The notes beneath the pieces are model-generated. The model ran no database searches. It was not told the origin of the DNA and saw only the letters and a program-made list of their open reading frames with translations. Shown piece by piece: positions 1-36,191 of a stretch of DNA of 36,191 nt. The translations under genes were made by a program, and so were the position numbers. This DNA comes from Syntrophaceae bacterium (GTDB lineage: Bacteria > Desulfobacterota > Syntrophia > Syntrophales > UBA2185). The stretch lies in NCBI GenBank assembly GCA_003142295.1, contig PLLV01000163.1:1-36191 (forward strand), written 5' to 3'. Each line of letters starts with the position of its first letter. The stretch's first letter is position 1.

Positions 1-777
1 ATTCCCACGGTAACTGGAACGGAAAACATCATGATGGCCGCCTGCCTGGCTGACGGGACTACGCTTCTGAAAAATGCCGCCATGGAGCCTGAGGTTGTCA
101 ATCTCGCCAATGTCTTGAACGGCATGGGGGCGAAGGTCACCGGGGCCGGCACGGACATAATCAGGATAGACGGCGTCGAGAAAATGCATCCCGTTGAAGC
201 CGCCGTTATTCCGGACAGGATCGAGGCAGGCACTTTCATGATTGCCGTGGGCATGACGGGCGGAGATGTCAGAATAATGGGATGTGAAGCCGTTCACGTC
301 GAAGCGTTGACCCAAAAGCTGAGAGATGCCGGAATGGAAATCACCCCCTTCGATGGGGGCATCCGAGCCGCGTCCAAGAAAAAGATAAAAAGTGTTGATA
401 TAAAAACACTCCCCTACCCGGGATTTCCCACTGACTTGCAGGCCCAGATGATGGCTCTAATGTCAGTGGCCAACGGCCTGAGCGTCATAACAGAGACGGT
501 TTTTGAAAACAGATTTATGCACGTGAGTGAATTGATGAGGATGGGAGCCGATATTCTGATTCATGGAAACAGCGCCATGGTAAAGGGAATCCCAAAACTC
601 AAAGGGGCCCCGGTCATGGCCACGGACCTCCGGGCCTCCGCTTCCCTGATCCTCGCGGGACTGGCGGCGGAAGGAAAGACGGAGCTGTCCAGGGTTTATC
701 ATATAGACAGGGGATACCAGGAAATCGAAAAGAAATTCGCCGCCATCGGCGCCAATATAAAAAGGGTTTCCGGCTAA
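1..777 (+). CDS. murA: UDP-N-acetylglucosamine 1-carboxyvinyltransferase (MurA), 5'-truncated by window edge
   Basis: Frame is open from base 1 ([52 protein letters not shown]...); MurA-typical motifs including [37 protein letters not shown]. Confidence 0.96.
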
Positions 778-778
778 G

Positions 779-2080
779 ATGAGAATTATCCGCACCGATA
801 AAGCCAGCTTCGAGAACATATTCCGGAAGATTAAAAATCGCGGCTGGTTCAATGAGGACATCTGGAGACAGGTGAAGATAATTGTGGAAGATGTCCGCAA
901 GAGAAAGGACAAAGCCCTTTTTACATATACGAAAAAGTTTGATAAGTGGATTCCGACTGCGGATACCATAGAAGTATCTTCTGCAGAAATAAAAAAAGCC
1001 GTAGCTACGGTCAAAGCGGAAGAGCTTGCGATCCTCGAGCTTTCAGCGAAGCGGGTGGAAAGATTTCATCGCAGACAGGTAATTAAAAACTGGTCTGTTT
1101 GTGATGAAGCGGGCATTGAACTGGGACAGCGCATATCGCCCTTGGAGCGCGTCGGCATCTATGCCCCCGGAGGTCTTGCCTCGTATCCCTCTACCGTAAT
1201 CATGGCGGCTGTTCCGGCAAAGATCGCGAGCGTTCCTGAAATCATCCTGGTTACACCCGCAAAAGACGGAAAATTGAATCCCTTGATAATTGCCGCTGCA
1301 AAACTGAGCGGCGTCACGCGTATATTCAAGATAGGAGGCGCCCAGGCCATAGCCGCTCTCGCAAACGGCACGGAATTAATACCAAGAGTGGATAAGGTCG
1401 TCGGCCCCGGCAACGCCTACGTAACGGCTGCCAAGATGATGGTTTACCAGTGGTGCTGGTGCGGAATCGACATGGCCGCCGGCCCCAGCGAGATTATTAT
1501 CATAGCGGACGCGACGGCAGATGCCTCTTATGTCGCTGCTGATCTCCTTGCCCAGGCCGAACATGATGAAATGGCAAGCGCCATTCTTCTCACCCCGCAT
1601 GAAGCCTTGGCCAGGAAGGTGGCCGCTGAAGTTGCTCTTCAATTAAATGGCCTGAAAAGAAAAGCCATTGCCTCACGCGCTCTGAAAGACTTCGGCGCCA
1701 TTATTGTAACCAGAGATATAGCGGAGGCGACAGAAATCGCCAACCGGTTCGCCCCGGAGCATTTGGAATTAATGGTCAGGCAGCCAAAGAAAATACTGGT
1801 TGAAATAAAACATGCCGGCGCCATTTTTCTGGGGCAGAATACACCGGAGACCCTCGGAGATTATATGGCAGGGCCCAATCATATTCTTCCCACAGGGGGA
1901 ACGGCAAGATTTTCATCTCCCTTGGGGGTTTACGACTTTGTGAAGCGAAGCAGTGTTCTTTTCTTCTCGAAAGAGTCCCTGCAAAAATACGGAAAGCGGG
2001 CGGCAAGATTTGCTGACATGGAGGGGCTTGAGGCGCACGGAAAGTCAATTACCGTAAGGATGTCGCCAAAAAAGCCTTGA
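779..2080 (+). CDS. hisD: Histidinol dehydrogenase
   Basis: 433 aa; HisD motifs (ERVGIYAPGGLASYPSTVIMAAVPAKIA, VDKVVGPGNAYVTAAK, AGPSEIIIIAD, ANRFAPEHLEL, NHILPTGGTARFSSPLGVYDF). Confidence 0.97.
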   Translation: MRIIRTDKASFENIFRKIKNRGWFNEDIWRQVKIIVEDVRKRKDKALFTYTKKFDKWIPTADTIEVSSAEIKKAVATVKAEELAILELSAKRVERFHRRQVIKNWSVCDEAGIELGQRISPLERVGIYAPGGLASYPSTVIMAAVPAKIASVPEIILVTPAKDGKLNPLIIAAAKLSGVTRIFKIGGAQAIAALANGTELIPRVDKVVGPGNAYVTAAKMMVYQWCWCGIDMAAGPSEIIIIADATADASYVAADLLAQAEHDEMASAILLTPHEALARKVAAEVALQLNGLKRKAIASRALKDFGAIIVTRDIAEATEIANRFAPEHLELMVRQPKKILVEIKHAGAIFLGQNTPETLGDYMAGPNHILPTGGTARFSSPLGVYDFVKRSSVLFFSKESLQKYGKRAARFADMEGLEAHGKSITVRMSPKKP

Positions 2081-2104
2081 CAAAAAGTCTCCGATGGCTA
2101 AGAT
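2077..2104 (+). promoter_or_regulatory. Candidate sigma70-type promoter for tRNA-Gly (TTGACA - 16 nt - TAAGAT), overlapping the hisD stop codon
   Basis: Perfect -35 hexamer TTGACA at 2077-2082 and TAAGAT at 2099-2104, about 58 nt before the tRNA. Confidence 0.45.
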
Positions 2105-2161
2105 GACCAGCGTTGTTCTGATCTGTATTTGTTTTCTTTTACTGTCTATGTTCTCTTCTGA

Positions 2162-2236
2162 GCGGGCGTAATTCAGCGGTAGAATGTCAGCTTCCCAAGC
2201 TGGACGTCGTGGGTTCGACTCCCATCGCCCGCTCCA
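2162..2236 (+). tRNA. tRNA-Gly (anticodon CCC), CCA encoded
   Basis: Complete cloverleaf: acceptor GCGGGCG/CGCCCGC, anticodon stem TCAGC/GCTGG with loop TTCCCAA (anticodon CCC), T arm GTGGG-TTCGACT-CCCAT, encoded CCA at 2234-2236. Confidence 0.96.
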
Positions 2237-2363
2237 TTTTATCCCTATCATTACAAATGCTCAGAAAAATTTCACGCCTCATTTTTCAGGGTCAGAACAG
2301 GGTCAATAATTTTCATCAGAAGTATATCAAAAGCATTGAATAAACATTCACTTTGACCATTAA

Positions 2364-3038
2364 CTAATCATCTTCGTCATCGTTTGGTAGCCTGTTTAAA
2401 GCCTCAAATCTTCTCCTCTCTCTTGACCTCATGATAGTCCATGAACGTTTCAGTTTGTTAAGTAATCTCATAGTAAGATATTTCTCAAGATCCAAAATAT
2501 CAATGGCATAGGTTCCTTTGAGAAATCCTAATGTGAGTAAGAGCAATGTATCATTAACCAATGTTATTTGTTTTTCTGCCACCTTGCTTTTGATCTTAAA
2601 TGGTGATTGAATTTTGCCATGTAGGTTTATCATACTATTTTTTCGAGGTAGTCCCACATATGCTGCATTCTGTTTAGACATCTCCATTTTGCCTTTAAAT
2701 ATTTCCTGTATCATCTTGCTGGAGTAATACTCATAATCAATGTGAAACCCTACAAAACAGTTTTGTTTCACGCGGTGGTTATAAATGCTCTTAATAATTT
2801 CCAGTTCTTGATCAGGTGTGAACCTTCCGTCGATTCTACTATGGTAAATAAAATCATCCAATATCTCATATTTTCCGAGTTCTTCGAGAGCGAGGATTGA
2901 CATATGATATGCTGATGGAGCTGAGCCTTTCTTATAAAGTAAGATTGAATCGAAATGCAATCTAAGAGCATTCTTAAATGCAAGTACCGCCATGCGTTCC
3001 ATTTTGCTAAGGTTAACATTTTTCATTTTCATTTCCAT
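2364..3038 (-). CDS. AbiV-family (HEPN-like) abortive infection protein, putative
   Basis: 224 aa; N-terminal pattern NALRLHFDSILLYKKGSAPSAYHMSILALEELGKYEIL resembles the AbiV/HEPN signature (helix with 'A..LAILALEELGK'), followed by YNHRVKQ. The gene is visibly more AT-rich than its surroundings. Confidence 0.75.
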   Translation of the reverse strand: MEMKMKNVNLSKMERMAVLAFKNALRLHFDSILLYKKGSAPSAYHMSILALEELGKYEILDDFIYHSRIDGRFTPDQELEIIKSIYNHRVKQNCFVGFHIDYEYYSSKMIQEIFKGKMEMSKQNAAYVGLPRKNSMINLHGKIQSPFKIKSKVAEKQITLVNDTLLLLTLGFLKGTYAIDILDLEKYLTMRLLNKLKRSWTIMRSRERRRFEALNRLPNDDEDD

Positions 3039-3062
3039 AGGAACTACTTTACGACACCATAC

Positions 3063-3732
3063 TTAAACTTTTTCTACCTTCGATTCATCAATCTTAATCA
3101 CCTTGCCCGTATCTTGATATATGCTCCGCAGCTCATCCGCTTCCATGAAATATCTATCAAATGCTTTATTCGCGCTGCGCACCGCCCTGATTAAAGCATG
3201 ATCTTCGATGAAGCTGACTATTTTCATAGCCCCTTGCATTTCTGGGCAGGTCAAGGGATCGACCTTGTATAGTCATGAAGCCGAAATTGGGTTCCGTGAG
3301 GGCGTAGGAAAATATCATCTCTCCCGAGGCGGCAAGGGGGAGATATTGGCGCTTCTGCTTCTCCGTTCCGAATAGTTCAATGCCTTTGATGCCGATGAAG
3401 AGGTGGGCAAGAAAAACAACTGCAGAGGACAAGTCCTGGGCCGAGATCTCTTCTACGAAGCGGATGCATTCGATAATGCCGACGCCCAACCCGCCGTAGG
3501 TTTCAGCAAGGCTGATCCCGAAGAAGCCCTTCTTTCTCATCTTCTGCAGTATCTCCCCGGGGATACGTCCTTCCTCTTCAATCTTCTGCGGGGAATGGTT
3601 TTTAAACATCTCCCGGTAGGATTGCAGCAGGGACTGAACCTTGTCCGAATCGCCTGGCATGCGGTAGGAATTAAAGGCCGTTTCGTCGAAGACGCCGTCG
3701 ACCATCTTCTCCATGAAACTGACCGATGCCAT
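3063..3732 (-). pseudogene. Acyl-CoA dehydrogenase remnant (N-terminal part fused out of frame to a probable C-terminal tail)
   Basis: Minus-strand start at 3732 with AGGAGG upstream; the N-terminal domain reads well (GFFGISLAETYGGLGVGIIECIRFVEEISAQDLSSAVVFLAHLFIGIKGIELFGTEKQKRQYLPLAASGEMIFSYALTEPN) but stops matching right after ALTEPN (normally followed by AGSD). Another frame (3254..3063) carries a helical tail EMQGAMKIVSFIEDHALIRAVRSANKAFDRYFMEADELRS. Confidence 0.7.
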
Positions 3733-3907
3733 ATCCTGCCTCCTTTCTCTTGCGACCATGTCCGCTGCATCTCATGGCGGAAGACAATCCATCGATCATT
3801 TATAAATTGAGTAATTCTTTTTGGACGCATCAAGTATAAGAGGTATGCATAGGAATTTCCACCTTTTTTAGTCAGGATTGTAATAATGATCATATACCTG
3901 CATCCGG

Positions 3908-3931
3908 CTGCCATCGGCCGCTCCATTTTTT
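3908..3931 (+). repeat. Imperfect direct repeat of the tRNA-Gly 3' end (candidate att-site remnant)
   Basis: CTGCCATCGGCCGCTCCATTTT (3908-3929) versus CTCCCATCGCCCGCTCCATTTT (2219-2240): 20 of 22 positions identical. Confidence 0.65.
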
Positions 3932-3949
3932 AAATCCGCCTCCTGATAT

Positions 3950-3982
3950 AAATCCCATTTTTCTCTTGCAATGGGGTTTTTT
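3950..3982 (+). terminator. Intrinsic terminator, probably the original tRNA-Gly terminator
   Basis: AAATCCCATT / AATGGGGTTT 10-bp stem (one T.G wobble) followed by TTTTTT, starting about 20 nt after the tRNA-end repeat. Confidence 0.65.
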
Positions 3983-3994
3983 ATATGTTAGAAA
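3966..3994 (+). promoter_or_regulatory. Candidate promoter for the rimP operon (TTGCAA - 17 nt - TAGAAA)
   Basis: Hexamer match with 17-nt spacing, about 30 nt upstream of the leader terminator. Confidence 0.35.
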
Positions 3995-4026
3995 TGCCGT
4001 GAAAATCATCGTGTACGTTAGTGATG

Positions 4027-4052
4027 AGTGGGCTGATGCCCACTTTTTTTTT
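4027..4052 (+). terminator. Leader terminator/attenuator upstream of rimP
   Basis: AGTGGGC-TGAT-GCCCACT perfect 7-bp hairpin immediately followed by a run of T, located before the first gene of the operon. Confidence 0.8.
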
Positions 4053-4069
4053 CCTAAAAGGCTGGCAAA

Positions 4070-4149
4070 AAAGGATGTACCATCGCTGCAGGGTCTGGCT
4101 TAGGCATGAGAGCGGTTATGCCAGGCGAGTCTGGCGCGATGCATCCTTT
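4070..4149 (+). promoter_or_regulatory. Candidate structured 5' leader element of rimP mRNA
   Basis: AAAGGATG (4070-4077)/CATCCTTT (4142-4149) continuing after a 3-nt bulge (TAC) into CATCGC (4081-4086)/GCGATG (4136-4141); internal hairpin GGCAT (4103-4107)/ATGCC (4118-4122). Confidence 0.5.
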
Positions 4150-4167
4150 ATTGATGTATTATAATAA

Positions 4168-4647
4168 ATGGCTGATATGTCACTACCATACCAGGAAAAG
4201 ATCAGGCAGCTCATTGAGCCCGTGATTGAATCTGAAGACATGGAGATCATCGATGTTGAATGCCTGAAAATGAAATTTCGGTGGTTGGTGCGGATTTACA
4301 TTGATAAGGAGGGAGGAGTCACGGTTGATGATTGTTCTGAAATCAGCAAACAGGTAGGTGACATCCTTGATGTTTATGATGTCCTTCGCGGCTCTTATAC
4401 GTTAGAGGTTTCTTCTCCGGGTCTGGACCGGCCTCTTACCAGGGACAAGGATTTCATTAAATACCGCGGATCTACCGTCCGCATCAAGACAGGCGAAAAA
4501 CTGGACGGCGTGAAAAATTTTCATGGGAAACTGAATGATTATCTGGATGAAAATGGCGCAAAGACTCTGATCGTCGATGTTTCGGGGAAGATTTATCGCA
4601 TACCACGAGATATGGTGGTTAAGGCACATCTGGTTTATGAATTTTGA
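4168..4647 (+). CDS. rimP: Ribosome maturation factor RimP
   Basis: 159 aa; IEPVIESEDMEIIDVECLK, RIYIDKEGGVTVDDCSEISKQVGDILDV, YTLEVSSPGLDRPL; directly upstream of nusA. Confidence 0.96.
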   Translation: MADMSLPYQEKIRQLIEPVIESEDMEIIDVECLKMKFRWLVRIYIDKEGGVTVDDCSEISKQVGDILDVYDVLRGSYTLEVSSPGLDRPLTRDKDFIKYRGSTVRIKTGEKLDGVKNFHGKLNDYLDENGAKTLIVDVSGKIYRIPRDMVVKAHLVYEF

Positions 4648-4668
4648 TGCAAATATGGAGGACTCTCA

Positions 4669-5931
4669 ATGTTACCAGAACTTAAACGTCTGATAGAGCA
4701 GATGGGTAAGGATAGAGGTATAGACAAAAGTGTCATTATAGAGGCACTGGAAACGGCCATGCTGACCGCTGCGCGGAAAAAATTGGGCCCCCAGGTCAAT
4801 ATCGAGGCCCACTACAACGAGGAAGTGGGAGAGGTTGAAGTATTTCAATTCAAAACCGTCGTAGACAAAGTACTGGAGCCTGATGTTCAGATTTCCTTAG
4901 CTGAGGCACGTCGAAGTTTGGATGAAGAAGCGGAAAGGGGAGACAGTATCGGAATTAAGATTGAAACAAACACCTTTGGCAGGATTGCCGTTCAGACTGC
5001 TAAACAAATAATCATTCAAAAAGTTAAAGATGCTGAGCGGGATAACGTTTATGATGAATACAAAGATAAGAAGGGCGAACTGGTCAGCGGCTTTGTGCAA
5101 AGATTCGACGGCGGAAATATTATCGTTAACCTCGGGCGGGCTGAAGGCGTGATACCCGCGGCGGAACAGATTTACAGAGAGACCTACAAACGGGGAGAGC
5201 GAATTCGGGCTTACGTGTGCGATGTAAAAAAAATATCCAAAGGACCTCAGATCATCCTCTCCAGGACCCATCCTGGTTTCCTCAGGGCGCTTTTTGAAGT
5301 GGAAGTGCCGGAGATATCCGAAGGTTTAATCGAAATTGTAAATGTTGCCAGAGAACCGGGAAAACGGACCAAGATTTCCGTTAGAACAAAGGATAAAGAT
5401 ATTGATCCGGTGGGTGCATGCGTCGGCATGAGAGGCTCCCGCGTGCAAAGCGTAGTGCAGGAATTGAAGGGAGAAAAGATAGACATTGTTCCCTATTCCG
5501 TCGATAACGCTACCTATGTCTGCAGTGCCCTCTCACCGGCCAAGGTTAACCGGGTTCTTATGGATGAGGACAGCCGTTCCATGGAAGTAATAGTCCCTGA
5601 CGATCAGCTCTCTTTAGCAATCGGGAAGAACGGACAGAATGTAAGGCTGGCGGTCAAATTGACGGGGTGGAAGATCGACGTTAAGAGTGAATCCATGGCT
5701 GCTTCACAGGAAGCAGAAGGATTCAAATCCCTCATTAAAATTCCCGGCATCGGCGAGGCCATGGCGGAGAAGCTTTACAATGAAGGCTTCAAGAGCATTG
5801 CCATGATCGCCACTACAGATACTGAGATGCTGTCAGCGATTCAGGGTGTGGGAGAAAAGAGCGCGTCACAATGGATTGAAGCGGCAGTTAAGATTATCGA
5901 TGAAGAGACAGCAGAACAGAAGAGCTCCTGA
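4669..5931 (+). CDS. nusA: Transcription termination/antitermination protein NusA
   Basis: 420 aa; S1 and KH domains (DPVGACVGMRGSRVQSVVQELKGEKIDIVPYS; LAIGKNGQNVRLAVKLTGWKIDVKSE), C-terminal HhH repeats. Confidence 0.97.
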   Translation: MLPELKRLIEQMGKDRGIDKSVIIEALETAMLTAARKKLGPQVNIEAHYNEEVGEVEVFQFKTVVDKVLEPDVQISLAEARRSLDEEAERGDSIGIKIETNTFGRIAVQTAKQIIIQKVKDAERDNVYDEYKDKKGELVSGFVQRFDGGNIIVNLGRAEGVIPAAEQIYRETYKRGERIRAYVCDVKKISKGPQIILSRTHPGFLRALFEVEVPEISEGLIEIVNVAREPGKRTKISVRTKDKDIDPVGACVGMRGSRVQSVVQELKGEKIDIVPYSVDNATYVCSALSPAKVNRVLMDEDSRSMEVIVPDDQLSLAIGKNGQNVRLAVKLTGWKIDVKSESMAASQEAEGFKSLIKIPGIGEAMAEKLYNEGFKSIAMIATTDTEMLSAIQGVGEKSASQWIEAAVKIIDEETAEQKSS

Positions 5932-6020
5932 GAGGGGGCGAAAATTGAGGGGAAAGACCTCAAAGACGAGCTTTATGAAAAGGCACATTTCTACAACCAT
6001 TACATGTGAGGGTCTCAAGA

Positions 6021-8729
6021 ATGTCTAAGAAAAGAGTCTACGAGTTAGCCAAGGAATTGGGTATCGATAGCAAGGAGCTGATATCTCGTTTGGAAAAATT
6101 CGGCATTGCCGTAAAGTCTCATTCGAGTACTCTGGAAGACGCAGATGTGGAGAAGATACAGAAGGAATTGCTATCAGGTGAACCACATGAAATGGTCGAG
6201 CAAAGAATAAAGTCCACAATCATAAGAAGGCGGGCGGTTCGTCCAGTTGCGGAAGAGATTATAGCAGAGCCTGTCGAGGCCGAAATTCCCGTAACGCCTG
6301 AAGAAAAGAAGATTGATTCAGCAGTCCCAAAAGAGGCTAAGAAAGAGAAGGCCGGCCCCAAAGAAGTACAGACAAAGGTGACCGCTCCTGCTGAAAAGGC
6401 GCCAAAGAAAACTGTTCCTGAGGAAGCAATGCCGCCTAAAGTTGCCAAGCCGGAAGAACCCGCCGTCAAAGACATAAAGGTGGAAAGCCAGACGAAGCCG
6501 GCTGATGCAGTTGAAGAAATTTCAAAGAAGCCCAAGAAGACGATTGAGTTGGTTGAAAAAAAGCCTGCACCTCCGTCAGCAACTCCTCCAGCGACCCCGG
6601 AAGCAAGAGAGGCGCCTCAAAGAGAGGATAAGAAAGAGGCAGTATCTGCTCAAGCACCCAAGGAAGCTGCTCTTGAGGTCAAGAAAGTGCCGGCTCAGAA
6701 GCCGGCACTAAAGATCGTAAAGGAAATCATCCCTCCCAAGGCGGGGGAAAAACCGGCTAAGTGGGATCCCGAAAAGGCCAAGATAAAGGGCAAAAAACCT
6801 GTTGAAGTCGTGATGGAAGAACTGCCATCTGCAAGGAAAAAGGCTTTTATCAAGAAACTCGTAGATAAGAAAGACAGGCGCGCGGACTCAGATAGAGAAG
6901 AGAGGGTTATTAAGTGGAAGGATGGAAAAAGGCAGGTCGCTGCCAAAATGAAAAAGACGGTCATTACCACCCCGAAGGCAATAAAAAGGAGGATAAAGGT
7001 GGGTGAAGTAATAACCGTCGGTGAGCTTGCCAAAAAAATGGGCGTTAAGGCGAGCGAAGTTATTAATAAGCTGATCGGACTCGGCTTGATGGTTACCATC
7101 AACCAGGCCATAGAGTCTGATGTTGCGACTCTCATTGCCGGCGAATTTGGATATCAGGTGGAATCAGTCGGAACTGAATATGATGAATCGCTCCAAAAAG
7201 TTGAGTCTCTTTCCGAAAATCTGACAACCAGGGCGCCTGTTGTAACAATAATGGGGCATGTTGACCATGGGAAAACTTCTCTTCTGGATGCCATAAGGCA
7301 GACCAATGTAATCGCCGGCGAGGTGGGGGGTATTACTCAAGCCATCGGGGCATACCATGTCCACATTAAAGATAGAGATATCGTTTTCCTCGACACACCG
7401 GGCCATGAAGCCTTCACAGCCATGAGGGCCAGGGGAGCCGATGTAACAGATATTGTTGTACTGGTAGTCGCGGCTGATGATGGCGTAAAGGACCAGACTA
7501 TAGAGGCCATCAATCATGCACGTGTTGCAGGAGTTCCCATAATCGTTGCCGTCAATAAGATAGACAAACCGGGGGCAGATCCGGGCAAAATCAAGCAGGT
7601 CCTCTCCGATTACAATCTCGTCTCGGAAGAATGGGGTGGTGATACCATATACTGCGAGGTATCCGCTAAGAAGAAACAGGGCATAGAAGAGCTTCTGGAA
7701 ATGATTCTTCTTCAGGCGGACGTCATGGACCTGCGTGCCGACCCCAACCGGTCCGCCCGTGGCGTTATCATCGAAGCAAAACTTGATCGTGGAAGCGGGC
7801 CTGTGGCGACCGTGCTCATCGAAGAAGGCACGCTGAAAGAGGGCGACGCCTTTGTCTCCAAAACGGAATTTGGCAAGGTTAGAGCGCTGATTAACGACCA
7901 GGGGGAGAGGGTGGAAGAGGTTGGACCGTCAATGCCGGTGGAAGTAATAGGGTTTTCAAGGGTCCCCCAAGTGGGTGCGGAGTTTATATGTGTGGAGGAT
8001 GAGAAAAAGGCCCGCAGCATTGGAGAATACTGGATAAGAAAAGAACGCGAACGGGAACTTTCCAAATCGTCAAAAATTACTCTCGAGCAATTATACCAAA
8101 AAATTAAAGAAGGGGTTAAGGAGCTCAACGTAATCATAAAAGGAGATGTGCAGGGCTCCATAGAGGCTATGACCGACGCCTTGAACAAACTAAGTACAGC
8201 CGATATCAAGCTTAAGATTATCCACAGTTCAACAGGCGCTATTACAGAAACGGATGTCATGCTGGCATCGGCATCCAACGCCATAATAATCGGGTTTAAC
8301 GTCAGACCGGATAGCAGGGTTACGGACCTCGCCGGACAAGAGGGCGTCGAAATCAAGTTATATGAAGTCATTTACGACGTTATTGCGGATGTGAAAGCTG
8401 CCATGGAAGGCCTCCTCGAACCTGTTTATAAGGAGACGGTAATTGGGCGAGCGGAAGTAAGAGAATTGTTCAAAGTACCAAAAATTGGGGCCATCGCCGG
8501 AAGCTATGTGACTGGTGGCAAGATTGCAAGAAATGCAAATCTCAAATTGGTACGAGAAGGGGTGCAGATTTACGATGGCAAGTTACTCTCCCTCAGGAGG
8601 TTCAAGGACGACGTCAAAGAAGTGATGGAAGGATTTGAATGTGGTATCGGAATAGAGGGCTTCAATGACATCAGAGTAGGTGATGTCATCGAGGCTTATA
8701 TTAATGAGCAAATAGAAAGAAAACTCTGA
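6021..8729 (+). CDS. infB: Translation initiation factor IF-2
   Basis: [29 protein letters not shown] start, long K/E/P-rich linker, GTPase domain [41 protein letters not shown]. Start at ATG 6021 preferred over GTG 6006. Confidence 0.97.
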
Positions 8730-8798
8730 GACAGCAACCAGGAGAAAAATGCGAAATTCTAAGAACCTAAGCAGTAAAAAATCCAGGGAAACGTTAAT

Positions 8799-8855
8799 AA
8801 TTTAGATATTGGGGTTTTACATTTGTTTGGAATTTCGGATTTAGAATTCATTTAA
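8799..8855. repeat. AT-rich intergenic segment resembling a dispersed repeat (unverified)
   Basis: TTTAGATATTGGGGTTTTACATTTGTTTGGAATTTCGGATTTAGAATTCATTTAAGATATGG: internally repetitive (TTTAGATATT / ATTTAGAATTC / ATTTAAGATATG) and low in GC within an otherwise compact operon. Confidence 0.3.
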
Positions 8856-8858
8856 GAT

Positions 8859-9197
8859 ATGGTTATAGGATCCGGCATTATAGATTTGTTTATCGTCGAA
8901 AGCAGGTCTCTGAAGGAAAAAAGAGGCATCCTGAACAGGATATTAAAACGGACCCAAAACGAGTTCAATATTTCTATTGCCGAAATCGGCCAGAATGATC
9001 ACTGGAAGAGGGCACAGATCGGTTTTAGCCTCGTAGGGAATGACAGGCGTTATATAAATGGAAAAATTGACCACATTCTGAGATTTGTCGACCGTCTTCA
9101 CCTGGCTGAAGTGTTGAATTCAAAAATTGAGATAACCAATCTCCCCGATTCGATGGACCACTTCGAATATAGCGAGGATAAGTATAATGAGTTTTAA
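8859..9197 (+). CDS. DUF503 family protein (YlxP-like)
   Basis: 112 aa; DLFIVESRSLKEKRGILNRILKRTQNEFNISIAEIGQNDHWKRAQIGFSLVGND matches the DUF503 pattern; infB-rbfA location. Confidence 0.9.
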   Translation: MVIGSGIIDLFIVESRSLKEKRGILNRILKRTQNEFNISIAEIGQNDHWKRAQIGFSLVGNDRRYINGKIDHILRFVDRLHLAEVLNSKIEITNLPDSMDHFEYSEDKYNEF

Positions 9198-9549
9198 GAG
9201 GGCAACCCGCGTGGCGGATCTCATTATGGCAGATATTTCCGATATCCTCTTAAGAGAAATTAGAGATCCGCGCATTAAGTTAGTTACCATTACCGGAGTA
9301 AACCTGACGGATGATCTGCGCTTAGCCAAAATATTTTTTGTCGAGATGGGCAAAGATACCTGCGCTCCTCAAACCAAAATAGCCCTGGAAAAAGCAACCG
9401 GTTTCTTAAAGAGGGAGCTGGGGAAAAGGCTAAAACTGCGTTATGTGCCGGATATTATTTTCGTGTGCGACGAATCGTTCGCATACGGAAGCCGAATAGA
9501 TAAACTGCTTGCAGAAATACGAGTGACAGAGGAATCGGATATTGAATAG
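9187..9549 (+). CDS. rbfA: Ribosome-binding factor A
   Basis: 120 aa; RVADLIMADISDILLREIRDPRIKLVTITGVNLTDDLRLAKIFFV, LKLRYVPDIIFVCDESFAYGSRIDKLL. Confidence 0.96.
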   Translation: MSFKRATRVADLIMADISDILLREIRDPRIKLVTITGVNLTDDLRLAKIFFVEMGKDTCAPQTKIALEKATGFLKRELGKRLKLRYVPDIIFVCDESFAYGSRIDKLLAEIRVTEESDIE

Positions 9550-10501
9550 AGTCATTGACATGATAAATAAGCACAGCTCTTTTCTTATTGCCTCACATGT
9601 CAGACTTGATGGCGATGCGCTGGGATCGGAGCTGGCCCTGTATCAAATGCTTTCTAATATGGGCAAGGCGGTTGTAGTATATAATCAGGATGAAACACCG
9701 GGCAATTATCGTTTTCTCCCCGGGAGCGCCAAGATCGTCCATAAGCTTCCCCCCCTCGAAAAGTGTGATGTCGTATTCGTCCTCGATTGCAGCGAATTTG
9801 ACAGGATCGGAGATGAAGCTTCCCGCGTCGGCAGCATGCAGCGTATCATAAACATTGACCATCATGTCTCAAACAAGAACTTTGGCAACATAGTTCTCAT
9901 TGACCACAATGCGAGTTCCACGGCAGAGCTGCTTTACAGGCTTATGCTGAAGATGGATGTTGACATCACGAAGGACATAGCAACCAATCTGTATGCAGCA
10001 ATTATTACCGATACGGGAGGATTCTGTTACGGAAATACAAAGAAGGACACTCTTATAGCAGCGGGAAACCTTGTGGAAAGGGGGGCCGATCCTCAGTGGA
10101 TTTCAGAGAATGTATATGAGAGCGACCCTCTTTCGAAGATAAGACTCTTGACAAAGGCGCTTGAAACACTTGCTTTTGACTGGGACAGAAAGGTCGGCTA
10201 CATGGTCGTCTACCGGAGGGACATCAACGATGTGGGAGCGCTGGAGGAACATACCGAAGGCTTTGTAGATATCCCCCGCTCCATTGACGGAGTTGAGGTA
10301 TCCATTCTCTTCACTGAATTATCAGAGTACCAATTTAAGTTAAGCCTTCGATCAAAAGGAAAAGTGAATGTGGAACGTGTTGCCAGGGCATTCGGTGGAG
10401 GTGGGCATATTAATGCCGCAGCGTGCCATATAGATGGAGACTTCAAGACTGTTTTGCAGCGGGTTTTAGGCGCTGTTGCTGACCTTTCATCAAATCCATG
10501 A
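9542..10501 (+). CDS. nrnA: DHH/DHHA1 phosphoesterase, bifunctional oligoribonuclease/PAP phosphatase NrnA-like
   Basis: 319 aa; SHVRLDGDALGSELAL, NIDHHVSNKNFGNIVLIDHNASSTAELLY, AFGGGGHINAAAC. Confidence 0.92.
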   Translation: MNRVIDMINKHSSFLIASHVRLDGDALGSELALYQMLSNMGKAVVVYNQDETPGNYRFLPGSAKIVHKLPPLEKCDVVFVLDCSEFDRIGDEASRVGSMQRIINIDHHVSNKNFGNIVLIDHNASSTAELLYRLMLKMDVDITKDIATNLYAAIITDTGGFCYGNTKKDTLIAAGNLVERGADPQWISENVYESDPLSKIRLLTKALETLAFDWDRKVGYMVVYRRDINDVGALEEHTEGFVDIPRSIDGVEVSILFTELSEYQFKLSLRSKGKVNVERVARAFGGGGHINAAACHIDGDFKTVLQRVLGAVADLSSNP

Positions 10502-10580
10502 ATAATAACTTGATGAAGAGACACTGCCGGGAAGCCCGGACTCTTTGAGAAGGCGGCTTCATTCTTTTTGCGAGCTCATC

Positions 10581-11516
10581 ATGAATGGCATCGTTGTTAT
10601 CGACAAACCTTCGGGAAAGACGTCTCATGACGTGGTCGAGGATGTCAAGAAAGCCCTCTCGGTGAAAAAGGCCGGGCATGCAGGCACCCTGGATCCAATG
10701 GCGACCGGCGTATTGCCCGTTTGTCTGGAAGAGGCAACAAAGTTAGTACAGTTCCTATCAACGGACACGAAAGACTATACGGCGACTATGTTACTGGGTG
10801 TGAAGACAGACACCCAGGATATAGAAGGTAAAATCATTGCCCGTGATGACCCGTATGTACTACATGAGGACATAGAAGATATTTTTTTCCGCTTTGTGGG
10901 AGAGACAGAACAGGTGCCTCCCCAGTATTCAGCTGTAAAATATAGAGGTAAGCCTCTATATAAATGGGCGAGGCGTGGTATTACCATTGAAGCTCCGCGG
11001 AGGATCATAGAAATTTACGACATGACAATTGATGAAGTGAACTTGCCCTACGTAACTTTTAGAGTCTCCTGTTCAAAGGGGACCTATGTAAGGTCCCTCT
11101 GTTCCGACATAGGCGAAATGCTGGGTTGCGGAGCATGTCTGGCAAGCTTGCGCAGAACAAGAAGCGGCAGTTTTTTTGAGGCGTCTGCCATATCCCTAGA
11201 CGAACTTGAGAATGCAGCGGGAAAATGGCCTCCAGACCACATTATTCCTTTGATTGACGCCCTGCCTCATATCCCGGCGATTTATGTGGATCACAAATTT
11301 GCCAGGAGATTGAGAGAAGGTTATCAACCGGTTGCAGAAACATTGAGAATATATCATATTCCTTCCCTTGCAGATGGAGATATGGTAAAATTTGCAGATG
11401 AGTGCAGTAACCTTGTTTCTGTTGCGAAAATGCTTTGTGCATCCGACCAGATTGATTCGATGGATGGAAAGAGGCAGGCGGCTAAGATCGTAAGAATTTT
11501 TAATACTGACAAATAA
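10581..11516 (+). CDS. truB: tRNA pseudouridine(55) synthase TruB
   Basis: MNGIVVIDKPSGKTSHDVVEDVKKALSVKKAGHAGTLDPMATGVLPVCLEEATKL. Start at ATG 10581. Confidence 0.96.
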   Translation: MNGIVVIDKPSGKTSHDVVEDVKKALSVKKAGHAGTLDPMATGVLPVCLEEATKLVQFLSTDTKDYTATMLLGVKTDTQDIEGKIIARDDPYVLHEDIEDIFFRFVGETEQVPPQYSAVKYRGKPLYKWARRGITIEAPRRIIEIYDMTIDEVNLPYVTFRVSCSKGTYVRSLCSDIGEMLGCGACLASLRRTRSGSFFEASAISLDELENAAGKWPPDHIIPLIDALPHIPAIYVDHKFARRLREGYQPVAETLRIYHIPSLADGDMVKFADECSNLVSVAKMLCASDQIDSMDGKRQAAKIVRIFNTDK

Positions 11517-11715
11517 ACTTATGACAGGCATTAAATCTATTTGAGCATATATTAAGAATTTATGACCTCGAAAAAGTCAAAAACAAAGGAAAGATGAAGT
11601 ACACGTAAGCAGAAGTAAACCCTTAACAAGGCTGGGTAGCTTTCCTGCTGCTGTCAGTCAGAATGGACGTTAACAAATTATTGGCTATGACTAATTTTAG
11701 GGAGGATATGAAGCG

Positions 11716-11982
11716 GTGTTAGATTCTGAAAAAAGAAAGGACGTCATTAACAATTTCCAATTACATGCGGTAGACACAGGTTCTCCTGAAGTCCAGATTG
11801 CTCTTCTCAGCGCCAGAATAGAATACTTGACGGAACATTTTAAGGCCCACAAAAAGGATCATCATTCGCGCAGAGGTCTTTTGAAACTTGTAAGCAAGAG
11901 AAGGCGCCTTCTGGATTATCTCAGAAAAAAGGATGTGGAGAGGTACAGGAGCGTTATTCAGCGTCTGGGACTAAGAAAATAA
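11716..11982 (+). CDS. rpsO: 30S ribosomal protein S15 (GTG start)
   Basis: 88 aa; [64 protein letters not shown]. Confidence 0.97.
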
Positions 11983-12127
11983 TCCAGTATCAAATTCTGG
12001 AAACTGAACTGAACAGAACTTTAGGCGCCTTTAACATCCATTGCGGAGTCGTTCGGACTTTTATTTTTTGGTCCTATTTAAGGAACACGTATTTAGCAAG
12101 AAACTTTCATGATGAGGAAATAAAGAC

Positions 12128-14248
12128 ATGAACAATATATTTAGTAAAGATTTTGCGGGAAGAAGCATTTCCATTAAAGCAAACTACATGGCAGGTCAGG
12201 CCGATGGATCGGTCCTCGTAACCTACGGTGACACTGTAGTCATTGTGACCGCTGTAGCGCTCAAAAAAAAGAGAGAAGGCGTAGATTTCCTTCCTCTTAC
12301 AGTCGATTATCAAGAAATGACTTTTGCAGCGGGAAAGATTCCCGGAGGTTTTTTTAAACGTGAAGGTCGCCCCAATGAAAAAGAGATACTGACGTCGAGG
12401 ATTATTGACAGATCTATTAGACCTCTTTTTCCAAAAGGTTACTTTTTCGAAACTCAAATCGTGGCATCAGTGCTCTCCATGGATAATGAAAATGATTCTG
12501 TTGTGACAGCTTTGCTCGGCGCCTCTGCCGCCCTGGCAATTTCGGATATTCCCTTCAACGGGCCAATTGCCAGTGTCCGCGTCGGCAGGGTTGACGGCAA
12601 ATTTGTAGTGAACCCATCAGCAGAAGTTCTGGAGAAAAGCGATTTCAATCTCTTCATAGTGGGAAGAAAAGTCTCACCCGGGCCGGGAAGCAAAGAATTT
12701 GACACAAATCTGGTTATGCTTGAGGGTGAGGCGCTTGAAGTAGAGGAGGATGTAATTGTTGATGCCATCAATTTCGGCCTGGAGTCACTGCGGCCGGTAA
12801 TTGAATTTCAGGATCATATTCGCCAGACCATAGGAAAAGAGAAACGGGTTGTTGATGCGATCACCGTCGATGAACTCCTTCTGGCAAAGGTAACCGAGAA
12901 AGCCAAGGACAGCATGAAGGAAGCCTATACCATACCGGGAAAACAGGACAGGCACAATAAGCTTGACTGGATAAGGGAAAAGGTCGTCAAAGAAGTTTGC
13001 GCCGAGGACGACAAGCTTGGTCCCCAGGTCAGTAACATCCTATCGGACCTGGAGAGGCACGTCGTCAGGGATATGATACTGCATGACAAGAAGCGGTCCG
13101 ACGGCAGAACATCTGCCGAGATCAGGCCGATCAGTGCCGAGGTCGGGATTCTCCCCAGGGCCCATGGGTCGGCCCTTTTTACCAGGGGTGAAACCCAGGC
13201 TCTTGCCGCCCTCACACTTGGTACATCTTCGGATCAACAGCGGTTGGATTATGTAAGCGGGGAAGAAATGAGAACCTTTATCCTACACTACAATTTCCCG
13301 CCTTATTGCGTAGGAGAGGCACGGTCTTTAAGGAGTCCGGGAAGAAGAGAGATCGGACACGGCGCCCTGGCAAGAAAAGCCTTGCTCCCTATTCTGCCCT
13401 CCGAGGAGACGTTCCCCTATACGATAAGGATTGTCTCTGAGATACTGTCTTCCAATGGTTCATCGTCAATGGCAACCGTGTGCGGCAGTCTCCTGTCCCT
13501 CATGGACGCCGGTGTACCGGTAAAGGATATCGTTGCCGGTATTGCCATGGGGTTGTTAAAGGATGACAGCAATGTAGTCGTTCTTTCTGACATTATCGGA
13601 GATGAAGACCATGCCGGTGACATGGATCTCAAGGTGTGCGGGACGAAGAAGGGTATCACCGCCTTGCAGATGGACATCAAGATCGGTGGTGTGAATGAGG
13701 ACATCTTGAGAATGGCCTTGCACCAGGCGAAAGAGGGACGGCTCTTTATCATTGAGAAGCTCAGGGAAACTATTGCAGAACCGAGAAATGATATCTCCAA
13801 ATATGCCCCACGGATTACAACGCTCAAGGTCAGACCCGAGAAGGTAAGAGATGTGATCGGCAGCGGCGGAAAAAATATCAGGCAGATCATCAATGAAACG
13901 GGTGTTACCATCGATGTGGAAGATGATGGTACGGTGACCATTGCGTCGAATGACGCAGAAGCGGCGTCAAGGGCTGTCGCTATGGTCAAGTGGTTGACTG
14001 AAGACGCTGAGGTGGGAAAGATCTACCGCGGCATCGTCAAGAAGATAGTTGATTTTGGCGCCTTTGTCGAGATATTGCCGGGCACGGAAGGGCTGGTGCA
14101 CATATCGCAGTTGTCGAGGGAGCGGGTCAAAAGTGTTACCGATGTCCTCCATGAGGGTGAGGAAGTGATGGTAAAGGTTCTTGAGATTGACAAACAGGGG
14201 AAAATCCGCCTTAGCAGGAAAGATGCACTGGGTGCCAATGCACAATAA
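12128..14248 (+). CDS. pnp: Polyribonucleotide nucleotidyltransferase (PNPase)
   Basis: 706 aa; RNase PH repeats, KH (IGSGGKNIRQIINETGVTIDVEDDGTV) and S1 (YRGIVKKIVDFGAFVEILPGTEGLVHISQ) domains. Confidence 0.98.
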   Translation: MNNIFSKDFAGRSISIKANYMAGQADGSVLVTYGDTVVIVTAVALKKKREGVDFLPLTVDYQEMTFAAGKIPGGFFKREGRPNEKEILTSRIIDRSIRPLFPKGYFFETQIVASVLSMDNENDSVVTALLGASAALAISDIPFNGPIASVRVGRVDGKFVVNPSAEVLEKSDFNLFIVGRKVSPGPGSKEFDTNLVMLEGEALEVEEDVIVDAINFGLESLRPVIEFQDHIRQTIGKEKRVVDAITVDELLLAKVTEKAKDSMKEAYTIPGKQDRHNKLDWIREKVVKEVCAEDDKLGPQVSNILSDLERHVVRDMILHDKKRSDGRTSAEIRPISAEVGILPRAHGSALFTRGETQALAALTLGTSSDQQRLDYVSGEEMRTFILHYNFPPYCVGEARSLRSPGRREIGHGALARKALLPILPSEETFPYTIRIVSEILSSNGSSSMATVCGSLLSLMDAGVPVKDIVAGIAMGLLKDDSNVVVLSDIIGDEDHAGDMDLKVCGTKKGITALQMDIKIGGVNEDILRMALHQAKEGRLFIIEKLRETIAEPRNDISKYAPRITTLKVRPEKVRDVIGSGGKNIRQIINETGVTIDVEDDGTVTIASNDAEAASRAVAMVKWLTEDAEVGKIYRGIVKKIVDFGAFVEILPGTEGLVHISQLSRERVKSVTDVLHEGEEVMVKVLEIDKQGKIRLSRKDALGANAQ

Positions 14249-15494
14249 GACTGTCCTTTCTAATGGTATCAGGGTTATTTCGGAAGACATCGATCATGTC
14301 AGGTCAATATCCATAGGGATCTGGGTCAAGTGTGGTTCACGCTATGAAGACCATGCCACAAACGGAGCGGCACATTTTATCGAGCATATGCTTTTTAAGG
14401 GGACCAAAAACAGGTCCGCTTTTGAAATTGCGTCGGCTATTGATTCCGTCGGCGGTATGATGAATGCCTTCACCGGCAAGGAGTTGACATCGTTCTATAT
14501 AAAGATACCAGACTACCACCTCCCTATGGCGGTAGACCTCCTTGCTGATATTTTTACAAACTCATGCTTTGATGAAAAAGAAATCATGAAGGAACAATCG
14601 GTAGTCCTTCAGGAAATCAATATGACCGAGGATTCACCCGATGATTATATTCATGATTACTTTGAGGGCGTATTCTGGAATGGCCACCCCCTGGGTTTTC
14701 CTATCCTGGGGACCAGGAGCCTGGTAGCCTCCTTAAACAAGAAGATTCTTCTGTCTTTCTTCGATGCACGCTATGGGGGCGATAATCTGATACTGTCTGC
14801 TGCGGGCAATCTGAAACACGATGAATTCGTTGATCTTGCAAATAAGACATTCGGATCCATACCGGCAGGAATAATCAACCCTCAGACAGACAAACCTGTA
14901 GTGTCATCAAAGGTTGCCGTCCTCAAAAAAGACCTGGAACAGGCGCATATGATCATGGGCACCCTCGCCCCTTCTGCCGTCAGCCCTGAAAGATATTCCG
15001 GCTTTCTATTGAACGCCATTTTAGGGGGAAGCATGAGTTCGAGGTTATTTCAGGAAATCAGAGAAAAAAGGGGGCTCGCTTATGCAATCCATTCCTATAT
15101 CTCCCCATATATGGATGCGGGTCTTCTGGGCATATATGCAGGAACCGGTGAGGAGAGAGTTCCGGTTGTCATTAATCTCATTCTTGAAGAACTAAAGCGG
15201 TTACGTCATGAGCTGTTAACGGAAAAGGAGATGGTACAGGTCAAAGAGTTGATCAAAGGAAATTTTCTCCTCTCCATGGAAAGCACTGACAGCCGTATGA
15301 TAAGATTGGCTAAGAACGAGATTTCTTTCGGAAGGCATATCCCACAGGACGATGTTATTGCCGCTGTAGACGCTGTTACCGCAGAGGACGTCAGGAAACT
15401 TGCCTTTGAAATGTTCAGGGCCGGCGCCATATCCCTGGCTGCAATGGGAAGGATTTCGGAAAAGGACATTGCTCTTGACTCGTATGAAGGATAG
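14223..15494 (+). CDS. M16 family zinc peptidase (processing-protease-like)
   Basis: HFIEHMLFKGT zinc-binding motif (HxxEH), LQEINMTEDSPDDYIHDYF, GSMSSRLFQEIREKRGLAYAI. Start at 14223 or 14238; overlaps the pnp 3' end. Confidence 0.94.
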   Translation: MHWVPMHNKTVLSNGIRVISEDIDHVRSISIGIWVKCGSRYEDHATNGAAHFIEHMLFKGTKNRSAFEIASAIDSVGGMMNAFTGKELTSFYIKIPDYHLPMAVDLLADIFTNSCFDEKEIMKEQSVVLQEINMTEDSPDDYIHDYFEGVFWNGHPLGFPILGTRSLVASLNKKILLSFFDARYGGDNLILSAAGNLKHDEFVDLANKTFGSIPAGIINPQTDKPVVSSKVAVLKKDLEQAHMIMGTLAPSAVSPERYSGFLLNAILGGSMSSRLFQEIREKRGLAYAIHSYISPYMDAGLLGIYAGTGEERVPVVINLILEELKRLRHELLTEKEMVQVKELIKGNFLLSMESTDSRMIRLAKNEISFGRHIPQDDVIAAVDAVTAEDVRKLAFEMFRAGAISLAAMGRISEKDIALDSYEG

Positions 15495-15534
15495 GAGCTT
15501 TATAAGTCACGCAAGGATGAAATCTTAAGTTGCA

Positions 15535-15984
15535 ATGATAGAAGAAATTGGAGTGCATATTCAAAAGCTGCCTGGTTATTTGGACATATCGCTTCCTCGA
15601 TACATGACGGAACATTCAGCAGGCTTGGATATCTATGCAGCTGTGGAGACAGATGAGTTAATATTTCCTGGGCAGAGGAAGATAATTCCTACAGGCATAG
15701 CGATTGCACTGCCGGAAGGCTATGAAGCAGAAATAAGACCCCGAAGCGGCCTTGCCATAAAAAATGGTGTGACGCTGGTTAATTCTCCGGGAACCATTGA
15801 CGCGGATTACCGTGGCGAGATCGGCATTATACTGATTAACCATGGGCAAGAGCCCTTTGTCATCAGGCGTGGTGATCGCATCGCACAGATGATAATACAC
15901 AGGGTCTGCAAAGTTTCATGGATAGAGTGTCAGCAACTTGATGCAACCAGTAGAGGGGATGGGGGTTTCGGCCATAGTAAGTAA
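15535..15984 (+). CDS. dut: dUTP diphosphatase
   Basis: 149 aa; AGLDIYAAVE, RPRSGLAIKNGVTLVNSPGTIDADYRGEIGIILINHG, RGDRIAQMIIHRV, RGDGGFGHS. Confidence 0.96.
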   Translation: MIEEIGVHIQKLPGYLDISLPRYMTEHSAGLDIYAAVETDELIFPGQRKIIPTGIAIALPEGYEAEIRPRSGLAIKNGVTLVNSPGTIDADYRGEIGIILINHGQEPFVIRRGDRIAQMIIHRVCKVSWIECQQLDATSRGDGGFGHSK

Positions 15985-16001
15985 GTAAGGGTGAGCGCTT
16001 C

Positions 16002-17180
16002 ATGAAGAAATTCAGAGTAAATAAAACATACAAAGAGATCAACGAGAAGATCAAGAAAGGAAAGGCTGTTGTCGCAACAGCTGAAGAGATGATCAATATT
16101 GTTGAGAAACATGGTCATGTTGAAGGAGCCCGGAGAATAGACGTTGTCACGACTGGAACATTCGCTCCCATGTGCTCATCTGGAGCTTTTCTGAACTTCG
16201 GCCATACGGCTCCCAGAATAAGAGCCTCCAGAGTATGGTTAAACGATGTGCTTGCATACGGCGGCATCGCTGCAGTGGACTGCTACATAGGAGCAACTGA
16301 GGTGGCCGAGGGGGATCCCTTGAATAGCGTCTATCCGGGGGAATTTAACTATGGAGGCGGGCATGTGATCGAAGACCTAGTGGCAGGCAATGTAATCAGA
16401 TTGCGTGCCGAAGGGTATGGGACCGACTGCTATCCTGCCCGTAGATATGAAAAGAATATAACGATTAATGATCTACGAGATGCAATTCTGTTCAACCCCC
16501 GGAATGCTTATCAGAATTACAATTGTGCCGTAAACATGTCTGATAAAACAATTTATACTTATATGGGGGTGTTGAGGCCCCGCATGGCCAACGCCAATTA
16601 CGCTACAGCGGGCCAGTTAAGCCCTCTATTTAACGATCCCCACTACATGACGATCGGTATCGGGACGAGAATATTTTTAGGAGGAGCTCAAGGTTATGTG
16701 GCCTGGCAGGGCACACAGCATAATCCGAACGTTAAGAGAGGTAAACACGGCGTCCCTAAAGAAGGGGCCGGAACGATTTCAGCAATAGGTAACCTTAAAG
16801 AGATGACGCCCCGCTGGCTTGTGGGTGCCAGCATATTAGGGTATGGGGTTTCCCTGTATGTCGGCATAGGCATTCCCATACCGGTTTTGAATGAAGAGAT
16901 GGCAAAGTACACGGCGGTTAAAGATGAGAATATATATACGCAGGTCTATGACTATAGCATGGATTATCCGAAGGGTGGTGCTCTCAAAAGCCTCGGAGAG
17001 ATGAGCTACAAGCAACTCCGTTCCGGCGAGATCGTAATAAATGGTAAAAAGGTTATTACAGCATCCTTATCAAGTTATTACAAGGCGAAGGAAATTGCAC
17101 ATATCCTCAAGGAGTGGATTGAACGCGGGGATTTCCTCCTCGGGGAACCCCAACAGTGCCTGCCTTCTGTGATTATTTAA
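16002..17180 (+). CDS. DUF39/COG1900 protein, putative homocysteine biosynthesis (sulfur incorporation) protein
   Basis: 392 aa; TYKEINEKIKKGKAVVATAEEM, VVTTGTFAPMCSSGAFLNFGHTAPRIRASRVWLNDVLAYGGIAAVDCYIGATE; family recognised by eye. Confidence 0.85.
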   Translation: MKKFRVNKTYKEINEKIKKGKAVVATAEEMINIVEKHGHVEGARRIDVVTTGTFAPMCSSGAFLNFGHTAPRIRASRVWLNDVLAYGGIAAVDCYIGATEVAEGDPLNSVYPGEFNYGGGHVIEDLVAGNVIRLRAEGYGTDCYPARRYEKNITINDLRDAILFNPRNAYQNYNCAVNMSDKTIYTYMGVLRPRMANANYATAGQLSPLFNDPHYMTIGIGTRIFLGGAQGYVAWQGTQHNPNVKRGKHGVPKEGAGTISAIGNLKEMTPRWLVGASILGYGVSLYVGIGIPIPVLNEEMAKYTAVKDENIYTQVYDYSMDYPKGGALKSLGEMSYKQLRSGEIVINGKKVITASLSSYYKAKEIAHILKEWIERGDFLLGEPQQCLPSVII

Positions 17181-17183
17181 TTA

Positions 17184-17203
17184 CTGGCTTTGCAAGAAGC
17201 CAG
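17184..17203. terminator. Hairpin after the DUF39 gene (weak, no T-tract)
   Basis: CTGGCTT-TGCAAG-AAGCCAG 7-bp perfect stem right after the stop codon; no following U-run. Confidence 0.3.
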
Positions 17204-17353
17204 AAGCGCAAATAAGACCCTTACTGACAATTGTTAAGTATATAATATCGTTAAATTTGCTTTTAACAACCGCATCCCGGAACGATAAGGCGGGACATTT
17301 TGCAAGACTACCATTTTTATTAATGTTCATTAATATTAAAAAATATTGCATAT

Positions 17354-17398
17354 AAGTGATATTAATCACTTGACATAATTTATTTTTGGTATCATAAA
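17354..17398 (+). promoter_or_regulatory. Candidate promoter (TTGACA - 17 nt - CATAAA) with an operator-like palindrome overlapping the -35 box
   Basis: AAGTGAT-ATTA-ATCACTT (17354-17371) perfect inverted repeat; TTGACA 17370-17375; CATAAA 17393-17398; directly upstream of the XRE regulator. Confidence 0.6.
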
Positions 17399-17423
17399 TT
17401 TGCATCAAGGCCGTTTTTCATAC

Positions 17424-17636
17424 ATGAGAATGAAGATGAAAAAAAATAAAGTTAAACAGTTCCGGGAAGCTATCCCTTTAAGCATTGCCGAGCTCGCAAG
17501 AAAGGCGGACTTAGCTCCCCAGACCGTAACAAAGATGGAAAAAGGATTGCCAACAAGAAAGTACTCCGAACTGAAGGTCGCGAAGGCGTTACAGAAAAAA
17601 TACGAAGACGTTTTTTTGTCGGATAAGGATATTTAG
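17424..17636 (+). CDS. Small XRE/Cro-type helix-turn-helix protein
   Basis: KVKQFREAIPLSIAELARKADLAPQTVTKMEKGLPTRKYSELKVAKALQKKYEDVF: classic HTH_3 fold pattern. Confidence 0.88.
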   Translation: MRMKMKKNKVKQFREAIPLSIAELARKADLAPQTVTKMEKGLPTRKYSELKVAKALQKKYEDVFLSDKDI

Positions 17637-17686
17637 TATATTTTTTGCAAAATATCTTGACGGCTTGTTGGAGACCAGCACTTAGA

Positions 17687-17953
17687 ATGAAAGTAGGAAG
17701 GTATCTTGTTGTATTTATCTTTGTGATGAGTATGCTCATCACCTTTGGCAAGCGGGGGCTCGTCGATAACTATGCCATGAAAGAACGGTTAATGGCTCTT
17801 AAGAAGTCGAATCAGGATATTTCCCTTGAAAACAAGGAATTGAGTAGAAAAGTGATGTTGCTCAGGGGCGACCTTCAATATCTGGAGATGCTCGCGCGAA
17901 ACGAACTTGGCATGGTCAGAAAGGGAGACCTCATCTATCGATATATGAAATGA
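17687..17953 (+). CDS. ftsB: FtsB/DivIC-like septum formation initiator protein
   Basis: One TM segment (YLVVFIFVMSMLITF) then a coiled coil (KERLMALKKSNQDISLENKELSRKVMLLRGDLQYLEMLARNELGMVRKGDLIYRY). Confidence 0.85.
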   Translation: MKVGRYLVVFIFVMSMLITFGKRGLVDNYAMKERLMALKKSNQDISLENKELSRKVMLLRGDLQYLEMLARNELGMVRKGDLIYRYMK

Positions 17954-17990
17954 ACCTACATGAGAGAAAAGAACCAGGCACGGTGATCCT

Positions 17991-19106
17991 ATGTTTGACG
18001 TCAAAAATTTGTTAGCACGCGGCAAAAAGATATTCAGGTTTGACCTGTTTCCAGCCAGCAAGAGCCTGGTCGGGCTTGACATAGGATCAAGCGCTATAAA
18101 GCTTGCTGAAATAGTCGAAACACCAAAGGGATTCATCCTTTCTCGGTTTTCCCAGATACCTCTGGCAATGGGTGTAATAGTGGATGGAGTGCCTGTAGAA
18201 CAGCAGGAATTGGCCATAAAAATAAAGCAACTATTCAAACAGTCCGGCTGCAAAAGGAAGTCCATAGTTACCTCTCTTTCAGGACACTCCGTCATCATTA
18301 AAAAAGTAAACTTCCCCACGATGGATGAAGCAGAATTGAGTTACCTGATAAAAGATGAAGCAGGCAAATATTTACCTTTTGATAGCATGGAGGCGGTGAG
18401 CTACGATTTTCAAGTCCTCGGTGAAAATGAATTCAACCCTAATCAGATGGATGTTATTATTGTTGCAGCAAAGAATGAAATCGTAAACTCCTATGCCGAT
18501 GTCATTCAGCAGGCAGGATATTCGCCGGTTATCATGGACGTAGATTCCTTCGCACTGGAGACCATGTATGAAGAGAATTACGATTTTGAAGACAATGAAA
18601 TGGTCATCCTTGTCAATATCGGAGCGAGTATCACGAATATAAATGTACTCAGGGGCGGTACCTCGGTCTTTACCAGAGATTTTATGCTGGCAGGAAATTC
18701 CATAACTGAAGCCCTCAGGCAGAAGATGGGGATCGCCTTTGAAGAGGCTGAGAGAATTAAGATCGAAGGTCCCGACGGTAACGAAGCTGCAGAAAAGGAA
18801 TTCCGGGAAAGTCTCCTTCATTATGCCGACCCGATCTGTTCGGAAATTGAGAGGTCCGTCGATTATTTCAGGTCAACCTATGGGGGGGAATATTTGAAAC
18901 GCATTCTCCTCGCCGGTGGAAGTGCAAGAATTCCGGGCATAGCGAGCGACCTGACGCAGAGGCTCGGCATTGAAGCGGGAATCGCCAATCCCTTTAAAAA
19001 AATAGGCTACGATAAAAAGGCCCTGAGTCAGGCTACGATTGAAGAGATTACACCCATCGCTGCTGTCGGAGTCGGACTGGCGCTGAGAAAAGTTGGTGAC
19101 AAATGA
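17991..19106 (+). CDS. pilM: Type IV pilus assembly protein PilM
   Basis: 371 aa; LVGLDIGSSAIKLAEI, actin-like ATPase fold motifs (VNIGASITNINVLRGG, ILLAGGSARIPGIASDL). Confidence 0.95.
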   Translation: MFDVKNLLARGKKIFRFDLFPASKSLVGLDIGSSAIKLAEIVETPKGFILSRFSQIPLAMGVIVDGVPVEQQELAIKIKQLFKQSGCKRKSIVTSLSGHSVIIKKVNFPTMDEAELSYLIKDEAGKYLPFDSMEAVSYDFQVLGENEFNPNQMDVIIVAAKNEIVNSYADVIQQAGYSPVIMDVDSFALETMYEENYDFEDNEMVILVNIGASITNINVLRGGTSVFTRDFMLAGNSITEALRQKMGIAFEEAERIKIEGPDGNEAAEKEFRESLLHYADPICSEIERSVDYFRSTYGGEYLKRILLAGGSARIPGIASDLTQRLGIEAGIANPFKKIGYDKKALSQATIEEITPIAAVGVGLALRKVGDK

Positions 19107-19651
19107 TCAGAATTAATCTTCTTCCCTACCGGGAAAGGGAAAAGATGGAAGATCTGACTCGTCAGATTGTTATCATTGTCATTACCTTCGTCGTCTTTCT
19201 CATCGTCATTGGTTCCTTCCAACTTTATCTCAGTATAAGCACAAGTAGCCTCGAGAAAAACATAAAACTCCAGGAGGAGGAACTTGCTCGTCTGACAAAG
19301 ACTATAGGCGACATAGAAGAGTATAAATTGAACAAGACGACCCTGGAGAGAAAACTCGCCATAATCAACAACCTCGAAGAAAACCGTCTGGCGCCTGTTA
19401 TGATGCTTGACGAACTTTCGCTACTGGTTCCTGTAAAGGATGTCTGGCTCGATAAAATCTCAGAGAGAGGTTCAGAAATTACCATGGATGGCATGGCGAT
19501 AAACAATATCGCCGTTGCGCACTTTATGAAGAATCTCTCTGGAGCCAACTTTGTCAAGACTGTCGATCTGTTATCCACCAGGGAAAAAGAAATCTCTGGC
19601 ATGAAATTGCAACAATTCGTTATATCTTGTGTGAAAAAAAAGGTTCCATAA
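19103..19651 (+). CDS. pilN: Type IV pilus assembly protein PilN
   Basis: 182 aa; MIRINLLPYRERE start, TM, 4-nt overlap with pilM. Confidence 0.94.
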   Translation: MIRINLLPYREREKMEDLTRQIVIIVITFVVFLIVIGSFQLYLSISTSSLEKNIKLQEEELARLTKTIGDIEEYKLNKTTLERKLAIINNLEENRLAPVMMLDELSLLVPVKDVWLDKISERGSEITMDGMAINNIAVAHFMKNLSGANFVKTVDLLSTREKEISGMKLQQFVISCVKKKVP

Positions 19652-19655
19652 TTAG

Positions 19656-20366
19656 ATGGCTATCACTTTCGATGAGATAAAGAAATGGTCCCCAAAGCGT
19701 AAGGCAATGGCTCTTGGCATTATTTATTTGCTTTTGGGTGGTGCATATTATTCTCTTTTTATGCAATCATCAATGGATCAGAAAGGGTCTCTGGAAACGA
19801 AGCTTTCCGAGCTCCATGAGCAAGTCCAGGAAAAAGAACGCCTGGCATCCCAAAAGGGCAAATATGTGAGAGAGGTTAATGTCCTGAGGGAAGCATTCAA
19901 GATTGCTCTGACGAAGCTGCCTGACCAGCGTGAGATACCGGGTCTCTTATATGCTGTTGCCCAGGCCGGGAAAGATTCCGGCGTAGATTTTATCCTTTTC
20001 GAACCGAAACAAGCGGAAAAGAAACCCCGGGAAGCAGAAGATCTCGGAGTAAAGCCGCCGGCTGCAAAAGCCGCAGCACAAAAGCCGGGTGACAAGAAAC
20101 GTGTCGATACACCGAACCCACAGGAAGAGCAGTTTTACGAGGAGATACCAGTTAGAGTGACGGTCAGTGGAGGCTTTCACAGCATGTTGGCTTTTTTTGA
20201 GAAGGTCGCGAAGCTTCCCAGGATCGTCAACATTGAAGATATATCGATGTCAGTGCCAGAAACGAAGGACGTAAGACGGGGGCGGCTTATTGTCACGAAC
20301 TGTGTGATAAAGACTTACATGTTCCTCGAAAAAATGGATGAAAAAAAAGCTGATGAAAAAAAATAG
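19656..20366 (+). CDS. pilO: Type IV pilus inner membrane protein PilO
   Basis: 236 aa; N-terminal TM then coiled coil, LPDQREIPGLLYAVAQAGKDSGVDFILFEP; position between pilN and pilP. Confidence 0.93.
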   Translation: MAITFDEIKKWSPKRKAMALGIIYLLLGGAYYSLFMQSSMDQKGSLETKLSELHEQVQEKERLASQKGKYVREVNVLREAFKIALTKLPDQREIPGLLYAVAQAGKDSGVDFILFEPKQAEKKPREAEDLGVKPPAAKAAAQKPGDKKRVDTPNPQEEQFYEEIPVRVTVSGGFHSMLAFFEKVAKLPRIVNIEDISMSVPETKDVRRGRLIVTNCVIKTYMFLEKMDEKKADEKK

Positions 20367-20889
20367 ACCCCTGTTTTGTGTAATGCGAATCCTTCTGGCC
20401 TCAATTGCCGTTCTGTGGCTTTCAGTATCTATATCTATAGCCGCACTCCCGCAATCAACCGAAACAAAAGCGCCGGGTGCCGGCGTGGCTGAAACGAAGA
20501 TCCCCGATGTCAAAACGGCCCCCGCATACAAATATAACCCCATTGGAAAGCCCGATCCCTTTAAACCTTTCATAGAACAGGATCTGAGCCCGAAAAAAAA
20601 GACTGAATCAAAAACCCTGCCCATTTCACCTCTCCAAAGGGAAGGTATTGATAATTTCAGGCTCGTTGGCGTCTCCGGTGATAACCATCACAGAATAGCT
20701 ATCGTCCAGGATGTTAAAGGTAAATCCTACCCCATTTTTCTGGGAACCTATATCGGCCAAAAAGGCGGCAGGGTAGTGGAGATACTCCCAGACCGCATCA
20801 TTATTGAAGAAAAAATGAAAGTAGAGGACAAGCAGGCGAAGACAAAGAGACTGACAATAAAACTTCGCAAGGACGAAGGTGAGGAGTAA
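20338..20889 (+). CDS. pilP: Type IV pilus lipoprotein-like PilP
   Basis: 183 aa; YKYNPIGKPDPFKPFIE, NFRLVGVSGDNHHRIAIVQDVKGKSYPIFLGTYIG; overlaps pilO by 29 nt. Confidence 0.9.
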   Translation: MKKKLMKKNRPLFCVMRILLASIAVLWLSVSISIAALPQSTETKAPGAGVAETKIPDVKTAPAYKYNPIGKPDPFKPFIEQDLSPKKKTESKTLPISPLQREGIDNFRLVGVSGDNHHRIAIVQDVKGKSYPIFLGTYIGQKGGRVVEILPDRIIIEEKMKVEDKQAKTKRLTIKLRKDEGEE

Positions 20890-20891
20890 CC

Positions 20892-22661
20892 ATGAAAAAG
20901 AACATACCTTGGATTATAATTTTGATTGCTTCTGCAATATTTCTTGGCAATACCGAATATGCCGGGAGCGTTCCGCCGGAAGAGAAAACACCTCAGGAGG
21001 CTCCTGCAGCCAAGGTACAGGGCACAGATTTCGGGTACCTGGAAAATATAACATTAGACAGAATAAACGGCAAAGAGCGCCTCACCATTGTTTTATCCAA
21101 ACAGTCAGGTGTCGCTATTGAATCCATAGGCGGCAATGACCTATTGGTAAAAATGACAAATGTGTTTGTACCTGAGGAGCTCAAACGCACCCTGGGTGAA
21201 GGAAAGCTTTCCAATATAGTAAGTGTTGTGCCTTCCCAAAAGACAGTTGATGGCAAGCAATGGGCATTAATCACTATCGCTTTAAGAAAGCGCGTCCCTT
21301 ACAAGGTGAATCAGGAAGGGCAAAATGTCCTGATTGACTTCGATGTAAGAAGCCTTGCTGCCAAGTCGCCTGTGGCTGAGCAGAAAGCGCCAGACGTCCC
21401 TAAAGAATCGCAAAAAGCTGCGGAAGTTCCTAAAGAAGATATAACCCAAAGGCAGGCAAAGACTCCCTCTGGCGGTCCGGCGATATCGCTTGATTTTCAG
21501 GATGCAAATATTAAGACCGTCCTCAGATTGCTCTCCGAGGTGGGAGGAGTCACAATTGTATCCGGAGATGATGTCAAGGGGAACGTGACCGTGTACATGA
21601 AGAAGGTTCCCTGGAATCAGGCTCTTGATACCATTTTAGATGTCCAGGGTCTTGTCAAGAAGCAGATTGGTGACGTAATCAGTGTCATGACCATCGAGAG
21701 AATGAAAAAAGACGAGGCTGACCGGAGGGCGGGGGAGGAAGATCGTATCAAAGCCGAGACTATTGCGAAGAAAGCGGAACAGGATCGCCTCGAAGAGAGA
21801 GGGAAACTGCGACAGATATCCATAGAGGCAAAAATTGTGGAGGCCCAGGATGATTTCATCAGAAACCTCGGAGTAACGTGGGGCGGCGTATCATACAATT
21901 CTATGGGAAACTATTCCTATGGCTTGACGGCCGGCACAAACACAAACACCACCACGAGTCGTAGTATAACGTGGGGGTATCCAACAGATATTCCATTTCG
22001 AAATACGGATGGTACCATAATTCAGTCTGCTGCCCTTAATTATCCATCCTCGATATCATCACCGACATTCGGTCTCATCATAGGTGGGGCCAACGCCGTT
22101 CTTGAAGCCCAGATTCAGGCCCTGGAGACAAACAATGCAGGTAAAATCATTTCATCACCAAAAATTACCACCATGGATAATGTCAAAGCTACGATAAAAC
22201 AGGGACAGGAAATTCCCTTCGTTACAATAGACAAAGATGGAAACAGGAGTATCACCTTTAAGGAGGCTGTCCTGAAACTGGAGGTCAAACCTAAGATTAC
22301 GGCCGATGGCACCATTTCCATGGAGATCAAAGCGACAAATGACGCTGCGGACTACGCGCAGGCTGCCACGCTGGGAGGGAACCCGCCCATTAACAAGAGC
22401 GAGGTTGAGTCTAAGATTATCGTACAGGATGGAGATACGATAGTCATCGGGGGAATCCTTAAGACTCAGGATCAAAGAAACGTGTCCGGTGTTCCCTGGT
22501 TTATGAAGATACCTGTCTTGGGCTGGTTGTTCAAAACTGAGTCCATAACGAAACAGCGAAGACAGCTTATGGTATTTATCACCCCGAAGATAATAACAAA
22601 AGAAGATACGGGTGTCGACAAATTCGAAAGGCCGAAGGAACCCGAAAAACCTAAGGGATAG
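20892..22661 (+). CDS. pilQ: Type IV pilus secretin PilQ
   Basis: 589 aa; AMIN-like N-terminus, STN (ISLDFQDANIKTVLRLLSEVGGVTIVSGDDVKGNVTVYMKKVPWNQALDTIL), secretin domain (VPWFMKIPVLGWLFKTESITKQRRQLMVFITPKII). Confidence 0.97.
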   Translation: MKKNIPWIIILIASAIFLGNTEYAGSVPPEEKTPQEAPAAKVQGTDFGYLENITLDRINGKERLTIVLSKQSGVAIESIGGNDLLVKMTNVFVPEELKRTLGEGKLSNIVSVVPSQKTVDGKQWALITIALRKRVPYKVNQEGQNVLIDFDVRSLAAKSPVAEQKAPDVPKESQKAAEVPKEDITQRQAKTPSGGPAISLDFQDANIKTVLRLLSEVGGVTIVSGDDVKGNVTVYMKKVPWNQALDTILDVQGLVKKQIGDVISVMTIERMKKDEADRRAGEEDRIKAETIAKKAEQDRLEERGKLRQISIEAKIVEAQDDFIRNLGVTWGGVSYNSMGNYSYGLTAGTNTNTTTSRSITWGYPTDIPFRNTDGTIIQSAALNYPSSISSPTFGLIIGGANAVLEAQIQALETNNAGKIISSPKITTMDNVKATIKQGQEIPFVTIDKDGNRSITFKEAVLKLEVKPKITADGTISMEIKATNDAADYAQAATLGGNPPINKSEVESKIIVQDGDTIVIGGILKTQDQRNVSGVPWFMKIPVLGWLFKTESITKQRRQLMVFITPKIITKEDTGVDKFERPKEPEKPKG

Positions 22662-22737
22662 GACTTTCCCGTTTCTTTGTAATCAAACGCGTGTCGACTT
22701 TCTTCTTCCCACACCACTCTTTTTACAACTAAGAGAT

Positions 22738-23523
22738 ATGAAAGTGAGCATGAACCGGTTAAACATAATAATACATGCCGCTCTTATGGCATGCGCTCTT
22801 GCCATCATGGCATGTGGGACAAGCCCATGGAATCAGGAACAGGCAGATGCCCACGTTAATGTCGGAGCTGCCTATTTGGGATCGGGACGATCTAATGATG
22901 CCTTAAAGGAATTTCTGGAGGCGGAAAAACTCTCGCCCCGGGATCCCAAAGTCCATTATTATATGGGGATTTCGTACCTCGAGAAAAGGCTTAATGACAA
23001 TGCTATCGATGAATTTAACAAGGCCCTGTCCTTGAAGCCCGACTATTCGGAGGCTCACAATTTTCTGGGGGTAATCTATCGCGATAAGAAACAATGGGAC
23101 ATGGCCATTGATGAATTTAAAAATGCCCTTGCCAATGTGCTCTACGAAACCCCTGACAAGGCAATATTCAACATGGGAACGGCCTATCACGGGAAGGGGG
23201 ATTATGAGAAGGCCCTGAAGATGTACGAAGAGGCGAAGAACAAGCAGCCGCATACAATCCCCGCCCCTGTGATAGACCTTAACATGGGGATAACCTGTTA
23301 TGCCAAGGGGGATTTGGAAAAGGCGGTTAGTTATTTCAAGGCATCCCTCAAGGCTGCCCCCTCTTTATTGGAATCCCACTACTGGTTAGGGCTGTGTTAT
23401 ATCAAACTGCATGACCCGGCAAAGGCAAAAGCAGAGTTCAAGGCCGTCATCGATATGACACCGGATTCGGAATTGGGGATAGAAGCCAAAAAGAGCCTCG
23501 ATTCCATAACGTCCTCCCGATAG
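22738..23523 (+). CDS. TPR lipoprotein, PilF/PilW-type secretin pilotin candidate
   Basis: Lipobox-like ALAIMACG, about five TPR units (e.g. AHVNVGAAYLGSGRSNDALKEFLEAEKLSPRDPKVHYYMGISYLEK), directly downstream of pilQ. Confidence 0.85.
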   Translation: MKVSMNRLNIIIHAALMACALAIMACGTSPWNQEQADAHVNVGAAYLGSGRSNDALKEFLEAEKLSPRDPKVHYYMGISYLEKRLNDNAIDEFNKALSLKPDYSEAHNFLGVIYRDKKQWDMAIDEFKNALANVLYETPDKAIFNMGTAYHGKGDYEKALKMYEEAKNKQPHTIPAPVIDLNMGITCYAKGDLEKAVSYFKASLKAAPSLLESHYWLGLCYIKLHDPAKAKAEFKAVIDMTPDSELGIEAKKSLDSITSSR

Positions 23524-23655
23524 TCTGGCCGGCAAGACGAACCCTCCGTTCTTCTCGCTTTCATTGTGAGGACTTCGCAAAATTTCTTATTTGTTTCTCC
23601 CGCCCTATCTTACCCTGTCGTGTCGAGCCATTTACAAAAAACATTTCCTCCCCGG

Positions 23656-23690
23656 AAAATCCCCCTGCCCCCTTTTTCAAAGGGGGTTTG
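23656..23690. repeat. GC-rich palindrome between convergent operons (bidirectional terminator or dispersed palindromic repeat)
   Basis: AAAATCCCCCTGCCCCCTTTTTCAAAGGGGGTTTG; perfect 8-bp stem CCCCCTTT (23668-23675)/AAAGGGGG (23679-23686). Confidence 0.55.
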
Positions 23691-23726
23691 TTCCCGATGC
23701 CGCGACCCGCATATTTTTTGAAGCTC

Positions 23727-26700
23727 TTACTGTATTCTCCGATCCTTCCAGTTGAAGATGTTGACCCTGTTGGAGAGCCCCGGGGGATTGAAGTTCACAC
23801 GCATCGTTTGTGCCGCGATACCTGAGCCGCCGCTCAATGTCACATAGATATCCCCGATGGTCGATCCTCCCGGTTTCATGGAAATCATGGGTGAAGAGGC
23901 TATGCCGGCTCCGAGCGATATGCTTCGTGACGAGCCGCCGAATGCGCCGTCGCCTGACGTGTAGTATATGGCGTAAAGCAACGCCGTGCCGCCCTGCATA
24001 CACATATCGCCCCCCGTGGGAGGTGTATAGCTGGTAAAGTAAACCACACCGCCAAATACGGTGGGATCGGCAAGCATCTTTTCCCCTGTTCCGGGGAGAT
24101 TAATGTAATAGCCATCCGCCGTTTCCGCGGTGCCATACGTCTGACCTGCGGTTGAAATGTTCTTCAGATTGCCGATCGCATAGGTAGTGCTCCGGTCATT
24201 GTCCTTCATGCCGAATATCGTGCCGCCGCTTCCGGTATCCTTCGGAACTTCCTTGTCTCCCGTGCCCCAGTATATCCACTTATTCTGCTGATTATCCACG
24301 GCAACGGTGGCAGTCTGGTAGATCGGCTGGGCCGTGGCAGAGCTATAGAGACGTCCGCCTGTCCAGTTGACGGACTGGCCGCTGATGCCGCAGTTCGGCA
24401 TATCCGCCGCCCTGCAGAACTTGAAGCGCCACATGTTCCCACCGAGGTCCCCCACATAAGCCGTATCGATAAAGCCGTCCTGATCCGTATCTACAATGGC
24501 GGGGGAGGCCGGTATGCTGTATTTCATATTCGCGTCATCCCCGTAGGTGTAGCTCCAGAGGATCTGTCCGTTGCTTAAGTCAACGACATAAAACCCCTTC
24601 CCCCGGCAGTCGCAAACCCCGCAGGCGCCTCCCCCGGAGCAGTTCGACGCGTTGTAGCCCCCGCCGATGAAACCGACCCATTTTTCATACTCCTGGCCGC
24701 CCGCATAATACCTCACCCTGCCTACCATCATCTTGCTCCAGGGAAGACCGAGGTAAGGCTTCACTGCATTATCGCCTATGATTCGCCATTTCCATGCGTT
24801 CGGTATAGCGGAGGCGTTGGTGAGATCGAAGGCGTAATAACCGCAGTAATGATTATGGGTGGAGTCATACGTGTCTTGAAAGTTGCCATCGCACTGGCTG
24901 TCGGAACTCCATAGATTGGCGCCCCCCTTCCCTTCGCCGAAGATCACCAATGTGTGCCAATCCGCGTTTACCTTGCTTGTCCCGTCATTGCTCCCGCCTG
25001 CGCTCTTCCACCATACGTCAGCCACCGTCACCGGCCCGTCCACGAGATACGGGTGGACAAGGGTGGAAGGATTGGATGCATGGGAGAGGTATTGGAGTTG
25101 GGGAAGGAGGTTGGGGGGGACGAAGCTCCACTTCTCGGATCCGTCCGATGTCTTGAAGGCGTGGAACTGCCCGTCATTTGCCCCCACAACGATAAGGCGC
25201 AGGCCGTTGGTAGAGGTACGGGAATTATCGCACCTGAATTTGCCGAAGCCGTTGGTCGAGGCGGAATTGCACGTGTACACATAATTCTGATCCCGGCTGT
25301 CCTCAAAAAAGGGATTCGGTGTCCCCACGTTGATCGGCGTCGAGTGGAATATATCACCCAGCTTCCAGCCATCGGGGTTGTATGTAGGGTCTCCCTGGAT
25401 GTACCCCACGATCTGATTCCTCTCGGCATTGGTCCCGACGTTGAACCTGCCCCTTGAAATAGACGCATCAAAAGTTATCAGGCTGCCGTTGCTGGAGGTA
25501 TATAAATTGCGACTAGAAAAATCCTGCGCCGCAAGATTTGTCCCGGCATCCCAGGCGACAGCGCCCAGGGTCCCGTCTGCATTCAGGTTATATTTCTTCA
25601 GATATCCCCGCCAGAAAGGATCGCCGCTTACAGGCGTGAAGGAGGCCTCGTAGAGGTAGTTTTCGTCCGTGATCCGGGAGGAGGAAACCGAAGCTACGGA
25701 AAAGGAATATGTCCTTGAGATGATGTCCGCCGGTATGGCAGCAAGGGCAGCGGCAAGCTGCGCCGGGTTGTCGGCGTAATAGGCATGGCCGCCTATGTCC
25801 GTGCCTCCGTGCACCGCCATGGCGTCGAGCGTCGTCTTGGACGCGGTGGTTAAGGCCATACCCAGGACATAGGTATTAATGTCAAAGGTGTAACCGGGGA
25901 TGCCCGGCACGGTGAGCGCCCTTAAGGCGTCGATCTGGGAGAGCACGCCGGGCATCAGGTTAGTAGCGCTGTCGTTTCCGCCGCTCTCGTTCGTGCTGGG
26001 GAGCCCGTCCGTTACGTAAATGATGAAATTCTTCTGGCACCACCCCAGGACGGGGCTGGTATAGAGGACACCGCTCTGATAGTCGGCCTGCCCCTTAAAA
26101 TAATTTATGGCGGAACGGAAGGTGCCCGCCGTCGGCGTGAGGCCCGCATCCACGATATAGGTGCAGAGATTGGGGTTCCCCGTATTCCCGCAGCTCATGT
26201 ATCCCGCCTCGTCATCTCTGTGCATGGCGAGTTTCGCTTTCAGGGCATCGCGCTGGGCGTTATCACCCAGGTTGTCTGCGCAGGCCACATGGAGATAGCC
26301 GTCGCCCGGTGAGCTGTTGGCAAACCATGTCTGCCCCGTGTGATACCAGAAGTTCCGCTTGCCGAATTCCTTAAACCCGAGGGCTATGTCCTCGTCCGTC
26401 GGGCCGAAGCCTCCGTTATAAAAGTTCCCGGAGTAATTTGCGCCATCGTCATTATTCGATGTCTTTACATGGTTGCAGCTGTAAGAATCGCCTGATGCCG
26501 TATCATTGGCAACATATCCGGCGGAGTAACAGAAGCCGTTACCGTCATTTGCGCTGTCATAAAATGTCCCGGGGATCTTCCAAAAGATATGATAGCTGCC
26601 GTCCGTCGGGTTCACAACGCGAGTCGTCTTGGGATAGGTAAGGTCACAGTACCTGTTACGAGGCTCCGTGCCTACTGCGAAGGCTGTGAGTCCATCTTTG

Positions 26701-27200
26701 CCGCTGGCATCTGCCATCGAGTAATCTGCGTCGAACCAAGGGTTGTCCACCTGGCATGCGGTATTGCACGTATTCTTGCTTGCCACATGCCCAGGATAAT
26801 TCTTGCAGTAATCGACGCATTCCGGGGGCGGGTTCGGGCACCAGGAAACACGCGTGTACGAAACAAAATAGGGGCCGTTATGGAGATGATACTTGCTTGC
26901 GGCGGTGAGGCGGAAGGACATGAGGCCGATACGCAAGGTGCTTGCGTTGGCATCGACGAGGTCTCCCAGGCTCTTCCGTCCCTCTACGGCCCTGCTCCCC
27001 GTTGCCCAGGAACAGATGGCGTTTCCGACAAAGTCCTCGTCCATGCTGTTTGAGTTATCCAAGATGATGAGGACGTTGGACTTGACGTTGGCTGTAAAGA
27101 TATCCGCCTCGTCGGCGTGAGCTGATTTAACGCCCCCGGGGGAAATCGCGAGAATAAGCCAGATAATGACTATGATAATATTTCTAAATATCCTGCCCAT
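23727..27200 (-). CDS. pilY1: Type IV pilus tip adhesin / biogenesis factor PilY1
   Basis: 1157 aa; signal peptide, vWA-like MIDAS NVLIILDNSNSMDED, C-terminal PilY1 beta-propeller with Ca-loop DTDQDGFIDTAYVGDLGGNMWRFKF. Confidence 0.95.
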   Translation of the reverse strand: MGRIFRNIIIVIIWLILAISPGGVKSAHADEADIFTANVKSNVLIILDNSNSMDEDFVGNAICSWATGSRAVEGRKSLGDLVDANASTLRIGLMSFRLTAASKYHLHNGPYFVSYTRVSWCPNPPPECVDYCKNYPGHVASKNTCNTACQVDNPWFDADYSMADASGKDGLTAFAVGTEPRNRYCDLTYPKTTRVVNPTDGSYHIFWKIPGTFYDSANDGNGFCYSAGYVANDTASGDSYSCNHVKTSNNDDGANYSGNFYNGGFGPTDEDIALGFKEFGKRNFWYHTGQTWFANSSPGDGYLHVACADNLGDNAQRDALKAKLAMHRDDEAGYMSCGNTGNPNLCTYIVDAGLTPTAGTFRSAINYFKGQADYQSGVLYTSPVLGWCQKNFIIYVTDGLPSTNESGGNDSATNLMPGVLSQIDALRALTVPGIPGYTFDINTYVLGMALTTASKTTLDAMAVHGGTDIGGHAYYADNPAQLAAALAAIPADIISRTYSFSVASVSSSRITDENYLYEASFTPVSGDPFWRGYLKKYNLNADGTLGAVAWDAGTNLAAQDFSSRNLYTSSNGSLITFDASISRGRFNVGTNAERNQIVGYIQGDPTYNPDGWKLGDIFHSTPINVGTPNPFFEDSRDQNYVYTCNSASTNGFGKFRCDNSRTSTNGLRLIVVGANDGQFHAFKTSDGSEKWSFVPPNLLPQLQYLSHASNPSTLVHPYLVDGPVTVADVWWKSAGGSNDGTSKVNADWHTLVIFGEGKGGANLWSSDSQCDGNFQDTYDSTHNHYCGYYAFDLTNASAIPNAWKWRIIGDNAVKPYLGLPWSKMMVGRVRYYAGGQEYEKWVGFIGGGYNASNCSGGGACGVCDCRGKGFYVVDLSNGQILWSYTYGDDANMKYSIPASPAIVDTDQDGFIDTAYVGDLGGNMWRFKFCRAADMPNCGISGQSVNWTGGRLYSSATAQPIYQTATVAVDNQQNKWIYWGTGDKEVPKDTGSGGTIFGMKDNDRSTTYAIGNLKNISTAGQTYGTAETADGYYINLPGTGEKMLADPTVFGGVVYFTSYTPPTGGDMCMQGGTALLYAIYYTSGDGAFGGSSRSISLGAGIASSPMISMKPGGSTIGDIYVTLSGGSGIAAQTMRVNFNPPGLSNRVNIFNWKDRRIQ

Positions 27201-27230
27201 AATATACTCCTTTACGTCATGGATAAGCTG

Positions 27231-27557
27231 TTAACGTAAAATGACCTCTTTCAATACACCGTTTACAAACGTGAGATCCGCCAGTTTCTTCTTGTCGGAG
27301 ACGCGGCTCTTGCCTGTAAGATCGATCACATTGACCCCGCTCAAATCATAGCTTTTGTTGCCTTCCAGGTAGAGCACGTTATTCGCGATCTTCTTTACAA
27401 ATTGAGAGGATTTCGAAACCTGCGTCTCGTTCCCGGATGGGGCGCCTTTTCCGCCTACAGAGCTTGTGGCCATGCGCGCTCCCGCATCAGTGACGGACAA
27501 AACAAATAAGAAAGATATGATCAGAGCGCAGAGATTTTTCTTGTTTTTCGACATCAT
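27231..27557 (-). CDS. Small secreted protein of unknown function between pilX and pilY1
   Basis: 108 aa; signal peptide (KNLCALIISFLFVLSVTDAGA), then ANNVLYLEGNKSYDLSGVNVIDLTGKSRVSDKKKLADLTFVNGVLKEVILR. Confidence 0.8.
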   Translation of the reverse strand: MMSKNKKNLCALIISFLFVLSVTDAGARMATSSVGGKGAPSGNETQVSKSSQFVKKIANNVLYLEGNKSYDLSGVNVIDLTGKSRVSDKKKLADLTFVNGVLKEVILR

Positions 27558-27598
27558 TCACCTCCTCGTCAATGTCCCCGGGTTTTCATGGGATCTCC

Positions 27599-28081
27599 CT
27601 ATCGTGACATGGTTGACATTTCCACAGGCCCGTAGCCTACCCCCACACCGATGGTCACCTGTGTACTATATTCCGTATTTCTTCCGACCACATCCAAATT
27701 GTACCTGCTCTGCCCCCAGCGCTGTCCGCCACCGATGGAGTAGCCTGACAGCGGCACCACTATGGCGCCCAGGACCGGGCGTGTGGAAGGATAATTAATA
27801 GTATAGCTCGACACACCATCGGCCCTGTTGGTAGTCTGAGGGACAAGGACGGGGACCTGGGGATTAAATGTCTGTGCCAGACTCATAAGACCCGTTTCCG
27901 CGGCAGCAAGAGCCCTCTTTTCTCCGACAATTTTCACGCTCACCTTGATGTCCTGCGTCGATAGAGAAATAACCAGCATTCCCAGGGCGAGGAGGATCAG
28001 GCAGGCCATGATGGCCGCGATAAGGGCGAATCCCGCCTCGGAATTCCTCTTGGAGAGCGCTGTCAATATTTTTTCTTGCAT
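27599..28081 (-). CDS. pilX: PilX-like pilus assembly protein
   Basis: 160 aa; GFALIAAIMACLILLALGMLVISLSTQD with a PilX_N-like pattern, EKRALAAAETGL. Confidence 0.85.
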   Translation of the reverse strand: MQEKILTALSKRNSEAGFALIAAIMACLILLALGMLVISLSTQDIKVSVKIVGEKRALAAAETGLMSLAQTFNPQVPVLVPQTTNRADGVSSYTINYPSTRPVLGAIVVPLSGYSIGGGQRWGQSRYNLDVVGRNTEYSTQVTIGVGVGYGPVEMSTMSR

Positions 28082-28094
28082 GGTTTCTCCGGGG

Positions 28095-28856
28095 TCAATT
28101 GTTTCTCAGGGTCTCGCGGGTCTTATAGATCATCCTCCGCGTCAGGCCTGTGCTCGGATCGATTTCATCCGTTTCGACTGCCAGGGTAATCTCTATCATT
28201 CTTATATCTGCGGAACATCCCGGCATGCACACCCTTCCTGTGCCTGCCGCAAAAAGGAGCTCGACCCCCTGGCCGTCAAAGTAACGGAAGACCGGAACGC
28301 TGACATCGGCGTCGGCATTGATGACCCTCACCGTCCGGGGACGGCCGCTCCCGATGATATCCCCCAGGAAGGGTTGGGCCCCACCGCAGTTTGTCTCTCT
28401 TGTAATATACCTGTCATTGCCTGTCTGCACAAAGTTATACCTGATGATCTCGTTGGCATCCGCGCCGCCCAGGGCGCCGTTGCCGTCAGGATTGCCATTT
28501 GCGTCCAAACCGCCCACGACATCCATTTCCACGGTGATCGAATTCGCTGTAGCCTCCTGAATACCCTTGTATGCCTGATTTGCGGACTGGGTAGTGCAAA
28601 AGTTAGCCCCTCCCGGATTCCCGTCACTCCGCCAGACGGTCGTGGACAATGACGGGTTATAGGAGGCCATCTTAACCTCCAGGGCCATGATCTCCAGGGC
28701 GCCCCTTATATCCTGCTGGGCCGTAACCTTTCTCTCCATGCCTCCGGATGACCTCGATGCCGACTCGATGGCCATGCCGATGGCGAAGATCATAATGAGC
28801 GAGACAGCAATGGCTATCATGATCTCGACAAGTGTAAAACCTCTCGCGTCATTCAT
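28095..28856 (-). CDS. pilW: PilW-like minor pilin
   Basis: Start MNDARGFTLVEIMIAIAVSLIMIFAIGMAIESASRSS at 28856 gives a prepilin signal G|FTLVE; the longer ORF start (29039) would run through pilV. Confidence 0.88.
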   Translation of the reverse strand: MNDARGFTLVEIMIAIAVSLIMIFAIGMAIESASRSSGGMERKVTAQQDIRGALEIMALEVKMASYNPSLSTTVWRSDGNPGGANFCTTQSANQAYKGIQEATANSITVEMDVVGGLDANGNPDGNGALGGADANEIIRYNFVQTGNDRYITRETNCGGAQPFLGDIIGSGRPRTVRVINADADVSVPVFRYFDGQGVELLFAAGTGRVCMPGCSADIRMIEITLAVETDEIDPSTGLTRRMIYKTRETLRNN

Positions 28857-28869
28857 ACGGTTTGACCCA

Positions 28870-29355
28870 TTAGAAACCCGCTGGCACAGCATTTGAACCA
28901 CTTGCACACCCTGCCGGAAATCTGAAACCATCCTGTTGCGCAACATCAACGCTCTCCAGAAGATTTCTGTAACTGCGCGAAACTTGATCCGGCCACGTAA
29001 CCGTAACTGTAACGGTCCATGTATTTGTGGTACCGCCAACAGCGGTGATATTTGTGTTCACCGTATAGGTGGCATCCCCCCGCACCTCTGCCCCCAGGCC
29101 GCTGACGATGATATTTTGTACCGGCCTGTTCCCTAAGGGGACCACATTGCAGGGATTCGCGATCCATGCCTCCCGGAGTTCAAGCTCTCTATGCAGTATA
29201 CCGGCGCCCCTGCCCATGTAGTCTGACTTTCCTATGGTTCTCCACGCCGATGGCTGCATTGACAAGGTGGCCATAACGCCGACGGCGACCAGAAATATGG
29301 CGATAACCACCTCGATCAGGCCGATACCCCGGTTAGACAATAATAAACGTGACAT
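28870..29355 (-). CDS. pilV: PilV-like minor pilin
   Basis: MSRLLLSNRGIGLIEVVIAIFLVAVGVMATLSMQ: prepilin-type signal with PilV pattern. Confidence 0.86.
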   Translation of the reverse strand: MSRLLLSNRGIGLIEVVIAIFLVAVGVMATLSMQPSAWRTIGKSDYMGRGAGILHRELELREAWIANPCNVVPLGNRPVQNIIVSGLGAEVRGDATYTVNTNITAVGGTTNTWTVTVTVTWPDQVSRSYRNLLESVDVAQQDGFRFPAGCASGSNAVPAGF

Positions 29356-29818
29356 ACGTTCTTCCCGTCAAATTGACCGTAATTGTGGCCTGAGAGTTTC
29401 TGCTGTTCTGCAGAACAACGCCGTCGAGAACACCTCCCAGGGGTGATACGGTGCCTCTGGGGCTGAAAATAACCGTCTGCGACGCGCCTGGGCCGAATGT
29501 GGCACTGATGATTCTAATACCTGACCCGAACGATGAGGGGCGCTTGGTCGTCAGGTTGGTGACAACTGCGTTCACAACCGACTGTATCGTATAGCTGCCG
29601 GGTAAAGTAGTATCAAAAGCGATTTGATATGTAATGTTCTCGGAAACCGCTCTTTCCTTGAATATGGCAAAGTCAGAAACAATATCTCTCGCGGCAGTCC
29701 TGAGATTTCTGTTTAACGTATAATTGTGCAGCATCAATCCGCCGATGGCTGAAATGAATGCCAGCAGACAGACGACGATCATCAGCTCCACAAGCGTAAA
29801 TCCTTTGCGACGTTCCAT
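29333..29818 (-). CDS. FimT/GspH-like minor pilin
   Basis: MERRKGFTLVELMIVVCLLAFISAIGGLML prepilin signal; start ATG at 29818. Confidence 0.87.
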   Translation of the reverse strand: MERRKGFTLVELMIVVCLLAFISAIGGLMLHNYTLNRNLRTAARDIVSDFAIFKERAVSENITYQIAFDTTLPGSYTIQSVVNAVVTNLTTKRPSSFGSGIRIISATFGPGASQTVIFSPRGTVSPLGGVLDGVVLQNSRNSQATITVNLTGRTYVTFIIV

Positions 29819-29819
29819 A

Positions 29820-30629
29820 CTATTTCTTCCCGTCAATGAGGTCTAACAGTTCCGCCTCTGGTAAAGCCCCTATTTTGAGCCTGCCATCCGGTAGTATCAG
29901 TGAGGGCGTTCCCCCTATGCCGAGCGACTTGGCAAGCTTTATAGAATTTTCTATCTCATCAGTGGCGCACTCAGTCTTCGGTATCTCCCTCTTTTCGAAG
30001 TTATCCTCCAGCATCTTTACGGATTTGTTGCAGACGATGCTCTTTGCCTTCCAGTAAGCGTCCTTATGAAACTCTAAGGGCAAAAACTTGATATAAAATG
30101 CTATGTCCTTTCTTTTGGCTACGATCTGTTTCATCGTCTGGTGGAGCTGTCCGCAGAAGGGACAATCAGGGTCTGTGAATACCACTATTTTCTTCGAGGC
30201 ACCCTTCTCCCCCAGGACGAGGGCATCAGTCAGCGGAATCTTCGCTGTGTCGATCCTTTTCTTGTCCTGAATCCTTTGAATAGCCTCCACAGTCTTGTTG
30301 GTCATGGTAGACACTTCCACCAAAGAACCACCAAGGATGAGGTAGTTTTTGTCAGCGTCAAGATAAAAAATCCGCGTCTGCCCCATGATATCGATGACTA
30401 CCTCACAGACGCCCTTTATGGGACTTTCTGCGATGCTTATTACCTTCGCGTCAGGCACGTTGAGCTTCTTTAATATATCTCTTGCCTCTTCCCCGCCCAA
30501 GGCGATGCAGTCTTTCTTTACCCGGCTCTCTTCTGCTCCCCACGCGATGCCATATCCTGAAGGAGCGGAGGCAAAAAGCAATGCACACGATAGACATAAG
30601 AAAGCAGAGAATAAGCTTTTTCTTGTCAA
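29820..30629 (-). CDS. DsbC-family periplasmic thiol:disulfide isomerase (probable TTG start at 30629; ORF extends to 30710)
   Basis: Signal peptide KSLFSAFLCLSCALLFASA; DPDCPFCGQLHQTMKQI (CPFC active site), GTPSLILPDGR cis-Pro loop; AAAGGTGG precedes the TTG. Confidence 0.9.
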   Translation of the reverse strand: MTRKSLFSAFLCLSCALLFASAPSGYGIAWGAEESRVKKDCIALGGEEARDILKKLNVPDAKVISIAESPIKGVCEVVIDIMGQTRIFYLDADKNYLILGGSLVEVSTMTNKTVEAIQRIQDKKRIDTAKIPLTDALVLGEKGASKKIVVFTDPDCPFCGQLHQTMKQIVAKRKDIAFYIKFLPLEFHKDAYWKAKSIVCNKSVKMLEDNFEKREIPKTECATDEIENSIKLAKSLGIGGTPSLILPDGRLKIGALPEAELLDLIDGKK

Positions 30630-30819
30630 TGCGCCACCTTTCTTGCTATTTTTTTGACGCTTTTTTATCTCATATTTTCTGAGTGAAATCAAGAAATTCA
30701 TTCCCGGCAAACGCTGAATGGCGAAGCATATTTAATAATGTGGCAGGGTTCAGACGGTGCAGAGTGGCACCTCAGTAGAAGGGCTGCAGGTTACTTCATA
30801 ACAGAAGGTCATTTTAATC

Positions 30820-30913
30820 GTCCGGCAACCCTGCCGCCGTATCCTCTTTAAAAAAGGATTTAGGCCAGTGGCTTTACGTCCCGTCCTTTCGGACAGTTTG
30901 CCTTTATCAGGAC
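30820..30913 (-). ncRNA. Cyclic di-GMP class I (GEMM-I) riboswitch aptamer
   Basis: Minus strand reads GTCCTGATAAAGGCAAACTGTCCGAAAGGACGGGACGTAAAGCCACTGGCCTAAATCC...GGATACGGCGGCAGGGTTGCCGGAC: GGCAAAC, GAAA tetraloop hairpin, GGGACGYAAAGCC, GGCCTAAA tetraloop receptor, closing GTCC/GGAC. Confidence 0.94.
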
Positions 30914-31237
30914 TCTATTTATGATTTCAAAGATTCTATAATCTCTTCAAGGAATTCTTATATTCTCCCCTTCTATATTACCATATCGGCAACAAAAAAG
31001 AAGAGAAATCTTTAGTGTTTTTCCATATGTAAATTTAGAAGTGAATATCTATACAATGCAATCAACATGCCACTTAAGTTCACATACACGTCTGTGCGAT
31101 GGATAAGCTCTAACGCCTGTGATTACCATAAATTAGATTCGCCTCATCAGATCGAAGGGGAAAAACTTTTTTGGAATCTTACTAAGAATCGGTGATTTTG
31201 ACCAATTACATGTGTGAAATTCATCTGAAAATTAGCT

Positions 31238-31243
31238 TATAAT
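31238..31243 (+). promoter_or_regulatory. Possible -10 element (TATAAT) for the TPR-pepP operon
   Basis: Consensus TATAAT within the AT-rich divergent intergenic region; no good -35. Confidence 0.25.
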
Positions 31244-31368
31244 TACTGAGTTTTTTTCAATTAAACAGCGTGGATTTCTTGCTTGACACGTTATAGGTGC
31301 TGTGTTACAGCTCACACCTGTCCGGGCTGCTGCAGGAAAATTCGCTAAGATTCAAGATACATGAACAT

Positions 31369-32067
31369 ATGGACGATACTGCCATCAAAGAAAGAGAGGA
31401 GTTTCTTTCCATAGCGGAAGCCTATATAGATAAGAATCTGTATAAAGAGGCGGCGCATGTAGCCGAATCATGGCTAAAGCGTTATCCCATCGATGCCGAT
31501 GCGAATATTATCCGCTGCCACGCACTGCTTAAGATGGGGAATCTTGAAAAAGTCAGTGAAGTACTCGATGACCTGGAAACCAAAGTCCTTGAATTGTCGC
31601 GGATCTATCATCATGTCGGAGATCTTTGCCTGAATGCAGGACTCACAAAGGAGGCAATAAAATTTTATCGGAAATTTATATTTCTGAATCCCACTGTAGC
31701 GAGTGCAAAAGAAGTATACGAGAAGGTAAGTGACCTCGCAGCCGCCATAGATGACTCAGCCGCCGGAGGAGATGCGGATACGTATAGCCATACTGACCAA
31801 GTTGCACCTGATTTCTGTACCACAACCCTTGCTGAGCTGTACATCAGACAGGGTCACCTTGATATGGCTATCAATGTGCTCCGTGAGATACTCAAAAGAG
31901 AACCTGAAAACAGAATGGTGGCGGATAGGTTAAACGATGTCATGGCAATGCAACATGACGGCATCAGAGAAAAGACGTCTTTGCATATGGAACAAAATGA
32001 TGTCGTAATTAGAGAGCTTACAAGGTGGCTTGAAAATATCGACAGGTTAAGAAGCCATGCATCGTGA
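31369..32067 (+). CDS. Tetratricopeptide repeat protein
   Basis: TPR-like helices (LYKEAAHVAESWLKRYPIDADANIIRCHALLKMGNLEKVSEVL; LAELYIRQGHLDMAINVLREILKREPENRMVADRL). Start ATG 31369 preferred over 31297. Confidence 0.8.
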   Translation: MDDTAIKEREEFLSIAEAYIDKNLYKEAAHVAESWLKRYPIDADANIIRCHALLKMGNLEKVSEVLDDLETKVLELSRIYHHVGDLCLNAGLTKEAIKFYRKFIFLNPTVASAKEVYEKVSDLAAAIDDSAAGGDADTYSHTDQVAPDFCTTTLAELYIRQGHLDMAINVLREILKREPENRMVADRLNDVMAMQHDGIREKTSLHMEQNDVVIRELTRWLENIDRLRSHAS

Positions 32068-33151
32068 TTCTCCGGCACCTCCTGAGAGGATGGCAAGAGT
32101 AAGGGCTATGCTTCATGAACTTGATGTAGATGCTCTGCTTTTTCTTGATATGAAGAACGTACGCTATCTTACCGGTTTCACAGGCAGTGACGGGGCGCTC
32201 GTTATAGGAAATAAGCAAGAGATCCTCCTTGTTGACGGCCGCTATACTAATCAGGCAAGAAAGGAAGTTGAGGGGCCCCGTGTCTTCGAGTACAAAGACA
32301 AAGAAAAGATAGATGGAATCGCGGCGATCCTTTCAGACGGTAGTTTAAGATCCGTAGGGTTTGAATCGCAGGCGATGAATGTCAACACCTATTTGAACCT
32401 GACGGAAAAACTAGGCGGGTTGAAGTTGAACCCGATGTCCGACCAAATCGGTGCCCTCAGAGCCGTCAAAGACGAAAAAGAAATAGCATTTATTAAAAAA
32501 GCAGCGGAGATATCATGTGAGGCCCTTACTGCTGTTCGCGATCTCATAAGGCCGGGCGTAAGAGAGAAGGATATCGCTATAGAGTTGGATTTTCTGATGA
32601 GAAGACGTGGTGCAGAGCAAGTTTCCTTCCCTACTATTGTTGCGTCGGGAGCGAACTCAGCGCAACCCCACGCGCAACCGGGATCGCGGGCGATTGAAAA
32701 TGGCGATATGGTCATAGTAGATTGCGGCGCTGTATATTGTGGTTATCATTCTGATGAAACCTGCACATTTGCCGTCGGCTATAAAGATAAGAAACAGGAA
32801 GAGGCATACTCCCTGGTAAAGACCGCGCACGACCGGGCATTGGAGGCTGTCAAAGCCGGCATCCCTTGTGTGGAAATCGATCGCATTGCCAGAGAGTGCA
32901 TTGAGACTGGCAAGTTGGGCAAGTATTTCACGCATGGTACAGGCCACGGTGTCGGACTTGATGTTCACGAAGCGCCGCGGATAGCAAGCAATTCGGAAAT
33001 GGTCCTTGAGGCGGGAATGGTATTGACCGTAGAACCCGGTGTCTATATCCCTGACCTCTGGGGCGTCCGCATTGAAGATATGATATTGGTTAAAGAGGAA
33101 GGGTGTGAGGTCTTGACAAAAGTATCGAAGGACTTCACAGTGCTCCACTGA
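32057..33151 (+). CDS. Xaa-Pro peptidase (M24 family, PepP/PepQ-like)
   Basis: 364 aa; DALLFLDMKNVRYLTGFTGSDG, VDCGAVYCGYHSDETCTFAVG, FTHGTGHGVGLDVHEAPRI, LTVEPGVYIP. Confidence 0.95.
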   Translation: MHRDSPAPPERMARVRAMLHELDVDALLFLDMKNVRYLTGFTGSDGALVIGNKQEILLVDGRYTNQARKEVEGPRVFEYKDKEKIDGIAAILSDGSLRSVGFESQAMNVNTYLNLTEKLGGLKLNPMSDQIGALRAVKDEKEIAFIKKAAEISCEALTAVRDLIRPGVREKDIAIELDFLMRRRGAEQVSFPTIVASGANSAQPHAQPGSRAIENGDMVIVDCGAVYCGYHSDETCTFAVGYKDKKQEEAYSLVKTAHDRALEAVKAGIPCVEIDRIARECIETGKLGKYFTHGTGHGVGLDVHEAPRIASNSEMVLEAGMVLTVEPGVYIPDLWGVRIEDMILVKEEGCEVLTKVSKDFTVLH

Positions 33152-33197
33152 TTCTAAAAAAGGAATACAATAAATTCATGTATTAGGATGTCGTGAT

Positions 33198-33596
33198 ATG
33201 AAGGTATTTCCAGATGATCTTCTTTACAATAGGGAACACGCATGGGTAAGGGTAGAGGGTGAATTAGCTACCATCGGTATCACGGATTACGCCCAGGAAA
33301 AATTGGGAGAAATCCTCGCTATAGAACTGCCGGAAGTTGATTCTTATGTGGAGAGGGACGAACCATTCGGCACTATTGAATCTGCAAAGGGTGTTTTCGA
33401 GCTTATTTCACCCGTAAGCGGTGAGGTGGTAAATGTCAACGAAGACATATTGGACGACATCGGCATTATAAACAGTGACCCTCATGATACAGGATGGATG
33501 ATTACTCTGGAGATGTCGGATTCGGAAGAGCTTGATGATCTTCTGGACTCGAGGGAATACCATGACTTTGTGCTTAAAGAAGCGGAGAGTGACTGA
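33198..33596 (+). CDS. gcvH: Glycine cleavage system H protein
   Basis: 132 aa; EHAWVRVEGELATIGITDYAQEKLGEILAIELPEVDSYVERDEPFGTIESAKGVFELISPVSGEVV (lipoyl Lys in ESAK). Confidence 0.96.
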   Translation: MKVFPDDLLYNREHAWVRVEGELATIGITDYAQEKLGEILAIELPEVDSYVERDEPFGTIESAKGVFELISPVSGEVVNVNEDILDDIGIINSDPHDTGWMITLEMSDSEELDDLLDSREYHDFVLKEAESD

Positions 33597-33605
33597 CCCT
33601 GTTCC

Positions 33606-34451
33606 ATGATATGGAGATTAATTTCATTCAAGAGGTTGAATGCCTTTGAAAACATGGCCATTGACGAGGCCATATTTCGGGAAAATCAACGGACCGATAC
33701 ACCGCCTACCCTCAGATTTTACAGTTGGTCCCCTCCATCAGTGTCTCTGGGATATTTTCAGGCAACCTGGAAAGAGGTCAATGTCGAAGCGTGCAGACGA
33801 TATTCCGTAGATATCGTCCGGCGCCCAACGGGGGGGAAGGCTGTCCTTCATGAAAATGATCTGACCTATGCGGTAATAGCCAGTGAGCGTAATCCCCTCT
33901 TCCCGCCGGACATCTTAGGAACATACAAGGTCATCAGTGGCTGTATCGCCGGGGGACTGTCGGAACTTGGCATAGAAGCCGAGATGGAAGGTGACGGGAG
34001 GTCGTATCAGGACGATTCCCTGAAAGCTGCCTGTTTCTCGTCGCCGTCCCGATATGAGCTTCTGGTAAAAAAAAAGAAAATATGCGGCAGCGCTCAACTG
34101 AGGTCGAAGGGCGTCTTCCTTCAGCATGGCTCAATCCTGGTGGATTTTGACCCGCTCAAAACATGTGCCCTCCTGCTGCCTCAGCACGGCGACCGGAGTT
34201 GGCAAACCAAGAAGTTGCGCGGGTCCGTGACATCGATACATGAGCAAATCGGCGCGTCCGTGTCCGTGGAAAATATCTGCCATGCCATGAAAAAGAGTTT
34301 TGAAAAGAAGCTGGATATCGAGCTGGTGGAAGGATGTTTGACCGCTCACGAGGAGTCCTTGAAGTTACGGCTGATGAATGATAAATATATGAATGACAAA
34401 TGGAATATGGAAGGCAAGGTCGCTTCAGATGGATCTAAGAACTCTGATTAA
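33606..34451 (+). CDS. Lipoate-protein ligase A / octanoyltransferase family (LplA/LipM-like)
   Basis: 281 aa; NMAIDEAIFRENQRTDTPPTLRFYSWSPPSVSLGYFQ, VDIVRRPTGGKAVLHENDLTYAV, KICGSAQLRSKGVFLQHGSILVDFD. Confidence 0.93.
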   Translation: MIWRLISFKRLNAFENMAIDEAIFRENQRTDTPPTLRFYSWSPPSVSLGYFQATWKEVNVEACRRYSVDIVRRPTGGKAVLHENDLTYAVIASERNPLFPPDILGTYKVISGCIAGGLSELGIEAEMEGDGRSYQDDSLKAACFSSPSRYELLVKKKKICGSAQLRSKGVFLQHGSILVDFDPLKTCALLLPQHGDRSWQTKKLRGSVTSIHEQIGASVSVENICHAMKKSFEKKLDIELVEGCLTAHEESLKLRLMNDKYMNDKWNMEGKVASDGSKNSD

Positions 34452-35493
34452 GAAGGAAGTGCGCGAGCAGGAAGGCTATCGGGCCGACATCACGCCCTAT
34501 CGCACTAGAATGGATGCGAATGAGAGTCCCTTTTCGCTCCCCCCCCTGCTTAAGAAAAAATTGTTCAAAGAGATGAAAAACGTTTCCCTGAACAGATACC
34601 CGGAGCCGGGTGCGCCCCTGATCAGGAAACGCTTTGCCGAACACTATGGCGTAGCCGATAATATGATAATGATCGGTAACGGGTCTGATGAGCTTATTCA
34701 GATCCTCTGCACCGCTCTGGTAAATTCATCATCAGTCGTCATGGTTCCGGCGCCGACTTTTGTCATGTACAGGATTATCGCATCAAATTCCGGTCATGCA
34801 GTAGCAGAGGTGCCCCTCAATGCCTCTTTTGATTTAGACCTGTATGCAATGCTAAACCGGATCGCCAAAGATGCACCCGTCCTGACCTTTTTGAGTTACC
34901 CCAACAGTCCTACGTCAAATTGCTTCAGTGAAAAGGGTGTCGCGGCCATTGTTGAGGCATCAACAGGAATTGTGGTTGTGGATGAGGCATACGGCAGCTT
35001 CGCCGGAAAAACCTTGCTGCCTTTATTGAAGAAATATGACAACCTGGTTATCTTAAAGACCCTCTCTAAAGTGGGACTTGCAGCCATGAGGATAGGCTTC
35101 TTGATCGGCTCCCCGCTCCTCATCCATGAACTCGACAAGGTGAGGCTACCCTATAATATCAATACCCTTTCCCAGGTTGCTGCCGGGTTCTATTTGGACC
35201 ACATTGATACGTTTTTAGGTCAGACGAGGGAGATAATTGCAAGTCGGGAAGAACTCCTGAGCGCTCTTGGGAAGATTGCGGGTGTACATCCCTATCCTTC
35301 AGATGCAAATTTCATTTTTTTTAGTTGCGATTTTGATGCGGATAACATATACTCCATCTTAGCTCAGGAAGGGATTCTCATTAAGAATCTAAACTCTCCT
35401 GGGGTCTTGAAGAATTGCATGAGAGTAACGGTTGGTAACCGCGAAGAAAACCAAGAATTTTTGAAGGTATTAAAGAAAATCCTTTTAAAGTAA
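34429..35493 (+). CDS. hisC: Histidinol-phosphate aminotransferase
   Basis: RMDANESPFSLPP, NRYPEPGAPLIRKRFAEHYGV, GNGSDELIQILC, SYPNSPTSNCFSEKGV, VVDEAYGSFAG, LKTLSKVGLAAMRIGFLIG. Start ATG 34429. Confidence 0.95.
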   Translation: MDLRTLIKKEVREQEGYRADITPYRTRMDANESPFSLPPLLKKKLFKEMKNVSLNRYPEPGAPLIRKRFAEHYGVADNMIMIGNGSDELIQILCTALVNSSSVVMVPAPTFVMYRIIASNSGHAVAEVPLNASFDLDLYAMLNRIAKDAPVLTFLSYPNSPTSNCFSEKGVAAIVEASTGIVVVDEAYGSFAGKTLLPLLKKYDNLVILKTLSKVGLAAMRIGFLIGSPLLIHELDKVRLPYNINTLSQVAAGFYLDHIDTFLGQTREIIASREELLSALGKIAGVHPYPSDANFIFFSCDFDADNIYSILAQEGILIKNLNSPGVLKNCMRVTVGNREENQEFLKVLKKILLK

Positions 35494-35520
35494 GGAGTGT
35501 GGTCTAACATAAGGTAACAG

Positions 35521-35574
35521 AGGGTAGTTTACGGCAGAGGCGTAAATCGTCTAGTGCTGTACTGCCCTTTTTTT
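35521..35574 (+). terminator. Terminator (hisC end) / possible rpsU leader attenuator
   Basis: AGGGTAGT-tt-ACGGCA paired with TGCTGT-ACTGCCCT followed by seven T; an alternative internal hairpin TTTACG/CGTAAA uses the same 5' strand. Confidence 0.7.
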
Positions 35575-35647
35575 GTCCCCTTTTGGCTCAACATTTAAAG
35601 AATTTATATTTCGTTACTAAAAAAATTAAAAGAAAGGAAGGATTGTT

Positions 35648-35839
35648 TTGGAAGTAAAAGTATACGACAATGACATTGAAAAGGCCTTAAAAATCCTGAA
35701 GAATAAACTTTCAAAAAGCGGATTGTTTAAGGAGCTAAAGCTGCGGAGAGCCTATGAGAAGCCTTCTGTGAAGAGGAAACGCAAGGCCATCGAAGCTCGC
35801 AGACGTTATGCCAAGGTTCAGCGCCGCAGAAGTTACTGA
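35648..35839 (+). CDS. rpsU: 30S ribosomal protein S21 (TTG start)
   Basis: 63 aa; EVKVYDNDIEKALKILKNKLSKSGLFKELKLRRAYEKPSVKRKRKAIEARRRYAKVQRR; AGGAAGG RBS. Confidence 0.95.
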   Translation: MEVKVYDNDIEKALKILKNKLSKSGLFKELKLRRAYEKPSVKRKRKAIEARRRYAKVQRRRSY

Positions 35840-35875
35840 GAATTTCTTCAACAGTAAGGACCATGATCACCGAGG

Positions 35876-35910
35876 CCGGGGTCTCCTGCCAGATGCTCTA
35901 GGAGACCCGG
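35876..35910 (+). other. Strong hairpin between rpsU and the LOG-family gene
   Basis: CCGGGGTCTCCT...AGGAGACCCGG, stem of about 11 bp with a one-base bulge, loop GCCAGATGCTCT; no T-run after it. Confidence 0.55.
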
Positions 35911-35922
35911 AATGTACGCAAA

Positions 35923-36191
35923 ATGGATGAGAAACAATATTTGGTTGATGCCCTGTCGATAGAGGAATCATGGCGGATATTCCGCATCATGGCTGAATTT
36001 GTGGAAGCCATTGAAACCCTGTCCCATGTGAAAAACGGTGTCACCATTTTTGGATCCGCAAGAGTCGGGCCTGATGATCCATACTACAAGAAGGCGGAGT
36101 ATCTCGCCAGAAGGCTTGCCGAAAACGGCTTCAGTGTAATTACAGGAGGCGGCCCCGGCATCATGGAGGCAGCCAATAAGGGAGCGGCGGC
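35923..36191 (+). CDS. LOG-family protein (TIGR00730-like), 3'-truncated by window edge
   Basis: MDEKQYLVDALSIEESWRIFRIMAEFVEAIETLSHVKNGVTIFGSARVGPDDPYYKKAEYLARRLAENGFSVITGGGPGIMEAANKGAA. Confidence 0.9.
   Translation, partial: MDEKQYLVDALSIEESWRIFRIMAEFVEAIETLSHVKNGVTIFGSARVGPDDPYYKKAEYLARRLAENGFSVITGGGPGIMEAANKGAA

Follow-up and report, generated by a model that had tools for sequence, protein, structure and literature searches.

Integrative elements that are targeted to tRNA and tmRNA genes by arm-binding tyrosine recombinases have been surveyed (PMC8138268). The locus described here resembles those elements in the duplication of the 3' end of the RNA gene, an integrase beside the target, accessory repeats at the end, and variable cargo including defence genes; it differs in being a 1.7-kb relic that holds only a stump of an integrase, and the family of that integrase differs as well, with the members tested mostly below the Pfam Phage_integrase cut-off. 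The event is of an ordinary kind and clearly documented; less ordinary are the integrase family, the fixed 11-bp period of the end repeats, and an apparent cargo slot.

The window, a 36,191-nucleotide stretch of DNA from a Syntrophaceae bacterium (genome G000, contig C176), was compared with three sister genomes of the same genus (G001, G002 and G003), five genomes of the same family (G004–G008) and further relatives, all of them fragmented assemblies. We consider it highly probable that a small integrative element once sat at the 3' end of tRNA-Gly(CCC) and that the segment 2241–3930 is what erosion has left of it. The features on which this reading draws are as follows.

2162..2236, plus strand: tRNA-Gly(CCC), the target gene (ARAGORN; Rfam tRNA, E=4.3e-13)
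2216..2240, plus strand: att copy in the tRNA 3' end (attL side), from the direct repeat and the overlap of the flanks in the G003 empty site
2237..2312, plus strand: element left end, common to G001 (76%) and G002 (71%)
2287..2305, plus strand: paired direct repeat CAGGGTCAGAA/CAGGGTCA with period 11, putative integrase arm site, in register with other left ends
2364..3038, minus strand: AbiV-like HEPN gene, 224 aa, cargo (PF18728, TIGR04498, PADLOC)
3063..3182, minus strand: C-terminal stump of a tyrosine integrase (NKAFDRYF...) including the catalytic tyrosine region, from a profile and alignment with relatives
3183..3272, minus strand: C-terminal fragment of a transposase (KVDPLTCPEMQGAMKIVSFIEDHALIRA), similar to a frame on G000 contig C207
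3280..3732, minus strand: what is left of an acyl-CoA dehydrogenase gene (the first 151 of 552 codons), complete in G001 and G002
3905..3929, plus strand: second att copy (attR side), 22/25 identical to the tRNA-Gly(CCC) 3' end
3966..3994, plus strand: promoter-like TTGCAA-17-TAGAAA ahead of rimP-nusA-infB, from the alignment of relatives; function predicted
4026..4054, plus strand: terminator-like leader hairpin with a T-run before rimP, from the alignment of relatives

The initial annotation had proposed an integration at the tRNA 3' end that inserted 2241–3930 and left a relic islet, and based this on a 20/22 match between 2219–2240 and 3908–3929. The match was confirmed and extends to 22/25 bp (2216–2240 vs. 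3905–3929), the second copy lying 1,689 bp downstream; elsewhere in G000 the best matches to the tRNA gene reached only 84% and 79%. When the downstream 3 kb were shuffled 1,000 times, the best ungapped match to the att 25-mer was 18/25, that is, 7 mismatches against the 3 observed. The empty site that the annotation had suggested looking for was present in G003 exactly at the repeat: window positions 1–2239 and 3905–9000 (bases 205–2442 and 2419–7521 of the G003 locus) are contiguous there and overlap only in the 24-bp repeat, and ...CCATTTCTTAAATCCGCCCCCTGATATAAAG stands directly 3' of the tRNA. The order from tRNA to rimP leader was the same in all five same-family genomes. A chance likeness, or a partial duplication of the tRNA without integration, would fit a second copy that is short and imperfect; however, the shuffles and the empty site rule out the chance match, and with an integrase stump inside the segment as well, we regard this explanation as a whole as having almost no likelihood. 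In a distant relative (L039:4873–6632, contig C46 of G045), the tRNA-Gly(CCC) 3' end is duplicated 1.65 kb downstream and encloses an AAA_14/DUF4143 gene, apparently an independent event at the same tRNA by another type of element.

The history first suggested, in which the tRNA was directly followed by its intrinsic terminator at 3950–3982, stood in one part and failed in the other. The tRNA does adjoin the downstream block in G003–G008, but that block is read here as a promoter and rimP leader and not as a terminator of the tRNA: the 3950–3982 hairpin was absent from the output of the terminator scan, its stem is not conserved in relatives, and it was rejected as the tRNA's own terminator on that ground. 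The motif TTGCAA-17-TAGAAA and the terminator-like hairpin at 4026–4045, with its T-run, were largely conserved in relatives, and we infer that 3966–3994 would act as the promoter of rimP-nusA-infB and 4026–4054 as a leader terminator. What the insertion moved away from the tRNA was this block and not any terminator demonstrated to belong to the tRNA. The leader (3985–4056) carries an invariant CATC...GATG stem beside a GTGGGC/GCCCAC hairpin and T-run in ten genomes; since all hairpin pairs are invariant, covariation is uninformative. An Rfam search of 2100–4300 returned the tRNA only and no known RNA leader before rimP, and the leader is possibly an undescribed attenuator.

The segment had been described as lacking an integrase, a statement that needs correcting because the frame 3063–3182, just upstream of the AbiV-like gene, retains the tyrosine region of an integrase family. 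Many genomes of the order encode ~410-aa proteins whose C-terminus is matched by a profile of this frame, and the frame corresponds to the last ~40 codons of an integrase that is intact in relatives; G001 and G004 have the frame as well, again upstream of the cargo. Readings of it as an antitoxin or a small conserved protein were discarded, as it is an integrase C-terminus. Judged by their sequences, the ~410-aa proteins are tyrosine integrases: the members tested gave weak, consistent matches to the Pfam Phage_integrase and SAM-like core-binding domains, mostly below cut-off; the Int domain was the sole match among solved structures; and the family alignment (A3) contains the expected R, K, R and Y positions, together with an N-terminal Cys/His-rich segment. 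NCBIfam gave no match for the two members searched, and an intact integrase of the family had no match in the catalogued phage and plasmid collections; two relatives lie on contigs classed as viral. The family appears to be undescribed, and it was found in 32 of 396 genomes sampled across the phylum.

At nearly all loci with an RNA gene in view, a tRNA or tmRNA gene converges on the integrase, and 1–100 bp separate the 3' end of this gene from the integrase stop codon. The window stump departs from this spacing, lying ~830 bp from the tRNA with the AbiV-like gene between them; an intact integrase at another locus (L195) is likewise distant, 789 bp from its tRNA. A second copy of the RNA 3' end occurs 2.6–7.9 kb away at seven loci of the family and is perfect over 20 bp in six of them. 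Among the genomes compared, no intact member was seen at tRNA-Gly(CCC). G000 itself has an intact member on contig C1 (L142:2000–3338), next to part of a tmRNA 3' end; on the other side of this integrase stands another period-11 pair of different sequence (GGGGGTATC twice), and the locus looks like two elements in tandem. The elements examined combine the integrase with other genes, including weak matches to replication initiators and, in one (L129), a cytosine methylase and a Vsr nuclease. In four complete elements (L128, L131, L134 and L135) a second large protein is encoded upstream of the integrase, in some of them with a weak match to replication initiators, in which they may be likened to integrating plasmids.

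In complete members of the family, two short direct repeats with a period of 11 bp begin about 50 bp beyond the RNA gene, and several members have a like pair ~61–73 bp inside the right end. The window has such a pair of 8-bp repeats starting 50 bp 3' of the tRNA. A run of at least seven identical bases at period 11 was found in 31 of 36 left ends (the window included), whereas any other period tried gave at most 2 and 300 shuffled sets at most 4. The repeat sequence varies among elements and the spacing is constant, as expected for arm-type sites read by each element's own integrase; the pair at 2287–2305 is probably such an arm site, with integrase binding predicted, and its register marks it as what we take to be a genuine element end. 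Such pairs are not unique to this family: three tmRNA loci (L221, L222 and L242) have pairs at +36 to +38, at least two of which adjoin an integrase-like gene of another type. The left-end motif could possibly also be the tail of a second integrase, as the minus strand reads KIIDPVLTLKNEA followed by a stop, but a DNA repeat explains the motif equally well. Near the right end (3785–3904) no arm-type repeat pair was found, which may reflect decay or a different right end.

The AbiV-like gene claimed for the segment was confirmed at 2364–3038 on the minus strand, with matches above the family cut-offs in Pfam (PF18728, E=2.4e-14, 54.2 bits, cut-off 27.1) and NCBIfam (TIGR04498, E=5.4e-12, 46.2 bits, cut-off 27) and a PADLOC AbiV match at E=2.8e-4. 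The AbiV family belongs to the HEPN clan (PMC3710099); the window gene is like its members in being a stand-alone gene with a domain match covering positions 4–149 of 155 in the Pfam model, and differs from them in its distant sequence; a role in phage defence is predicted. The gene looks intact and may still work in defence. It lies between the integrase stump and the arm repeats, a slot that is filled by other genes in G001 and, at the tmRNA, in G004 (a DndB-like gene); the arrangement in G002 is probably alike, its contig ending in a possible stump. The slot is also occupied beside a whole integrase at L195 (tRNA-Arg, repeats, an 84-aa gene and the full integrase), which makes a one-element reading natural, and L242 has a 137-aa frame between its repeats and an integrase of the other type. 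Among three sister species the slot at the orthologous tRNA-Gly site differs in content, holding three unrelated genes (AbiV-like, DUF2971 and one without assignment), which suggests repeated replacement of cargo. We offer tentatively, as an idea that could well prove wrong, that the family uses the gap that separates the integrase stop codon from the end repeats as a slot for cargo, in which single, often defence-like genes lodge and are repeatedly replaced at a fixed chromosomal site, for example when a new element integrates and integrase 3' ends then recombine. The G004 tmRNA locus (L074 and L125, contig C112) reads tmRNA, repeat pair, DndB/DGQHR-like gene, a 255-aa gene without family match and integrase stump, with a second stump some 3 kb further on, and is an array of remnants.

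The right part of the segment ties the window to its sisters. The decayed acyl-CoA dehydrogenase that had been noted there was borne out: 151 of 552 codons are left, the remainder having been lost by internal deletion. Frame 3183–3272 is similar to the C-terminal stretch of a protein from G000 contig C207 and may be IS91-like, as such ends occur in IS91-type transposases. Segment 3279–3904 is 86–87% identical to G001 and G002, and the flanks are 89% identical. In both genomes the first ~75 bp 3' of the tRNA correspond to those of G000 at the identities given for the left end, with other genes beyond: a DUF2971 gene takes the place of AbiV in G001 and a protein without family assignment in G002. 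Their right island parts are on separate contigs that run into rimP. Since the left and right contigs of G001 share 129 bp, the island of this genome can be read end to end, in the order tRNA, DUF2971 gene, integrase stump, caspase-like gene, CHAT-domain gene, 552-aa acyl-CoA dehydrogenase and rimP. The right att copy is more decayed in G001 and G002 (15/25, counted by hand), and their left ends and stumps, weakly alike and with a short stump in G002, are compatible with inheritance as well as with separate acquisition. On this comparison the window islet is best read as a shrunken form of a larger island common to G001 and G002. A transposase-like end lies inside the DUF2971 gene on one G001 contig (L072:1–255, contig C53) and is absent from the overlapping contig, perhaps reflecting a mixed population or an assembly effect.

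The repeat beyond chance, the empty site at this repeat, the integrase C-terminus inside the segment, the period-11 pair at the family offset, and the homology of the right part with G001 and G002 at an identity near that of the flanks are all directly visible in the DNA. Together with the position of intact members next to tRNA and tmRNA genes and the RNA 3' end copies at seven family loci, they support the proposed integration. An element with a tyrosine integrase of the stump's family would have recombined into the 3' end of tRNA-Gly(CCC), restoring the tRNA from the element's own copy and pushing the old 3' end and the rimP promoter downstream. The left end with its paired repeats would have survived, and later deletion of the integrase body and most of the acyl-CoA dehydrogenase would have left the AbiV-like gene between the repeats and the last integrase codons. 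That this integrase family made the insertion is probable. The element is presumably no longer self-mobile; as the integrase is truncated, neither excision nor transfer is expected. Cis-mobilizable elements are lone att-flanked remnants without an integrase, and the segment is like them in having att on both sides and no working integrase; it differs in its decayed right end without arm repeats, and so mobilisation in trans is not indicated.

Four points weigh against this reading: the right end without arm repeats, unlike that of several complete members; the occurrence of the repeat pair outside the family; the lack of an intact member at tRNA-Gly(CCC) among the genomes compared; and the fragmented state of all these assemblies. 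A history of two or more nested insertions, in which the acyl-CoA dehydrogenase and right att copy belong to an older island, the left end and AbiV to a younger element of the integrase family that arrived at the same tRNA, and recombination at integrase 3' ends later fused the two, is a serious rival because of that right end and the two integrase stumps in the G001 island; the G004 tmRNA array also has two. In addition, the left parts of G001 and G002 are less alike (76%) than their right parts (93–98%), although their left-flank identity is also lower (89%), so that the 76% is not decisive. On the other side, no att copy or repeat pair lies between AbiV and the stump, and G001, G004 and, there with an intact integrase, L195 show the order of stump, cargo and left end again, which one element explains more simply. 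We judge nested insertion to fall somewhat short of an even chance. The timing of the gain is a separate matter. In the flank tree G000 groups with G003, and thus the simplest history is an insertion before their split and a precise loss from G003. Alternatively, G003 never had the island and G000 gained it separately after the split, its likeness to G001 and G002 reflecting a related donor; the emptiness of G003 in spite of its sister position and the slightly greater divergence of the acyl-CoA dehydrogenase segment than of the flanks are in keeping with this. We find it unlikely, as position and contents are alike in G000, G001 and G002, the divergence is near that of the flanks, and one gain with one precise loss is simpler.

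With the eroded element at tRNA-Gly(CCC), a guess made from raw sequence becomes a documented chromosomal event. Its signature, an RNA gene 3' end, short repeats of period 11 about 50 bp further on and an integrase stop codon facing the RNA gene, offers a simple means of spotting worn-out islands, including those that hold no integrase. In about 8% of the genomes sampled from the phylum, the integrase family points to small integrative elements, whose cargo includes a methylase/Vsr pair and AbiV-like and DndB-like genes.
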